This document shows, one piece after another, positions 1 to 64,000 of a stretch of DNA of 64,000 nt; the first letter of the stretch is position 1; every line of letters starts with the position of its first letter. The translations under genes were made by a program, and so were the position numbers. Source of the stretch: Salisaeta longa DSM 21114 (GTDB lineage Bacteria; Bacteroidota; Rhodothermia; Rhodothermales; Salinibacteraceae); assembly GCF_000419585.1 (NCBI RefSeq), contig NZ_ATTH01000001.1:332005-396004 (forward strand). Reading direction: 5' to 3'. The notes beneath the pieces were generated by a model. It was given only the letters and a program-made list of their open reading frames with translations, made no database searches and was not told where the DNA came from.

Positions 1-112
1 GCGCCTCGGTGTGCGTGCCGGTGCCGCTGCCTATCTCCAGGATGGTGCTTTGCGGCGGCACCGCGGCGAGGGTACGCAGGAGATGGTCGGAGAGCGTTTG
101 GGTGGCAGCCAT
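1..112 (-). CDS. SAM-dependent methyltransferase, N-terminal fragment
   Basis: Only the first 37 codons are inside the window; the gene runs off the left edge. The ATG on the minus strand is at 110-112, and the translation begins MAATQTLSDHLL. It reaches ILEIGSGTGT, the glycine-rich motif I of class I S-adenosylmethionine-dependent methyltransferases. The start lies 19 bases after the hemH stop codon on the same strand, so it is probably the last visible member of that run. The substrate cannot be told. A 16S rRNA dimethyladenosine transferase (KsgA type) or a small-molecule methyltransferase are both possible. Confidence 0.6.
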   Translation of the reverse strand, partial: MAATQTLSDHLLRTLAAVPPQSTILEIGSGTGTHTEA

Positions 113-131
113 GGGCCAGGTGCGGGTTCAC

Positions 132-1535
132 TTACGCGGTCGACGACGGGTTGGCAACCGGCACGGGCGGGTGCTCGGCAGACGACTCCTCCGGTCCATC
201 GGCTTTCGGGTTGCCGGTCCAGCAGCGGGCTTCGGTTACGCACTGGCAGTTGGGGCAGCGGGTGTCGCGGCCCTCGGTGGGGTAGCGGGGCAACTCGTTG
301 ATGGGCGTCAGGTCGTAGCGCTCGGTAGCGCCATCGCCACGCTGGCGGAGCTGGTTGGCGTCGACCGGCAGGTCGAGCTGGGCGATGGTGGCCTCGGCCA
401 AGGCTTCAATGAACAGCGGATGACTGTTGAGGCCGCTCGTCACTTCGTAGTGTTCAATGCCAAACTCCTCGGCTTCCTCGCGCACCTCGATGTCGAGCTC
501 GTAGCTCGTCTCTACGTGATCGGTAACAAAGGCGACGGGGATAACGAGCACCGCGGTGTGGCCGTGGTCGGCAAGTTCCTCGAGCTTGTCGGGCGTTGAG
601 GGCGTGAGCCATTCGTTGGGGCCCACCTTGCTTTGAAACGCGGTGTGGAAGGGCCGGTCGTGGCCGCGCCGTCGCATGAGCTGTTCGACGGTCGAGTGGA
701 CGAGGCAGCAATATGGGTCGCGGCGCTTCAGCATTTCGTTGACGGGCGTGCCGTGGGCGCTAAAGAGCAGATGCACATCGCCGCGCACGTCGGCCGGAAA
801 GCGCTGCAGGCCTTCGTCGATGCGCTCGGAGAGCGCCTGCAGGTACTTCGGGTGTGCCGCGTACTCGAACACCGTGGTGGTGGGCCACTCTGGAATCTCG
901 TCGTTGTCTTCGAGGGCCTTCCAGTAGACGAGCGAGGAGCCCGTGGTGGTCTTGGAGTAGTGCGGGTAGAGCGGCAGCAGGACGACCTTGTTGATGTCAT
1001 CGTCCTGCATCTGGCGGGCCGCGTCTTCGCTAAACGGCTTCCAGTAGCGCATGGCGATGTACGTCTTGAAGGTCGCGCCCGCCGCGTCGCCGTACTGCGC
1101 GTTCAGGTGCTTCTCCAGCCCATCGGCCTGTTCACGCGTGAGCCGGTTGATGGGCGAGCCGCCGCCAATCATCTCATAATCTTCGGAGACCGACTCGGAC
1201 CGCTTGCGCGCTACGAACGAGAAGAGGTTGTCGCGCAAGGCCCCGCCCGCAAACTTATCGAACAGCCAGTTCAGCGAGATCTCTTTTCGGCCCCACACCG
1301 GCACCTGAATGTCGATGATGGCCGGATCCATGAACAGGTTGTACAGAAACGGCTCCACGTCATCAAGCGTGTCGGGACCGCCCAGGTTCATCATCACCAC
1401 GCCCACACGGTCGCCCGCCTCAATGGTCAGCGGGTCGTGCGAAAAGTAGGTTCCGCGGATGATGCGCTTGTCGTACTCGTACTCCGAAAGAAACTCGCGG
1501 GGCGTCATAGAAAGTGGCGGTTTGGTAGAAAGCAC
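132..1535 (-). CDS. hemH: Ferrochelatase with Cys-rich C-terminal tail
   Basis: Ferrochelatase inserts Fe2+ into a porphyrin to make heme. The N-terminal core starts VGVVMMNLGGPD. The catalytic His lies in LLFSAHGTPVNE and the conserved Glu in DHVETSYELD, both typical of HemH. The 467 aa form (GTG at 1535) is longer than the usual 310-370 aa. An ATG at 1508 gives 458 aa. The excess is an acidic N-terminus and a C-terminal tail with four cysteines (C427, C430, C432, C438, spacing CxxCxC-x5-C) after the catalytic core. Some ferrochelatases carry a C-terminal [2Fe-2S] cluster, so this tail may be such a site; that is inference. It lies downstream of phoU on the same strand, and hemB is nearby. 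Confidence 0.93.
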   Translation of the reverse strand: MLSTKPPLSMTPREFLSEYEYDKRIIRGTYFSHDPLTIEAGDRVGVVMMNLGGPDTLDDVEPFLYNLFMDPAIIDIQVPVWGRKEISLNWLFDKFAGGALRDNLFSFVARKRSESVSEDYEMIGGGSPINRLTREQADGLEKHLNAQYGDAAGATFKTYIAMRYWKPFSEDAARQMQDDDINKVVLLPLYPHYSKTTTGSSLVYWKALEDNDEIPEWPTTTVFEYAAHPKYLQALSERIDEGLQRFPADVRGDVHLLFSAHGTPVNEMLKRRDPYCCLVHSTVEQLMRRRGHDRPFHTAFQSKVGPNEWLTPSTPDKLEELADHGHTAVLVIPVAFVTDHVETSYELDIEVREEAEEFGIEHYEVTSGLNSHPLFIEALAEATIAQLDLPVDANQLRQRGDGATERYDLTPINELPRYPTEGRDTRCPNCQCVTEARCWTGNPKADGPEESSAEHPPVPVANPSSTA

Positions 1536-1657
1536 CCGTTTGATTGATCAATCGAATGCGGTCCGTGCGGCAACCGATTCCATGCCGCGTTGAACTTTCC
1601 CCTAAAACCTTGTCTGCGCGTATGTTGGCGGGGCTGTGCCAGGACCGCTCGTTGGTG

Positions 1658-2362
1658 TTAAACCGACGCGGCGGTGGGCCCTTTGGAAAGGGATTGTGCG
1701 GCCCCGCCGTGGCGCAGGTCGGTGCCTTCGATGAGAAAGACGATGCTTTGCGCCACGTTTTTGATGTGGTCGGAGATGCGTTCGAGCGCCTTGCTGGCGT
1801 GCAAGAGGTGCGCTACGGCGTCGGGGTTGGTGGTGGTACGCACGCACTCGTCGACGAGGTAGCGGAAGGTGCGGGCGTGCATGCGGTTCACCTGCAGGTC
1901 GCGGGCGATGACCTTTCGGGCGCGCAGCCGGTCGCGCGTGAGAAAGGCCGATTCGGTTTCGCGCAGCATGAGGCGCGCCATGTCGGCCATGGCCCGGAGG
2001 TTTGTGTTCGATACAATGCCGGGGGCCGCGGCTACCGGGGCAGTGTATCGCGCAAGGTTGCGGCAGTGATCGCCAATGCGCTCCAGGTCCGTGTTAATTT
2101 TTACCGCCACGATAAACATGCGCAAGTCGGCGGCCACGGGGGCGTGCAGCGCAAGGACGCGCTCGCATTGCCGGTCGATGCGTAATTCGAGGGCATCGAT
2201 GGCATCGTCGCGGGCGGCGACCTTCTCCGCTTGGGCGACGTCGCCGGCGAGCAGCGCGTTGGTTGCATCGGTAAGCTGCTCATCCACGCGGGCGGCCATA
2301 TCGAGCAGCAACGCACGGAGCGTTGCAATTTCGCGGTCAATGGGACTTCGGGAATGGGCCAT
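1658..2362 (-). CDS. phoU: Phosphate transport regulator PhoU
   Basis: 234 aa, all-helical, with the two-fold PhoU repeat. Each half has the metal-binding signature of the family: KINTDLERIGDHCRNLA in the first half and KALERISDHIKNVAQ in the second. PhoU acts in the cytoplasm on the PstB/PhoR complex to turn off the phosphate-starvation response. I chose the ATG at 2362 because the protein then starts just before the first helix. A TTG at 2413 would overlap the end of pstB. The gene directly follows pstB and a PhoB-type regulator, which supports the call. Confidence 0.93.
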   Translation of the reverse strand: MAHSRSPIDREIATLRALLLDMAARVDEQLTDATNALLAGDVAQAEKVAARDDAIDALELRIDRQCERVLALHAPVAADLRMFIVAVKINTDLERIGDHCRNLARYTAPVAAAPGIVSNTNLRAMADMARLMLRETESAFLTRDRLRARKVIARDLQVNRMHARTFRYLVDECVRTTTNPDAVAHLLHASKALERISDHIKNVAQSIVFLIEGTDLRHGGAAQSLSKGPTAASV

Positions 2363-2405
2363 GGTACCCGGCAGGGGGTAGGCAGCAGAACGAGGCGGGC
2401 GCGTG

Positions 2406-3275
2406 TTATCCAAACCGCCCGGTGACGTACGCCTCGGTGCGATCCTTCTCGGGGCGCGTGAAGAGCTGATCGGTGGGATTCATTTCCACCAGGTTGCCCA
2501 TGTACAGGAAGGCCGTAACGTCGCTCACGCGCGAGGCCTGCTGCATGTTGTGCGTGACGATGACGATGGTGTAGGTGTCGCGGAGGTCGGCAATTGTCTC
2601 CTCCACTTTTGCCGTGGCCACCGGGTCGAGCGCGCTCGCCGGCTCGTCCATCAACAGCACGTTGGGCTCCACAGCCAGCGCCCGCGCAATGCACAGGCGT
2701 TGTTGCTGGCCGCCGCTCAGGCCGTAGGCGCTGTCGTCGAGCCGGTCCTTCACCTCATCCCAGATGGCCGCTTGCCGCAGCGAGCGCTCTACCAGCGCAT
2801 CGATGTCGCCGGTGTAGCCGTTGATGCGCGGGCCCCAGGCGACGTTGTCGTAAATCGACTTGGGGAAAGGGTTTGGCTTCTGAAAGACCATCCCAATTTC
2901 GCGCCGCACCAGCACCGGGTCGGCGTTGTCGTAGATGTCTTGGCCGTCCACCAGCACCTCGCCCTCCATGGTGGTGCCCTCAATCAGCTCGTTCATGCGG
3001 TTCATGCACCGCAAGAGGGTCGACTTGCCACACCCCGAGGGGCCAATGAGGGCCGTCACCTCGTTCGGCGGGATGTTCATCGAGATGCCTTTCAGCGCTT
3101 GCGTGTCGCCGTACCAGAAGTGCAGGTCTTTGACCTTGATCTTTGGCACGCGGGGGGAAGCCTCGTTGGCGGGGGGCGACGCATCGGCCGCGGCGGGCGC
3201 CGTAGGGGCCGCACGGCCGTTTGTGGAAGGCTCCTCGGCAATCAAGGAGTCGTCGTGTGTGGTTTCCTGTTCCAT
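2406..3275 (-). CDS. pstB: Phosphate ABC transporter ATP-binding protein
   Basis: 289 aa ABC ATPase of the PstB type that powers high-affinity phosphate uptake from the inner face of the membrane. Walker A is [11 protein letters not shown], the signature motif is [16 protein letters not shown], and Walker B is [13 protein letters not shown] followed by the H-loop IVTHNMQQ. PstB proteins are usually 250-260 aa; this one has an extra ~35 residue Ala/Pro/acidic N-terminal stretch. The ATG at 3275 is preferred; a TTG at 3293 is in frame. It lies 30 bases after the response regulator and leads into phoU. The partners pstS, pstC and pstA are not next to it. Confidence 0.93.
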
Positions 3276-3305
3276 AGAAGTTGGTTGGCTCAAGTGCAGC
3301 GCTGG

Positions 3306-4007
3306 CTACTCTTTAAAGCGGTAGCCCACGCCTTTAACCGTCTCGATGTAGGGACTACCGATTTTTTCCCGGATCTTGCGTACGTGAACGTCCACCGTCC
3401 GATCCACCACGTAGACATCGGGCCCCCAAACTTCGTTTAAGATTTCTTGCCGCGAGAAAACTTTGCCGGGGTGCGAGGCGAGGAAGTAGAGCAGCTCAAA
3501 CTCCTTGCGCGGCATGCGCATCTCGGTGGCATCGCCGTTGGTCCCTTGAAAGACGAGGTAGCGGTCGCGGTCGATGGTGAGGTTGTGCACCGAAAGTTGG
3601 TCGGGGGGCGTTTCGTAGCGGCGCGCGCTGCGCAACAGGGCCTTCACCTGACTCACGATCACGGAGACCGACACGGGTTTGCTCAGGTAGATGTCGGCGC
3701 CCACGTCGAGGCCTTCCACCTGGTCCTCCTCCTCGGTGCGCGCGGTGAGCATCATGACGGGAATGGTGCGCAGGTGGGCGTCTTGCCGCAGCCGCCGGCA
3801 CACCTCGATGCCGTCCATCTTGGGCATCATGATGTCGAGCACGATCAGGTCGGGCACGGCGTTGCGTGCTTTCTCCAGCCCCTCCACGCCGTTCTCTGCG
3901 GTAAGGGTGGTGAAGCCTTCCTGGGTCAGGTTGTACTCCAGCAAGCTGAGCAGGTCTTCTTCGTCGTCGACGACGAGCACGGTGGGCGCATCAGCGGTGT
4001 CTTCCAC
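3306..4007 (-). CDS. phoB: PhoB/OmpR-family response regulator
   Basis: 233 aa. Residues ~9-125 are a receiver domain, with the acidic pair D14-D15, phospho-acceptor D58 in IVLDIMMP, the conserved Thr in MLTAR and Lys in LSKP. Residues ~135-232 are a winged-helix DNA-binding domain ending in [14 protein letters not shown] and VKGVGYRF. The gene starts with GTG at 4007, after an AAGGT that may serve as ribosome binding site. The neighbours pstB and phoU make PhoB, the regulator of phosphate starvation genes, the most likely identity. No PhoR kinase gene is adjacent. Confidence 0.85.
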
Positions 4008-4091
4008 AGGACCTTGGGGTTCGCGCGATGTAAACTATTCAGTTACAATTTAAAGTCAGTCGCGGAGGCGCTGTTGTTACCGGAAGTTTAT

Positions 4092-5093
4092 TTATTCGCG
4101 GCCCGCGAGCCATTGGGCGGCAGATTTGGCGAAGTAGGTAAGAATTACGTCGGCCCCGGCACGCCGGATGGAGAGCAGCATCTCCAGCGCGCAGGCGCGT
4201 TCGTCGAGCCATCCGTTGGCGGCTGCGGCTTTAAGCATGGCATACTCGCCGCTCACGTTGTACGCGGCCACCGGCACGTCGCTCGCTTCCTTCATGCGGC
4301 GGATGACATCGAGGTACGGCAGGGCCGGTTTGACCATCACGAGGTCGGCGCCTTCGTTGAGGTCAAGCCGCAATTCACGCAGGGCCTCGTCGCTGTTGGC
4401 GGGGTCCATCTGGTAGGTGGCCTTGTCGCGCGGCACGTGGGCACGGTGGCGGGGGGCGGAGTCGAGCGCGTCGCGGAAGGGGCCGTAGAAGCTGGAGGCG
4501 TACTTGGCCGTATACGAAAGCAGCGCCACATCGGCGTAGCCGGCGTCGTCCAGTGCCGCCCGCAGGTAGCCCACGCGGCCGTCCATCATGTCGGAGGGCG
4601 CGATGATGTCTGCGCCGGCCTCGGCGTGCAGCACGGCCATCTCGGCCATAACGTCGAGCGTGGCGTCGTTGTCGATGACGCCGCCGTGCACGATGCCGTC
4701 GTGGCCGTCGCTGTTGTACGGGTCGAGGGCGGTATCGCTGATGATGAGCAGCTCGGGGACCGCTTCTTTGAGCGCGCGGAGGGCCCGCGGGTACAGCCCA
4801 TCGGGGGCGAGGGCCGCGCGGGCGTCCGGGGTCTTGCGGGCGTCGGGGACGGCGGGAAACAGCGCGATGCCGGGAATGCCCAGCGCGTTCAGCGCGGCGG
4901 CTTCGTCCACCAGCCGGTCCACGCTAAAGCGATACTGCCCGGGCATCGAGGACACTTCTTCCTGCACGTTGGTGCCTGCTTTCACAAACAGCGGGGCGAT
5001 CAGGTGGTCCGTCGACAGGCGCGTTTCGCGGGCCAGGCGGCGGATGTTTTTGGAACGGCGCAGGCGACGCGGGCGCAGTGGCAAGTCGTGCAT
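4092..5093 (-). CDS. hemB: Delta-aminolevulinic acid dehydratase
   Basis: 333 aa, the normal length. HemB (porphobilinogen synthase) condenses two 5-aminolevulinate molecules early in tetrapyrrole synthesis. The two active-site lysines are K197 in LLSYTAKYASSFYGPF and K255 in LVMVKPALPYLD. At the metal site the usual Zn-binding cysteines are replaced by Asp (SDTALDPYNSDGHDG, D120 and D124), so this is the Mg2+/K+-dependent class. It lies 46 bases after cysS and 84 bases before the phoB-type gene, all on the minus strand. With hemH it makes two heme genes within 5 kb. Confidence 0.97.
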   Translation of the reverse strand: MHDLPLRPRRLRRSKNIRRLARETRLSTDHLIAPLFVKAGTNVQEEVSSMPGQYRFSVDRLVDEAAALNALGIPGIALFPAVPDARKTPDARAALAPDGLYPRALRALKEAVPELLIISDTALDPYNSDGHDGIVHGGVIDNDATLDVMAEMAVLHAEAGADIIAPSDMMDGRVGYLRAALDDAGYADVALLSYTAKYASSFYGPFRDALDSAPRHRAHVPRDKATYQMDPANSDEALRELRLDLNEGADLVMVKPALPYLDVIRRMKEASDVPVAAYNVSGEYAMLKAAAANGWLDERACALEMLLSIRRAGADVILTYFAKSAAQWLAGRE

Positions 5094-5139
5094 AAACGAG
5101 AACTGTTAGAAGCAAGCGTGCGAAGGAGACGGGCGTTGG

Positions 5140-6690
5140 TCAGATGGTCACTTTTTCGCGCCAGGTGGTGCCGTCGGGGCCATCCATCACCTCGATGCCC
5201 ATGGCATCGAGCCGGTCGCGGATTTCATCGGCGCGGTCGTAGTTGCCCGCGGCGCGCGCAGCCTCGCGGGCCGCGATGAGGGCGTCGATGGTGGCGGCGC
5301 GGTCGTCGTCATCGGCGGCGGTTGGCTCGTCTGCTGCCTCGTCGGTCGCGGGATAGACGATGCCCAACAGATCGTCGATCTTGTGCAGCCAGTCGTGCAC
5401 CATTTGGCCATCTGCTGCGCTCCACGGATCGTCGAGCGCACGTTCAATCGTCTTCACGCCATCGAGGGCCGCGGCCAGCGCAGCGGGCGTGTTCAGGTCG
5501 TCGCACATGGCCTGCAGGGCCGCGTCGTACTGCGCCTGGAGGGCCTCGCCGATGGGCGCGCTCGTTTCATCACCGTCGTCACGATCGAGGGCCTCCGCTG
5601 CATTTTCGGCAAGCGCCTGGTACCGCCGTACGGCGCGCGCGCTGTCTCGCAGCGTCTTCAGCGTAAAGTTGAACGGCTTGCGGTACTGTCCGGAAATAAG
5701 CGCATAGCGCAGCGCCAGCGGGTCGACGCCGCCTTGTGTGCGGATGGGCGCCGGCACGTGGTCGTCTGTGGGCGTGGGGGCGATCAGGTCGCGCACGGTG
5801 TAAAAGGTGCCGGACGACTTCGACATCTTTTTGCCCTCCACCTGCAAAAAGCGTGTGTGCACCCAGTAGTTGACCGATTGGTGGCCGGTCAGCGATTCGT
5901 TCTGTGCAATCTCGCATTCGTGATGCGGAAAGGTAAGATCTTCGCCGCCGGTGTGCAGGTCGAAGCGTTCGCCCAGGTATTTCATGCCCATCACCGAGCA
6001 CTCAATGTGCCAGCCGGGGTAGCCCCATCCCCACGGGCTATGCCACTGCATGAGGTGCGCGTCATCGAGCTTCCAGAGGGCAAAGTCGCGCGGGTCACGC
6101 TTGTCCGGGTCCGCCACCGTCTCGCGGTCGGTGGCTTGCAGCTGTTCGGCGGCGTCGTTGCCGCTCAGCTTGCCATAGTCGGGAAAAGCCTCCACGGAGA
6201 AGTACACGCCCCGGTCGGTGGCATAGGCCGCGCCCTGTTCCACCAACTGGATGACGGCTTTGAGCTGATCGGTGACGTGCTCGGTTGCGCGTGGGCGCAC
6301 ATCCGGTTCCACGAGGTTGAGGGCGTGCCAGTCGTCGACCAGCGCATTCGTGTAGAAGCGCGCCAGGTCGTAGATGTTGGCAAAGCGCTCGCCTTCGCGC
6401 TCCAGGGCAGCGGCCATCTTGTCGGCGCCGGACGGATCCACCAGGTCGTCCTGGGTGAGGTGCCCCACGTCGGTCACGTTGCTTACGTACGTTACGTCCC
6501 AGCCAATGGCGCGGGCGGTGCGCAGGATGAGGTCGGATGTTAAAAACGAACGGAAGTTGCCGATGTGCGCGTAGGTGTACACCGTGGGCCCGCAGCCATA
6601 GAACCGCAGGTGGCCGGGCGAAATCGGCTCGATGGGCTCGGTTTGGCGCGTAAGCGAGTTGTAGATCCGGAAGGTGGGGGCGTCGGCCAT
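5140..6690 (-). CDS. cysS: Cysteinyl-tRNA synthetase
   Basis: 516 aa class I synthetase that charges tRNA-Cys. The HIGH signature is HIGN at residues 42-45 and KMSKS is at 288-292. The zinc ligands expected for CysRS are present at C33, C231, H256 and E260. The C-terminal part has the DALR-type helical domain and ends in the small anticodon-binding region. The ATG at 6690 fits the family start; an upstream in-frame start at 6714 would only add eight residues. It is the first gene of the minus-strand run and is divergent from the thioesterase gene. Confidence 0.96.
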
Positions 6691-6797
6691 GCACACCGCG
6701 TGGTTATGAAACAAAAGCTATCGTTGCATTACGAGACAGCACGCCGGATGTGCCCACGTTTGCTTGCAGTTCATGCAGCGCGGGGCGCCGCCTGTTG

Positions 6798-6805
6798 TAA
6801 TTTTG
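6798..6805 (+). promoter_or_regulatory. Possible Bacteroidota-type -7 element
   Basis: TAATTTTG matches the TAnnTTTG -7 consensus of Bacteroidota promoters and lies in the divergent region between cysS and the thioesterase gene. I see no TTTG at the right distance upstream, so support is weak. If real, it favours the later thioesterase start at 6881 over the ATG at 6764. Confidence 0.2.
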
Positions 6806-6880
6806 CCGGTTGTTCGTTGGGAGTGGCCGCGCCGTTTTGTTTCTTTGACCGTGCGCCTCATTCGTTCACGTGAATCGCTT

Positions 6881-7441
6881 GTGCCTGTGGCTTCTTCCGT
6901 TCCCGATGCAAAGCCGGTATCCGCCTCCCGGTGCGTCATGACCGAAATTGTGCTTCCGAACGACACCAACAGCCTGGGCAACATGATGGGCGGCCGGTTG
7001 CTCCACCTGATGGACAAATGCGCGGCCATCTCGGCGCAGCGCCATGCCAACCGGGTGTGCGTCACGGCGTCGGTAGACAACGTCGAGTTTCAGCGGCCCA
7101 TTCGCGGCGGCAACGTGGTGGTCATTGAAAGCCAGGTGAACCGCGCGTTTCGTTCGTCGATGGAGGTCGAGCTTAACGTGTGGGCCGAGAACCCGCGCGA
7201 GCAGACGCGCCATCGCTGCAACCGCGCGTTCTTTACGTTTGTGGCTATCGACGATGCGGGGGTAACCGTGCCGGTGCCGCCGGTGCAGCCCGAAACGACC
7301 GAGGAGCGCGAGCGCTACGAGGCAGCCACCAAGCGCCGCGAGATGCGGCTGCTGCTGGCCGGGCGCATCGACCTCGACGAGGCGACGCGCCTGAAGCCCG
7401 ACCTGCTCGCAACGCTGCATTCCTCCGATGCGCCGGCGTAA
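6881..7441 (+). CDS. Acyl-CoA thioesterase, hotdog fold
   Basis: About 186 aa with one 4HBT hotdog domain of the YciA/cytosolic acyl-CoA hydrolase type. The signature TEIVLPNDTNSLGNMMGG is followed by LLHLMDKCAAISA and NVEFQRPI. It probably hydrolyses acyl-CoA thioesters in the cytoplasm. The C-terminus is a charged helix (EERERYEAATKRREMR). The start is uncertain: GTG at 6881 gives a normal short lead before the domain. An ATG at 6764 would add 39 residues that do not look like a conserved part, and an internal ATG at 6938 would cut the domain edge. It is followed after 3 bases by a small secreted protein gene. Confidence 0.85.
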   Translation: MPVASSVPDAKPVSASRCVMTEIVLPNDTNSLGNMMGGRLLHLMDKCAAISAQRHANRVCVTASVDNVEFQRPIRGGNVVVIESQVNRAFRSSMEVELNVWAENPREQTRHRCNRAFFTFVAIDDAGVTVPVPPVQPETTEERERYEAATKRREMRLLLAGRIDLDEATRLKPDLLATLHSSDAPA

Positions 7442-7444
7442 GCT

Positions 7445-7897
7445 ATGCGTGCCTTGCTCGGGATACTGATTGCGGTGGGGCTGCTGGGGGCAGGGCAGCG
7501 CGTGGCGGCGCAACGCAGCGCCGGACGGCTGGGCGTGGGCCCGCAGGTGGGCACCCCCAGCGGGCTGTCGCTGAAGGTGTACCTGCCGGGCCATCGCGCG
7601 CTGTCTGTGGCCACCACGTCCGATTTTGACGATTACGTGGAGGTGCATGCGTACCACGCGTGGGAGCGTCCGCTCCCGCAATCGCCCTTTTGGTCGTTCG
7701 CGGGCGTCGGTGTTATTACGGGCGGGCGGCGCGATCCGGGGCGCGACCCGGTGCTGCTGAGCGTGGGCGCCTTGGCCGGCATCAACTTTTTTGCAGAGCG
7801 CTTCGAGGTTTTTCTGCAGATGACCCCTGCCTTCCGCATCCTGCCACACCGTGAGCCCCGGCTTACGGGCAGCGCCGGTCTTCGCTACTACTTCTAA
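7445..7897 (+). CDS. Small secreted, probably outer-membrane barrel protein
   Basis: 150 aa, no recognised family. There is a signal peptide of about 22 residues (MRALLGILIAVGLLGAGQRVAAQ). The rest is alternating beta-rich sequence with Gly and aromatic residues and ends in LRYYF, the terminal aromatic pattern of outer-membrane barrels. At this size it could form a short barrel or lie at the membrane surface. It follows the thioesterase after 3 bases and precedes the reductase gene by 20 bases, so the three are probably cotranscribed. Confidence 0.6.
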   Translation: MRALLGILIAVGLLGAGQRVAAQRSAGRLGVGPQVGTPSGLSLKVYLPGHRALSVATTSDFDDYVEVHAYHAWERPLPQSPFWSFAGVGVITGGRRDPGRDPVLLSVGALAGINFFAERFEVFLQMTPAFRILPHREPRLTGSAGLRYYF

Positions 7898-7917
7898 CGT
7901 TTCCTCTGTGCACGGCG

Positions 7918-8838
7918 ATGCTGTACGAACGCGTGCTAATTACCGGAGCCAACGGGCTGGTGGGGCAAGCGCTGGTGCGCCGGCTGAGCCGTGAGCCGAC
8001 CTTCGACGTGCTGGCTACGGCGCGCGACGATGCGTTGCGCGTGCCCGGCGTGTCCTGTGGCTATGCGCCGCTCGATGTGACGAATCAAGCGGCCATCGAT
8101 GATCTGTTTGCGGCGTTTACACCCACGGTGGTAGTGCATTGCGCCGCCATCACGCAGGTGGGCGTGTGCGCCGAGCAGCGCACCGACTGCTGGGCGACCA
8201 ACGCAACGGCGGTCGCCGATCTTGCCGATGCGTGCCGCCGGCACGGCGCGCGCATGGTGCATCTGTCAACAGACTTCGTATTTGACGGTGCGCGCGGGCC
8301 CTACGACGAGACGGCGCGTCCCGATCCGGTCAACTACTACGGGCGCTCGAAGCTGGCGGGCGAGAATGCCCTCCGCGATGCCGGGTTCTCGCAGTGGAGC
8401 ATCGCGCGCACGGTGCTCGTGTACGGCACCGGCCATGCCTTGTCGCGGGCCAACATTGCCCTGTGGGTGGTGCAGCAGCTGCGCGCCGGCGAAACCCTCC
8501 ACGTGGTCACCGATCAGTTGCGCACGCCCACGTACGTGGAGGACCTGGCCCTGGGCATTGAACGCATTATACGACGCGAGGCCACCGGTGTGTATCACCT
8601 GAGTGGCCCCGAGATGGCGTCGGTATATGCGTTTGCTGTGGCGGTGGCCGAGACGTTCGGGCTTGACACGTCGCGCGTGGTGCCGGTGGAAAGCGACTTC
8701 TTCGATGCGGCGCCGCGGCCACCCCGCACCGGGTTCGTCATCGAAAAAGCGCGCCGCGAGCTGGGCTACCGCCCGCTCGCCATTCGCGACGGATTGCAGG
8801 CCCTGAAGCGCGTGCTGGACCTCGACGCGGCATTATGA
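7918..8838 (+). CDS. RmlD-like NAD(P)-dependent sugar reductase
   Basis: 306 aa extended short-chain dehydrogenase. The nucleotide-binding motif is ITGANGLVGQ at the N-terminus. The catalytic Tyr and Lys are in YYGRSK, with the Thr of STDFVFDG completing the triad. The closest family is dTDP-4-dehydrorhamnose reductase (RmlD) and its relatives such as MAT2B-like proteins. No other dTDP-rhamnose genes are adjacent, so a role in rhamnose synthesis is not shown by context. It may act on another nucleotide sugar. Confidence 0.75.
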   Translation: MLYERVLITGANGLVGQALVRRLSREPTFDVLATARDDALRVPGVSCGYAPLDVTNQAAIDDLFAAFTPTVVVHCAAITQVGVCAEQRTDCWATNATAVADLADACRRHGARMVHLSTDFVFDGARGPYDETARPDPVNYYGRSKLAGENALRDAGFSQWSIARTVLVYGTGHALSRANIALWVVQQLRAGETLHVVTDQLRTPTYVEDLALGIERIIRREATGVYHLSGPEMASVYAFAVAVAETFGLDTSRVVPVESDFFDAAPRPPRTGFVIEKARRELGYRPLAIRDGLQALKRVLDLDAAL

Positions 8839-8857
8839 TGCGCCGGCGGCTTGCGGC

Positions 8858-9190
8858 CTATGCCTTGCCCTCAAACCCGCCAAAGTGCATGGGCGGCGGG
8901 CTGTCGTCGTCGCCGGGCTCCCGGATGGTTCCGTGGGCGGCCTCGTACCGATCGACGTTTTCCTTCAGGGCGCCCAAGATGCGCTTGGCATGCTGTGGCG
9001 TGACGACGATGCGGCTCTTCACGCGGGATGTTTGCGTGCCGGGAATCATTCGGATGAAGTCCAGGATGAACTCCTCCGGCGAATGCGATACCATTACAAG
9101 GTTGGCATACGTGCCCTCGGCGGTCTCCTCGTCAATCTCAACATTCATCTCTTGCCCCTGGGGCGCGTTGGGGTGTTCAAAGTCTTCCAT
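8858..9190 (-). CDS. DUF3467 family protein
   Basis: 110 aa small acidic cytoplasmic protein of unknown function. The core TYANLVMVSHSPEEFILDF, then TSRVKSRIVVTPQHAKRIL and ENVDRYE, match the DUF3467 pattern that is common in Bacteroidota. The ATG at 9190 starts the conserved part after a short acidic lead (MEDFEHPNAPQGQ). The longer reading from 9259 adds residues unlike the family. The gene converges with the preceding reductase gene (19 bp between stops) and lies 92 bases after the cystathionine beta-synthase-type gene, on the same strand. Confidence 0.8.
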   Translation of the reverse strand: MEDFEHPNAPQGQEMNVEIDEETAEGTYANLVMVSHSPEEFILDFIRMIPGTQTSRVKSRIVVTPQHAKRILGALKENVDRYEAAHGTIREPGDDDSPPPMHFGGFEGKA

Positions 9191-9282
9191 AAAACAGGAA
9201 CGTGGTCGTAAAAAAGTGAACGATTGGCCAAAGGCGGGCGGCGCGGTCGAAGCAGGCACCGCCCGGGATGTTCCCTAAACCG

Positions 9283-10692
9283 CTATTGCCCGGCGTTCTT
9301 GCCGTTCTGGCGGGCGAGGGCGCGAATCAGGTCGCTCTTGGTGAGTACGCTGTAGGTGCCGGGCGTTTGTTGGTCTTCCACGAGCACGGCCCCGGCATCC
9401 TGGTCGAGGTAGGCCGAGAGGTGCTCGAGGTGGAGCGAAGCCGGCACCACCGGCAGCGGATCGCCCATGACGCCGCGCACGGCTTCGTCGCGGGCGGACG
9501 GGTGGTTGAGCAGGTGGTTGAGGATGCGCGTTTCGGTGAGGCTGCCCACAATGTTGCTGTCGGCATCCACGACGGGCATCTGCGAGATGCCGTTGTGCGT
9601 CATGGTGTCGATCACCGCGCCCAGCGTGTCGTCCGGCGAGGCCGTGATGACGTCGGAGGTGTCGCGGGCCTCGACCACGGCGCCCGCGGTGACGTCCGAG
9701 GAGCGCTCCAAGAACCCGTGGTTGGTCATCCACTCGTCGTTGTAGGTCTTCGACAAGTAGCGGAAGCCCGAGTCGGGCAGTAGCACCACCACGACGTCGT
9801 CTTCGGTGAGGGCGTCGCGGTGGGCGTTGAGCCAGTCGAGCGCGCCGGCCATGGCCATGCCGCACGATTGCCCGATGAACAGCCCCTCCTCGCGGGCCAG
9901 GCGGCGCGTCATCTGCATGGCGGCCTTGTCATCGACCCGCACAAAGTCGTCGACGATGTCGAAATCCATGTTTTCGGGCAGAATGTCCTCCCCCACGCCC
10001 TCGGTGAAGTAGGGGTAGATCTCGTCCTCGTCAAACACGCCTTCGTGGAAGTAGGTGTAGAAGGCCGAGCCGTACGGATCGACGCCCACGACGGTCAGGT
10101 CGCTGGTCTTTTCCTTCAGATACTTCGAGGTGCCGCTGATGGTGCCGCCGGTGCCGGCGCCTGCAATGTAGTGCGTAATGCGTCCCTCGGTTTGCTCCCA
10201 AAGCTCGGGACCGGTTGTTTGGTAGTGGGCCTCGGCGTTGGCGGGGTTGTCGTACTGGTTGAGGTAGATGGAATTGGGGATCTCGTCGGCCAAGCGGCGG
10301 GCCACCGAGTAGTACGAGCGCGGATCGTCGGGCTCCACATTGGTGGGGCAGATGAGCACTTCGGCGCCCAGGCCGCGCAGCACGTCCACCTTTTCCTTGC
10401 TCTGCTTGTCGGTGGTGGTAAAGATGCAGCGGTAGCCTTTGGCGATGGCGGCAATGGCCAACCCGGCGCCCGTGTTGCCGCTCGTGCCTTCAATGATGGT
10501 GCCGCCCGGCTCAATGGCGCCGCGCGCTTCGGCGTCTTCAATCATCTGAAGGCCGATGCGGTCCTTTACCGACCCGCCCGGATTGAAAAACTCCACCTTA
10601 CCGAGTACTGTGCAAGGGAGGTCTGCTGCGAGATCGTTGATTCGCACCAGCGGTGTATTGCCGATTGTGCCCAAAACGCTGTCGTGCCACAT
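9283..10692 (-). CDS. Cystathionine beta-synthase type PLP enzyme with CBS pair
   Basis: 469 aa. Residues 1-~325 form a fold type II PLP enzyme, with the Schiff-base lysine K43 in GGSVKDRIG, the substrate loop EGTSGNTG, and the phosphate-binding loop GAGTGGTISG. Residues ~340-465 hold two CBS motifs (TLGAVIDTMTHNGISQMPVV and the C-terminal copy). The layout is that of cystathionine beta-synthase, which joins serine and homocysteine; a cysteine synthase activity is also possible for this family. The CBS pair would allow nucleotide or SAM sensing. It fits the sulfur theme of the window (cysS, SAM riboswitch, YpdA). Confidence 0.9.
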   Translation of the reverse strand: MWHDSVLGTIGNTPLVRINDLAADLPCTVLGKVEFFNPGGSVKDRIGLQMIEDAEARGAIEPGGTIIEGTSGNTGAGLAIAAIAKGYRCIFTTTDKQSKEKVDVLRGLGAEVLICPTNVEPDDPRSYYSVARRLADEIPNSIYLNQYDNPANAEAHYQTTGPELWEQTEGRITHYIAGAGTGGTISGTSKYLKEKTSDLTVVGVDPYGSAFYTYFHEGVFDEDEIYPYFTEGVGEDILPENMDFDIVDDFVRVDDKAAMQMTRRLAREEGLFIGQSCGMAMAGALDWLNAHRDALTEDDVVVVLLPDSGFRYLSKTYNDEWMTNHGFLERSSDVTAGAVVEARDTSDVITASPDDTLGAVIDTMTHNGISQMPVVDADSNIVGSLTETRILNHLLNHPSARDEAVRGVMGDPLPVVPASLHLEHLSAYLDQDAGAVLVEDQQTPGTYSVLTKSDLIRALARQNGKNAGQ

Positions 10693-10831
10693 GGTCTCTG
10701 TTGATTGCGCAAGGTCATTGAAGTCGCCGCTTCATGCGGCGGCACCTCAAACATACGAATGAGGATGCCCGCCTTCATGGGATTGCCCATGAACCTCCCA
10801 TACGCTCTTCCGCCGCTATTGATTTTTTGCG

Positions 10832-12268
10832 ATGCTTCCTGTTGATGCCGAACTGCTCATTGCCACCGGCACGGCCGATGGCTCGATTGTTCATTGCAAC
10901 GATGCGTGGCGTTCGGTGATCGGCCCGCGCAGCACGCCATGGGCCCGCCTCTCGGACGACGATGCCAAGCTGGCGCTCACGGCCCTGGGGGAAGCCGCTG
11001 CGGGGACGCTTGTAACCAACCAAATTGTAAGCGCGACGGTGGCCGACCGCGACGACCCGTTGCCGGTCCTTCTCAACTTCATCCCCGTGAAGCACGAAGA
11101 CGATGCGTCGAAGGCCGTAACCGTGACGGGCGAAGTGATGGCTGAGCCCTCCACGTGGATGAACAACCAAACCACGCGGCATCGCATGGAGGCGCTGGGC
11201 CGCATGACGATGGGCGTGGCGCACGACCTGAATAACTTGCTGAGCGGGCTGCTTGGCCATATTGAACTGCTCGGCGAGCGCGTTCCCAAGGATGCGCCCG
11301 ATATGGCATCGGCGCTGCAAACCATTGATCGGGCAGCGAGCGATGGGGCGGCGCTCATCAACAAGCTGCAGCGCTACATTCGGCAGGATACCGAGGTGCA
11401 CTTTGCGCCCGTCGACCTGCCGGAGCTGGTGGAGGACTGCATCAAGCTCACGCAGCCGTACTGGCGCAACGAGCCGCGGCGCCAAGGCATTCGCATCGAC
11501 GTGGTGCGCGAGTTTGAGCCGGTGCCGCCGGTACAGGGCGCGGCCACCGAGCTGCGCGAGGTGTTCGTCAACCTCATCCTGAATGCCGTGCAGGCTATGC
11601 CCGCAGGCGGCGTGCTTACCTTTCGCACGTGGCACGACCCCGCGTCGGGCGTAAACGTAAGTGTGGAAGACACCGGCACCGGCATGCCCGAGAAGGTGCA
11701 GCAACGCATCTTCGATCCGCTCTTTACCACCAAGGGCGACCAGGGCACCGGCATGGGACTGGCCGCCAGCTACGGCATTGTGCGCGAGCATCAGGCCGCC
11801 ATCGAGGTCGATAGCACCGAGGGCGAAGGCTCCACCTTTACCATCACGTTTCCGTCCTCCGATCAGGAAGCCCCGACGGCGCCAACGGCTCCAGCGCCGT
11901 CTGAAGCCCCGGCGCCCGCGCGGGTGCTGGTCGTCGACGACGAAGAGATGGTGCGCTCGACCCTCACCAAGCTGCTCAAGCTCAAGGGCCACACGGTGCA
12001 CACCGCTTCCTCAGGTCCCGATGCGCTGTCCATTGTAGATGACACCGCGCTCGATATTGTGTTTACCGACTTTGGCATGCCCGAAATGACCGGCGCCGTG
12101 CTTGCGCAAACCCTGCACGATCGGCAGCCCAGCCTGCCCGTCGTGCTGCTCACCGGCTACACCGAGCCCGATGTCGATGTGCGCCACGTGCGCACAGTGC
12201 TCACCAAACCGTTTAAGCTCGCCGACCTTCAAGAGGTCATCCACACCTACGTGCAAACTGCCAGATGA
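10832..12268 (+). CDS. Soluble hybrid histidine kinase with C-terminal receiver
   Basis: 478 aa without signal peptide or membrane segment, so it should act in the cytoplasm. Residues ~1-100 look PAS-like. The H-box is MTMGVAHDLNNLLSG. The N-box is VFVNLILNAVQAMP, the G1 box VEDTGTGMP, and the F/G2 region IFDPLFTTKGDQGTGMGLA. An Ala/Pro linker leads to a receiver domain from about residue 365, with VLVVDDEE, the acceptor Asp in DIVFTDFGMPEM and Lys in VLTKPF. It stands alone, divergent from the CBS-domain enzyme, with no partner regulator next to it. The input signal is unknown. Confidence 0.9.
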   Translation: MLPVDAELLIATGTADGSIVHCNDAWRSVIGPRSTPWARLSDDDAKLALTALGEAAAGTLVTNQIVSATVADRDDPLPVLLNFIPVKHEDDASKAVTVTGEVMAEPSTWMNNQTTRHRMEALGRMTMGVAHDLNNLLSGLLGHIELLGERVPKDAPDMASALQTIDRAASDGAALINKLQRYIRQDTEVHFAPVDLPELVEDCIKLTQPYWRNEPRRQGIRIDVVREFEPVPPVQGAATELREVFVNLILNAVQAMPAGGVLTFRTWHDPASGVNVSVEDTGTGMPEKVQQRIFDPLFTTKGDQGTGMGLAASYGIVREHQAAIEVDSTEGEGSTFTITFPSSDQEAPTAPTAPAPSEAPAPARVLVVDDEEMVRSTLTKLLKLKGHTVHTASSGPDALSIVDDTALDIVFTDFGMPEMTGAVLAQTLHDRQPSLPVVLLTGYTEPDVDVRHVRTVLTKPFKLADLQEVIHTYVQTAR

Positions 12269-12427
12269 ACAGCAGCCGTTACGAGATCATTGAATCTGGT
12301 GTGCCAACATGGCATCATTGTGGTTCTGTATCTAGTTGGTGTGATTCTTGACCTGGGTACGGCGTCCTATGATGCGCCGGCATCTTGCCGCCTGGCTCTC
12401 CATTCTTTCTGATCATTCCCCGCTCGC

Positions 12428-14944
12428 ATGACTGATTTCAATGCGTTCGATCTTGACGATCCGTTCGACGAGACGTCGTCGGAGCAGAGCATCCCGCTGC
12501 CCACCCCCGACGAGGAAATCGAGATGGGACGTGCCGATGTGCCGGACGAACTGCCGATTCTTACGCTGCGCAACACCGTGCTCTTCCCGGGCGTCGTGCT
12601 GCCCATCACGGTGGGGCGCGATGCCTCGCTTGAACTTGTGAAAGAAGCGTTTGAGCACGACGCGCTCATCGGCGTGGTGGCCCAGCGCACGGCCGAGATT
12701 GAGACGCCAACCTCCGAGGACCTGTATCGCACGGGCACCGTCGCCGAAATCTTGAAGCTCATCAAGATGCCGGACGGCTCCAAGTCGATTGTCATTCAGG
12801 GCAAGCGTCGCTTCCAGATTGAAGCGTTCACGCAAACCGAGCCGTATTTTCGCGCGCAGGTGGCGCCCATGCCTGAAGACCCGGCGCCCGAGCATGTCGA
12901 GATGCAGGCGCTCATCCGGTCGATCAAGGAGCTGGCCATCCAAATCGTTCACAAAGCGCCCAACCTGCCCAGCGAGGCGGCCGAGGCGATTGAGAACATC
13001 GAGAGCCCGGCGTTCCTGATCCACTTCATCGCCTCCAACTTGCAGGTCGATGTGGAGACGAAGCAGGACATCCTTTCCACGACCGGGCTGGTGGAGCGCG
13101 CCCGCACGGTGATGGACCAGCTGCAGGAAGAGCTGCAGGTGCTGGAGCTCTCCGAGGAGATCCGTTCGCGCGTAAAAACCGATGTGGATGAGCAGCAGCG
13201 CGAGTACCTCCTGCGTCAGCAGATGAAGGCGATTCAGGAGGAGCTGGGCGAGGCCGACGACAGCGCCGAGATTGAGGAGCTGCGCGACCGGGCCCGCGAG
13301 AAAAACCTCCCGGAGCACGCGCAAGAACAAGTCGACAAGCAGCTTACGCGGCTGGCGCGCACCAACCCCGCCGCGCCCGACTATGCCGTCACGCGCAACT
13401 ACATCGACTGGATCTTGGATCTTCCGTGGGAGGAATACTCCGAAGACCAGCTCGATATTCAGCGGGCCGAGACGATCCTCGACGAGGACCACTACGGGCT
13501 GGAGGATGTGAAGAAGCGCATCCTGGAGTACCTGGCGGTGCTGAAGCTCAAAAACGACATGAAGGCGCCCATCTTGTGCCTCCACGGGCCGCCGGGCGTG
13601 GGGAAAACCAGCCTGGGCAAGAGCATCGCGCGGGCGCTGGGCCGCAACTTCGTGCGCATGAGCCTGGGCGGCGTGCGCGACGAGGCCGAGATTCGCGGGC
13701 ATCGCCGGACGTACGTGGGCGCGCTGCCGGGCCGCATCATTCAGGGCATCAAAAAGGCGGGCACCAACAACCCCGTGTTCATGCTCGACGAGGTCGACAA
13801 GCTCGACTCCGGCTTCCAGGGCGATCCGTCGTCGGCCCTGCTGGAGGTGCTCGATCCGGAGCAGAACGACAACTTCAACGACCACTACCTGGAGCTCGAC
13901 TACGACCTCTCGAAGGTGCTCTTTGTGGCCACGGCCAACTACGTGGAGCGCATTCCGGCGCCGCTGCGTGACCGCATGGAGATGATTGAGATTACCGGCT
14001 ACACGCAGAACGAGAAGGTGCAGATTGCCAAGCAATACCTGGTGCCGCGCCAGATCGAGGAAAATGGGCTCAGCGACGATCAGCTGACGCTCGCCGATGA
14101 TGCGCTGGCCCTGCTCATTGACGGCTACACCCGCGAGAGTGGCGTGCGGCAGTTGGAGCGCTCGATTGGGGCGGTGGCGCGTAGCATTGCGAAGCGAGTG
14201 GCCACCGGGGAAACGGAAGCGGCGACTGTGGAAGCGAGCGACCTAGAGGAGCTGCTAGGCGCTCGGAAGTTCTTCAGCGACGTGGCACAGCGCACGGAGG
14301 TGCCGGGCGTGGCCACCGGGCTGGCGTGGACGCCCACCGGCGGCGACATTCTGTTCATCGAGGCCTCGCTGTCGCGCGGCACGGGACGCATGACGCTCAC
14401 GGGCCAGCTGGGCGACGTGATGAAGGAGTCGGCCCAGGCGGCGCTCTCGTACGTGAAGGCGCATGCGGACGACCTCGGCATCCCGCAGGACGCCTTCCGC
14501 TACTGGGACTTGCACGTGCACGTGCCGGCAGGCGCCATCCCGAAAGACGGCCCCTCGGCCGGTACGGCGATTCTGTCGGCGTTGGTGTCGGCGTTTACGC
14601 AGCGCCGCGTGAAGCATACCATTGCCATGACCGGCGAGATTACGCTGCGTGGCCTGGTGCTGCCGGTGGGCGGCATCAAGGAGAAGGTGCTGGCGGCCAA
14701 GCGGGCGGGCATCGAGCAGGTGCTGCTCCCGAAGAAGAACGAGAAAGACGTGAAGGAGATTAAGGACGAGGCCCTGGAGGGGCTCACCATCACGTACGCC
14801 GAGCGCATGGATCCGGTGATTGACACGGTGCTGGAGCCCGAGCCCATGACGGACCCCGAGGCGTTCTTCGCGGTGCCCGATCATGAGAAAGGCTCGTACC
14901 GCAACGCTAAACCAGCGGAGGCCGTCACCGTTGAGGCGTCGTAG
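12428..14944 (+). CDS. lon: ATP-dependent Lon protease
   Basis: 838 aa. The N-terminal substrate domain (residues ~40-235, starting LPILTLRNTVLFPGVVLPI) is followed by a coiled-coil region with LRQQMKAIQEELGE. The AAA+ ATPase has Walker A GPPGVGKT at ~387-394 and Walker B VFMLDEVDK. The protease domain has the Ser-Lys dyad S710 (KDGPSAGT) and K753 (GGIKEKVLAAK). It degrades misfolded and regulatory proteins in the cytoplasm. There is a short acidic N-terminus and a ~30 residue C-terminal tail beyond the usual end. No heat-shock element is clear upstream. Confidence 0.97.
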   Translation: MTDFNAFDLDDPFDETSSEQSIPLPTPDEEIEMGRADVPDELPILTLRNTVLFPGVVLPITVGRDASLELVKEAFEHDALIGVVAQRTAEIETPTSEDLYRTGTVAEILKLIKMPDGSKSIVIQGKRRFQIEAFTQTEPYFRAQVAPMPEDPAPEHVEMQALIRSIKELAIQIVHKAPNLPSEAAEAIENIESPAFLIHFIASNLQVDVETKQDILSTTGLVERARTVMDQLQEELQVLELSEEIRSRVKTDVDEQQREYLLRQQMKAIQEELGEADDSAEIEELRDRAREKNLPEHAQEQVDKQLTRLARTNPAAPDYAVTRNYIDWILDLPWEEYSEDQLDIQRAETILDEDHYGLEDVKKRILEYLAVLKLKNDMKAPILCLHGPPGVGKTSLGKSIARALGRNFVRMSLGGVRDEAEIRGHRRTYVGALPGRIIQGIKKAGTNNPVFMLDEVDKLDSGFQGDPSSALLEVLDPEQNDNFNDHYLELDYDLSKVLFVATANYVERIPAPLRDRMEMIEITGYTQNEKVQIAKQYLVPRQIEENGLSDDQLTLADDALALLIDGYTRESGVRQLERSIGAVARSIAKRVATGETEAATVEASDLEELLGARKFFSDVAQRTEVPGVATGLAWTPTGGDILFIEASLSRGTGRMTLTGQLGDVMKESAQAALSYVKAHADDLGIPQDAFRYWDLHVHVPAGAIPKDGPSAGTAILSALVSAFTQRRVKHTIAMTGEITLRGLVLPVGGIKEKVLAAKRAGIEQVLLPKKNEKDVKEIKDEALEGLTITYAERMDPVIDTVLEPEPMTDPEAFFAVPDHEKGSYRNAKPAEAVTVEAS

Positions 14945-15067
14945 GCGCTGCGAGATTCCCGTGTGCGGCCACGCGCTACGGCGCTATGTCGCACGCTCGT
15001 TCCGCTGCCGCCGTTTGAAGACAACCGCTGACCGCCCCTGCCTGATAGCTTTTGCGCCCCCAAGCCC

Positions 15068-15541
15068 ATGAAACTGCTCCGCACCGGATGGATGATCGCT
15101 GCCACGTGCCTGCTTGTTGCCTGCGGGGGGCCACGGGCGGCGGTGGCGCCCGCCCCTGAGGTGCTTCCGCAGGAGGGGCAGGCCAGTTACATCAGCGACG
15201 CGCTGGCGGGTAATACCACGGCGAGCGGTGAGCCGTACCGGCCGTCGGCGCTTACGGCGGCGCATCGGCAGCTACCCTTTGGCACGCGGGTGCGCGTGCG
15301 GCGGCTGGACACGGGGGCCTCGGTGGTGGTGCGCATCAACGACCGCGGCCCGTTTGTTGACGGGCGCATCATCGATCTCTCGAAGGCCGCGGCGCGCCGT
15401 ATCCGCATGATTCGCGCGGGCATCGTGCCGGTGCGCGTTACGCTCGTAGAGCGCGCCCGCTCGTACGTTACGGCGCCGCCACGCGCCACGCCGGCCCCGG
15501 TGGCCCCAGCGGCCCCGGCCGATCCGTCGGGCGGATGGTAA
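15068..15541 (+). CDS. RlpA-like double-psi beta-barrel lipoprotein
   Basis: 157 aa. The N-terminus is a lipoprotein signal with lipobox LLVAC (Cys19). The domain has QASYISDALAGNTTASGEPY, AAHRQLPFGTRVRVRR, and INDRGPFVDGRIIDLS, which is the RlpA double-psi beta-barrel. RlpA proteins are lytic transglycosylases or peptidoglycan-binding proteins at the septum. No SPOR domain is present; the protein ends in an Ala/Pro tail. It is convergent with the kinase gene on the minus strand. Confidence 0.88.
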   Translation: MKLLRTGWMIAATCLLVACGGPRAAVAPAPEVLPQEGQASYISDALAGNTTASGEPYRPSALTAAHRQLPFGTRVRVRRLDTGASVVVRINDRGPFVDGRIIDLSKAAARRIRMIRAGIVPVRVTLVERARSYVTAPPRATPAPVAPAAPADPSGGW

Positions 15542-15575
15542 CGGGCGCCCCGTTCACTGCCCCCGGCGGCCGCGC

Positions 15576-16235
15576 TCACTCGTCGGGAAACAGCCCAAAG
15601 AGACGGCTCTCGATGCGGTTGATCACATCGCGCCGGTCTTTCTCGTCGTTGACGAAGTCGAGCTCGTCCACGTCAATAATCATCTTGGGGCCCAAGTCGT
15701 AGGTGTCAATCCAGCGCTCGTAGTGGCCCTGCAGGCGCTCCAGGTAGTCAATGCGGATGGTCGACTCGTAGTTGCGGCCGCGCTGCTGAATGTGGTTCAC
15801 CAGCGTGGGCACCGAAGCCCGCAGGTACACCAGCAGCGTAGGCGGCTGCAGGTACGACGTCATGATCGAAAAGAGCTCGGTGTAATTCTCGTAATCGCGC
15901 GGGCTCATCAAATTCATCTGATGGAGGTTGCGCGCAAAGATCTCGGCATCCTCGTAGATCGACCGATCTTGCACCACCGAGGCGTCAATGGTCTCAATGT
16001 GCTGCTGGTGCTTGAACCGGCTCGACAGAAAAAACACCTGCAGGTTAAAGGACCACCGCCGCATGTCGTTGTAGAAATCCGTGAGGTACGGATTGTTATC
16101 CACCTGCTCGTAAAAGGCTTCCCAGCCAAAATAGTCGCTCAAAATTTCGGTCAGGGAGCTTTTCCCGGCGCCAATATTTCCGGAGATGGCCACGTACTTT
16201 TTTTTCCGTGGCGCGTCATCGAACAAGTCGGGCAT
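15576..16235 (-). CDS. Deoxynucleoside kinase
   Basis: 219 aa. The P-loop is ISGNIGAGKSSLTEIL near the N-terminus. The substrate residues follow the dNK family: the Glu/Gln of FYEQVDNNPYL, the DRSIYEDAEIFA motif, and the LID arginines in QQRGRNYESTIRIDYL. It phosphorylates deoxynucleosides (deoxyadenosine/deoxyguanosine type is likely in this phylum) for salvage in the cytoplasm. The ATG at 16235 is preferred over an upstream in-frame start at 16286, which would add 17 unlike residues. Confidence 0.9.
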   Translation of the reverse strand: MPDLFDDAPRKKKYVAISGNIGAGKSSLTEILSDYFGWEAFYEQVDNNPYLTDFYNDMRRWSFNLQVFFLSSRFKHQQHIETIDASVVQDRSIYEDAEIFARNLHQMNLMSPRDYENYTELFSIMTSYLQPPTLLVYLRASVPTLVNHIQQRGRNYESTIRIDYLERLQGHYERWIDTYDLGPKMIIDVDELDFVNDEKDRRDVINRIESRLFGLFPDE

Positions 16236-16345
16236 GGGTGAAGCGATGCAGGTGAACACAAGTGAATGAAGGATCGCCGATGCCAAACGATGAGCACAGG
16301 CGGTCGGTCCGTGGAAAAATGGCGCACGCCGGGATCTTGTTGCAA

Positions 16346-16358
16346 GTTGATCATCAAC
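16346..16358. promoter_or_regulatory. Palindrome in divergent intergenic region
   Basis: GTTGATCATCAAC is a perfect odd dyad (six base arms around one C) in the 173 bp between the deoxynucleoside kinase gene and the lipoprotein hydrolase gene. It may be an operator for one or both. No regulator gene is adjacent. Confidence 0.25.
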
Positions 16359-16408
16359 CTAGCGGGCGGGTTGCGCGTGAGTGATGCGGTGTTTCTCCTC
16401 AATAGCGC

Positions 16409-17266
16409 ATGCGCATGGACGTCTTCCGCTGGTTTGTTCTTCTCTTGCTCGTTACTGCTACCGGCTGCACCACCATTCCCATCGGCGAAGATGCGGTGTT
16501 TATGCCCAAGCCGTCGGTGACGCCGGCGTCGTTCGATCATGAGACGGTGCAGCTTTCGTCGGTCTACTTTTCGTCGTACGATTCGACGCGCCTGAACGGC
16601 TGGTACCTCTCGCAGCCCGGCGCGCAGGCCACGGTCCTCTTCTTTGGCGGCAACGGCTTTTACCTGGTGCAATCGCTTGGGTACATCCGGGCCCTCACCC
16701 AATTTCCGGTCAACGTGTTTATGTGGGATTACCGGGGGTACGGCAACAGCGGGGGCGTGCCCAGCGTGGCCGCGTTTAAGCGCGACGCGCTGGCCGCCTA
16801 CGATTTTGTCCGACAGCGCTACGACGTGCCGTCCGAGCGCTTGCTGGTACACGGGCACTCGCTCGGTACGTTTTTGGCGACGCACACCGCGGCGCGCCGC
16901 GACGTGGCAGGCGTTGTGCTCGAAAATCCAGCCACCGACGTGCGCGGCTGGGTGAACGGCCTGGCGCCCTGGTTTGTGCGCTTGTTCATCGACTTCGAGA
17001 TTGCGCCGGCGCTGCGCGACGAAAGCAACCTGGCGCTGGTGCGCACGCTCGATGCGCCGCTGCTTGTGGTTGGCGGAACGGCCGATAACATCACGGCCCC
17101 CGAGATGGCGCGCACCCTGCATGCGGCGGCCGCTGTACCCCGCAAGCGCTTGGTGATGATTGCGGGCGGCGGGCACAACAAACTGTACACGTACGATGCC
17201 TACACCGCGGCGTATCAAGACTTCTTAGCGCCTATCCTTTCGGGAGCCGGCGAAGCTAGATATTGA
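16409..17266 (+). CDS. Lipoprotein alpha/beta hydrolase
   Basis: 285 aa. The lipoprotein signal ends in VTATGC. The hydrolase fold shows the oxyanion region FFGGNGFYL, DYRGYGNSGG, the nucleophile elbow GHSLG, a late acid in GGTADN and the His in AGGGHN. These are the features of the serine hydrolases related to BEM46/FrsA-like proteins. It is probably anchored to the inner face of the outer membrane or the outer face of the inner membrane. The substrate is unknown. Two close ATGs (16409, 16415) are possible starts. Confidence 0.82.
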   Translation: MRMDVFRWFVLLLLVTATGCTTIPIGEDAVFMPKPSVTPASFDHETVQLSSVYFSSYDSTRLNGWYLSQPGAQATVLFFGGNGFYLVQSLGYIRALTQFPVNVFMWDYRGYGNSGGVPSVAAFKRDALAAYDFVRQRYDVPSERLLVHGHSLGTFLATHTAARRDVAGVVLENPATDVRGWVNGLAPWFVRLFIDFEIAPALRDESNLALVRTLDAPLLVVGGTADNITAPEMARTLHAAAAVPRKRLVMIAGGGHNKLYTYDAYTAAYQDFLAPILSGAGEARY

Positions 17267-17356
17267 CTGTCTTTAAATTGGCTTTGCTGGTGAACACCCT
17301 GTGCGGCCCGCGGTTGATCCTGCGCTCTTGAACGCGCATCATTGACCGCATGCTGC

Positions 17357-18097
17357 ATGGATCCTTCCGCCTTGAACGTAACACTGGCTGCGCTGCTTAC
17401 GGCCGTGGCCACCGGGTTGGGCGCGCTGCCCTTCTTTTTCTACCAGAACTTTTCGTCTGTGGCCCTCGGCCGGGCCAACGGACTCGCGGCCGGTCTGATG
17501 CTCTCGGCAAGCGGCATGCTCGTGTACGAAGGGTACCTGCACAGCCTCGGGCGTATGGCGCTTGGCGTTGGGCTTGGCGTGGTGGCCATCGCCATCAGCC
17601 GGTACCTGCTTGATGGATCGGACGAGGAGGCTGCGGTAGGACAGCTCCGCGGTGCCGACGCGCTGGAGGCGCTGCTCATTGTAGGCGTCATGACGGCCCA
17701 TTCGTTTGCCGAAGGCGTGGGCGTAGGCGTATCGTACGGCGATGGCGACACGCTAGGGGTCTTCGTTACGGTGGCCATCGCCATCCACAACATCCCCGAA
17801 GGCCTGGCCATCAGCCTGGTGCTGGTGCCGCGGGGCGTGTCGGCGTGGAAGGCCGGGGGGTGGAGCGTTGTGTCGAGCCTGCCGCAGCCGCTGATGGCGT
17901 TGCCGGCGTTCCTGTTTGTGGAATCGTTTGCGCCGGTGCTGCCGGTGGGGCTCGGGTTTGCCGCGGGGGCGATGGCGTGGATGGTGGGCCGCGAGATGAT
18001 CCCCGAAGCGCTTGGCGACGCGCCGCCCCGCACGGTGGCGGGTGCCGTTGCGGTGGGCCTGGTGGCCATGACGCTGTTTCAGTACCTGATGCATTAG
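17357..18097 (+). CDS. ZIP family divalent metal transporter
   Basis: 246 aa with about eight hydrophobic segments. The two metal-binding helices carry the family motifs: HSFAEGVGVG in the fourth and HNIPEGLAIS in the fifth. ZIP proteins carry Zn2+ or other divalent cations into the cytoplasm. The charged loop LDGSDEEAAVGQLRGADA lies between helices three and four. I use the ATG at 17357; a TTG at 17342 is in frame. No metal-regulator site is visible upstream. Confidence 0.88.
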   Translation: MDPSALNVTLAALLTAVATGLGALPFFFYQNFSSVALGRANGLAAGLMLSASGMLVYEGYLHSLGRMALGVGLGVVAIAISRYLLDGSDEEAAVGQLRGADALEALLIVGVMTAHSFAEGVGVGVSYGDGDTLGVFVTVAIAIHNIPEGLAISLVLVPRGVSAWKAGGWSVVSSLPQPLMALPAFLFVESFAPVLPVGLGFAAGAMAWMVGREMIPEALGDAPPRTVAGAVAVGLVAMTLFQYLMH

Positions 18098-18193
18098 CGC
18101 TGTGCGCCCCTCGCGGACTGCGCTGGTCCGGGCAGCCGCCGTTGCTTTTTCGACATCGCAGGGGGAGCTCCCAACCAGCGCATGCAAATGCAA

Positions 18194-18223
18194 ACCGCCG
18201 GAGCCTTGGCGGGCTCCGGCGGT
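18194..18223 (-). terminator. Hairpin between convergent ZIP and susD genes
   Basis: A perfect 12 bp stem (ACCGCCGGAGCC with GGCTCCGGCGGT) around a six-base loop lies in the 167 bp between the two converging genes. On the minus strand the stem is followed by TTTGC, a short T tract, so it best serves susD. It may also stop transcription from the ZIP gene. Confidence 0.6.
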
Positions 18224-18264
18224 GTAGGTTCGGTGTAGCAAGCGTCGTGTATAAACCGGCGCCA

Positions 18265-19671
18265 TCAGCCGGGACTGTTGACGTTTTCGCTTGCCGGAAT
18301 CGGGAATTGCTGCCACACGTCGTCGTTGGGACGGTCGATGGGCAGCTGGTCGAGCCGGTCGTAGCGGCGCATGTCGATCCAGCGGTGGCCTTCGCCATAC
18401 AGCTCGTAGCGACGCTGCCGCAGCAGCTCATCGGTGAGCGCGTCCTGCGTCACGGGGCCGCTGTAATCCGGCAGGCCCGCGCTATTGCGAATGAAGTTGA
18501 GGTCGTCCACCGCATCGTTGAGGTTGCCGGCGCCGCCCTGTAAAATGTGCGCCTCGGCGCGAATCAGGAAGAGCTCGGCCCGGCGAATGATGGGAATGGG
18601 CGACACGTTCGTCTTGTAGACGAAAAAGCCCCAGTCCGACGAAAGCCCCGCGCGGGCGAACGTCTCGTCGCGGTTCACGACCTTCGAAGCGCGTTGGTCA
18701 ATAATGTTGCCGTTGCTATCCCGCGCGATGTCTGTGATGTAGCTTGGGTGGGCCGCAATGAGGTCGCCCGTCGCCTGCGGCGGAATGTACCACGGATTGG
18801 TGAGGTCGCCCGCGCTTGTCGAAAATACGTGGTATGCGCCCACCTGTCGGGCGTCGCCGCCGGGGTTCGGAAACGGCACGAGCGGCGTGGCCCGCGTGCC
18901 AATGAACGAGTTTTGCAGCGCATCGAGCGCGGCGGCGGGGTCTTGCTGATAGATGGCCACGCGCGCCTTCAACGCGCGGTTGAACGCTGGAAAATCGACC
19001 GAAGAGAATCCTTCCGAAAGCGGAAACGGGAGTCCGCTACCGGCCTGCAGATCCTGGTAGGCGGCATCGAGCCGATCGGCAATCGCCTGCAACGCCTGGT
19101 CGTACCCAACCACCGTTCCCAGCTCGTTTTCGTCGAGGGCGCGTACCTCCACCCGAATACCATTCTGGTACGTCAGGTTCAGGTTGAGCAGCAGTTGGTG
19201 CGCGGCGATGGTGCCCACAAAGCCCCGGATGCTTGCTTCTTCGGCATCAGTGAAAAGCGACTGCGGGGCGTTTCCGAGCGCATCCAGGATGATGTTTCCG
19301 TTCCGCACCACGCGGTAGCGCTCCGCCCAAGGGCGCGTGATGTAAAACGTATTGTTGTTCAAGACGGCCGAGCCTTCGCCCAAGAGCTCCGAGGTATAAC
19401 GCGGGTCGGAGCTACTGAAGCGGAAGACCTCGCGGCCAATCGCGCTTACGTCGGTGAGGTACAGGTTCATGTCGGTGCGCATGCCGGCTTCCATCCCCAC
19501 GGCTACGTTGGCAATTTTGCCGCGCGTAGGGTTTTCAACGATGTCTTGCAGGCTCGGACCGTTCGGGTCGGGTCGGTTTTTGATTTCGAAGGCGTCGCAG
19601 CCGGTCAGGGCCACCAGGGCGATGAACAATACACCGAGGCGGCACCGATAAGAGCAGTGATCTAAAAACAT
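18265..19671 (-). CDS. susD: SusD/RagB family nutrient-binding lipoprotein
   Basis: 468 aa. The lipoprotein signal ends in ALTGC. The TPR-like helical SusD fold is suggested by RVVRNGNIILDAL, GFVGTIAAHQLLLNL, and the C-terminal motifs RRAELFLIRAEA, DLNFIRNSAGLP and LLRQRRYELYGEGHRWIDMRR, which are standard for SusD/RagB. It sits at the cell surface and hands substrate to the SusC channel. It follows susC after 59 bases on the same strand. The ligand cannot be named, because no glycosidase or peptidase gene is next to the pair. ATG at 19671 gives a proper signal peptide. Confidence 0.93.
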   Translation of the reverse strand: MFLDHCSYRCRLGVLFIALVALTGCDAFEIKNRPDPNGPSLQDIVENPTRGKIANVAVGMEAGMRTDMNLYLTDVSAIGREVFRFSSSDPRYTSELLGEGSAVLNNNTFYITRPWAERYRVVRNGNIILDALGNAPQSLFTDAEEASIRGFVGTIAAHQLLLNLNLTYQNGIRVEVRALDENELGTVVGYDQALQAIADRLDAAYQDLQAGSGLPFPLSEGFSSVDFPAFNRALKARVAIYQQDPAAALDALQNSFIGTRATPLVPFPNPGGDARQVGAYHVFSTSAGDLTNPWYIPPQATGDLIAAHPSYITDIARDSNGNIIDQRASKVVNRDETFARAGLSSDWGFFVYKTNVSPIPIIRRAELFLIRAEAHILQGGAGNLNDAVDDLNFIRNSAGLPDYSGPVTQDALTDELLRQRRYELYGEGHRWIDMRRYDRLDQLPIDRPNDDVWQQFPIPASENVNSPG

Positions 19672-19730
19672 GGTCGGTATCGGCAAATGACTGAACAAAG
19701 TATAGTTGGCGTGCAGCGGGTGGCGTGGCA

Positions 19731-22718
19731 TCACAGCCCCACATTCAGATGGAAGAAGAACTGCTTCGATGCCGGGTAGGGCGTCACTTCAACCCCAGTA
19801 GCCACTGGCGTGGCGCCAAAGTTATTGACCTCCGGGTCATAGCTGTCGTACGGCGTAATGGTGAGGATATTGTCGGCCGATACGCCCACTGAGAGACGCC
19901 GCAGCGTGCCATTCGTGAAGCGATCGAGCAGCGCCTGCGGCAGATCGTAGTAGAGACCAATTTCCCGGAGTCGGAAGTATGAAGCATCTTGCACGAATTG
20001 GCGGGCCGACACGCCAAACAGCGCCAACCGCTCAACACCCGCCCGCACGCCGTCGCCGTCGTAGTCCGCATCGAAGTCGGGGGTGGTGCGGCTCAGGTCA
20101 AACAGCAGCTCCGAGAGGTTGAGATTGTCGCCGCCCTTCTTCCAGTGTGCCAAGAACGACAGGCGTAGGTTCTCGAAGAAGGTGATGTTATTTGAGAACG
20201 ACATCTGAAAGTCAGGAGCAGCGTCGCCAAGCTGAAAGATGCCGTCGGAGACGCCATCGCCGTCGGTGTCATCGATGCCCACAATCTGTGTGGGGCTCTT
20301 GCCTTCCTCGATGCGGATCTCGCCCAGCGTAGCGCCAAAGCCGCCGCCTGTTGCGCGAAAGGAAGGGACCGGAAGCTCGGTGACTTCGGCCCGGTTCATC
20401 CAAAAGCTGGTGGTGGATTCCCACGTAAACGCCTCGCTTTGCGCGAGCGCCAGGGTGAGCGACGTTTCAATGCCACGGTTGATGAGTGTGCCGCCGTTAA
20501 TGGTCTCCAGGCGGAAGCCGGTCGATGAAGGTATTTCGCGCTGCAGGAGCTGATCGGAGATCTCCTTTCGATACCCTGTCACCGAGAGCCGGGCGCGCCG
20601 GTTGAACGCTGCAATGTCGAAGCCCGCTTCGATCTCTGTTTGACGCTCGGGCTTGATGTTCGATGCGCCGCGCTGCAGGTCAATGATGGTTCCTACATTG
20701 CCCCCAATGTTGGTGGCATTGAAGGAGGTGAATTTCGTCCCGAAGCTCGCGTTGTTTCCTGTTTGGCCAAACGCCGCCCGCAGCTTGAGCTGATCGACGG
20801 CTCCGACGGACCAGAAGTCGAAGTTGGCGATGCGCACGGCAAGCGAAGCATGCGGGTACAGGTAGAACTTGTTTGGGTCGCCGTTGAGCGAGCTGCGGTC
20901 GCCGCGCAGCCCGCCGGTCACGATGATCCGATCGGCCCAGTTTATGTTTTCCTGGACAAAGAAGCTACGATCCTTCTGGAAGGTCCGTAGCTGATCGCCG
21001 GCCAGTGAGGCGGCCTGCGTGATGTTTTGCTGCCCCGGAATGAGGTTCTCCGCCACCAGGTTGGCAAAGTCGAGGTCCGAGTTGGCGCCAATGAGGCCGC
21101 CCTGTGTCGTGAAGGTGAAGTCGTTTTGGGTGAGCGTGTGATTGGCGAGCAGCCGCAGGTTGGTATTCAGCGAATTGGTTTTCCCCAAAATGGATGTACC
21201 GGGCTGCGCGCTCTGGCGCTCAAACTGTAAGATGCGTGGAAACAAGCCCACGTTCTCGAAGGAGAAGAAATCTACGCCCCCTTCCACGATGGCTTGCAGC
21301 GTCTGCGTCTCGGTGGAGAATACGTTGTACTCAAACCGCCCGCTGGAAATAATACGGTTCACCTGCTCCTCGTTGGTCATCAGCTGGATGGTTTGCAGCG
21401 GATTGGACGCGTTGAACGGGTGATCCGGGTAAATCCCTTCGTTGTTGGGAAAGAGATTGACAAACTCCGGCGTTGCCGTCAACGACACGCCAAAGGTGGT
21501 GCCGGTATTATCGTTGCCGGTGAGGCCGCGTCGCGTGGTGCTGTTGATGTAGTTGAAGCGACCGGTTAGCGTGGCTTTCGTGCCAAAGTCGTGCGTTACG
21601 TTAGCCCGCACGGATTGCTTTTCGTAGCCCGTGCGCTCCACGATACCCTCGTCGTCCTGCCAGAGGCCGGAGATGTAAAAACGGGTGTTCTGGCTGCCGC
21701 CGCTCACCGAAAGCTGCGAGCGCGAGAGGAGTCCTTCCTGGCCAAAGATGGCTTCCTCGTAGTCGTAGGTCTGTCCGTTGGCCTGTTCGAAGAGGTCGCG
21801 GCCGCGTGCCCCGAAGGCCGTTTCGGCTTCTTGCGCGTTGAAGTCGCGCATGCCCAGCTTGTGGCGAATGGTGGTGATGCCCACGCTCTGCGAGAAGTTG
21901 ACCCGCGTTTGGCCGGCCTGCCCCATCTTGGTGGTGATGAGCACCACGCCGTTGGCGGCTTTTCCGCCATAGATGGCCGCGGCCGACGGGCCTTTCAGGA
22001 TCTCAATAGATGCAATATCGCGTGGGTTGAGGTCGGCAATGCGGTTCACGGGGTTGTCCTGGTTCGAGCGGCTCCCGCCTGCTGCGGCTTGCGTTACGGC
22101 GTTCACATTGGTGGGGATGGCCGCGTTGCTCACAATGACGCCGTCCACGATAAACAGCGGATCGGAGTTGCCATTGATGGTCGAGACGCCGCGCAGCTTG
22201 ATGGACATGCCGCCGCCGGGGGCCCCGGAGTACGAGGAGATCTGTGCGCCGGCCACCTTCCCGCTCAGCGCGCCGTCAAGCGTTTCCACCGAGGTGGTGC
22301 CTGCAAGGTCTTCGCCGCTGATGCTTTCGATGGAGGTGGCTGCGTTTTCGCGTTTCACGCTGGCAGCGAGGCCCGTCACGATCACTTCGCTGAGCCCTAC
22401 CACGTCTTCGCGCAGTTGCGCATCGGCATCGGTTTGGTCGGGACCGATGGTTACTTCGCGCGTCTGATAACCGATGAACGAAAACACGAGGGTTTGCGGC
22501 CCGGCTGGCACTTGAAGTTCGTAGGTACCTTGCGGGCCGGTGATGGTGCCGGTGGTGGTGCCCTCAACGCGCACATTCACGCCGGGCAGGGCATCGCCTC
22601 CCTGTGCATCGGTGACGGTTCCGCTTACAGTGCGCTGGGCGTAGGCGCCGGTAACGCTCACTGCAGCCAAAAGCACCATAAGCGCCAACGCAGCGCTGAG
22701 CCGGTATCGGTAGTTCAT
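19731..22718 (-). CDS. susC: SusC/RagA family TonB-linked outer-membrane transporter
   Basis: 995 aa. The signal peptide ends at AYAQ (residue ~28). A carboxypeptidase-D-like domain follows (RTVSGTVTDAQGGDALPGVNV), then the plug with the SusC signature ALSGKVAGAQISSYSGAPGG and IKLRGVSTINGNSDPLFIVDG. The rest is a 22-strand barrel ending in FFFHLNVGL with a terminal hydrophobic pattern. It imports a ligand captured by SusD, powered by TonB. A calcium-like stretch (DTDGDGVSDG) lies in one extracellular loop near residue 820. The promoter and a LacI-type palindrome lie just upstream. Confidence 0.95.
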   Translation of the reverse strand: MNYRYRLSAALALMVLLAAVSVTGAYAQRTVSGTVTDAQGGDALPGVNVRVEGTTTGTITGPQGTYELQVPAGPQTLVFSFIGYQTREVTIGPDQTDADAQLREDVVGLSEVIVTGLAASVKRENAATSIESISGEDLAGTTSVETLDGALSGKVAGAQISSYSGAPGGGMSIKLRGVSTINGNSDPLFIVDGVIVSNAAIPTNVNAVTQAAAGGSRSNQDNPVNRIADLNPRDIASIEILKGPSAAAIYGGKAANGVVLITTKMGQAGQTRVNFSQSVGITTIRHKLGMRDFNAQEAETAFGARGRDLFEQANGQTYDYEEAIFGQEGLLSRSQLSVSGGSQNTRFYISGLWQDDEGIVERTGYEKQSVRANVTHDFGTKATLTGRFNYINSTTRRGLTGNDNTGTTFGVSLTATPEFVNLFPNNEGIYPDHPFNASNPLQTIQLMTNEEQVNRIISSGRFEYNVFSTETQTLQAIVEGGVDFFSFENVGLFPRILQFERQSAQPGTSILGKTNSLNTNLRLLANHTLTQNDFTFTTQGGLIGANSDLDFANLVAENLIPGQQNITQAASLAGDQLRTFQKDRSFFVQENINWADRIIVTGGLRGDRSSLNGDPNKFYLYPHASLAVRIANFDFWSVGAVDQLKLRAAFGQTGNNASFGTKFTSFNATNIGGNVGTIIDLQRGASNIKPERQTEIEAGFDIAAFNRRARLSVTGYRKEISDQLLQREIPSSTGFRLETINGGTLINRGIETSLTLALAQSEAFTWESTTSFWMNRAEVTELPVPSFRATGGGFGATLGEIRIEEGKSPTQIVGIDDTDGDGVSDGIFQLGDAAPDFQMSFSNNITFFENLRLSFLAHWKKGGDNLNLSELLFDLSRTTPDFDADYDGDGVRAGVERLALFGVSARQFVQDASYFRLREIGLYYDLPQALLDRFTNGTLRRLSVGVSADNILTITPYDSYDPEVNNFGATPVATGVEVTPYPASKQFFFHLNVGL

Positions 22719-22771
22719 GGCAAGTGTTGGTTGGGTGATAGAAGCATCGAATGGCTTTCCTGAGACCGCTT

Positions 22772-22786
22772 GGAAAGCGCTTTACC
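22772..22786. promoter_or_regulatory. LacI-type operator at the susC transcription start
   Basis: GGAAAGCGCTTTACC holds the perfect palindrome AAAGCGCTTT at 22774-22783, centred on CG as in LacI/GalR/CcpA operators. It overlaps the expected transcription start of the promoter at 22792-22820. A related palindrome (GGAAGCGCTTCC) lies in the promoter of the other TonB-receptor operon at 36007-36018. No LacI-family gene is in the window. Confidence 0.55.
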
Positions 22787-22791
22787 CGTAA

Positions 22792-22820
22792 ATTGTAGGC
22801 TCTGTGTAAACAAAAAACAA
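22792..22820 (-). promoter_or_regulatory. Sigma70-like promoter of susC-susD
   Basis: On the minus strand TTGTTT (22820-22815) and TACAAT (22797-22792) are separated by exactly 17 bases in an AT-rich stretch that stands out from the GC-rich surroundings. A TATTTTTG (Bacteroidota TAnnTTTG type) also lies just upstream, so the exact element is open. The leader to the susC ATG is about 65 bases. Confidence 0.5.
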
Positions 22821-22972
22821 AAATATTGTATAGATGGCGCGCTGTTGTATCGCTGATAGCAAATTATGATGTGCAGGCGGGTACCCGAGATGGCGTCTGA
22901 GGAACGCAGGGCCGGATGATGTAACGAAACTGTGGAAATGAGGGACGGGCGGCGATCCCCCGGAAAACAGAA

Positions 22973-23010
22973 AGCGCCCGGCAGCTTCCCCTAGAAGACC
23001 ACCGGGCGCT
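22973..23010 (-). terminator. Rho-independent terminator of the Old Yellow Enzyme gene
   Basis: A 9 bp perfect stem (AGCGCCCGG with CCGGGCGCT) and a 20 base loop. On the minus strand the stem is followed by TTCTGTTTTCC. It lies 48 bases after the stop codon of the minus-strand alkene reductase gene. The rest of the 339 bases between that gene and susC holds the susC promoter and nothing else I can name. Confidence 0.6.
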
Positions 23011-23057
23011 GACAGGATGTGATAGGCGCCTCGCTAATGCGGTGCTTTAGGCAGCGC

Positions 23058-24155
23058 TTAGGCGGCAGCCGTTGATGGTGCCGCGTCGTTTGCTTCGTCG
23101 AGGGTGGGATAGTCGATGTAGCCTTCGGCGCCGCCGCCGTAGAAGGTGTCGCGGTCCCAGTCGTTGAGGGGCGCTTCTTCGAGGAAGCGACGGGGCAGGT
23201 CGGGGTTGGAGAGGAAGCACCGCGCGTAGCCCGCTAGGTCTGCGCGGCCCTCCTGCACGAGGGCCTCCCCGCGCTCGCGGTCCAGCCCGCCGCACACGAT
23301 GAGCGAGCCGTCGTACGCGGCGCGCACAACGTCCGAGGCGTTGGTGTCGTCGTCGATGGCGCCTTCCACCACATGCACGTAGGCCAGGTCATAGGCATTC
23401 AGGGCGTCGCCCACGTAGCCAAAGGTGGTGTGCGGGTCGTCGTCGCTGATGTCGTTCATGCCGCCGGCGGGCGAGAGGCGTACGCCCACGCGCTGGCTGT
23501 CCCACACCTCGGTGACGGCCTCGGTCACGTCCAGCAGCAAGCGGGCGCGGTTTTCGGGCGATCCGCCGTAGCGGTCGGTGCGCGCATTGGTTGCGCTCTG
23601 CAGAAATTGGTCGAGCAGGTAGCCGTTTGCGCCGTGCACCTCAACGCCGTCGAAGCCGGCGCGCTTAGCGTTGGCGGCTCCCTGGCGGAACTGCTCCACG
23701 ATTTCGGGCAACTCCTCGGTGTTGAGCGCGCGCGGCGTGGGGAAGGGCGCCATCTCGAAGGAAGGCGTCATGGCCTGGCCGTCCGGCTGGATGGCCGACG
23801 GCGCCACAGGCTTCTTGCCGTCGTGATAGGCCGGGTGCGAGATGCGCCCCACGTGCCACAGCTGCAAAAAGATGCGCCCGCCGGCCGCGTGCACCGCGTC
23901 GGTGATGGCCTGCCAGGCCTCCACCTGCTCATCGGAGTGGATGCCGGGCGTGTTGGGGTAGCCCTGGCCCATGGGCGTTACCTGCGTCGCCTCCGAGACG
24001 ATGAGGCCTGCGCTGGCCCGCTGGCGATAGTACGTCGCCATGATGGGCTGCGGAATGGTGCCGGTTGCGCGGTTGCGGGTCATGGGTCCCATCACCACGC
24101 GGTTGGGTAGCGAGAGGGCGCCAAGGGTGTACGGGGTAATTAGCGTGCGTGCCAT
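23058..24155 (-). CDS. Old Yellow Enzyme family alkene reductase
   Basis: 365 aa FMN-dependent NAD(P)H oxidoreductase of the NemA/OYE type that reduces electrophilic double bonds and nitro compounds in the cytoplasm. It starts LITPYTLGALSLPNRVVMGP and has PMTRNRA. The flavin and substrate residues are in FLQLWHVGR and the pair of conserved residues HGANGYLLDQFLQ. NARTDRYGGSPENRARL and the FMN phosphate region (IVCGGL, GYARCFLSNPDLP) complete the barrel. The gene is single and divergent from the ypdA-like gene. Confidence 0.93.
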   Translation of the reverse strand: MARTLITPYTLGALSLPNRVVMGPMTRNRATGTIPQPIMATYYRQRASAGLIVSEATQVTPMGQGYPNTPGIHSDEQVEAWQAITDAVHAAGGRIFLQLWHVGRISHPAYHDGKKPVAPSAIQPDGQAMTPSFEMAPFPTPRALNTEELPEIVEQFRQGAANAKRAGFDGVEVHGANGYLLDQFLQSATNARTDRYGGSPENRARLLLDVTEAVTEVWDSQRVGVRLSPAGGMNDISDDDPHTTFGYVGDALNAYDLAYVHVVEGAIDDDTNASDVVRAAYDGSLIVCGGLDRERGEALVQEGRADLAGYARCFLSNPDLPRRFLEEAPLNDWDRDTFYGGGAEGYIDYPTLDEANDAAPSTAAA

Positions 24156-24188
24156 AAAAACGTTGGGCTGTACCTACAGTGCATTATT

Positions 24189-24198
24189 TGTTGCAACA
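24189..24198. promoter_or_regulatory. Palindrome upstream of the alkene reductase gene
   Basis: TGTTGCAACA is a perfect 10 bp palindrome 34 bases upstream of the reductase ATG, in an AT-rich patch. It could be an operator for a redox or xenobiotic sensor. It does not resemble the NemR site I know from enterobacteria. Confidence 0.25.
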
Positions 24199-24287
24199 TG
24201 CGTAAGCGCAACCGGCGGATGGGTTTTTGCGCGGCCTGTGAATGGAACAGATGTTGCTTGTTGTTTACGAAGCGCGTCCGCTAAGCG

Positions 24288-24316
24288 AAACCGATGGCTA
24301 CAGGTATCGGTTTTTT
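24288..24316 (+). terminator. Terminator-like hairpin in the leader of the ypdA-like gene
   Basis: AAACCGAT and ATCGGTTT form an 8 bp stem with a 10 base loop, and TTT follows. On the plus strand it lies 56 bases before the chosen start of the ypdA-like gene. It could be an attenuator or stop read-through from upstream. The stem is AT-rich at its base, so strength is uncertain. Confidence 0.35.
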
Positions 24317-24371
24317 AAACATACTGCGCGGTTCTTTCGTGGCTATCCTTTCTGCATTCACGCAGCGTTCT

Positions 24372-25355
24372 ATGCACGACGTACTCATTATTGGCGCGGG
24401 ACCGGTGGGCCTTGCCTGCGGCATTGCGGCCAAACGGCGCGGCCTATCGCCCCTCATTGTTGACAAGGGCGCCCTGTGCAACTCGTTCATTGGCTATCCT
24501 ACCCGGATGGAGTTTTTCTCTACCCCCGAGAAGCTCGAAATTGGAGGCTACCCGTTCTCCACCCGTGATTACAAGCCGCGCCGCGAGGATGCCCTCGACT
24601 ATTACCGCCGCGTGGCGACGGCCGAGGGCCTAAACATTCGGTTGTATGAAGAAGTGACGGGGCTTACCGGAAGCGATGAAGCCTTTGTGGTGCACACGAG
24701 CAAAACCACGCACGAGGCACGGAAGGTCGTCGTTGCAACAGGATTTTATGACATCCCCAATCGCCTGGAGGTGCCCGGCGAGGACCGCCCGAAGGTGCGG
24801 CATTACTTCAAAGAGCCTTATCCGTACGCGCTCACGGATGTAGCGATCATTGGCGGCGGCAACTCGGCGGCCAAAGCGGCGCTCGCGTGCTATCGGCACG
24901 ATGCCAACGTGACCCTCATCGTGCGCAATGACGGCATCGACGACGGCGTCAAGTACTGGATCACCCCCGATCTGGAAAATCGGATTGCCGAGGGATCGAT
25001 CACGGCGTACTTTAACACGACCGTTGAGGAGATTACCGGCGACACGCTTGTGCTCAACGGCGATGACGCGCCGCCAACCATTGCCAACGACTTTGTGCTT
25101 GCCCTTATTGGGTACCGACCCAATTATTCGCTTCTGGATGCGCTCGGCGTCGAAATTGCGGACGACGAGGCCCGCACGCCCGTGCACGACGCGGCCGGTG
25201 AAACCTACCAAACGAATCGCCCGGGCGTGTACCTGGCAGGCACGATCTGCGGCGGCTGCGACACGAGCCGGTGGTTTATCGAAAACGGCCGCTTCCACGC
25301 CGAAAAAATTATGGAAGACATTGTAACGACTCGTGCACCGGCTCCCGTTTCGTAG
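24372..25355 (+). CDS. ypdA: YpdA-like FAD/NAD(P)H disulfide reductase
   Basis: 327 aa. The FAD-binding motif is VLIIGAGPVGLACGIAA at the N-terminus and the NADPH-binding motif is VAIIGGGNSAAKAALA. The GATG-like motif is VVVATGFYD. This length and pattern, and the lack of a CxxC pair, match YpdA, the bacillithiol disulfide reductase of Firmicutes, whose homologues occur in Bacteroidota. The C-terminal motif GTICGGCDTSRWFIENGR is typical. It probably keeps a low-molecular-weight thiol reduced in the cytoplasm. The ATG at 24372 begins directly before the FAD motif; earlier in-frame starts would add residues without homology. Confidence 0.85.
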   Translation: MHDVLIIGAGPVGLACGIAAKRRGLSPLIVDKGALCNSFIGYPTRMEFFSTPEKLEIGGYPFSTRDYKPRREDALDYYRRVATAEGLNIRLYEEVTGLTGSDEAFVVHTSKTTHEARKVVVATGFYDIPNRLEVPGEDRPKVRHYFKEPYPYALTDVAIIGGGNSAAKAALACYRHDANVTLIVRNDGIDDGVKYWITPDLENRIAEGSITAYFNTTVEEITGDTLVLNGDDAPPTIANDFVLALIGYRPNYSLLDALGVEIADDEARTPVHDAAGETYQTNRPGVYLAGTICGGCDTSRWFIENGRFHAEKIMEDIVTTRAPAPVS

Positions 25356-25412
25356 GCCAACCGTGGTCGCGTGCGTCTTCCAACGCGCTTTTCCTTCTTC
25401 ACGGCTTGATTG

Positions 25413-25682
25413 ATGAAAGATCTCCCGCTCGACCACGAAGCGCTTCAACACCTTCTGAACGATCCGCCCCCGTCGACGACGGGCAACGTCTCGCAGGCGA
25501 CGTGCACGGTGCGGGTGCGCCAAACAGCGGATGGTAATAAAGGATTGGCGGCGCTTAATGAAGCATTTGATGAGGGATGGCGGCCGGTGGGTATCGCGGT
25601 AACTGGCATAGACGCCGATGCCCGCGCAATCATTATCACGGTAAAGCTAGAACGCGACATCATCGATCCGGCGGGTCATTAA
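25413..25682 (+). CDS. Hypothetical small protein
   Basis: 89 aa, acidic, no signal peptide and no membrane segment. I do not recognise a family. The N-terminal third (KDLPLDHEALQHLL) is helical. The rest looks like an alpha/beta fold, with the pattern ATCTVRVRQ, NEAFDEGWRPVGIAVTGI and AIIITVKLER. It lies between the ypdA-like gene and the M24 peptidase on the same strand, with gaps of 57 and 65 bases, so it may be cotranscribed. Confidence 0.55.
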   Translation: MKDLPLDHEALQHLLNDPPPSTTGNVSQATCTVRVRQTADGNKGLAALNEAFDEGWRPVGIAVTGIDADARAIIITVKLERDIIDPAGH

Positions 25683-25747
25683 AGAACACGCCGGCATGCG
25701 TTGTGCTGTGCTAGCTGCGTACGGTTTTCACTTCATTTGTCCCGCGA

Positions 25748-26803
25748 ATGGTTATGGATGCGCTCCTTTCCCACCTCGACGGCCGCGCGCTGGTCGTCAC
25801 GTTTCCGCCCGACGTCCGGTGGCTCACAGGTTTCACCGGATCGAACGCGCTGGTCATCGTCACCGCTGCGGGCGCTGTGCATCTCGTCACCGACGGCCGC
25901 TACACCACGCAGGCGCAGGCCGAGGTGCAGGACGCCACGGTGCACATCGCCGACGGGTCGCTGATCGAGCACGCCGCCGCGCATGATCTGTTGCCCGACG
26001 GGCCGGTGGTGGTGCAGGCCGATCGCCTAAGCGTTGCGCAGTTGGAGCGCTTGCAAGAGCAGCAGCCGGCCGCCATGTGGCAGCCCGAGCGCGGCGTACT
26101 GCAGGCCCTGGTCGCACGCAAGCGGGCCGACGAAGTGGAGAAGCTGCGGGCGGCGCAGGCCATCACCGATGCCGTGTTCGAGCACCTCTGCGACTGGCTG
26201 CGTCCGGGCCAAACCGAACAAGAAGTGGCCGCCGAGATTGTGTATCAGCATTTGCGGCGCGGGGCCGAGCGGATGGCGTTCGACCCGATCGTGGCGTCGG
26301 GGCCCAACGGCGCGCTACCGCATGCGCGGCCCACGAGCCGCCGGTTGCAGGCAGGCGACGTCGTGGTGATTGACATGGGCGGCGTGCGGGCGGGCTACGC
26401 GTCGGATATGACACGCACGGTAGCAATTGGCGCGCCTGCGCCGGCTGTGCGCACCGTCTACGATGTGGTCCTGGCGGCCCAAGAGGCAGCGCTGCAGGCG
26501 GCGGTGGGCGGTATCGCATCGGATGCGCTGGACGCCGCGGCGCGCTCGGTGATCGAGGACGCCGGTCATGGCGAGGCCTTTCCGCACAGCCTGGGCCACG
26601 GCATCGGCCTGCAAACCCACGAGTGGCCGCGCGTCTCGCACCGCTCCTCGGAGCCCCTGCCCACCGGGGCGGTGATTACCATTGAACCGGGCATCTACCG
26701 GCCCGACCGGTTTGGCGTGCGCATCGAGGATATGATCCACCTGACGCCCGAGGGCCACGACAACCTCACGGCCTCTCCCAAAGACCTCATCGTCATCTCG
26801 TAG
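25748..26803 (+). CDS. Xaa-Pro aminopeptidase, M24B family
   Basis: 351 aa. The N-terminal creatinase-like domain (residues ~1-125, with VRWLTGFTGSNALVIV) is followed by the pita-bread metalloprotease domain. The five metal ligands can be seen: Asp in VVIDMGG, Asp in YASDMTRTV, His in HSLGHGIGLQTHEW, Glu in TIEPGIYRP and Glu in RIEDMIHL. It removes N-terminal residues next to proline in the cytoplasm. The ATG at 25748 is followed by another in-frame ATG at 25754. Confidence 0.92.
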   Translation: MVMDALLSHLDGRALVVTFPPDVRWLTGFTGSNALVIVTAAGAVHLVTDGRYTTQAQAEVQDATVHIADGSLIEHAAAHDLLPDGPVVVQADRLSVAQLERLQEQQPAAMWQPERGVLQALVARKRADEVEKLRAAQAITDAVFEHLCDWLRPGQTEQEVAAEIVYQHLRRGAERMAFDPIVASGPNGALPHARPTSRRLQAGDVVVIDMGGVRAGYASDMTRTVAIGAPAPAVRTVYDVVLAAQEAALQAAVGGIASDALDAAARSVIEDAGHGEAFPHSLGHGIGLQTHEWPRVSHRSSEPLPTGAVITIEPGIYRPDRFGVRIEDMIHLTPEGHDNLTASPKDLIVIS

Positions 26804-26850
26804 ACGGCGGATGCCGCGTCGTGCGTACACATCACTTTGGGTTTCGCACG

Positions 26851-26950
26851 GACGCCGATCAGGAGTGATTTGCAATAGGACGACGACATGCCCTGGAAGC
26901 AGGAGCTGACTTTGAAGCGCACAGGGCGGATTCGCGATGACTCATGCAAT
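26851..26950. repeat. Direct repeat, left copy, flanking the repeat array
   Basis: About 100 bases starting GACGCCGATCAGGAGTGATT. The right copy is at 27679-27777 in the same orientation with roughly three quarters identity. Shared blocks include GTGATTTGCAA, CATGCCC, CTGACTTTGA/CTAACTTTGA and GCATGC at the end. The two copies bracket the array of composite repeats at 27004-27650. Confidence 0.7.
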
Positions 26951-27003
26951 GGCTCTGTCAGTACGTCTCGCTGGTTGCACTGTACGGCAGGTTGTTGCTC
27001 GCT

Positions 27004-27650
27004 TGTGGGGATTGCCGCGTACCACAGGCATGACCTACGGCCCTCGCTTCGCTCCTCGCAATGACAAGAGGGGTGAAATGCAGAAACGATACGTGAGTGG
27101 TTCAGATGGCTGTTCGGACGGGTTTGGCCAACTGCACGCGCAACGCACAAAAAAGCAGTACCCTCCTTGTCATCGCGAGGGATGAACGCATGTGAATGGC
27201 GCGGGGGCCGGAGGTCATGCCCCTGGTGAGATCTCCATGTACGGGCAGGAGCGCCCCATTGCGGAGATTGCCACGTACCACGGGCATGACCTCACGGCCC
27301 TCGCCTTCGGCTCCTCGCAATGACAACAGGGAAAATGAAGGAGCGATACGTTGATGGTTCAGATGGCTGTTCCGGCGGGCTTGACCAACTGCACGCGCAA
27401 CGCACAAAAAAAGCAGCATTCTCCTTGTCATCGCGAGGACCGATCGTTAGAGAGGGACGTGGCGATCTCCATGTACGGGCAGGGGTGCCCCATTGCGGAG
27501 ATTGCACCTACGGCATGACCTAAAGCCTCCCACGCTCACTTCGTTCGCTCGCAATGACAAGAGGGATGAAATGCAGAAATGCTATGTTAATGGTTCAGAT
27601 GGCTATTCGGACGTGCATGGCCAAGCCACCTCCTTCAAGATGACCAAGAC
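27004..27650. repeat. Array of composite intergenic repeats, modules A and B
   Basis: Two modules alternate. Module B (27167-27326 and 27425-27560, plus a right half ending at 27067) has 14-base inverted ends, TTGTCATCGCGAGG and CCTCGCAATGACAA, and an inner inverted pair GGCGATCTCC / GGAGATTGC. Module A (27068-27166, 27327-27424, and a partial copy from 27561) is about 98 bases with GGTTCAGATGGCT and ACTGCACGCGCAACGCACAA. I see no coding region here and no transposase. The same modules recur at 53980-54430. The whole gap 26804-27898 between genes holds only this array and its flanking direct repeats. Confidence 0.75.
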
Positions 27651-27678
27651 CGCTGTATCAAACTTGTTCATTCGTACT

Positions 27679-27777
27679 GACGCCGGTCAGGGGTGATTTG
27701 CAAAATGAAGATGCCATGCCCCGGAAGGACGACCTAACTTTGAGTCGCGCAGGCCGGATTACGATTACGCATGCGAT
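27679..27777. repeat. Direct repeat, right copy, flanking the repeat array
   Basis: Starts GACGCCGGTCAGGGGTGATT and ends GCATGCGAT. It is the same-orientation partner of 26851-26950. The sequence beyond it up to the next gene (27778-27898) shows nothing I can name. Confidence 0.7.
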
Positions 27778-27898
27778 TATCCTGCGTGCGTACGGCGGCC
27801 TTGCATTTGTTTAGGCGTTCCCTCATCTTTCCTTCATGATAGATCACTTGCAAAAGAGCAACTTTGGCTGCGTGCCGAATGTGCTTGAGGCGGGAAGT

Positions 27899-29062
27899 AT
27901 GCGAAGGCAAGACGACTGGATCGCGTGGATCGTTGGGCTTTGCGGCGTCATGCTCATGTCCGCAGGGGGGCTCACAAGCCGGGTGAGCTGCGCGCAGCCC
28001 ATCCCGGGCGATCCGTCTGCGCCCAGTGACGCGGCCTGGGTCGATCTTACAGGTAACCGGGGTGAGCTTCTCCTTTCAACCGCGCTGTTGGGTGCAACCG
28101 AAGGCTTCTTGTTGTACACGGCGCTCGCGCCAAACATGCCAGCGGAGCAGTCGGTCGATTTCTGGTTTCCGGCTTCGATGACCGCGGGGGCCGCGCTGGG
28201 CAGCGTGCTGCCGGCCTACTTCACGCGCAACACCCCCATTGCGGATGCTACGCCGGTTTTTGCGGGGTTTGGAGGACTACAAGGCTACCTGCACAGCCTT
28301 CAGTTCATTGGCATCGTTCGTCCCGATCAGCTGACCCGTGGGCATGCCGCGTTGGCGTTTGCGATGGGCGGCGTAGAAGCTGCCGCCGGCTACTGGATCG
28401 GCCAGCGCGTGGGGTGGTCGAGCCCGCGGGCACGCCTGGCAGCCACGAGCGGCCTGTTTGGCAACGCGCTGGGCGTGGCGGCCGGGTTTGGGATGGTGCC
28501 GGATGCGACCGTGCGTCGCATTGGGACGAGCAGCATGCTGGGTTCTGTTGCCGGATGGTATGGCGGGGCGGTGTTGGGGCGGCACGTGTCGTTTACCGCG
28601 GGCGACGTTGACTTTTACCGATACATGGGCCTTGTGGGTGCTAGTACGGCCGCAGCGGCGTTGTACGAGGGCGCGGGCGGCTTCCACTCGTCGGGCCGCA
28701 CCGTTGCGCTGGGGCTCCTGGGCGGCACCCTGGCCGGACTCGGTACCGGGACGCTCTCGGCGGCCACGCACGATTTGTCACAGCGCGATTCGAGGCTTCT
28801 TGCCCTCGGGGGATTTGTAGGCGGGCTCGTTGGCGAGCTGGCCGTCAGCCCCGGTATCGAAACGTCCCGCGCGTCTGTGGTGGCTGCGGCGATCGGCCAA
28901 CTGGCGGGCGTCGGGTTGACGTACGTTGTGCTTCGGCCCGCCCGAGCAACGGGCAGCCGCTCCGCTTCGTCGTCCGCATCGGTGTCGTGGGGCATCGTCC
29001 CGTACTGGGATCGGGGTGCGGAAGCCGTGCGGCCCCAAGCACAGCTCTCGGTGCAATTTTAG
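27899..29062 (+). CDS. Hypothetical Gly-rich membrane-associated protein
   Basis: 387 aa from the ATG at 27899; an ATG at 27836 would add 21 residues before the signal-like segment. The N-terminus has RR followed by a hydrophobic stretch (WIAWIVGLCGVMLMSAGG) and SCAQ, a likely signal peptide. The rest is built of repeated small-residue helices rich in Gly and Ala, such as GLFGNALGVAAGFGMV, MLGSVAGWYGGAVLG and ALGLLGGTLAGLGTG, like glycine-zipper segments. I do not recognise a family. The protein ends VRPQAQLSVQF, a possible outer-membrane type end. Confidence 0.6.
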   Translation: MRRQDDWIAWIVGLCGVMLMSAGGLTSRVSCAQPIPGDPSAPSDAAWVDLTGNRGELLLSTALLGATEGFLLYTALAPNMPAEQSVDFWFPASMTAGAALGSVLPAYFTRNTPIADATPVFAGFGGLQGYLHSLQFIGIVRPDQLTRGHAALAFAMGGVEAAAGYWIGQRVGWSSPRARLAATSGLFGNALGVAAGFGMVPDATVRRIGTSSMLGSVAGWYGGAVLGRHVSFTAGDVDFYRYMGLVGASTAAAALYEGAGGFHSSGRTVALGLLGGTLAGLGTGTLSAATHDLSQRDSRLLALGGFVGGLVGELAVSPGIETSRASVVAAAIGQLAGVGLTYVVLRPARATGSRSASSSASVSWGIVPYWDRGAEAVRPQAQLSVQF

Positions 29063-29130
29063 GCCCTGTATCAAAACCGTTTCGGCACTGCATCAGGGCT
29101 GGGGGCAGTACCACCTCCCGCTGTAGGCTC

Positions 29131-29170
29131 GCTTCGATGTTCATTTTTGGGCTAGGTCCAAAAACGAAGC
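29131..29170. other. Hairpin in the leader of the aspartate kinase gene
   Basis: The inner stem TTTTTGG/CCAAAAA (7 bp, loop GCTAGGT) is stacked on an outer stem GCTTCG/CGAAGC (6 bp) with a one-sided bulge. It lies 68 bases after the previous stop and 135 bases before the kinase ATG. No T tract follows on either strand, so it is not a standard terminator. It could be a leader structure. Confidence 0.4.
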
Positions 29171-29304
29171 AGCAGCACCTCACGCCACGGGTCTGCTGTC
29201 TTGTTGCCTTTTTGTACCAACCCCGCAGGGCCGTACGTTTGGAACATGAGCCAAAAAAGCGCGGTTGTGCTCACGCCGCGCACTTGTCACCCACCCAACC
29301 GCGT

Positions 29305-30282
29305 ATGTCGTCTGCCGCATCGAAGCCGCTCGTCGTTCTCAAGTTTGGCGGCTCGTCGGTGGGCACGCCCGCGCATTTCCGTAACGTTATCGACACGGTG
29401 ACGTGGACGGCCGAATCGGCGCGTGTGGTTACGGTGGTATCGGCGCTGTCGATGGTCACGCGGCAGCTCTCCAACGCGCTGGAGAATTTTGTGGCACGTC
29501 CCGATGACCCCGCGGGCCGCGCGATGGTGCAGGAGCTGCTGGATGCCCTCCGCGAACGCCACACCACCCACGCCGAGGCCCTCCTCTCGTCCGACGCCCA
29601 AGAGGCCTACGGGGCCCGCTTAGACGACCAGCTGGCGGAGCTACGCGACACGTTTGGGCGCATCGCCGCCGAGGGGTTTTCGCCGGCCGGGCGCGACGCC
29701 GTGCTCTCGACCGGCGAGCAGCTGGCCGTCCCAATGGTTACGCTGGCGCTGCGCGACCGGGGGCATGTGGCGCCGTTTTGCGACGCGACGGCCCTTCTGC
29801 ACACCGACGCCTCATTTGGCGCGGCCGCCGTAGACCGCGACGCCACGGCCGAGGCGGTCCGGCGCTGGTACGCGGGGCTTGCGTCGCATGCCCTGCCGGT
29901 GCTGGCCGGGTACATCGGGCGGGCGCCGGATGGCCGCACCACCACCCTCGGCTTTGAAGGCAGCGACTACACGGCCTCGCTGCTCGCGGCCCTCCTGAAC
30001 GCCACGTGCCTCACGCGGTTTACCGACGTCGACGGCCTCTACACCGCCGATCCGGGCACCAACCCCGATGTCGAGCGGCTGGAGCGCCTCTCGATGGAGC
30101 AGGCGTTTGCCATGACGGAGTCGGGGCACCTGGGCATGCACCCCAAAACGCTGCGCCCGCTGGCCGAGGCCGGGGTGCCCATGCAAGTGCGCAGCATCCG
30201 CAATCCGCGGGCCGCGGGTACGCTCATTGTGCCCAAGGGCGTGGAGGAGGTGCATCCGCTGCCGCCGATAGAGGCCGCGTAG
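29305..30282 (+). CDS. lysC: Aspartate kinase lacking an ACT domain
   Basis: 325 aa amino acid kinase that makes aspartyl phosphate, the first step to lysine, threonine and methionine. The start motif is VLKFGGSSVGTP. The nucleotide loop TTLGFEGSDYTASL replaces the usual GRGGSD by GFEGSD. The aspartate region reads TRFTDVDGLYTADP. Normal LysC proteins are 400-450 aa with two C-terminal ACT domains for feedback control. Here the protein ends soon after the kinase core (PMQVRSIRNPRAAGTLI), so allosteric control by lysine or threonine is likely absent. The ATG at 29305 fits the core; a longer in-frame reading upstream is not conserved. asd follows after 58 bases. Confidence 0.9.
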   Translation: MSSAASKPLVVLKFGGSSVGTPAHFRNVIDTVTWTAESARVVTVVSALSMVTRQLSNALENFVARPDDPAGRAMVQELLDALRERHTTHAEALLSSDAQEAYGARLDDQLAELRDTFGRIAAEGFSPAGRDAVLSTGEQLAVPMVTLALRDRGHVAPFCDATALLHTDASFGAAAVDRDATAEAVRRWYAGLASHALPVLAGYIGRAPDGRTTTLGFEGSDYTASLLAALLNATCLTRFTDVDGLYTADPGTNPDVERLERLSMEQAFAMTESGHLGMHPKTLRPLAEAGVPMQVRSIRNPRAAGTLIVPKGVEEVHPLPPIEAA

Positions 30283-30340
30283 GGCACCTGATCATCAGCG
30301 CCTTCGTTTCTTCGTTCGTTCGCTTTCCCCCTTTGGATCT

Positions 30341-31393
30341 ATGCATTCGTTTTCTGTTGGCATTCTCGGTGCCACCGGCGCCGTAGGACAGACCTTCGTT
30401 CGCTTGTTGGCCGATCATCCCTGGTTTACGATCGGCGCTGTAGCGGCGTCTGAGCGCTCGGCGGGCCAAACGTACCGCGCCGCGACCAATTGGCTGAGCG
30501 GGCGGCCCATGCCCGAAGCGGTGGCCAACCTCACCGTTCAGCCCACCGAGCCCGCGGCGCTATCCGACTGCGATTTTGTGTTTTCGGGCCTTAGCTCCAG
30601 CGTAGCGGGCGAGATAGAGCAAGCGTTCGCCCGTGCGGGCCTTCCGGTGATCTCCAACGCAAAAAATTACCGGATGCACGACCGCGTGCCGCTCCTCATT
30701 CCGGAGGTAAACCCGGACCACGTGGGGCTGATCGACACGCAGGACTGGGGCGATAGCGGCGGCTTCATCGTCACCAACCCGAACTGCTCAACGGTGGGCT
30801 TGGTGTGCGCGCTGCGGCCGCTGGTGGATGCGTTTGGGGTGGAGACGGTGCAGGTGACGATGCTGCAGGCTCTCTCCGGCGCAGGCTATCCGGGGGTGCC
30901 GTCGCTCGACGCCCTCGCCAATGTGGTGCCGTACATTGGCGGCGAGGAGGATAAGCTGGCCACCGAGCCGCGCAAGCTGCTGGGCACGTTTGACGGCACG
31001 TCGGTGGCGCCGGCTACGCTCACCGTGAGCGCGCAGTGCAACCGCGTGCCGGTGCGCAACGGGCACCTGGGCTGCGTGTCCATTTCGTTCGCGCAGCCGG
31101 TGACGGCCGAGGCGGTGGCCGACGCCCTGAAGACGTACACGTCGCCCCTGGCCGACCGACACCTGCCCTCACAAGCCGATCCATTCATTCAGGTGTTGGA
31201 GGCGCCGGATGCGCCGCAGCCGATTCGCCACGCCAAGAGTGGAAAGGGCTTTACCGTGTCGGTGGGGCGCATTCAGCCGTGTGCGGTGCACGACGTAAAG
31301 TTTGTGGTGCTGTCGCACAACACCGTGCGCGGAGCCGCGGGCGGCGCGGTGCTCAACGCCGAGTTGCTCGCCGACGAAGGCTATTTGACGTAG
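30341..31393 (+). CDS. asd: Aspartate-semialdehyde dehydrogenase
   Basis: 350 aa NADP-dependent enzyme that reduces aspartyl phosphate, the step after aspartate kinase. The N-terminal nucleotide motif is VGILGATGAVGQ. The catalytic Cys is in TNPNCSTVGLV, and the late motif SHNTVRGAAGG contains the conserved region near the C-terminus. The sequence pattern (LIPEVNPDHV, TNPNCST) is of the archaeal/fungal-type branch of the enzyme. It follows lysC and is cotranscribed with it by position. Confidence 0.94.
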   Translation: MHSFSVGILGATGAVGQTFVRLLADHPWFTIGAVAASERSAGQTYRAATNWLSGRPMPEAVANLTVQPTEPAALSDCDFVFSGLSSSVAGEIEQAFARAGLPVISNAKNYRMHDRVPLLIPEVNPDHVGLIDTQDWGDSGGFIVTNPNCSTVGLVCALRPLVDAFGVETVQVTMLQALSGAGYPGVPSLDALANVVPYIGGEEDKLATEPRKLLGTFDGTSVAPATLTVSAQCNRVPVRNGHLGCVSISFAQPVTAEAVADALKTYTSPLADRHLPSQADPFIQVLEAPDAPQPIRHAKSGKGFTVSVGRIQPCAVHDVKFVVLSHNTVRGAAGGAVLNAELLADEGYLT

Positions 31394-31410
31394 CACGTTT
31401 GGCATGGCGA

Positions 31411-31453
31411 ACAAAAAAGCGAAAGGCCCAACGGAGCACATCCGTTGGGCCTT
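31411..31453 (-). terminator. Rho-independent terminator after tRNA-Gln
   Basis: A perfect 13 bp stem (AAGGCCCAACGGA with TCCGTTGGGCCTT) with a 5 base loop. On the minus strand the stem is followed by CGCTTTTTTG, a six-T tract, so it ends the tRNA-Gln transcript. It may also act on asd, which ends 29 bases to the left. Confidence 0.85.
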
Positions 31454-31468
31454 CAGACATGGTGCACG

Positions 31469-31544
31469 TGGCTGCCCCGGATGGATTCGAACCATCAGCC
31501 TTCCGGTCCAGAGCCGGATGCTCTGCCAATTGAGCTACGGGGCA
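31469..31544 (-). tRNA. tRNA-Gln (CUG)
   Basis: A full cloverleaf on the minus strand: acceptor TGCCCCG/CGGGGCA, D-arm TAGCTCAATTGGCAGAGCA, anticodon stem TCCGG/CCGGA with loop CTCTGGA (anticodon CTG), and T-arm GGTTCGAATCC. The 3' CCA is encoded at 31469-31471. The discriminator base is G, as usual for tRNA-Gln. Confidence 0.95.
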
Positions 31545-31632
31545 AGAGAGTGCTGCCTTGCATCGTGCAGCGCGTGCAATCACGCAGCGCGCGGGCTGCA
31601 GCGATAAAACAGCACGCCGTCCAATGCAGCCG

Positions 31633-32451
31633 TTAGGGCGCCGGTTCCGAGGCATCGGGCGTGCCGGATGGATTGACAGGCGTTTCATCCCGGGCGAGCG
31701 CGTCTACGGCCTCCGGCGCGATGCCTCGCCAGGCAGCAACCTGCTCGATGATGCGAGCGCGCACCGTGCGTTGCAGCTGGCGGGCGTCCTCGGGCGCGTA
31801 GCCGCTGGTGTCAACGGCGGGCAGCACCTTTACGCGGATCTTTTGGGCGTCGGAGCGGAAGCGTAGGCTGTGTTTGGGCAGGGCGTCTTGCGTGCCATCG
31901 ATGGCGATGGGCAGCACCGGAACGCCGGCCTTGATGGCGAGGCGGAAGGCGCCATCCGCGAAGCGTTGTACGCGGCCGTCGCGCGAGCGCGTGCCCTCCG
32001 GAAAAAACATCACGCTGCAGCGTTGCTCCAGGTAGTTGCGGGCCTTCACCAGCACCTCGGCACGACTCTTTTTCTTGCGACGGTCAACCGCAATGTCGCC
32101 AGCCATGCGCAAGAGCCAGCCCGCAAACGGCAGCCGAAAGAGCTCGGCCTTGGCCACCCACTTCATCTCCCAGGGCACGCGTGCAATGATGGGCGGGTCG
32201 CCCTGCGACAGGTGGTTGCTCACACACACGTACGGGTGGCGCGGATCATCGGGGAAGGCCCCCGTGACGTCGATATCCCAAAAAGGGTTGACGTAGGTGA
32301 GCAGCCGCCCCAGGATACGCAGCGTGTAGCCCGTACGGTAGCGGGCCGGGTCGCGGTCAAACAGCCACACCACGGCGGTGATGGGGACCCACGCCACGAT
32401 GAGCGTGGCAATGGCAACCCAAACCCAAACAGACAGCAGAACTTCGCGCAT
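31633..32451 (-). CDS. plsC: Lysophospholipid acyltransferase PlsC
   Basis: 272 aa. Two N-terminal hydrophobic helices (residues ~3-45) anchor it in the inner membrane. The acyltransferase motif I is NHLSQGDPP (NHxSxxD), motif III is FFPEGTRSRDG, and motif IV is VPVLPIAIDGT. It makes phosphatidic acid from lysophosphatidic acid. The ATG at 32451 fits the membrane start; the longer reading upstream overlaps cdaA. It lies 26 bases after the cdaA stop on the same strand, so the two are probably in one transcript. Confidence 0.92.
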   Translation of the reverse strand: MREVLLSVWVWVAIATLIVAWVPITAVVWLFDRDPARYRTGYTLRILGRLLTYVNPFWDIDVTGAFPDDPRHPYVCVSNHLSQGDPPIIARVPWEMKWVAKAELFRLPFAGWLLRMAGDIAVDRRKKKSRAEVLVKARNYLEQRCSVMFFPEGTRSRDGRVQRFADGAFRLAIKAGVPVLPIAIDGTQDALPKHSLRFRSDAQKIRVKVLPAVDTSGYAPEDARQLQRTVRARIIEQVAAWRGIAPEAVDALARDETPVNPSGTPDASEPAP

Positions 32452-32477
32452 GATCGATGAGATAGCGTACAATAAAA

Positions 32478-33281
32478 CTATGCAGCCGCCCGCGCCGAGG
32501 CCCGCTTCGCCCCCGCCCCCTCGCCGGCCGCGAGCGCGTTGGTTAGGTGCGTGCGCAGCTCGTCGGGCGTAATGTTGGAGATGAGGGCGCCGTCGCGCGA
32601 GATCGAAATGTTGCTCGTCTCCTCCGACACCACCACCACAAACGCGTCGGTTTGCTCGGTAAGGCCCACGGCCGCCCGGTGGCGCAGCCCCAGCTGCGGA
32701 CTCAGTTTCATGCTGGTAGATACCGGCAAGATGCAACCGGCGGCCTCAACGCGGCGGTCGCCAATAATGGCCGCCCCGTCGTGCAGCGGGTTTTTGCCGT
32801 AAAAGATGGCCATGAGCAGGTCGCGCGATACCTCGGCATGCAGCGGCGTGCCCGTTTCGATGTAGTTGCGCAGGCCCGTCGACTGCTTCACCGCGATCAG
32901 GGCCCCCATCTGCTGGTTGCTGAGGGCCTCCACGGCGGCCACTATCTCCCGAATCATCTCTTGCTGGTCCGAAGTCCGCATCAGGCGACGCACCAGCGGG
33001 TTTTTGCCCAGCACCAGGAGCAGGCGCCGAATCTCGGGCTGAAAGATGATGATGAGCGCCAGCACAAACACCTGGTTGAAGTAGCTGAACACCGTGCTAA
33101 GCACCGTCATGTCCAGCGCCCACACCACCAGCTGCACGGCAAACAGCGCCCCCAGGCCCAGCGAGATTTGCACCGCAATGGTGCCGCGCATCAGCAAATA
33201 CAGCTGATACAGGATGAACGTCACGAGGGCGATTTCAATCACGTCGCCCACGCTAATTCGAATGATCTCGAAAAGGGTCAA
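32478..33281 (-). CDS. cdaA: Membrane diadenylate cyclase CdaA
   Basis: 267 aa. Three N-terminal membrane helices (residues ~10-80) lead to the DAC domain. The catalytic motif is PLHDGAAII and the ATP-binding RHR motif is in GLRHRAAVG. It makes the second messenger c-di-AMP, known to control potassium and osmotic balance in other bacteria, which fits a salt-adapted cell. The gene starts with TTG at 33281; I see no better start. It is divergent from uvrC with 82 bases between the starts. Confidence 0.93.
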   Translation of the reverse strand: MTLFEIIRISVGDVIEIALVTFILYQLYLLMRGTIAVQISLGLGALFAVQLVVWALDMTVLSTVFSYFNQVFVLALIIIFQPEIRRLLLVLGKNPLVRRLMRTSDQQEMIREIVAAVEALSNQQMGALIAVKQSTGLRNYIETGTPLHAEVSRDLLMAIFYGKNPLHDGAAIIGDRRVEAAGCILPVSTSMKLSPQLGLRHRAAVGLTEQTDAFVVVVSEETSNISISRDGALISNITPDELRTHLTNALAAGEGAGAKRASARAAA

Positions 33282-33363
33282 GGGCCGGTGGACCTGTGGA
33301 GAGTGGCGTTCGTGTATGCCTATAAGACGACCAATACGCTGGACGGTTCACACGCTTTCGCGC

Positions 33364-35262
33364 ATGGCTACACTGCTCGATTCGAAGCCGGAGGTTCTCC
33401 GCACAAAGCTCGACAACCTACCCACGCAGCCGGGCGTGTACAAGCACCTCGATGCCGGCGGCTCAGTGTTGTACGTGGGCAAAGCAAAAAACCTGCGGAG
33501 CCGGGTGCGCTCGTACTTTCACGACAGCCGCCCGCGCGACGGCCGCATTGCGATCATGGTGAAAAAGATCGCCGATGTGGAGGTCATCGTGACCGACACC
33601 GAGGTTGAAGCGCTCATCCTGGAAAACAACCTCATCAAAGAGCTGCAGCCGCGCTACAACGTCAACCTGCGCGACGACAAATCCTATCCGTACATCTGCA
33701 TCAAGAATGAGCGGTTTCCGCGCGTGTTTAAGACGCGCACCGTGCGCAAAGACGGCTCCACGTACTACGGGCCCTACACCGACGTCAAGCAGCTCAACCA
33801 GATGATGGACGCCATTCAGTCCATCTTTAAGCTGCGCACCTGCTCGCTCAACCTCGACCCCGAGCCCATCGCCGAGGGAAAATACGACGTGTGCTTGCAG
33901 TACCACATCGAAAACTGCAAAGGGCCGTGCGTAGGCAAGCAATCGGCCGACGACTATCAGCAGACCATCGACCAGGTGGAAACGCTCCTGAAGGGCCACA
34001 CGCAAGAACTGCAAGACCTACTGCGCGCCGAGATGGAGGCGCAGTCTGAGGCGCTCAACTTTGAGGAAGCCGCCCGCCTGCGCGACCAGATTGAAGCCCT
34101 GCAGACATACTCCGACCGCCAAAAAATCGTCAGCCAGGACTTTGTAGACCGCGACGTGTTTGCGCTCTTCACCGACCGCGACGAAGGCGTGGCCTGTGGC
34201 GTGGCGTTCGTGGTGCGCGAGGGCAAGATGATTGGCCGCCGCCACAAGTACATCCGCCGCATCGAGGGCCGCACCGATGCCGAGCTGATGCTCTCGTACC
34301 TGGAGCGCTTCTATGCCGAGGCCAGCGTCTTTCCCGAGGAGGTGTTGCTTTCCGTTGACCCCAACGCGCATCCCGCCCAAGACACCGTAGCGCTCGAAGC
34401 CCTGCTCCGCCAAGAAAAGGGGAAGCAGGTGCCCGTCAAGGTGCCGCAACGCGGCGAAAAGGCCAGCCTCGTACGTATGGCCACCTCGAATGCCAAGCTG
34501 TTGGTGAAGGAGTGGACGTTGCAGCGCATGAAGCGCGAGCGCGACCGGATTCCGCAATCCATCAAGGCGCTAAAAGAGCACCTGCGCCTCGACGCGTTGC
34601 CCCGCCGCATCGACGGCATCGACGTCTCGCACCTCGGCGGCACCGAGACGGTGGCCTCGTGCGTGGTGTTTACGGAAGGCACCCCGCGCAAAAGCGAGTA
34701 CCGCACGTACAAGATACGCTCGGTGGAAGACGGCCGCCCCGACGACTATCAGTCGATGCGCGAAGTGGTAGAGCGGCGGTACCGCCGCATGCTCGCAGAG
34801 GACGGTCCGTGGCCCGATTTGCTGATGGTAGACGGCGGCAAAGGACAACTGTCAAGCGCCGTGCAGGTGCTGAAGGACCTGGACGTGTACGGGAAATTTC
34901 CGGTGGTGGGCCTCGCCAAGCGGCTTGAGGAAGTGTTTGTGCCCGGCGACCGCGACCCGGTGCTGTTGCCCAAGGACAGCGTGGCGCTGCAGCTGCTGCA
35001 AAAAGTGCGGAATGAGGCGCACCGCTTTGCCGTGACGTACCAGCGCAAGCGCCGCAAGAAGAAGACGCTCACGTCGGAGCTGCTCGATATTCACGGCATC
35101 GGTGAGAAGACCGCGCAGAAGCTGCTGAAGGCATTTGGGTCGGTGCAGCGCGTACGGTCGGCCGATGAAGAGGCCCTTGCAGCGGTTGTGGGCCCCGCGA
35201 AGGCCGCCACCGTCCGCGCATACTTCGACGCGCCGCCGGAGCCCGCAGAGACGACCGCGTAA
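33364..35262 (+). CDS. uvrC: Excinuclease ABC subunit C
   Basis: 632 aa nucleotide excision repair endonuclease. The GIY-YIG domain is at the N-terminus (QPGVYKHLDAGGSVLYVGKAKNLRSR). The UVR domain follows at ~205-240 (LNFEEAARLRDQIEAL). The RNase H-like nuclease has DGIDVSHLGGTE and LLMVDGGKGQLSSA. Two helix-hairpin-helix motifs close the protein (LLDIHGIGEKTAQKLLKAFGSVQRV). The ATG at 33364 is the family start. It cuts on both sides of a lesion after loading by UvrAB. Confidence 0.96.
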   Translation: MATLLDSKPEVLRTKLDNLPTQPGVYKHLDAGGSVLYVGKAKNLRSRVRSYFHDSRPRDGRIAIMVKKIADVEVIVTDTEVEALILENNLIKELQPRYNVNLRDDKSYPYICIKNERFPRVFKTRTVRKDGSTYYGPYTDVKQLNQMMDAIQSIFKLRTCSLNLDPEPIAEGKYDVCLQYHIENCKGPCVGKQSADDYQQTIDQVETLLKGHTQELQDLLRAEMEAQSEALNFEEAARLRDQIEALQTYSDRQKIVSQDFVDRDVFALFTDRDEGVACGVAFVVREGKMIGRRHKYIRRIEGRTDAELMLSYLERFYAEASVFPEEVLLSVDPNAHPAQDTVALEALLRQEKGKQVPVKVPQRGEKASLVRMATSNAKLLVKEWTLQRMKRERDRIPQSIKALKEHLRLDALPRRIDGIDVSHLGGTETVASCVVFTEGTPRKSEYRTYKIRSVEDGRPDDYQSMREVVERRYRRMLAEDGPWPDLLMVDGGKGQLSSAVQVLKDLDVYGKFPVVGLAKRLEEVFVPGDRDPVLLPKDSVALQLLQKVRNEAHRFAVTYQRKRRKKKTLTSELLDIHGIGEKTAQKLLKAFGSVQRVRSADEEALAAVVGPAKAATVRAYFDAPPEPAETTA

Positions 35263-35351
35263 ACCACACGGCGCGCCCCAAACCAAACGAGGCCCGCCAG
35301 CAAACAAATTGCGGACGGACCTCGGGACGTTGCATATCATCAGCCGCATCG

Positions 35352-35789
35352 TCAGCGATGCAGGTTCAAGAGCACAGGTTGCTGCGCCTGAGCAGAACGC
35401 TTCGCAGCCGTGGCCAGCGCGGCGCGCGTTTTGGTACCAAGCGGCACGTCCAGCACCGGCGTCTGCGCATTGTGCGCCGACGCGCCGGCCGCGCAGGTGA
35501 CCGTGATGGACATGGGCGTGTAGATGCCGCTCGTTAGGAAGCTAACGAGCTGATTGACGAAGCTGAGCTGCGTCTCCACGCGGGCCACGCCGTTCGGGCA
35601 TTCCTCAGCAGCCTCAACCGTCGATGGAGGCACAAGCCCGTAAATCCAGCTGCTCGCGAACGGCTTCCTAATTTTCTTAGCTGACGGCTGCTTGCCAGTT
35701 GTGATGCTTGCATGATAGCAGCCCGTGAAAAGAACTGTGGACAGCACAAGAAGTGCTACCGATCGAATATACCGCATGTTATACCGCAT
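35352..35789 (-). CDS. Bor/Iss-like lipoprotein
   Basis: 145 aa. The signal ends in LFTGC (lipobox). The core from about residue 37 on (FASSWIYGLVPPSTVEAAEEC, FVNQLVSFLTSGIYTPMSITVTCA) matches the pattern of the phage lambda Bor and Iss surface lipoproteins, including the paired cysteines and the LxxFLTxGIYTP motif. In enterobacteria Bor/Iss help serum survival; the role here is unknown. The extra C-terminal 45 residues (SAHNAQTPVLDVPLG on) are not in Bor. The start is one of two ATGs 12 bases apart in the repeat ATGCGGTATA; 35777 is the other. Confidence 0.7.
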   Translation of the reverse strand: MRYNMRYIRSVALLVLSTVLFTGCYHASITTGKQPSAKKIRKPFASSWIYGLVPPSTVEAAEECPNGVARVETQLSFVNQLVSFLTSGIYTPMSITVTCAAGASAHNAQTPVLDVPLGTKTRAALATAAKRSAQAQQPVLLNLHR

Positions 35790-35995
35790 GTTATAGAAGG
35801 GGTAAAACGTTTGAGCTTGAGAACACCAAAAACATAGAAGATGCCTCATTAAATTGCAAGACCAAGCCGGGTGCGCTTTATGCAGTATGCACCAGACCAT
35901 GGGCCGCTGTGGCCATTCGCGGCCGATATACCTCCATGCCGTGCACGTTTTTCCTCCCTCCGCATGCGGGCAGAGCGGAAAATGTTCGCGGCCTC

Positions 35996-36024
35996 TTGAC
36001 ATTGGTGGAAGCGCTTCCTACACT
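35996..36024 (+). promoter_or_regulatory. Sigma70-type promoter of the TonB-receptor operon
   Basis: TTGACA (35996-36001), 17 bases, then TACACT (36019-36024): a near-consensus -35/-10 pair with ideal spacing. The start point would be near 36031, giving an 85-base leader to the ATG at 36117. The rest of the 327 bases upstream of that ATG shows nothing else I can name. Confidence 0.7.
36007..36018. promoter_or_regulatory. LacI-type operator inside the promoter spacer
   Basis: GGAAGCGCTTCC is a perfect 12 bp palindrome with a central CG. It fills most of the spacer between the -35 and -10 boxes, where a bound repressor would block RNA polymerase. It is closely similar to the palindrome at the susC promoter (AAAGCGCTTT core at 22774-22783), so one regulator may control both. 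Confidence 0.65.
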
Positions 36025-36116
36025 TGATCCTAACGTTTGGTATTTTCCAAACACAACAAATATTGCCCATAGGGCAGGCAGCACGCAATCGTACCATAGA
36101 CGAGACGAGGACGGTC

Positions 36117-38609
36117 ATGAGGCATTGCATACAGTGGATGGGTTGGCTTTTGGTGGGGGTGTTGGCGCTTCCCCTCCCGGCGCACGCGCAAGACGCGGGC
36201 GTCTTGCAGGGCGTGGTAACGGATCAAGACACGCAGGAACCGCTGCCGGGGGCCAATGTCGTGCTCGACGGCACCCAGCGCGGGGCCAGCACCGACGCGG
36301 ACGGCGAGTACCGCATTGACGGCCTTCCGGCGGGCACCTACACGGTGCGCGTCACCTTTGTGGGCTACGAGCCGGCAACCCGTACGGTAGACATCGCGGC
36401 CGGCGAGACGGAAACCCTCGACCTGGTGCTCGCGCCGCGTACCTTCGTGGGGCAAGAGATTGTGGTGACGGGGTCGAAGCGGCCAGAGAAGCTGCTGGAG
36501 GCCCCGGTGACCATGGAGGCGATCAGCGCTGAGGAGCTGAACGTGAGCGGCGGCGGCACCTACCTCTCGGCGCTCTCCACCTTAAAAGGCGTCGACTTCG
36601 TGAACGTGGGCATCAACGGGCAGGGCATCTCGGCGCGTGGCTTCAACAACCACTTCAACACGCGTATGCTGCAAATGAAAGACGGACGCATCGCGCAGCT
36701 TCCGGGGACGGGCCTGCCGCAGGGCAACTTTCTGCCCACCTCGGGGCTCGACCTCAAAACCATCGAGGTGGTGGTGGGCCCAGCGGCTGCGCTGTATGGC
36801 CCCAACGCTCACACCGGCGTGGTGAACGTGATTACGAAGACACCCTGGGATCAGTCCGGCCTAGCGCTCGATGTGCGGGCCGGCCAGAACGACCTGGTGG
36901 ATGTAAACGGCCGCGTGGCCGGCATCATCAGCGAGGATTTTGGGTGGAAGGTCACCGGGCAGTACATGACGGCCACCGACTACCGTCCGCCAGTGGGCGG
37001 CCCCAACGCCACCATGGCCGATTCAACGCATTACTTTGGCACGTCCTTTCACGAAAGTGCGCTCGTTGAGAACTACGAGATTGAGTCCATTCGCACCGAG
37101 GCCAGCCTCTATTACCGCCTCGGCGACGACTGGGAGATCAACGGCGTGTACGGCTTCTCGCAGAACGACAACTTTGGGCTTACCAACAACGGCCGCAACC
37201 GCATCAAGGGATGGCAGGTGCAGTACCAGAGCCTTCAGCTGAGCAGCGAGAGCTGGTTTGCGCAGGCGACGCACACCTCCAACGATGCCGGAAATACGTA
37301 CCAGATCAACGGGGTGGCCACCAGCGCAACGGCCGTGATGCTGCAGGCCATGGCCAACGGCGCGTCGCCAAGCGAGGCGCGCCAGCAAGCCATCAATCAG
37401 CTGCCCGCATTGCGCGAGGCCAACCGGTTTGTGGACAACGGCGAGCTGTGGGACTCGGAGCTGCAGTACCGCACCACGTTCAGTGTGGGCGGCGGTAGCC
37501 TCGACCTCGTGACCGGCGGACAGTACCGCTACTACGCGCCCGACTCCGACGGCACGTTCCTCGCCGACGCCATTGGGCGCGACATCGACGCTACGGAGAT
37601 TGGCGGCTACCTGCAGCTGGACTACCGCCCCACCGATCGGCTGCGCATCAACCTGGCCGGTCGGGTAGACACCCACAGCGAGTACACCACCCAGTTCAGC
37701 CCGAAGGCCGCGCTGGTGTACACCGTGGCGAAGAATCATAACCTGCGTGCCACGTACAACCGCGCCTTCAAAAGCCCCACCGTGCTGGAAGGCAACCTGT
37801 TCATTCCCATTCCCGTGCCCAGCGTAGCGCCGGGGTACGTGGTGAATGCACTGGGGAACTACACCGGTTACGTCATCCAAGACCCCAGCGGCACCGTCAT
37901 CAACCGCATCGATCCGCTGGCGCCCGAGGAAGTAAACGCCGTCGAGTTGGGCTACAAAGGTGTGTTCGGCAAGCGGCTGTTCGTCGACGCGGTGCTGTAC
38001 AACTCGTGGTACAAAAACTTTATCAGCCCGCTCACCACCGTCGCCAACGGCATCACCCAAATTCCCTTTTACCCCGACGGCCAGCCGGTCGATGCGCCGG
38101 GTAACAACCAGTTCAACGCGCTGTCGACCTACCTCAACTTTGGGGAAGCGGTGGTGCAGGGCGCCGATCTGGGCGTTAACCTCTTTCTGGGGAATCACTT
38201 TAACGTGAACGTCAACGGCTCGTACATTTACCTGCGCAGCTTTGAGGAGAGCGAGAGCGGCCAGCGCCTCCTGCTGAATGTGCCCAATACGAAGCTCAAG
38301 GGCACCATGACGATGCGCGACGTGGGCCTCAAGAATTCGTTTCTGAGCCTCTCGGGCCGGTGGCACAGCGCGTACGAATTTCGCTCGGGCTACTGGGACA
38401 GCGCGCGGTTCTACGCGGATGGCGAGGTGCCCAGCCGGTTTACCGCGGGCCTTACGGCAGGCTACGCCCTCCCGGACTACGGCGTCGACCTGAAGCTCAG
38501 CGTCACGAACCTGTTCAACAACAAGCGGCCCGACGTGCTGGGCGCGCCCGTCACCGAGCGCCTGATCTGGTTGTCGGCCACCTACTCGTTTAAGGGGCTT
38601 CGCTTCTAA
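36117..38609 (+). CDS. TonB-dependent outer-membrane receptor
   Basis: 830 aa. The signal peptide ends at PAHAQ (~24). A carboxypeptidase-D-like domain (GVLQGVVTDQDTQEPLPGANV) covers ~25-110. The plug follows with VTGSKRPEKLLEAPVTMEAIS and VVVGPAAALYGPNAHTGVVNVIT. A 22-strand barrel fills the rest and ends with SATYSFKGLRF. It lacks the SusC plug signature and has no SusD partner, so it is a classic single-protein receptor. The ligand is unknown. The genes that follow suggest a carboxylic or fatty-acid-like compound. The ATG at 36117 has a GAGGA-like ribosome binding site. Confidence 0.93.
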   Translation: MRHCIQWMGWLLVGVLALPLPAHAQDAGVLQGVVTDQDTQEPLPGANVVLDGTQRGASTDADGEYRIDGLPAGTYTVRVTFVGYEPATRTVDIAAGETETLDLVLAPRTFVGQEIVVTGSKRPEKLLEAPVTMEAISAEELNVSGGGTYLSALSTLKGVDFVNVGINGQGISARGFNNHFNTRMLQMKDGRIAQLPGTGLPQGNFLPTSGLDLKTIEVVVGPAAALYGPNAHTGVVNVITKTPWDQSGLALDVRAGQNDLVDVNGRVAGIISEDFGWKVTGQYMTATDYRPPVGGPNATMADSTHYFGTSFHESALVENYEIESIRTEASLYYRLGDDWEINGVYGFSQNDNFGLTNNGRNRIKGWQVQYQSLQLSSESWFAQATHTSNDAGNTYQINGVATSATAVMLQAMANGASPSEARQQAINQLPALREANRFVDNGELWDSELQYRTTFSVGGGSLDLVTGGQYRYYAPDSDGTFLADAIGRDIDATEIGGYLQLDYRPTDRLRINLAGRVDTHSEYTTQFSPKAALVYTVAKNHNLRATYNRAFKSPTVLEGNLFIPIPVPSVAPGYVVNALGNYTGYVIQDPSGTVINRIDPLAPEEVNAVELGYKGVFGKRLFVDAVLYNSWYKNFISPLTTVANGITQIPFYPDGQPVDAPGNNQFNALSTYLNFGEAVVQGADLGVNLFLGNHFNVNVNGSYIYLRSFEESESGQRLLLNVPNTKLKGTMTMRDVGLKNSFLSLSGRWHSAYEFRSGYWDSARFYADGEVPSRFTAGLTAGYALPDYGVDLKLSVTNLFNNKRPDVLGAPVTERLIWLSATYSFKGLRF

Positions 38610-38693
38610 CACAATGGCCGGTGGTGCACCCGGAGCGGCGCGCCATCGGCCCCCTGGTCTCGTTTGCCTTCACCTGTTTAAGACCCACCATTT

Positions 38694-39440
38694 ATGGCTG
38701 CACCACTCACCGATCGCGTAGCCCTCATCACCGGCGGAAGTCAGGGCATTGGGCGCGCCACCGCGGCGTTATTTGCGCAGCGCGGCGCGCGCGTCATCAT
38801 CGCCGACGTAAACGAAGCCGCCGGCGCAGCGGCCGTGCAAGCGATTGAAGACAACGGCGGCACGGCGCAATTCGTGCCCACCGACGTCACCGACCGCGCC
38901 GCCACCGAGGCCCTCGCGGAGGCCGCGCAAGCAGCGTACGGCGCCCTTGACATCCTCGTCAACAATGCCGGCATCACGCGCGACGCCACCCTCGCCAAAA
39001 TGGACGGCGACGCGTTCGATGCGGTGGTCGACGTCAACCTGAAGGGCGTATTCAACACCACGAAGGCCGCGCTGCCGTATCTGCAAGGGAGCGCGCACGG
39101 CCGCATCCTGAACGCCGCCTCGGTGGTGGGGCTGTACGGCAACTTTGGCCAAACGAACTACGTGGCCTCCAAGTCGGGCGTCATTGGCATGACCAAGACG
39201 TGGGCCCGCGAGCTGGGGCGCGACGGCATCACCGTCAACGCGGTGGCGCCGGGCTTTATCGAGACGCCGATGGTGGAGACCGTGCCCGACAAGGTGATGG
39301 ATCGCCTCGTGAAGCAGACGCCGCTGGGGCGCCTGGGCCGGGCCGATGACATCGCCCGCGCCTATGCGTTTCTGGCGAGCGACGACGCGGCGTTCATCAC
39401 GGGCGCTGTATTGAGTGTCGACGGCGGGCTGGTGCTGTAA
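38694..39440 (+). CDS. FabG/PhaB-like 3-oxoacyl reductase
   Basis: 248 aa classical short-chain dehydrogenase. The cofactor motif is ITGGSQGIGRATA, the NNAG motif is present in LVNNAGITRD, the catalytic Ser is in LNAASVVG and the YxxxK pair in NYVASKSG. The C-terminus PGFIETPM and ITGAVLSVDGGL are FabG-like. It likely reduces a 3-oxoacyl-ACP or -CoA using NADPH. It comes 84 bases after the TonB receptor and 43 bases before the KAS III-like gene. It may be a dedicated reductase of this pathway, not the housekeeping FabG. Confidence 0.88.
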   Translation: MAAPLTDRVALITGGSQGIGRATAALFAQRGARVIIADVNEAAGAAAVQAIEDNGGTAQFVPTDVTDRAATEALAEAAQAAYGALDILVNNAGITRDATLAKMDGDAFDAVVDVNLKGVFNTTKAALPYLQGSAHGRILNAASVVGLYGNFGQTNYVASKSGVIGMTKTWARELGRDGITVNAVAPGFIETPMVETVPDKVMDRLVKQTPLGRLGRADDIARAYAFLASDDAAFITGAVLSVDGGLVL

Positions 39441-39483
39441 CGCGCCGCCCGTTCGCTACCCATCCACCCATCTTCCCCCTGCC

Positions 39484-40479
39484 ATGCGACACGCACAACT
39501 TCTGGGTACCGGCCTGTATGCGCCGGAGCACGTTGTGACCAACGATTACTTCGATGCCCTGTACGGCGAAGACGTCGACAGCTTCTTGCGCGCGAACCGC
39601 AACATCATCGAGCGGCGGTACGCCACCGACGAGCAATCGACCTCCGACCTGGCCGTAGAAGCCGCGCGCGACGCCCTCGCCGATGCGGGCGTAGCCCCCG
39701 ATGCCCTCGACCTCATCATCGTCTCCACCGACACCCCCGACTTCCTCTCGCCGTCTACCGCGGCCGTCGTGCAAGACAAGCTGAAGGCCCCAAACGCCGC
39801 GACGTTCGACCTGAACACGGCCTGCGCGGGGTTCGTGACGGCGCTCGACACGGCGCGCAAGTTCGTGGAGGCCGACGCGCGCTACCGCCGGGTGCTCGTC
39901 GTTGGCGCGTATCTGATGAGCCGCTTCATCGACTACGAGCAGAAAAACGTCGCGTCGCTCTTTGCCGATGGCGCCGGCGCGGCCGTGATCGGACCTACCG
40001 ATGATGCCCAACAGGGCGTGCTGGCTTCGGAGCTTATCTCGAAGGGCGAGTACCACAGCTACATGGGCGTGTACACCGGCGGCGCGGCCCGCCCCGTCAC
40101 CGACGCCCACGCCGAGCGCACCCAAAAACTGGCCTTCCGCAAGAAATTTCCCGACGGCTTCAACCCCGATCAGTGGACAACAATGGTGCGCACGCTGGCC
40201 GACCGGCTGGACGTAACGCCCGCCGCTGTGGATCGGTACTTCTTTACGCAGATCAACATCCAGAGCATCCGCGAGACGATGGACCGGCTGGGCCTCCCCC
40301 ACGACCGGGCGCACAACGTCATGGACCGTTTCGGCTACACGGGCAACGCGTGTGTGGCCATGGCGCTCGCCGATGCCGACGATCAGGGCCTGCTCGCGCC
40401 CGGCGACCTGATCTTTCTCATTGCCTCCGGCGGCGGCGCGGCCCTCGCGGGGATCGCGCTCCGCTGGCCGGCGCGCTAA
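39484..40479 (+). CDS. KAS III-like protein with changed active site
   Basis: 331 aa thiolase-fold protein of the beta-ketoacyl synthase III family. The nucleophile is kept: C114 in DLNTACAGFVTA. The other two residues of the Cys-His-Asn triad are not seen. The site of the usual HQAN reads TQIN (Thr255 in place of His), and the site of YGNTSA reads FGYTGNA (Tyr285 in place of Asn). Decarboxylative condensation is therefore doubtful; acyl transfer or thioester cleavage through Cys114 is possible. It stands between the FabG-like reductase and the Na+ symporter. The ATG at 39484 fits the fold start (HAQLLGTGLYAPE). Confidence 0.8.
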   Translation: MRHAQLLGTGLYAPEHVVTNDYFDALYGEDVDSFLRANRNIIERRYATDEQSTSDLAVEAARDALADAGVAPDALDLIIVSTDTPDFLSPSTAAVVQDKLKAPNAATFDLNTACAGFVTALDTARKFVEADARYRRVLVVGAYLMSRFIDYEQKNVASLFADGAGAAVIGPTDDAQQGVLASELISKGEYHSYMGVYTGGAARPVTDAHAERTQKLAFRKKFPDGFNPDQWTTMVRTLADRLDVTPAAVDRYFFTQINIQSIRETMDRLGLPHDRAHNVMDRFGYTGNACVAMALADADDQGLLAPGDLIFLIASGGGAALAGIALRWPAR

Positions 40480-40521
40480 CAACAGGCGCTGCGTGTTTTG
40501 CTTCCCTTCATCCAAGAGACC

Positions 40522-42014
40522 ATGACCGAAACGGCGATTGCCTGGACCTTTTTCGTGGGCTATCTGGTGCTGGTGGGCATCGCAGCCACCATCGGCATTC
40601 GCAAGATGTCGGGGTTTGATGCGTTCTCGGTGGGCAGCCGAAACGTGTCGCCCGTGCTGGTGGGGTTGTCGCTGGCGGCCAATCTGACGAGCGCCGCGAC
40701 GTTCATCATTAATCCCGGCCTCATCTACCTGTACGGCGTAAGCGGCGTCGTGGCCTACGCGATGGCGCTGCCGCTGGGCGTGTTCATTGGCCTTATCGTC
40801 TTCTCGAAGGCATTTCGGCGCGTGGGCGATACCGTAACCGCGCGCACGGTGCCGCAATGGATTGGCGATCGCTTTGGGGATCGGCGCCTCAAGGTCTTTT
40901 TTGCCGTCGCCAGTCTGCTGCAAATTGCCTTTCTGGTGCTCATCACCGTGGGGCTTACGCGCGTCCTGGCGAACGTTTTGGCGCTTCCCATGCTTGCGGC
41001 GATGGCGCTTACGCTGCTCATCCCGCTCGTGTACTTGTTTTGGGGCGGCGCCAGTGCGCACACGCTCACCAACGCCGCACAGTCGGTGCTCATGATAATG
41101 GTGGCGTTGCTGTTGCTCGCCAGCGGCGCCCACTACCTCGCCGACGGCCTCGACGGCTTCCTGGCGCAATTGGCAACCATCGACCCGGTGCTGGCGCAGC
41201 CAATTAACCCCCAGAGTCTGCTCTTTCGTGACTGGTTTGAGGTGGTGGTGGCAAACGTAGCCATCGGCATCGCCATCGTCAACCAGCCGCACGTCATGTC
41301 GAAGGCGCTCTACCTGAACAGCAAGCGCGATGTCAACACGTACCTCGCCACGGCCATCGGCGTGCTGGTGCTGTTCTTTTTGGTCATCGTGGTGGGCCTC
41401 TACGCGCGGCTTCTCATGCCGCAGGCGGGCCTCGCCCCCGACGCGGTGGTGCCCACCTACATCGTAGACGTCTTTGGGCCGGTGATGCGCTCGGTCATCC
41501 TCATCGGATTGGTGGCGGCGGGTTTTTCCACCATGGAGGGGTTGCTCGTGGCCCTCTCCACCATCTTCACCAACGACCTGTACCGCCCGTGGGCCGCGCG
41601 GCAGGAGCTGGCAGAAGACGTAATTGAGCGGCGGAGCCTCCGCTACAGCCGGCTCTTTCTGGTGGGCCTCGTCCCGGTGGTCGCGCTCATCAGCTACCAG
41701 CAGATTGTGGATCCGAACCTCTCGGTGGCCATCCTCGGCCAAAACGGCGTCTACGCCCTGTTTGCGGCCACGTTTGTGCCCATCCTGTTCGGCATTTTCT
41801 CGGATCGCATTCGCACCGGCACGGTGTTTCTGTCCGCCGTCGTCGCCCTGATCGTGCACTTTGGCATGTACTACGGCGAGGTGACGGTGTATGCCAACAA
41901 CCCGGCCGTACCGGCCTTCTGCGCGCTGGTGGCCAGCACGGCCGTGGCCCTCGTCGGGCAGGCGCTGCGCCCGGCCGATTCGCCTACGTCTGCAACGACC
42001 CCCGCAACGTCCTC

Positions 42015-42018
<4 letters not shown>
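40522..42018 (+). CDS. Sodium:solute symporter, SSS family
   Basis: 498 aa with about 13 membrane helices. Family features include SLAANLTSAATFIINPG at the first sodium-site helix, VPQWIGDRFGDRRLK, NVAIGIAIVNQPHVMSKAL, and GLVAAGFSTMEGLLVALSTIFTNDLY near the second sodium site. It brings a solute into the cytoplasm with Na+. Many SSS members carry carboxylates, sugars or proline. The next gene overlaps its stop by four bases (ATGA), so translation is coupled to the acyl-CoA synthetase, which points to a carboxylate as the cargo. Confidence 0.9.
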
Positions 42019-43529
<1,511 letters not shown>

Positions 43530-43587
43530 TCGGTGCCGCCGGTTACCGATCGCCCACTGCTCCCAACGTCAATACCCCCAAACGCCC

Positions 43588-44502
43588 ATGATTGCTCTTC
43601 TTATAGGTCTCGCGCTTATGACGCCTGCCCCCGATTCGCTTCCGCACTACCCGGCCGACGTGCAGCACGTGCAGGTGGGCGACTATCGCACGGCCTACGT
43701 GGACCGCGGCGACGGGCCGGTGCTGTTGTTTGTGCACGGGCTGGGCTCCAACCTGTCGCTTTGGCGGACGGCACTGGACACGTTTGCCGAAACGCATCGG
43801 GTGGTAGCGCTCGATCTGCCCGGCTTTGGACTCTCGGAGAAGGCCGACGTGCCGGCGACCATGCCGTTCTTTGCGCAGCACGTGGCGGCGTTTATGGACA
43901 CGCTGGGGATTGCGCGGGCGACGTACGTGGGCGTTTCGATGGGCGGGCAGGTGGGGCTTACGCTGGCGCTCTCTGCGGAGGCGCGCGTGGCGCGGATGGT
44001 GCTGGTGTCGCCGGCGGGCATCGAGCAATTTACCGCGGAGGAAGCCGCCACGCTCAAGCAGCTCACCACCCCGCAGGCCATCGCGCAGTCTACCGATGCG
44101 CAGGTGGCGCAAAGCGTGCGGGCCAACTTCGACACGTGGTCGCCCAAGCACCAGTGGCTGATCGAACAGCGGCATGCCCTTGCGCAGCGCGACGACTTTT
44201 CGGCGTATGCCGCGGCCAATGCGCGGGCGGTGGCGGGTATGCTCGACGGCGCGGTGTACGACCGCCTCGATACGCTCTCGATGCCCATGCTGGTGCTCTT
44301 TGGCGCCGGCGACCGGCTCATCCCGAATCCGTATTTGCATCCCGAGCAGACCATCGACGACGTGGCGGATGGTGCGCGCGCGGCGCTGCCGTCGGCTACC
44401 GTAACGGTGGTGGAGGACGCCGGGCACCTGCTCATGCTGGAGCGTCCCGCGGCCTTCCGTACCCACGTGCGCCCCTTCCTGCAACAGACGCGCACGCCCT
44501 AA
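43588..44502 (+). CDS. Alpha/beta hydrolase, MhpC/BphD-like
   Basis: 304 aa. The oxyanion region is LLFVHGLGSN, the nucleophile elbow is GVSMGGQ (Ser117), the acid is in FGAGDRLIP and the His in VEDAGHLLMLE. The N-terminus (MIALLIGLALMTPAP) is hydrophobic and may be a signal peptide or anchor. The closest types are hydrolases of cleaved aromatic rings and esterases. In the operon it would release a carboxylate before the ligase step, if it acts outside or in the periplasm. It follows the ligase by 58 bases. Confidence 0.85.
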   Translation: MIALLIGLALMTPAPDSLPHYPADVQHVQVGDYRTAYVDRGDGPVLLFVHGLGSNLSLWRTALDTFAETHRVVALDLPGFGLSEKADVPATMPFFAQHVAAFMDTLGIARATYVGVSMGGQVGLTLALSAEARVARMVLVSPAGIEQFTAEEAATLKQLTTPQAIAQSTDAQVAQSVRANFDTWSPKHQWLIEQRHALAQRDDFSAYAAANARAVAGMLDGAVYDRLDTLSMPMLVLFGAGDRLIPNPYLHPEQTIDDVADGARAALPSATVTVVEDAGHLLMLERPAAFRTHVRPFLQQTRTP

Positions 44503-44606
44503 GGCGCGCGCCGGGCGCTGACACGAGGCGCGCCCCACATCCAAACACTGACGCGCGTCGCGGGTCTATGGGAGAACACCCATCTGCTGCAGACCCCGGC
44601 TTGCCT

Positions 44607-45086
44607 ATGCCCCTCATTCGGCCCGCGCAGTCCGACGACCTCCCCACCGTGCGCGCCCTCTTCACGGCGTATGCCGAGGCCCTGGATTTTACGCTCGACT
44701 TTCAGGGCTTCCAGGAAGAGCTAGACGCCCTCCCGGCGCCCTACAGCGCCCCGGCGGGCACCATTCTTTTGGGCGAACTGGACGGAACCATTGCGGGCGT
44801 CGTTGCGCTCAAACCGCTGACGGTCGACGGCGCGGCAGACGCGGCGTGCGAGATGAAGCGGCTGTACGTGCGTCCGGCCTACCGGGGCTACGGCCTGGGC
44901 CGCACCCTGGGCGCAGCCATCGTGACGGCGGCCTGCGAGCGGGGCTATGCCGCCATGTACCTCGACACCGTCGCCTCGATGCACGCGGCCCGCGCGGTGT
45001 ACCGGTCGCTGGGCTTCTCGCGCACGGAGGCTTACTACCATAACCCGCTGCCCGATGTGGTGTACATGAAGCGTTCCCTCACCTAA
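44607..45086 (+). CDS. GNAT family N-acetyltransferase
   Basis: 159 aa. The acetyl-CoA loop is VRPAYRGYGLGRTLG (R/QxxGxG/A type). The fold runs from IRPAQSDDLPTVRALF through GVVALKPL and MKRLYVRPA to VYRSLGFSRTEAYYHNPL. It transfers an acetyl group to an amine of an unknown substrate. The ATG at 44607 starts at the fold; an in-frame ATG at 44568 is also possible. It lies 104 bases after the hydrolase and 12 bases before the first DUF192 gene. Confidence 0.85.
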   Translation: MPLIRPAQSDDLPTVRALFTAYAEALDFTLDFQGFQEELDALPAPYSAPAGTILLGELDGTIAGVVALKPLTVDGAADAACEMKRLYVRPAYRGYGLGRTLGAAIVTAACERGYAAMYLDTVASMHAARAVYRSLGFSRTEAYYHNPLPDVVYMKRSLT

Positions 45087-45098
45087 TCTCCCGTGTCT

Positions 45099-45584
45099 AT
45101 GGTTCGTTTGATGCTTGCGGCGTTCTTCTCCGGCGTGCTCTTTGCGCTGAGCGGCTGCACCCCCGATGCGGAGCCAACCGGCGACGCCGCCACCGGCTTC
45201 ACCGCCGAAGGGCGGCTTGCATTTCTGGCGCCACAGGGCGATACGCTGACGACCATCGCCATCGAAATTGCTGACACGCCCGACACGCGGGCCCGCGGAC
45301 TCATGCGCCGCCGCTCGCTGGGCTACAACCGGGGCATGCTGTTCATCTACGACGTGCCCGACACCAACGGCATGTGGATGAAAAACACCCCGCTGCCGCT
45401 CGACATCATCTTTGTGAATGAGCAGAAAGAGGTGATTAACATCGCGCGCCGCACCACGCCCTTCTCCGAGACGCCCATTCGTCCGGACCAGCCGGCGCTG
45501 TACGTGGTTGAGGTGCGCGCCGGGTTTGCGAAACGATTCGGCATCACGTCCGATACGCGCCTGCAGTGGACCCGCACGTCGTAG
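45099..45584 (+). CDS. DUF192 lipoprotein, first copy
   Basis: 161 aa. The lipoprotein signal ends in ALSGC. The DUF192 domain runs from IAIEIADTPDTRARGLMRR through RGMLFIYDVPDT to GMWMKNTPLPLDIIFVNEQK and INIARRTTPFSE, and the end of the fold is YVVEVRAGFAKRFGI. The function of the family is unknown; it occurs in many exported proteins. The next gene is a paralogue in tandem. GTG at 45093 is an alternative start. Confidence 0.85.
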   Translation: MVRLMLAAFFSGVLFALSGCTPDAEPTGDAATGFTAEGRLAFLAPQGDTLTTIAIEIADTPDTRARGLMRRRSLGYNRGMLFIYDVPDTNGMWMKNTPLPLDIIFVNEQKEVINIARRTTPFSETPIRPDQPALYVVEVRAGFAKRFGITSDTRLQWTRTS

Positions 45585-45610
45585 TTCCCCCGCACCGTTT
45601 GCCGCCTCGC

Positions 45611-46132
45611 ATGCTTGTACGCTCTCTTCTTCTCGCGCTCCTCGCTGGGTTGCTCCTTGGGGGATGCGCCAACGACGGGCAGCAGACGCCGCCCGCTTCG
45701 TCCTCGTCGGACGACACGGCCCGCACGATTCCCTTCGACCCCGAAGGCACGCTGGCCGTGCTGCAGGGCCGCGATACCACGGTCACGCTCACCATTGAAA
45801 TTGCCGAGACCGATTCGGCGCGCACGCGCGGGCTGATGGAGCGTACGTCGCTGCCGGAGCGCTCGGGGATGCTGTTTCCGTTTCCAGAGGAGCGCACGCA
45901 GAGCTTCTGGATGGCCAATACCCCGTTGCCGCTCGACATCATCTACATCAACAGCGACTCGCAGATCGTAGACATCGCCAAGTACACGCAGCCCTTCTCC
46001 TCGAAGAACATCACCTCGGATGCCCCCGCGCAGTATGTGCTGGAGGTATCCGCCGGGGTGGCCGATAGCTACGGCATTTTGGTGGGCGACGCGGTGCGGT
46101 GGACGCGCACCGAGCCGACCCAAACGCCCTAA
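45611..46132 (+). CDS. DUF192 lipoprotein, second copy
   Basis: 173 aa. Lipobox LLGGC. The domain pattern repeats that of the previous gene: IEIAETDSARTRGLMERTS, SGMLFPFPEE, FWMANTPLPLDIIYINSDS, KYTQPFSS and YVLEVSAGVADSYGI. The two copies are separated by 26 bases and are probably an old tandem duplication with clear divergence. A terminator follows, so this is the last gene of the run. Confidence 0.85.
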   Translation: MLVRSLLLALLAGLLLGGCANDGQQTPPASSSSDDTARTIPFDPEGTLAVLQGRDTTVTLTIEIAETDSARTRGLMERTSLPERSGMLFPFPEERTQSFWMANTPLPLDIIYINSDSQIVDIAKYTQPFSSKNITSDAPAQYVLEVSAGVADSYGILVGDAVRWTRTEPTQTP

Positions 46133-46153
46133 CGCTTTGCGCTAGCCTTCACA

Positions 46154-46182
46154 CAAAAGCCATCGCAGCCCATTGGCTTTTG
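46154..46182 (+). terminator. Terminator at the end of the nine-gene run
   Basis: CAAAAGCCA and TGGCTTTTG form a 9 bp stem with an 11 base loop, 21 bases after the second DUF192 stop. The T tract is within the stem. It separates this run from the SAM riboswitch at 46271. Confidence 0.5.
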
Positions 46183-46270
46183 CACAACGCGCAGATCGAG
46201 TACACGTTGGCGCTCGTGTTCTATCGATGCATTCCACAGCTTCCGCGTCCATGACGCGATGTTGACGCAT

Positions 46271-46377
46271 TCATCCAGAAGGGCGGAGGGATCAGGCCCC
46301 GCGATGCCCTGGCAACCGCTGGCGCTCATGCGCCGGAACGGTGCCACATCCTGCCTTGCCGTGGCAAGGAAAGATGA
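46271..46377 (+). promoter_or_regulatory. SAM-I (S-box) riboswitch
   Basis: The P1 stem is TCATC (46271-46275) paired with GATGA (46373-46377). Between them are the core strings AGAAGGGCGGAGGGATCAGG and CCCTGGCAACC of the SAM-I family, then a GGCGCTCATGCGCC stem, then GGTGCCACATCCTGCC and GGAAAGATGA. These match the SAM-I consensus in order. When SAM is bound, expression of the downstream gene should fall. A 7 bp stem GGGTGAG/CTCACCC at 46427-46460, before the ATG, may be part of the expression platform; I see no clear U tract. Confidence 0.9.
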
Positions 46378-46470
46378 CCACCAGCGCGCTCCGCGTACGT
46401 ATGCGGCGCATGGCTTCTGCACTTCTGGGTGAGCCCCTTACCGTCCTTTTGCTCTCACCCGCTCCCTGCA

Positions 46471-47832
46471 ATGACGTCTACCGATTCGCCGCGCGCCTCG
46501 GCTACGGCGCTGCTCCCGCTCGTTCTGTTTCTGGGCCTCTTCTTTGGCGTTGGGCTGTACCATCAGCTCAATGGCACCGACTACGCATTCTACCAGCTGA
46601 AATCGCCCGTGGCCATCCTGCCGGCGCTGGCCCTGTCGGTATGGCTGGGGCGCGAGCGCCTGGAGGAAACCTTCGACACGTTGCTGCGCGGCATCGGCGA
46701 CAAAAGCATCATCCTGATGTGCCTGATCTACCTGCTGGCCGGGGCGTTCTCGACGGTGATGGAAGCCATTGGCGGCGTTGCGGCGACGGTGAACCTTGGG
46801 CTGGCGTACGTGCCCTCGGCGCTGTTGCTGCCGGGCCTGTTCGTGATTAGCGCGTTTGTGGCTACAGCCATGGGTACGTCGATGGGCACGGTGGCCGCGG
46901 TGGCCCCCATCGCCGTGGGCCTCAGCACGTCCACCGACCTCTCGACGCCCCTTACGGTGGGCACGGTCATTGGCGGGGCGATGTTTGGCGACAACCTGTC
47001 GGTCATTTCCGATACCACAATCGCTGCCACCCGCACGCAGGGCTGCTCGATGCGCGACAAGTTTCGGGCCAATGTTGCCATCGCGGTGCCGGCGGCGCTG
47101 GTTACGGTGGTGGGCCTGGGCATTTGGGCCGATGCCCCGGCGCAGCCCACCGGCGGGGCCTACACGCTGGTGCAGGTGCTGCCGTACCTGGCGGTGCTGG
47201 GCCTGGCCGTCGCGGGCCTCAACGTGCTCATCGTGCTCAGCACCGGCCTCGTGCTGGCGGGCGGCGTCGGGCTGTGGGCGGCGGGCTACGGGTTGGGGAC
47301 GTACGCCAAAGACATCTACGCGGGCTTCGAGAGCATGATCGAAATCATGCTGCTGTCGATGCTGATTGGCGGCCTCGGCGCGCTCATGAAACAGCAAGGC
47401 GGCCTGCAGTGGATCACGAACCAGATCGTGGGCTTCACGCGTCGCGTGGCCGGAAAAGATCCGCGGGCGGGTGAGCTGGGCATCGGCGCGCTGGGCGCGT
47501 TGGGCGATGCGCTAACGGCCAACAATACCGTCTCGATCTTGCTGGCGGGCGACGTGGCCCGCTCCATTGCCGAGCGCCACAACATTTCCCCGGCACGCAG
47601 CGCCAGTATGCTCGACATCTTTGCCTGCGTGATGCAAGGGTCGCTGCCCTACGGCGCGCAGTTTCTGCTGGCGGGCTCCATCGCCGGGCTCTCGCCCCTG
47701 GCGCTGGTGGGCACCGTGCACTACACCTGGATCTTGGGCCTCTTTACGCTGGGCGCGATCTTTTGGGGCTTCCCCAAGCGCTACGCGGCGGTGCCTGCAT
47801 CGACCGTGCCGGCGGCTGCGGAGGCCTCTTGA
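46471..47832 (+). CDS. metT: NhaC-family transporter, probable methionine carrier MetT
   Basis: 453 aa with about 11 membrane helices. NhaC-family patterns are MGTSMGTVAAVAPIAVG, GGAMFGDNLSVISDTTIAATRTQG and GALGDALTANNTVSILLAG. NhaC proteins exchange Na+ for H+ or another solute. A branch of the family named MetT is known as a methionine transporter controlled by SAM riboswitches in other bacteria. The SAM-I riboswitch directly upstream is the main reason for the call. ATG at 46471 is chosen; GTG at 46429 is in frame but falls inside the leader hairpin. Confidence 0.83.
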   Translation: MTSTDSPRASATALLPLVLFLGLFFGVGLYHQLNGTDYAFYQLKSPVAILPALALSVWLGRERLEETFDTLLRGIGDKSIILMCLIYLLAGAFSTVMEAIGGVAATVNLGLAYVPSALLLPGLFVISAFVATAMGTSMGTVAAVAPIAVGLSTSTDLSTPLTVGTVIGGAMFGDNLSVISDTTIAATRTQGCSMRDKFRANVAIAVPAALVTVVGLGIWADAPAQPTGGAYTLVQVLPYLAVLGLAVAGLNVLIVLSTGLVLAGGVGLWAAGYGLGTYAKDIYAGFESMIEIMLLSMLIGGLGALMKQQGGLQWITNQIVGFTRRVAGKDPRAGELGIGALGALGDALTANNTVSILLAGDVARSIAERHNISPARSASMLDIFACVMQGSLPYGAQFLLAGSIAGLSPLALVGTVHYTWILGLFTLGAIFWGFPKRYAAVPASTVPAAAEAS

Positions 47833-47968
47833 CCGGCGCTGCGCTGCCGTCTATTGCAAAAGACGTGCAACGCACAACAGAGCGCGGGGGCCGGGGCTGC
47901 AAATGAAGGACGCAGCGCTTATGTTAATCATCCACCCGGATCTACTCTTCACGGATGCCTCGCTTCGT

Positions 47969-49708
47969 ATGCTGTTTGCCCGTCGCCTCTTTGCTGTGGC
48001 CTGTGCGCTACTTCTGGTGGGCGGAAGCCCGCTCAGCGCCCGCGCCCAAGACGACCCGTTGCCCGCGGTTACGCGCACGTTTGCCATCACCAATGCCCGC
48101 GTCGTGCAGGCGCCCGGCCAGGTGCTAGAGCGGGCCACGGTGGTGGTGCGCGACGGCCTCATCGAAGCGGTGGGCCCGTCGGTCGACATTCCCTTCGACG
48201 CGCAGCGCATCGCGGGCGACTCGCTCACCGTGTACGCCGGATTCATCGACGGATTCGGCCACATTGGCATCGACATGCCCAAGCCTAAGGAATACGACGT
48301 TGAGCGGCCGGGGAGTCCGCCGCCGGGACGCGCGGGCATCCAGCCGGAACGGCGGGCCGCTACGTTTTTGGATCCGTCGGATGCTTCGGTAGGGGCATGG
48401 CGCAAGATCGGCTTCACGACGGCGCACATTGCGCCCGAGGGGCAGATGCTCCCGGGGCAAGGGGCCGTGGCGCTGCTGGCTGGTGCACAGCCCAGCGCCA
48501 TGATTTTGGAAGCGCCCACGAGCCTGTACGCGCAGCTGGAAGGGTCGCGGGGCGACTGGAACTCGTCGGTCTACCCCAGCACCCCGATGGGCGTGCTGGC
48601 CCAATTCCGCCAGCTGTACCGCGAGACGGCGCGCCGCCGCACCCTCCTGCAGCAGTACGAAACGTCGCCGCGCGGCATGGAGCGCCCGCCGCACGATCCG
48701 CAGCACGACGCCTTGCTGCCGGTGGTGGCCGGCGAGCGTCCGGTGGCCTTCTTTAGCGAGGACGTTCTGGACATCCACCGCATCCTGGCCCTGAAGAACG
48801 AACTGGGCTTTCCGCTGATGCTCACCGGCCTCAACGAGTCGTTTCGGGCGGTGGAGGCGCTGCGGGATGCCGACGTTCCGCTCTTTTTGACCCTGGCGCT
48901 GCCCGATGCTCCCGATGCCGTGGTGGAGGACTCGGTGGCGGCCGCACCGGTCACGCCGGCGCCGCAGGGCAGCTTCTTTGAAACCGACCTTCGCACGCGC
49001 TCGCATGAAGACGTGGGGGCCGAGGCCGACGCGTTGCAGCGCCGCCTGAAGGCCGAGGTGCAGCGCTACTACGCAACGCCCGCTACGCTGCGCGGCGCCG
49101 GCCTGCGCTTCGGGTTTAGCTCCAAGAACGCAACGGCTACCGACGTGCGGGCCAACCTACGGCTGATGCTGCAGCATGGCCTCTCGGAAGACGCGGCCCT
49201 CGCGGCGCTCACCACCGATGCGGCCGCCCTGCTGGGCCTTAGCGACCGTCTGGGCACCGTCGAAGCGGGTAAAATCGCCAACCTGGTCGTTACCGATGGC
49301 AGCTACTTTGCGAAAGACACCAACGTAACCCACGTATTCGTCGAGGGCCGCGTGTTCGACTATAGCGCCGAGGAGGCGTCGGGCGGCGTCACGGCCTCGG
49401 TGGAGGCGTTGGTGGGTGCGTGGTCGTACAGCGTCGACACGCCGCAGCAAACGTTTACGGGCACCGTCACGCTGTCGGGCACGCAAGAGACGCTCAGCGG
49501 CACGATTACCTCGCCGGCGTCGGGCGAAGCAACCCCGCTGGAAGACCTCTCCTTTGACGGGACAACGCTCTCGTTTGCGTTTGATGCCGGCGAGATTGGC
49601 ACGGTCAGCTTCAGCGGAACCGTGCAGGGCGACACCGTCGATGGCTCGGCGTCGTCGTCGTACGGCACCTTCCCCATGATGCTCGAACGCACCGACGCGC
49701 CGCAGTAG
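47969..49708 (+). CDS. Exported amidohydrolase-fold protein, metal site lost
   Basis: 579 aa with signal peptide (MLFARRLFAVACALLL to SARAQ). The start of the fold (TFAITNARVVQAPGQVLERAT, then VYAGFIDGFGHIGID) and its end (GTVEAGKIANLVVTDGSYF) match imidazolonepropionase-like amidohydrolases. The HxH metal motif reads FGH. The other expected metal residues are not seen: FFSEDVLDIHR, LTGLNESFR and GFSSKNATATDVR replace the sites kept in the next gene. The C-terminal ~120 residues (SVDTPQQTFTGTVTLSG) form a separate beta-rich domain. The protein may be a non-enzymatic partner. Confidence 0.75.
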   Translation: MLFARRLFAVACALLLVGGSPLSARAQDDPLPAVTRTFAITNARVVQAPGQVLERATVVVRDGLIEAVGPSVDIPFDAQRIAGDSLTVYAGFIDGFGHIGIDMPKPKEYDVERPGSPPPGRAGIQPERRAATFLDPSDASVGAWRKIGFTTAHIAPEGQMLPGQGAVALLAGAQPSAMILEAPTSLYAQLEGSRGDWNSSVYPSTPMGVLAQFRQLYRETARRRTLLQQYETSPRGMERPPHDPQHDALLPVVAGERPVAFFSEDVLDIHRILALKNELGFPLMLTGLNESFRAVEALRDADVPLFLTLALPDAPDAVVEDSVAAAPVTPAPQGSFFETDLRTRSHEDVGAEADALQRRLKAEVQRYYATPATLRGAGLRFGFSSKNATATDVRANLRLMLQHGLSEDAALAALTTDAAALLGLSDRLGTVEAGKIANLVVTDGSYFAKDTNVTHVFVEGRVFDYSAEEASGGVTASVEALVGAWSYSVDTPQQTFTGTVTLSGTQETLSGTITSPASGEATPLEDLSFDGTTLSFAFDAGEIGTVSFSGTVQGDTVDGSASSSYGTFPMMLERTDAPQ

Positions 49709-49753
49709 CCACCGCCTGCTCCCGCTCGCTTCTTTTGGTACTTCTTTAAGCCC

Positions 49754-51133
49754 ATGACCCGACTGCTTCTCCTGCTCCTTTTCGTGCTTGCCGCTGCGCC
49801 TGCGCAGGCGCAAGACCTCCTGCGGGCCAATGCGCCCAACGATTGGCTGATCACCAACGCGACGGTGCTCACCGTCACCAACGGCGTCCAAGAATCGGCG
49901 GACATCCTGGTGCAAGATGGAAAAATTGCCGCGGTGGGCTCCAATCTCTCGGCGCCCGAGGGCATTGCGACGTACGACGCCAGCGGGCAATACGTGATGC
50001 CGGGCATTGTGGATGCGCATTCGCACATCGCCATCAGCAGCGTGAACGAAGCGACCGCGCCGGTGACGGCCCAGGTGGGCGTGGGCGACGTGCTCGATCC
50101 GTTCGACGTTGCGCTGTACCGCGCCCTGGCGGGCGGCGTTACTACCTCGCACGTGATGCACGGCTCGGCGAACGTGATTGGCGGGCAGAATGAGACGATC
50201 AAGCATCGCTACGGGGTGATCACGCCGGATGCGCTGCGATTGGAGGGCGCGCCGCGGACGATCAAGTTTGCGCTGGGCGAGAACCCGACGCGCGTGCATG
50301 GCGAGGGCAACGAGGTGGTGCCGCAGACGCGGATGGGCGTCGAGCAGGTGATCCGCACCACGTTCCATAAGGCGCAGCGATACATGGCAGCGCAGGCGGC
50401 CTACCGGAACGGCGAGCGCGACGCGCCGCCGCCCCACAGCGAGCGAATGGACGTTATCGCGGACATCTTGCGGGGCGAGGTACTGGTGCAATGCCACTCC
50501 TACCGCGCCGACGAAATCTACATGCTGATGGAGGTGTTTGAGGATTTTGGCGTGACGAACTACACGTTCCACCACGTCAACGAAGGATTTAAAGTGGCCC
50601 CCGAGCTCGCGGCGCACAACGCCGGGGCCTCCATCTTTTCCGACTGGTGGGCCTACAAGTTCGAAGTGTACTACTCGACGGCCTACAACGCCGCGATCCT
50701 GACGAAGAATGGCGTTACGACCTCCATCAACTCCGACTCGCCCGAGCTCAACCGGCACCTGTACCATGAGGCGGCCAAGGCGCAGCACTACGGCGGCCTC
50801 TCGGACACGCAGGCGCTGTCGCTCATCACGATTAACCCGGCGCGCCAGCTTGGCATTGCCGATCGGGTCGGCTCCATTGAAGTGGGCAAAGACGCGGATC
50901 TGGCCATCTTTAACCGCCACCCGCTATCCATTTATGCCATTGCGCAGCGCACGTATGTAGACGGCGTGGTGCGCTTTGATCGGCAGAATGACCCGGACGA
51001 TATGCGGCTGCGCGTGAACCCGGAGCGTCCCGTGGAAACGGCGTACGACTGGTCGGACACGGGCAAGCGCCACGGTAGCTGCATGCAGGGCACGGGCCTT
51101 CATGCCACGCAGCGCGGCCTGTACTTGAAGTAA
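49754..51133 (+). CDS. Exported amidohydrolase with intact metal site
   Basis: 459 aa with signal peptide (MTRLLLLLLFVLAAAPAQAQ). The HxH motif is DAHSHIAIS. The later metal residues are seen as His in LVQCHSYRADEI, His in TFHHVNEGFK and Asp in INSDSPELNRHL. The GQNETIKHRYG region fits the lysine position. It is an active imidazolonepropionase-like hydrolase of cyclic amides or peptides, likely periplasmic. It lies between two paralogues that lack these residues, with gaps of about 45 bases, so all three are probably cotranscribed. Confidence 0.85.
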   Translation: MTRLLLLLLFVLAAAPAQAQDLLRANAPNDWLITNATVLTVTNGVQESADILVQDGKIAAVGSNLSAPEGIATYDASGQYVMPGIVDAHSHIAISSVNEATAPVTAQVGVGDVLDPFDVALYRALAGGVTTSHVMHGSANVIGGQNETIKHRYGVITPDALRLEGAPRTIKFALGENPTRVHGEGNEVVPQTRMGVEQVIRTTFHKAQRYMAAQAAYRNGERDAPPPHSERMDVIADILRGEVLVQCHSYRADEIYMLMEVFEDFGVTNYTFHHVNEGFKVAPELAAHNAGASIFSDWWAYKFEVYYSTAYNAAILTKNGVTTSINSDSPELNRHLYHEAAKAQHYGGLSDTQALSLITINPARQLGIADRVGSIEVGKDADLAIFNRHPLSIYAIAQRTYVDGVVRFDRQNDPDDMRLRVNPERPVETAYDWSDTGKRHGSCMQGTGLHATQRGLYLK

Positions 51134-51174
51134 CGCCTCCCTCGCCGCTCGCTCTTTTACGGACCTCTTTTGCT

Positions 51175-52482
51175 ATGCGCCTCCTTCTTACGTTTTGCCT
51201 CACGCTCCTCCTCACCGCGCCGCTCGACGCGTCTGCACAAAAGACGCCCGGCCGGCAGGGCACCTTTGCGCTTACCAACGCGCGCCTCGTGACCGTTACG
51301 AGCGATACGATTTCCGGCGGTACCCTGGTCATCCGGGCCGATACCATCGCGGCCCTCGGGACGAACGTGGCGGTGCCCGACGATGCCGAAGTGATCGACT
51401 GCACCGGCCTCACCGTGTATCCGGGCCTGATTGACAGCGGCACGCGGCTGGGCCTGGTGGAGGTGGGCTCGCTCTCCGAGACGCGCGATTACAACGAAAT
51501 CGGCGATCTCACCGCGCACATGGACGCCCTTACGGCGGTAAATCCGAACTCGGTCAACATCCCGGTTACGCGGGTCAACGGCATCACCACGGTGCTCGCG
51601 GAGCCGTCGAACGGCTTGCTGCCGGGCGCGGCCTCCATGATTGACCTGCACGGCTACACGCCCGATCAGATGCACCGGAGCTTTACCGGGCAGGTGCTCA
51701 ACTTCCCGTCGACCGGCCGGCGCGGCTGGTGGGACGACCGCAGCCCGGAGGAAATTGAGAAGCAGGCCAAGAAGGCCATCAAGAAGCTCAGCGACGTGTG
51801 GGACCGGGCCGAGCTGTATGCGCGCATCGACTCGGCCGCTGCCGCGGGCGACCGGCGCGCGCCCACCTACGTGCCCAGCATGGAGGCGCTCCTCCCGGTG
51901 GTGCGGGGCGAGCAGGCGCTCATCATCAAGGCAAGCAAGGCCTCCGACATCACCAAGGCGCTGGAATGGGCCGCGGCGCGCGGCCTTACCGATCAGGTTA
52001 TTTTGAGCGGTGCGCAGGAGGGCTGGCGCGTGGCCGATGCCATTGCAGCCGCCGGCGTGCCGGTGCTCGTGGGGCCGGTGCTGTCTGTACCCACGCGGCC
52101 GTCGGACCGGTACGACAAGGCATACGCCAATCCGGGCTTGTTGGCCGAAGCCGGCGTGCAGCTTGCGATTCGCACCGGCGGCGCCGAGAACGTCCGTAAT
52201 TTGCCGTACAACGCCGGGTTTGCCGCGGCCTACGGGTTGGGCAAAGCCGCGGCGCTCAAAGCCGTGACCATCGCGCCGGCGCGCATCTTTGGCATTGCGG
52301 ACGCCGTCGGATCGCTGGAGGTGGGCAAGGTGGCGAACCTGTTTGTGACCAACGGCGACCCGTTTGAGACCACGACGCAGGTGCAGCACCTCTTTATTGA
52401 GGGCTACAAGCTGCCGCTGGAAAGCCGCCATACGAAGCTCTACGACGAGTTTCTGAACCGGAATCCGGGCGTCACCGAATAA
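51175..52482 (+). CDS. Exported amidohydrolase-fold protein, metal site lost
   Basis: 435 aa with signal peptide (ends DASAQ). The fold starts at FALTNARLVTVTSDTISGGT and ends VGSLEVGKVANLFVTNGDPFE. At the HxH position the sequence is DSGTRLG, so both histidines are lost. QALIIKASKASD, VILSGAQEGWRV and IRTGGAENVRN replace the remaining ligands. It is thus likely non-catalytic or uses another chemistry. Known pairs of an active and an inactive amidohydrolase exist in some phyla; whether it pairs with the previous gene is inference. Confidence 0.75.
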   Translation: MRLLLTFCLTLLLTAPLDASAQKTPGRQGTFALTNARLVTVTSDTISGGTLVIRADTIAALGTNVAVPDDAEVIDCTGLTVYPGLIDSGTRLGLVEVGSLSETRDYNEIGDLTAHMDALTAVNPNSVNIPVTRVNGITTVLAEPSNGLLPGAASMIDLHGYTPDQMHRSFTGQVLNFPSTGRRGWWDDRSPEEIEKQAKKAIKKLSDVWDRAELYARIDSAAAAGDRRAPTYVPSMEALLPVVRGEQALIIKASKASDITKALEWAAARGLTDQVILSGAQEGWRVADAIAAAGVPVLVGPVLSVPTRPSDRYDKAYANPGLLAEAGVQLAIRTGGAENVRNLPYNAGFAAAYGLGKAAALKAVTIAPARIFGIADAVGSLEVGKVANLFVTNGDPFETTTQVQHLFIEGYKLPLESRHTKLYDEFLNRNPGVTE

Positions 52483-52515
52483 GAGACGTAACGCTCGCGA
52501 ATCGCGATAGCGTCC

Positions 52516-53160
52516 ATGGCCATGACCAGAAGTTGGGTGAAGCGTATGCGTTGGTGCGGGGTGCTCCTCCTGTTGCTTTTGCACGGTACGTCGCTGGCGT
52601 ATGCCCAACCAGACGTGGCAGCGCTCGCAGCGGAGCGCGTGGCCGCCGAGCGGGCCCATCTGTGGCGGGTGGGCGCGTGGGGCGCGCTCAACGCAGCAGG
52701 GGGCCTTGCGCTGGTCGCGGGCCTGCGGCGGTCGGAGCGGCCGGCGGGCTGGGGCTTTGGCGCGCAGTCGGCGGCGTGGGGCGTGGTGAACATGGGCATT
52801 GCCGCGGCCGGTGTGCTCGCGGGCGACGCGACGCCGCCCCCATCCTACGCCAGGGCGCTGGCGGCCGAGCGCACCTTTCACGACATTCTGCTCCTCAACA
52901 TGGGCCTCAACGTGGCCTACAGCGCTGTCGGAACGACGATGCTGATTGCCGGGTCGCGGGGTGTGCGGAATGCCGCGGCGTGGCGGGGGCACGGCACCGC
53001 GCTCATTGTGCAGGGCGCGGGGTTGTTCGTGCTCGACGGGCTCGCGCTGTGGGCGTCGCGGGGCCGCCTGGATCGCCTCCTCGCGCATTCTGCTGAGGCT
53101 ATGAGCGGCCTCTCGATGCACGTGGCCCCCGGGGCGGTGCTGCTCACGTATCAGTTTTAG
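52516..53160 (+). CDS. Hypothetical membrane protein with signal-like N-terminus
   Basis: 214 aa. After a signal-like segment (VLLLLLLHGTSLAYAQ) there are about four hydrophobic helices, for example WGALNAAGGLALVAGL, VVNMGIAAAGVLAG, MGLNVAYSAVGTTMLIAG and ALIVQGAGLFVLDGLALWAS. A conserved-looking cluster is AAERTFHDILLLNMGLN. I do not assign a family. It follows the third amidohydrolase-like gene after 33 bases and may be its membrane partner. Confidence 0.6.
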   Translation: MAMTRSWVKRMRWCGVLLLLLLHGTSLAYAQPDVAALAAERVAAERAHLWRVGAWGALNAAGGLALVAGLRRSERPAGWGFGAQSAAWGVVNMGIAAAGVLAGDATPPPSYARALAAERTFHDILLLNMGLNVAYSAVGTTMLIAGSRGVRNAAAWRGHGTALIVQGAGLFVLDGLALWASRGRLDRLLAHSAEAMSGLSMHVAPGAVLLTYQF

Positions 53161-53221
53161 CGGCACGCCGGTTGTACAGGAGCGGGCGCCGCTGCGTGCG
53201 GGACAGCGCTTGGCCCCGGTG

Positions 53222-53815
53222 TCATTGCGAGAGTCCGCGGAGGGCTTCGACGGCTTGGTGCTGAGCGGCGGAGTCGGGCGCATGCTGCTGGGCGGTTTGC
53301 AGCGCCTGTTGTGCAGCCGCGCGAATGCGTTCGGGCGACCAGGTGCCCTGGAGCTGACCCAAGGCGTTGGCCACCACGGCGGCCTCTGCGCTGTTCTGTT
53401 CGATCAGCATCTCGGTGTAGCGGCTCAAGGCGTCACGCTGCGCGGGCGTCAGCTCGCCCTGTAGCAACCACTGCTCGATCATGCGCGAGGCCACCAGCTG
53501 CTCCGCAATAGCAGGGGGCAGGTCGCGGTTTTCGGCAAGGAACTGCTGGGCGTTCTGCTGCGCCTCTTCCCACGACGGCGCGCGGGCGATGGCATCGCTG
53601 AGGCGCGCCTGGGCCTGATTGAGCGCATCGGTGAGGGCCTGCTCCTGCGCAGGGGTTAGGTTCAGCTCGGACCGCAATCGGACCTCGGCGCTGTCCAGGA
53701 GGGCATTGACCTGCGCCTGTGCGGCGTCCTTCAGCTGGTTCTTCAGCCGATCGGTGCGTTCCGACTGGCAGCCGGCAACAAGCAAGAGGGCGAGGCAGCA
53801 GAGAAGGCGAACCAT
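53222..53815 (-). CDS. Hypothetical helical lipoprotein
   Basis: 197 aa. The lipobox is LVAGC in a normal lipoprotein signal. The rest is almost entirely helical, rich in Gln, Ala and Glu, with repeats of LTPAQ (in NLTPAQEQALTDALNQAQARL and GELTPAQRDALSRY). This looks like a coiled-coil or Spy/CpxP-like periplasmic protein, but I do not see the LTxxQ motif twice in the CpxP spacing, so the family is open. It starts at the ATG at 53815; the longer reading extends into the repeat block upstream. Confidence 0.6.
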   Translation of the reverse strand: MVRLLCCLALLLVAGCQSERTDRLKNQLKDAAQAQVNALLDSAEVRLRSELNLTPAQEQALTDALNQAQARLSDAIARAPSWEEAQQNAQQFLAENRDLPPAIAEQLVASRMIEQWLLQGELTPAQRDALSRYTEMLIEQNSAEAAVVANALGQLQGTWSPERIRAAAQQALQTAQQHAPDSAAQHQAVEALRGLSQ

Positions 53816-53979
53816 GGGACCAGCGGGGTTGGGAGCGCGGAGGGCGTGTACGGTAGATACGGCTTGCACGCCGCAGGTGCAACCGCGTGCCCGAGCAGCT
53901 GCGCCCCCAACGCGCATCGCCTGTAGTGTGATCGTCCTGTATGCAGCGTTGCGCCGCACTGCGGAGACTGCCCGATTGT

Positions 53980-54430
53980 GGAGATTGCCGCGTCGCTTCG
54001 CTCCTCGCAATGACACCAGAGGTGTAGTAGAAAAACAGGGCCAGAATGGTTCAGATGACCGATCAGCTCGTTTCGCCCAACTGCACGTCCAACGTGCCAA
54101 AACAGTAAGCCCTTCCATGTCATCGCGAGGACCGAACGTATGTGAGGGACGCGGGGGCCGGAGGCCATGCCCCTGGTGGGGCCGAAGGTCATATCTATGA
54201 TGCGATCTCCATGTACGAAATAACACGTACAATTGCGGCGGTTGCCCCTCCGGGATGACCTAAAGGCCCCCTCTCAGGAAAACCTTCGGCCTCGCCGGCG
54301 GGATTACCTAAAGGCCCCCGCGTACCACGGGAATGACCTACGGCGCTTGCCTTTGGCTCCTCGCAATAGCAACATTCGTTAATGATGGAAGTGCGGCGTC
54401 GATGGTTCAAATGGTCTTTCGGGGCGGTTC
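53980..54430. repeat. Second copy of the composite A/B repeat block
   Basis: The right end of module B (GGAGATTGCCGCGTCGCTTC to CTCGCAATGACA) is at 53980-54015, module A (GGTTCAGATG, ACTGCACG) at 54016-54117, a full module B with ends TGTCATCGCGAGG and CCTCGCAATAGCAA at 54118-54372, and a partial A with GATGGTTCAAATGG to 54430. It matches the block at 27004-27650. The remaining parts of the gap 53816-54592 show no gene and nothing I can name. Confidence 0.7.
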
Positions 54431-54592
54431 ACTCCACAGCGCGCGCAGCGCGTGAGAAAGCAAAGACCATTGGGGGCTCGCGAAGCGTGCGGTCGTCCAA
54501 CTTTCGGTGAATTGAATGGCGTGGCGTATCTTCTTCATCCGTCATCCATTGACAACCGCGCCGTTTCGTCCTACGTTATGCAATCCGCCTAC

Positions 54593-54666
54593 GGGTCCAT
54601 AGCTCAGTTGGTTAGAGCGCTACGTTGACATCGTAGAGGTCAGTGGTTCGAATCCACTTGGACCCA
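54593..54666 (+). tRNA. tRNA-Val (GAC)
   Basis: A cloverleaf on the plus strand: acceptor GGGTCCA/TGGACCC, D-arm TAGCTCAGTTGGTTAGAGC, anticodon stem CTACG/CGTAG with loop TTGACAT (anticodon GAC), and T-arm GTGGTTCGAATCCAC. The discriminator is A; the CCA end is not encoded. The leader of thrS follows. Confidence 0.93.
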
Positions 54667-54825
54667 CCGCTTGCGTCCCGCCCGCTGCCCCTATGTTTCG
54701 ATTGCCGGTGTACATCCAACGATTTACGCGAACGCCGAACGGGGCGGGCGACGCGTGTGCGTAGGGGGTGCACCTGTTCGTTTTGCGAGCGCCTACACCC
54801 GGCGCCTCGCCCGCTGTTGTTGACG

Positions 54826-54859
54826 GCGCTCTGCCCCCTGGCGGAGCGCTTTTTGTTTG
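54826..54859 (+). terminator. Terminator or attenuator in the thrS leader
   Basis: GCGCTCTGCC and GGCGGAGCGC form a 10 bp stem (one T-G pair) with loop CCCT, followed by TTTTTGTTTG. It lies 34 bases before the thrS ATG. An upstream string GAGCGCC (54787-54793) can pair with GGCGCTC (54825-54831) and would undo the stem. The block may end the tRNA-Val transcript, act as an attenuator of thrS, or both. Confidence 0.7.
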
Positions 54860-54893
54860 CCTCGTCCTCCGATCATCGACCCTTTGCTTGCCC

Positions 54894-56858
<1,965 letters not shown>

Positions 56859-56887
56859 GCTGACGGCTGTACAGCGCCGGCCCGAGG

Positions 56888-58330
56888 CTAAGCCGTCTCG
56901 GGCTGCGGCTCGTTTAGGTCGTCGTGCGGGAGGCTGCCGCGGTGCGAGCGGAGGTAAATGAACGGCGTGTGCTCCAGGAAATTGGACACCCGCCCCGTGT
57001 ACACGTCGGCATAGCGCTCCACCTGCCGGGCAAAGAGGCTCTTGTCCTTGCCCGTACGCATCAGCGGGCCCCAGTTTTCGTTGACCAGCGAGCTTGCGGC
57101 TTTCGCATACGGCGCGATGCGCTCGTCGAGCGCCACGATGCGTTCCTTGAGTGCGGCCATGTCGTTGGCCAGCGCCTCGGTGGATTCACCGTTCTGCGGC
57201 CCGTACGAATCAATGAGGCGTTGGCGCTGCAGGCGCATCGCCGAGTATTCGGCCTCCATCTCCTCTTTTTTCTGCATCATGGCCGTGAGCGTGCGCTCGT
57301 CGTCGGCAAACGACTGGAACGCGGCAATCTCCTCTTCCAGCTCGCGCACCACGAGGGCCGTGCGCCAACGCAGCACCTTCTTGGAGATGTTGACGTCAAC
57401 GAACAGGTGATCGCCCACGTACAGAATTTCTTCGCCGCGAAGATCGAGCGTCTCCTCCACCAGCGCCGCGTTGCCGCCCACGTACACCGCGCCCTGCGTC
57501 AGCGGGCCGCCGCCGTGCTCGCGCAAGAGGCCGTCCTCGTCCACAACCTTGAAGGCCGGAATGCGCACCGAGAAGAAGTCGGGTTTGCGGGCGCCTACAA
57601 TGGCAATGTCGAACAGATCGCGCCACGTCATGCCGTCGGGCAGAAAGCGGTTGAAGGCATACGCGAGCATCGGGCGGGCGTAGCTCCACTCCGAGTTGGT
57701 GATGAGCAGCAGCTTCTTGCCGGCTGCTTTTTGGTCGAGCAGCGTGAGGGGCATCTCGGCATCCAGGTCGACAAAGCGCCCGGGATCGTCAATGATTTCC
57801 TCCTTCAGGCGCCCCTCCATGTGGGCCTCATCCAGCGTTTGCTGTACGGCATCGTACAGGTCGTCGTAGCCCATGGCGTGCGACAGCTGTCCGGCATCCA
57901 GCAAATCCACGAGCTGCATGTACATGCAGGCCGCCGAGATGGTGAACAGCGTGTTGAGGAAGTGCCACCGCGCATCGCCGAGGTCGACCAGGGTGCGCTG
58001 GTAGACGCGCCGTTGCTCCTCGAAGCCCAGCGGCTCGGTGCCGTGAAACGCCCGCTTCACATACCCAAAGCGGTTGGCCTTCACCACGTTGCCCATCTCC
58101 GTATCGATGATGAGGCCGCGGATGGCCAGGTCCGGATCGAACGACAGCTGGCTCACGGGCCACCCGCGTGCTTGCAAACCCTCCTTAATGAACCGGTAGG
58201 CCTGCTGCTCCCATGCGCGCATGTGGTAATGGATCAGCGTGTAATCCATGTCGTACCCGATGGCGTGGATGCCGCGCAGGTTAAGCGTTCGGTTGCAAAA
58301 GAGTCCGCGGGTGGACGATTGGTCGGCCAT
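56888..58330 (-). CDS. HAD-IG family 5'-nucleotidase
   Basis: 480 aa. The HAD motif I is IGYDMDYTLIHY (nucleophile Asp and acid Asp), motif II is LLLITNSEWSYA, and the late motif is EEILYVGDHLFVD. The central insert and C-terminal region with a coiled part (QKKEEMEAEYSAMRLQRQRLI) match the cytosolic IMP/GMP-type 5'-nucleotidases of eukaryotes and some bacteria. It probably removes phosphate from purine monophosphates. It converges with thrS, with 29 bases between the stops, and is divergent from the Wzi-like gene. Confidence 0.88.
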   Translation of the reverse strand: MADQSSTRGLFCNRTLNLRGIHAIGYDMDYTLIHYHMRAWEQQAYRFIKEGLQARGWPVSQLSFDPDLAIRGLIIDTEMGNVVKANRFGYVKRAFHGTEPLGFEEQRRVYQRTLVDLGDARWHFLNTLFTISAACMYMQLVDLLDAGQLSHAMGYDDLYDAVQQTLDEAHMEGRLKEEIIDDPGRFVDLDAEMPLTLLDQKAAGKKLLLITNSEWSYARPMLAYAFNRFLPDGMTWRDLFDIAIVGARKPDFFSVRIPAFKVVDEDGLLREHGGGPLTQGAVYVGGNAALVEETLDLRGEEILYVGDHLFVDVNISKKVLRWRTALVVRELEEEIAAFQSFADDERTLTAMMQKKEEMEAEYSAMRLQRQRLIDSYGPQNGESTEALANDMAALKERIVALDERIAPYAKAASSLVNENWGPLMRTGKDKSLFARQVERYADVYTGRVSNFLEHTPFIYLRSHRGSLPHDDLNEPQPETA

Positions 58331-58442
58331 AGCACAGGGGATTTGGAAAAAAGCGGGCTTCGCTATACGAGGAGGACGGGGTAGTGCTTCGTCGTTGCCA
58401 TATGTTAACAGCAAATCGTTTAGAGATCACATCTACAGGTCT

Positions 58443-60134
58443 ATGATTCGTTTTTGGGGAATGTGGGCGCTCGTGTTTGTCTTGTCATCCACCGCGGCGC
58501 GCGCCCAAACAGACGGCTTGCAGCAACTGGACGATGCGGTGCAGGTCTTTTTGCAGCAGCAGCACACGCTCGGCCACCTGCCGGATGCGTTTTTGCGCCA
58601 GCAGCCGCTCTCGGTGGAAGCCGCGCAGGCGTATCTTGACTCGCTCGCGGCGCTAGATTCCGCCCAGACGGTGCTCGCCCCTGCTTCGCGGCGGCGCCTG
58701 CAGTGCTTGCGGGGTTTGTGCAGCAACCCGCGGGCCCGCTGGCTCAACAACCGGGTGGGGTGGCTCTACGAAAACGGCCGCGACCTGGTGTCGGCGTCGG
58801 GCGATGGCTACGCGCTGCAGCTCAATCCGCTAATGTACGCCACCTACCAACCGGCGCAGGTGAGCGGGGCCGCGGGCGCGCCATCGGCCATTTGGCGCAA
58901 CACGCGGGGCGTGCGGGTGTCGGGGCACATCGGCGAGCACTTGTTCTTTGAGTCGCGCCTCACCGAAAATCAGGAGCAGCGGGTGCGGCCCAACTTTAGC
59001 AGCACCGGGCGCGAAGGCACGGCGCCGCGGCAGGGCTTTGTCCTGCGCCCGGCGCCCAACACGCTGGATTACACCGGGGCAACGGGCGTCGTAGGATTCC
59101 GCTCGCGCTTCTTCGAGGTGCGCTTCGGGCAGTCGCGCAACCGGTGGAGCACGGGGCCGGGGAGTTTATTTCTGTCGGACTACGCGACCAACTACACGCA
59201 CCTCCAGCTTCGCACCACCGTGGGGCCGGTGCAGTACACCAACCTCTTTGCGCGGTTCGTTGATGGCGACCGGCTGGCGCCGCAGGGCAACCGCGTGGAT
59301 GCGATCCAGCCCCGCCGCTACGGTGCGTTCCACCGCCTGTCCATCAACATTACCGATCGGCTGAACGTGGGGCTCTTCGAGTCGGTGATTTTTGCGCCCG
59401 AGCAAGACTCAACGGTGAGCCGCACCGGCTTCGACCTGGCCTATCTGAACCCCATCATCTTTTACCGCGCCGTGGAGCGCGACCTGGGCAGCCCCGACAA
59501 TGCCATGATTGGCGTGGATGCGTCGTGGATCGTAACGCCGGGCGTGCAGGTGTACGGCCAAATGCTGCTGGATGAGCTGTTGGCCAAGTACATTGGCGAC
59601 GGCTGGTGGTCGAACAAGTGGGGCTTTATGGCCGGGGTGCACTACGTGCCGCCGCAATGGCCGGCCTTCTCGGCGCGCATCGAGTGGGCGCGGCAGCGTC
59701 CGTACCTGGGCGCGCACCGGTTTGCGGGGAACGGTTTTGCGCACTGGAGCGACTACCTGGGCCACCCGGCCGGACCCAACAGCATCGACTACGCGGTTTT
59801 TCTGAAGTATCGGCCGGCGGGGCCGTGGCAGGCGGGCCTCAACCTTTCGTACACGCGGCGCGGGCGCAACACCGCCACCCAAAACTTCGGGTCGGATCCC
59901 ACCGTGCCGAGCACCACGCGCGCCCGTGACTTTGGCGTCGACATCTTGCAGGGCGTGCGCCAGGCGCGGTGGATTGTGGAGGGCCATGTGGGCTACGAGG
60001 TGCTGCCGGGCTTTTTTGCCGAGGCGACGCTGCAGGCGCAGGGCATTGACGACGCGGCGGAGGGCGTTACGCGGTGGGTGGCGCCGGGCCTCGCGCTGCG
60101 ATGGGGCCTGCCGTTTGGTAGCATCCGCTACTGA
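58443..60134 (+). CDS. Wzi-like outer-membrane barrel protein
   Basis: 563 aa. The signal peptide ends at AARAQ. The N-terminal part (~30-110) is helical. The rest is barrel-like, with the patterns VRFGQSRNRWSTGPGSLFLSD, TNLFARFVDGD, LNPIIFYRAVE and YGQMLLDEL, which resemble the capsule-assembly Wzi family of Bacteroidota. The C-terminus is LRWGLPFGSIRY with a terminal aromatic. It may anchor a surface polysaccharide. No capsule genes are adjacent. Confidence 0.65.
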   Translation: MIRFWGMWALVFVLSSTAARAQTDGLQQLDDAVQVFLQQQHTLGHLPDAFLRQQPLSVEAAQAYLDSLAALDSAQTVLAPASRRRLQCLRGLCSNPRARWLNNRVGWLYENGRDLVSASGDGYALQLNPLMYATYQPAQVSGAAGAPSAIWRNTRGVRVSGHIGEHLFFESRLTENQEQRVRPNFSSTGREGTAPRQGFVLRPAPNTLDYTGATGVVGFRSRFFEVRFGQSRNRWSTGPGSLFLSDYATNYTHLQLRTTVGPVQYTNLFARFVDGDRLAPQGNRVDAIQPRRYGAFHRLSINITDRLNVGLFESVIFAPEQDSTVSRTGFDLAYLNPIIFYRAVERDLGSPDNAMIGVDASWIVTPGVQVYGQMLLDELLAKYIGDGWWSNKWGFMAGVHYVPPQWPAFSARIEWARQRPYLGAHRFAGNGFAHWSDYLGHPAGPNSIDYAVFLKYRPAGPWQAGLNLSYTRRGRNTATQNFGSDPTVPSTTRARDFGVDILQGVRQARWIVEGHVGYEVLPGFFAEATLQAQGIDDAAEGVTRWVAPGLALRWGLPFGSIRY

Positions 60135-60589
60135 GAACCGGGCGGGGATTGGCGTTGCATCTCGCGGCGGCGCATGGGCATGGCGTCGATCCGCTCGAAG
60201 AGGGTGCGGGCGTTGACCGGCGCGTCGTATCGGGCCTTTACGGTGCCGTCTTTGCCGATGAGCAGCACCGCGAAGCGGTCGCCCGGAATGGCAAAGCGGG
60301 TGCGCAAGGCGCGGGCGACGGCGGGGCCGCTGCGCGCTGAGGGGCGTTCGCCCAGCATGGGGGCAAGCACGGCGTTGGTAGCCCCTTGCACGTGGATGAC
60401 GCGCAGGTCGCGTTCTGCAAATCCGGCGCGGTGCGGGGCCCAGCGGGCGCGTTGGGCGTGGCGCGCGGTCGTATCACCGGGCGGCGAAAACACGAGCAGG
60501 AGCCGGTAGCGCCACCGGTAATCGGAGAGGTCTCTGTCGAGCGTGTCGGCGGGCATCGCAAGGGCCAGGCCCAGGAGCAAAACAATCAT
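60128..60589 (-). CDS. DUF4174 family exported protein
   Basis: 153 aa. A signal-like start (MIVLLLGLALAMPADTL) is followed by LSDYRWRYRLLLVFSPPGD, which is the DUF4174 start pattern (a peroxiredoxin-like fold without catalytic Cys). GDRFAVLLIGKDGTVKARYD is the matching second half. The function is unknown. Its stop overlaps the end of the Wzi-like gene by seven bases from the other strand. It lies 7 bases after the barrel gene that precedes it on the minus strand. Confidence 0.75.
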   Translation of the reverse strand: MIVLLLGLALAMPADTLDRDLSDYRWRYRLLLVFSPPGDTTARHAQRARWAPHRAGFAERDLRVIHVQGATNAVLAPMLGERPSARSGPAVARALRTRFAIPGDRFAVLLIGKDGTVKARYDAPVNARTLFERIDAMPMRRREMQRQSPPGSQ

Positions 60590-60596
60590 AGCGGGT

Positions 60597-61334
60597 TCAA
60601 AACTGGAGGGCGATCCCAATCATGGGAGTGATGAGGCTGGTGGTGGACCGGCGAATGTCGAGCTCCGACGCATCCAGCTGCCCGTTTTGGTTGGTGTCGT
60701 TGAGCGCGCCCTCGTCAAGGTACTCCGCTTCCTGGCCCCACAGGTACTGCACACCGAGCTTCAGGTACAGCCCGCGCACGCTGCCCTGGGCTTGAAGGGG
60801 GCGTGTGCTTGCGTCGTACAGGCGGATGTGCACCCCGGCGCCCGCGCCAGTACTCAGCGCTATATCATCGAAGTTGGTGGTGCTGGCAATCGGCTCGTCG
60901 TTGGTGTTGTCGTCTTCCACGCGCGTTTGCGTAAACAGGTACTTGAAGCCGAAGTAGCCGTCGAGGTAGGGACGCACCAGCCCGCGCTCGGGTTGGAAGC
61001 GCAGCACGAGGTGCGGCTGCACGATGCTGTTGGTCGTAACCACGTCCACCGTCACGGCGGGGCCCACCGTTCGGCTGAAGGGGACGCGCTCGGTGTTGCG
61101 TCCATAGATGACAAACCCCAGGTCGAGGCCCACGCTAACCGGCACGTTGGCAATGTTAACTCCGGCGTAGATGTTGCCGCCGTACCCCAGGCCGTCGATG
61201 TTGTCGGCAAACGGCCCGGCGGGCAGCCCCGTCATGAAGCTGATGCTGCCCTCGCCCGACACCGTTGGGGCGGGTTGTGCGACGGCAGAAGAGAAGCAAA
61301 CGAGTGAGCAAAGCAGCAGAAGAAACGTACGCAT
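60597..61334 (-). CDS. Outer-membrane barrel protein with EF-hand-like loop
   Basis: 245 aa. The signal peptide ends at SAVAQ. Beta-strand alternation over the rest, with GFVIYGRN, LVRPYLDGYFGFKYL and the C-terminal ITPMIGIALQF, indicates an 8-10 strand barrel. One loop contains DTNQNGQLDASE, a perfect canonical EF-hand calcium loop (D1, N3, N5, G6, D9, E12). This could bind Ca2+ outside the cell. No family name is assigned. The start at 61334 gives a proper signal peptide. Confidence 0.7.
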   Translation of the reverse strand: MRTFLLLLCSLVCFSSAVAQPAPTVSGEGSISFMTGLPAGPFADNIDGLGYGGNIYAGVNIANVPVSVGLDLGFVIYGRNTERVPFSRTVGPAVTVDVVTTNSIVQPHLVLRFQPERGLVRPYLDGYFGFKYLFTQTRVEDDNTNDEPIASTTNFDDIALSTGAGAGVHIRLYDASTRPLQAQGSVRGLYLKLGVQYLWGQEAEYLDEGALNDTNQNGQLDASELDIRRSTTSLITPMIGIALQF

Positions 61335-61427
61335 CGGGACGCGCGGCCATCGGTGAAAGAGAACGGTACACCTACATGTGCGATACAGACGCACGCAGGC
61401 GGACAAACGTTACGCGCGCCGGCTCTT

Positions 61428-62423
61428 TCAGGCGTGTACATCGACGACGATGCGCCCGCGCACGCTGTCGTGCACGATGTCGCGGGCTGCGTCGGGCAAA
61501 TCGTGGAGTCCGATGACGCGGTTGGTGAGGCGCGCTAGCGTCTCGGCGTCCAGCAACGTGGCCAGCTGGTCCCAGGCCGTGGCGCGCGTGGTATTGGGGC
61601 AGGTGTTGGAGTCGATGCCGAGCAGGTTGACGCCCCGCAGAATGAACGGAAAGACGGTGGTGTGGAGTGACGCGCCGCCCGCGTTGCCAAACGCGGCAAT
61701 GCTGCCGTGCCGCGCCATCTGGGCAATGAGCGTAGCCAGCGTATCGCCGCCCACGGCATCCACAGCACCCATCCAGCGGGCCGACTCCATGGGGCGGCTG
61801 GGGCCCTCGCTAAGGTCGTGGCGGTCGATGATTCGCGCTGCGCCGAGCTGCCGCAGGTAATCGTAAGCGTCGGCGCTGCCGGTGGAGGCCACCACGCGGT
61901 ACCCGCGGGCCGCGAGCAGGGCCGTGGCGATGCTGCCGGCACCGCCCGAGGCGCCGGTCACCACCACCTCACCGTCAGCCGTGGGCGTGCAGCCATGATC
62001 TTCCAGCGCGAGCACCGAGAGCATGGCCGTGAGCCCCGCCGTGCCAATCACCATGGCATCGTGCGGCGCGAGGCCCTCCGGCAGCGCCACCAACTTCTCG
62101 GAGGCCACGCGCGCTTCTTGCGTGTAGCCGCCCCACACCGCTTCCCCTAGCTGCCACCCGGTGCCAATGACGCGGTCACCCGGTGCGAAGCGATCGGCGG
62201 CGCTCTCTATCACGCGGCCCACGAGGTCGATGCCGGGCACCATGGGGAAGTCGCCCCGAATGATTTTGCCCGCGCCGGTGATGGCAAGGCCGTCCTTGTA
62301 GTTGACGCTGGAATACAGCACATCCAGCAGCGTGTCGGCGGGCGGAAGGTCGTCGCGCGTGAGCGATTGCACCGCGCCGGTGTAGCCGTCGTCGGTCGCT
62401 TCCAGGACAAACGCGTCAAACAT
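61428..62423 (-). CDS. AcuI/YhdH-type zinc-free quinone oxidoreductase
   Basis: 331 aa medium-chain dehydrogenase. The substrate part has VNYKDGLAITGAGKI and PGIDLVGRV. The NADP-binding motif is VVVTGASGGAGSIATALLA. The pattern (GTGWQLGEAVWGGYTQ, IGTAGLTAMLSVLAL, FILRGVNLLGIDS) is typical of YhdH/AcuI proteins, which reduce acryloyl-CoA with NADPH. The usual zinc ligands of alcohol dehydrogenases are missing, as in the family. The substrate here is not shown by context. Confidence 0.9.
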   Translation of the reverse strand: MFDAFVLEATDDGYTGAVQSLTRDDLPPADTLLDVLYSSVNYKDGLAITGAGKIIRGDFPMVPGIDLVGRVIESAADRFAPGDRVIGTGWQLGEAVWGGYTQEARVASEKLVALPEGLAPHDAMVIGTAGLTAMLSVLALEDHGCTPTADGEVVVTGASGGAGSIATALLAARGYRVVASTGSADAYDYLRQLGAARIIDRHDLSEGPSRPMESARWMGAVDAVGGDTLATLIAQMARHGSIAAFGNAGGASLHTTVFPFILRGVNLLGIDSNTCPNTTRATAWDQLATLLDAETLARLTNRVIGLHDLPDAARDIVHDSVRGRIVVDVHA

Positions 62424-62466
62424 AGATCGGGAATGGGTGAATGAGCAAAGCGTGGGCGCAGCAGAA

Positions 62467-63666
62467 TCAGTCGCAGGTTTCGTTGGCGATGGCGCCGTTT
62501 ACGATGACCGTGCAGGCATGGCTGGTGTAGCTCAGCGGGTCGCCGTCAAAGAGCACAAGGTCGGCGTCTAGCCCCGGGGCAATGCGCCCCACCCGGTCGC
62601 CCATGCCAATGATGTTGGCGGCGCTTCGGGTGATGCTGGCCAGGGCAGCCTGGCGCGGGAGCCCGTAGGCGGCAGCCATGGCGGCTTCGTAGAGCACCAC
62701 ACGCGTCTTGGGGACGTAGGCTTCGTACCCGCTCTGAATGGCAAACGGAATGCCGGCCTCGTACAGCGTGGCGGCGGTGGTGACGGCAGCGTTCTTGGCC
62801 GATCCAAACGGACGAATCATGGTGGGGTGCAAGATGACCGGCGCCCCGGCGGCCTTGATCTCGTCGGTAAGCAGGTACGCTTCGGCGGCGCCATCGAGGA
62901 TAAGGTTGAAGTCAAACGCCTCAGCTAGCCGTAGCGCCGCCTGAATGTCGTGCGCCCGGTGGGCGGTAATCAGGGCGGGCACCTCGCCGCGCAGCACCTT
63001 CGCCAGGGCTTCCATCTCCAGCGTGGGCGTGGCGTCGTCGTTGGCCATGTACTGCTGCGCCTCCAGAAACTTGGCGCGCAGCATGGCCATGCCTTTGGCC
63101 CGGGTGCCGGGGCTCTTGAAGTGCTCGCTTACGGCAGGGCCGAGGGTCATGGCGACGGTGGTCATCGAGTCGACCAGCACGTCGCCGATGGTTTCGCCGT
63201 GCGTCTTGAACGTGGCCGTTTGGCCGCTGATGAGCGCGCCGGGTGCGTGGCCGCTGTTAACCGTGGTGACGCCGAGGTTGCGCACAAAGTGCACGAGCTG
63301 TTCGCGCGGGTTGTAGGCATCGAAGGCGCGCAGGTGCGGCTGGATGGGGGCCGAAGTGTCGAGCTGGTCCTGGTCGGCCGGTACGTTGTAGAGGCCCGAG
63401 AGGCCCACGGTGGCATGGGCATCCACGAAGCCGGGCGTGAGCACCGACGTTTCGAGAACGCGCGCGCCGGCCGGGATGGAAACCTCCCCGGCGGGGCCGA
63501 CGGCGGCAATGGTTGTTCCGTCAACCACCACGACGCCGTTTACGATGGGCGGGCCGGTCATGGTGTAGAGCGTATCGGCACGGATGGCCAGTTGGGCATG
63601 GGTTGCAGCCGGAAGGCACACCCCGAGGCCAAGGAGGAGTGCAACAAATGAAAGAAGGCGACGCAT
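62467..63666 (-). CDS. Exported amidohydrolase-fold protein, metal site incomplete
   Basis: 399 aa with signal peptide (ends ATHAQ). The fold starts LAIRADTLYTMTGPPIVNG and ends VGRIAPGLDADLVLFDGDPL. The HxH motif reads DAHATVG, so one His is lost. ALITAHRAHDI keeps a His, but ILDGAAEAY and IQSGYEAYVP lack the later His and Asp. It is related to the three genes at 47969-52482. It lies 45 bases after the partial amidohydrolase gene to the right, which would be its cotranscribed partner. Confidence 0.75.
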   Translation of the reverse strand: MRRLLSFVALLLGLGVCLPAATHAQLAIRADTLYTMTGPPIVNGVVVVDGTTIAAVGPAGEVSIPAGARVLETSVLTPGFVDAHATVGLSGLYNVPADQDQLDTSAPIQPHLRAFDAYNPREQLVHFVRNLGVTTVNSGHAPGALISGQTATFKTHGETIGDVLVDSMTTVAMTLGPAVSEHFKSPGTRAKGMAMLRAKFLEAQQYMANDDATPTLEMEALAKVLRGEVPALITAHRAHDIQAALRLAEAFDFNLILDGAAEAYLLTDEIKAAGAPVILHPTMIRPFGSAKNAAVTTAATLYEAGIPFAIQSGYEAYVPKTRVVLYEAAMAAAYGLPRQAALASITRSAANIIGMGDRVGRIAPGLDADLVLFDGDPLSYTSHACTVIVNGAIANETCD

Positions 63667-63711
63667 AAGCAGACAACGGTTGGTAGTGAGAGGGGCGACG
63701 GGCGGGGCGCG

Positions 63712-64000
63712 CTATTCGGTGAGGCCGTGAATGTGGTGCATGGTGCCCTCAAACACACGATAGCCGCCCGTGGCGTACTTCCGGTGGGCAGGGTTGCTGA
63801 GGTCAAACACCTTCTGCCCTTCCACCCATGTCTGCTCCACGTTGGTGTACACGCTGAGCGGATCGCCGGAGAGCACGATGAAGTCGGCATCCTTGCCCTG
63901 CTCCAGCGTGCCCACGTTGTCGGCCATGTTGAGCATCTTGGCGCCGTTGATGGTGAGGGAGCGGAGGGCCGTGGCCCGCGACATGCCGGCGCGCACGCCG
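63712..64000 (-). CDS. Amidohydrolase, C-terminal fragment
   Basis: The gene runs off the right edge; about 96 C-terminal residues are visible. MSRATALRSLTINGAKMLNM, VGTLEQGKDADFIVLSGDPL and TWVEGQKVFDLS are the standard end of imidazolonepropionase-like amidohydrolases. The catalytic part is outside the window, so activity cannot be judged. Its neighbour at 62467 has an incomplete metal site; a pair of one active and one inactive gene is possible by analogy with 49754. Confidence 0.8.
   Translation of the reverse strand, partial: GVRAGMSRATALRSLTINGAKMLNMADNVGTLEQGKDADFIVLSGDPLSVYTNVEQTWVEGQKVFDLSNPAHRKYATGGYRVFEGTMHHIHGLTE

What the first reader, a model, noticed from the sequence alone, without database searches (positions are those of the whole stretch)
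36117..46132. Nine-gene uptake and acyl-activation operon of unknown substrate
A TonB receptor, a FabG-like reductase, an altered KAS III-like protein, a Na+ symporter, an acyl-CoA ligase, an alpha/beta hydrolase, a GNAT protein and two DUF192 lipoproteins lie on one strand with gaps of 4-bp overlap to about 100 bp, and end at a terminator. The order fits import through the outer and inner membranes, CoA activation of a carboxylate and further acyl chemistry. I do not know a described pathway with this set.
Basis: inference. Interest (0 to 1): 0.65.

Follow-up and report, generated by a model that had tools for sequence, protein, structure and literature searches.

The report
Regulated ester-uptake operon with altered ketosynthase
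Six neighbouring genes form a switch-controlled set, shared by many bacteria, that appears to bring in an ester, cut out its acid and burn that acid, using a ketosynthase relative whose usual catalytic residues have been swapped; the substrate is unknown.

Summary
It is colinear in relatives across Rhodothermia; its core recurs in other Bacteroidota, Bdellovibrionota and a Chloroflexota plasmid. The GNAT and two DUF192 genes are local neighbours, found at none of 16 related loci.

Three things are new here. (1) The KAS III-like family replaces FabH's Cys-His-Asn with Cys-Thr-Tyr in all 78 sequences checked (one Thr->Ser) and forms one clade. (2) The 'FabG-like reductase' ends beta2 with Asp/Glu in 52/52 operons (NAD type), so it more likely oxidises. 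(3) A palindrome, GTTTGGTATTTTCCAAAC (36035-36052), just after a -35/-10 pair, is the only such site in this genome; its counterpart precedes the operon in 24 of 30 loci. In relatives a GbsR-like regulator gene usually follows; here the 70%-identical regulator lies 286 kb away.

Best reading: a dedicated regulon that hydrolyses an ester in the periplasm, imports the acid, makes its CoA thioester and degrades it, probably at the 3-hydroxy/3-keto level. Substrate and KAS reaction remain unproven.

The parts
35996..36024 (+). Predicted sigma-70-type promoter TTGACA-17-TACACT, with the palindrome GGAAGCGCTTCC (36007-36018) in its spacer
   Evidence: best promoter-like match in the region; aligned at the same place upstream of TonB in L017, L019, L020 and L021. 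The inner palindrome alone is not enriched in the genome (5 copies against 4 for the control).
36035..36052 (.). Predicted operator GTTTGGTATTTTCCAAAC for the GbsR-like regulator
   Evidence: only site of this type in the window genome; same palindrome upstream of the operon in 19 of 30 loci (<=1 mismatch) or 24 of 30 (<=2), shuffles 0 and 0.03
36117..38609 (+). TonB-dependent receptor with CarboxypepD_reg domain (outer-membrane import)
   Evidence: Pfam; orthologues at the same place in 14 of 16 loci; a porin-like protein takes its role in many other Bacteroidota
38694..39440 (+). Short-chain dehydrogenase with NAD-type Asp38 and S143-Y156-K160
39484..40479 (+). KAS III-like protein with Cys114-Thr255-Tyr285 in place of Cys-His-Asn
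40522..42018 (+). Sodium:solute symporter (SSF family)
   Evidence: Pfam; replaced by an MFS transporter in L077
42015..43529 (+). Acyl-CoA ligase (AMP-binding, ANL superfamily)
   Evidence: a CoA-transferase gene stands in this role in L100 and L140
43588..44502 (+). Alpha/beta hydrolase with a predicted export signal; Ser117-Asp242-His280
44568..45086 (+). GNAT acetyltransferase; neighbour, not part of the conserved module
   Evidence: Pfam; absent next to the operon in all 16 related loci
45093..45584 (+). DUF192 lipoprotein; neighbour, not part of the conserved module
   Evidence: Pfam
45611..46132 (+). DUF192 lipoprotein; neighbour, not part of the conserved module
   Evidence: Pfam
46154..46182 (+). 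Hairpin at the end of the run, possible terminator
   Evidence: fold; not listed by the terminator scan

Best explanation
A dedicated catabolic regulon for one ester-borne carboxylic acid. The ester crosses the outer membrane through the TonB receptor (a porin-like protein in other Bacteroidota). The exported alpha/beta hydrolase cuts it in the periplasm, the Na+ symporter carries the free acid in, and the ligase makes its CoA thioester. The NAD-type dehydrogenase then oxidises a 3-hydroxyacyl-CoA to the 3-ketoacyl-CoA. The Cys-Thr-Tyr KAS III-like enzyme cleaves or transfers that acyl group through Cys114, most likely by retro-Claisen thiolysis with Tyr285 as the proton donor, and general beta-oxidation finishes the job. 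A GbsR-like repressor (encoded at 82 kb in this genome) holds the operon off at 36035-36052 until an inducer appears. Shown by sequence: gene order, families, the residue changes, export signals, the operator and its single copy. Inferred: direction of flow, the 3-hydroxy (or 2-enoyl) level of the substrate, the KAS reaction, and repression.
For: Colinear six-gene core across Rhodothermia families; SDR, KAS and ligase recur with exported hydrolases, an outer-membrane protein and a symporter in many Bacteroidota and without transporters in Bdellovibrionota. CoA activation is kept even when the enzyme family changes (CoA-transferase in L100 and L140). The SDR has the NAD-type acidic residue in 52/52 operons, while a true fatty-acid-synthesis SDR (L142) has Tyr. 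FabH's ACP-docking Arg is lost in every member. Degradative partners join in some genomes: MaoC hydratase (L032, L090, L094), thiolase (L040; L100), and ECH, 3HCDH, thioesterase and thiolase downstream on the same strand in L025. Operator and regulator. The window genome has 3 thiolases and 8 acyl-CoA dehydrogenase matches, so it can finish beta-oxidation.
Against: No substrate evidence; ligase and symporter families are too broad to name one. Loci with a real thiolase besides the KAS suggest the KAS may not be the thiolase. A Cys-Thr-Tyr set has no precedent known to me for thiolysis, which normally uses His and a second Cys. SDR is missing from the operon in L026, L029, L031 and L032. NAD preference is read from one motif only. 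The hydrolase looks cytosolic in the Chloroflexota locus.
Confidence: 0.45

Rival explanations
1. Hydroxycinnamate-type aromatic acid operon, like the Acinetobacter hca genes: an esterase frees ferulate- or coumarate-like acids, the ligase makes the cinnamoyl-CoA, and hydration, SDR oxidation and KAS cleavage give a benzoyl-type CoA.
For: Closest solved relatives of the ligase are 8weu (deposited as a fatty-acyl-CoA synthase) and 8wev (feruloyl-CoA synthetase). The layout of MarR-type regulator, transporter, ligase, porin and exported esterase resembles hca (my own knowledge). An MFS transporter with weak aromatic-acid-symporter similarity replaces the SSS in L077. Cinnamates need no acyl-CoA dehydrogenase, and MaoC is present in some operons.
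Against: No intradiol ring-cleavage dioxygenase in the window genome or most operon-bearing genomes tested. No aldolase-type ECH or vanillin dehydrogenase seen beside the core. The same ligase profile also matches FadD13 and MenE well.
Confidence: 0.15
2. PHA-oligomer or (R)-3-hydroxyalkanoate use specifically: the exported hydrolase cuts 3-hydroxyacid oligomers, then ligase, SDR and thiolase-like KAS act. This is a narrower form of the best explanation.
For: Enzyme kinds match PHA chemistry: FabG-type SDR, MaoC (PhaJ-like) and a PhaA/AtoB-type thiolase in L040. The core is widespread in Bdellovibrionota, where Bdellovibrio meets PHA inside prey (PMC4834554). An SCFA-type transporter lies downstream in L086.
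Against: Only weak matches of the hydrolase to PHA depolymerase models. I know of no TonB receptor for PHA oligomers. No direct test.
Confidence: 0.15
3. Fatty-acid-synthesis priming: an imported acid is activated to acyl-CoA, loaded by a FabH-like enzyme and reduced by a FabG-like enzyme to make unusual lipids.
For: FabH fold (Z about 45 to FabH) and a FabG-like SDR over one NCBIfam FabG cut-off; SDR and KAS genes are usually neighbours.
Against: Decarboxylation residues His and Asn are both gone, the ACP-docking Arg is gone, and the SDR is NAD type. The genome has its own FabH-type proteins. No acyl carrier protein or FabD was seen at the loci.
Confidence: 0.1
4. Ole-like biosynthesis of a beta-lactone, olefin or ketone: thiolase-fold enzyme (OleA), hydrolase (OleB), ligase-like beta-lactone synthetase (OleC) and SDR (OleD).
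For: The four core families SDR, KAS, ligase and hydrolase match the Ole set in kind (my own knowledge); OleA-type structures are weak matches (for example 3fk5 at 7e-14).
Against: KAS lacks the His and Asn that OleA keeps, the hydrolase is exported, the SDR is the short FabG type, and a CoA-transferase can stand in for the ligase, which would not fit a lactone synthetase. Transporters and an outer-membrane receptor point to uptake.
Confidence: 0.05
5. A chance run of unrelated genes on one strand.
For: The last three genes (44568-46132) behave this way.
Against: Six-gene order kept across families; one shared operator.
Confidence: 0.02

Closest known systems
FabH (beta-ketoacyl-ACP synthase III)
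   Same: Fold (Z 45), about 33% identity, catalytic Cys and glycine-rich loop
   Different: His->Thr, Asn->Tyr and ACP-docking Arg lost in every member; sits in an uptake operon
KS III-like acyltransferases CerJ and ChlB3, and DpsC
   Same: KS III fold turned to acyl transfer through the active-site residue
   Different: They use Cys-His-Asp or Ser-His-His (PMC9573744); this family has no invariant His at all
PRK06840-type 3-oxoacyl-ACP synthase
   Same: A second KAS III-like gene next to this family in L040 and L140
   Different: Separate deep branch with a different active-site set
GbsR/CudC-type MarR regulators (choline, betaine)
   Same: The regulator's best named match is CudC (49 bits, cut-off 218)
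   Different: Linked to a carboxylate-type operon; the GbsR family study saw no consistent process for Bacteroidetes members (PMC6207618)
Acinetobacter hca hydroxycinnamate operon (own knowledge)
   Same: MarR-type regulator, porin, transporter, CoA ligase and exported esterase
   Different: No ECH/aldolase plus aldehyde dehydrogenase; SDR plus KAS instead; no intradiol dioxygenase in this genome
SusC-type polysaccharide loci
   Same: TonB receptor with CarboxypepD_reg domain
   Different: No SusD and no glycan enzymes in the module

Membership tests
FabH / KAS III (decarboxylating) | Cys-His-Asn active site | tested here: not met
   Cys-Thr-Tyr in 78 of 78 translated sequences, one with Ser for Thr
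FabH / KAS III (decarboxylating) | KAS III fold | tested here: met
   AlphaFold model pLDDT 87.7, Z about 45 to FabH over about 315 residues
FabH / KAS III (decarboxylating) | Arg for ACP docking (E. coli Arg249) | tested here: not met
   N, L, Q, G, D, T, E or H in the family; Arg in FabH controls
KS III-like acyltransferase (CerJ/ChlB3) | Cys-His-Asp triad | tested here: not met
   No invariant His in the family alignment; triad from PMC9573744
Thiolase | Active-site His at the place of FabH Asn | tested here: not met
   Tyr285 stands there in every member; the protein may still work like a thiolase
FabG (NADPH 3-oxoacyl-ACP reductase) | NADP-type (non-acidic) residue at the end of beta2 | tested here: not met
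   Asp in 49 and Glu in 3 of 52 operon SDRs
FabG (NADPH 3-oxoacyl-ACP reductase) | Score above FabG equivalog cut-offs | tested here: inconclusive
   306.8 bits against 296 for NF004198 but 292.1 against 297.75 for TIGR01830
Acyl-CoA ligase (ANL) | AMP-binding motifs and C-terminal domain with the GK motif | tested here: met
   Pfam PF00501 and PF13193; TSGTT-PKG and the C-terminal GK invariant
GbsR/CudC regulator | CudC equivalog score | tested here: not met
   49 bits against cut-off 218; only GbsR-like
Ole (OleABCD) | OleA active site with His and Asn | tested here: not met
Ole (OleABCD) | OleC beta-lactone synthetase activity | not testable with these tools
   needs enzymology
hca-type hydroxycinnamate operon | Ring-cleavage route in the genome | tested here: inconclusive
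   No PF00775 match in the window genome; extradiol and other routes not tested

The most novel reading that the evidence does not exclude
The Cys-Thr-Tyr KAS III-like family is a new kind of carbon-carbon cleaving (retro-Claisen) or CoA acyl-transfer enzyme that works without His, serving an undescribed ester-acid catabolic pathway, under a GbsR-type repressor in Bacteroidota, and present also in Bdellovibrionota and Chloroflexota.
Probability: 0.35. Interest if true: 0.8.

Novelty: new variant of a known kind. Interest (0 to 1): 0.6.

Why it matters
It gives a testable role to a GbsR-type regulator group in Bacteroidota for which the family study found no consistent process (PMC6207618). It marks a KAS III branch, likely annotated across many genomes as fatty-acid synthesis, that lacks the residues needed for that reaction. 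A single operator in the genome, a known start site and cultivated relatives (Rhodothermus-like, Longimonas, Salinivenus, Bdellovibrio-like) make the substrate findable.

Tried and rejected
Nine-gene unit: rejected, last three genes not conserved. LacI-type control through GGAAGCGCTTCC: not supported as a regulon, 5 genome copies against 4 for the control. Glycan (SusCD) locus: no SusD seen. Intradiol aromatic route: no PF00775 in the genome. Betaine/carnitine metabolism suggested by the GbsR-like regulator: no specific support found. Other operator hits in G052 and G037 lie among unrelated genes. Papers: no described pathway with this gene set found; the library is partial. Structure neighbours gave only FabH-like folds, no substrate clue. 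The symporter matched no informative solved structure. An L040 stretch between KAS and symporter has no clean reading frame in the frame tried.
Full report
What is there. Spacings run from a 4-bp overlap to 84 bp. Upstream, a TTGACA-17-TACACT pair (35996-36024) is the best promoter-like match in the region. Downstream, a hairpin at 46154-46182 and an S-box riboswitch at 46268-46380 close the run.

Which genes belong together. The window genome is a 3.4-Mb genome whose close named relatives include Longimonas halophila and Salinivenus iranica, i.e. Rhodothermia. The KAS protein has clear orthologues (56-75% identity) in 16 of 60 relatives searched, well separated from ordinary FabH-type matches at about 38% or less, two contig-edge fragments aside. 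Around these 16 loci the order TonB, SDR, KAS, SSS, ligase, hydrolase is kept: KAS, symporter, ligase and hydrolase follow each other in all 16, with extra genes before the hydrolase in L032. TonB is in place in 14 (L023 is cut by a contig end, L032 lacks it), and SDR in 11 (absent in L026, L029, L031 and L032; L023 is cut). The GNAT and DUF192 genes appear in none. The conserved module is therefore 36117-44502.

How far it reaches. With a family profile, 56 of 394 genomes of the phylum, 40 of 195 of the class and about 42 of 241 Bdellovibrionota genomes have a member. Outside Rhodothermales-type genomes the usual layout is GbsR-like regulator, SDR, KAS, symporter (sometimes MFS), ligase, sometimes MaoC, a small lipoprotein-like gene, a porin-like outer-membrane protein, and hydrolase. 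Bdellovibrionota keep SDR, KAS, ligase and hydrolases without transporters. A Chloroflexota plasmid has SDR, KAS, CoA-transferase, thiolase, OB-fold protein, hydrolase and an ABC importer. CoA activation is thus constant while its enzyme changes.

The altered KAS III. FabH uses Cys-His-Asn. In this family the Cys stays (TACAGF) but His becomes Thr (FFTQIN) and Asn becomes Tyr (GYTG) in all 78 translated sequences, one with Ser for Thr. The Arg that docks ACP in FabH is also lost. The 31 family members put in a tree form one branch (support 96/96). The fold is still FabH. Described KS III-like acyltransferases keep a His (PMC9573744); this family has no invariant His. So it should not decarboxylate malonyl-ACP in the known way; acyl transfer or thiolysis on CoA substrates is more likely (inference).

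The dehydrogenase. The residue that ends beta2 is Asp in 49 and Glu in 3 of 52 operon SDRs, the NAD-binding type by the established rule for classical SDRs, while a true fatty-acid-synthesis SDR (L142) has Tyr there. NAD use points to oxidation.

The hydrolase. Orthologues start with a signal peptide or lipobox and keep Ser-Asp-His. Ester cleavage outside the cytoplasm, before the symporter, is the natural reading.

Degradative company. MaoC hydratase (L032, L090, L094), thiolase (L040, L100) and, in L025, ECH, 3-hydroxyacyl-CoA dehydrogenase, thioesterase and thiolase lie beside the module. I saw no acyl-CoA dehydrogenase among the neighbours examined, which fits a substrate that already carries a 3-hydroxy group or a 2,3 double bond. 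The window genome has 3 thiolases and 8 acyl-CoA dehydrogenase matches elsewhere.

The switch. Comparing upstream DNA revealed GTTTGGTATTTTCCAAAC at 36035-36052, just after the -10 box. It is the only such site in this genome; in relatives nearly all sites lie at this operon. In 30 related upstream regions, 19 carry it with at most one mismatch and 24 with at most two, against 0 and 0.03 in shuffles; the pattern was drawn from some of the same sequences, so the margin is somewhat flattered. In most relatives the first gene is a GbsR-like regulator; here its 70%-identical orthologue sits at C1:82291-82773, behind a TRAP transporter whose binding protein resembles TakP and a ketoacid-binding protein. 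Operator kept, regulator moved: fair evidence that the pair works in trans. The GbsR family study found no consistent process for Bacteroidetes members (PMC6207618).

Substrate. Open. Ligase relatives include feruloyl- and fatty-acyl-CoA synthetases. No intradiol dioxygenase occurs in the window genome, which weakens but does not exclude an aromatic acid. A 3-hydroxy acid freed from an ester, such as a PHA oligomer, fits the enzymes best but is not shown.

Verdict. A real, dedicated, widely shared regulon with a non-standard KAS III family. Membership in the FabH, thiolase, CerJ/ChlB3 and Ole families fails on active-site tests; the enzyme may still work like a thiolase.

Noticed in passing
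window 46268-46380 and 46471-47832: S-box (SAM) riboswitch directly upstream of an NhaC-family transporter, a likely methionine-linked transporter.
   Followed up: partly
L146:6289-10183 (G000:C1 about 78.9-82.8 kb): TakP-type TRAP transporter genes followed by the GbsR-like regulator whose predicted operator lies in front of the window operon; then two S46-type peptidase-like genes.
   Followed up: yes
window 38616-38651: Strong GC hairpin between TonB receptor and SDR genes (z -2.46), no T-run; could set a lower level for the downstream genes.
   Followed up: no
window 36007-36018: Palindrome GGAAGCGCTTCC between -35 and -10, also kept (or as GAAAGCGCTTTC) in several relatives; looks like a LacI-type or catabolite-control site.
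   Followed up: partly
window 47903-52482: Three consecutive amidohydrolase-like genes.
   Followed up: no
L082, L086, L087, L088: A TPR-like protein of about 464-481 aa recurs near the module in these four genomes.
   Followed up: no
L040:9646-10668 and L140: Second KAS III-like gene (PRK06840 type) with a thiolase-like GHxG motif beside the Cys-Thr-Tyr KAS.
   Followed up: partly
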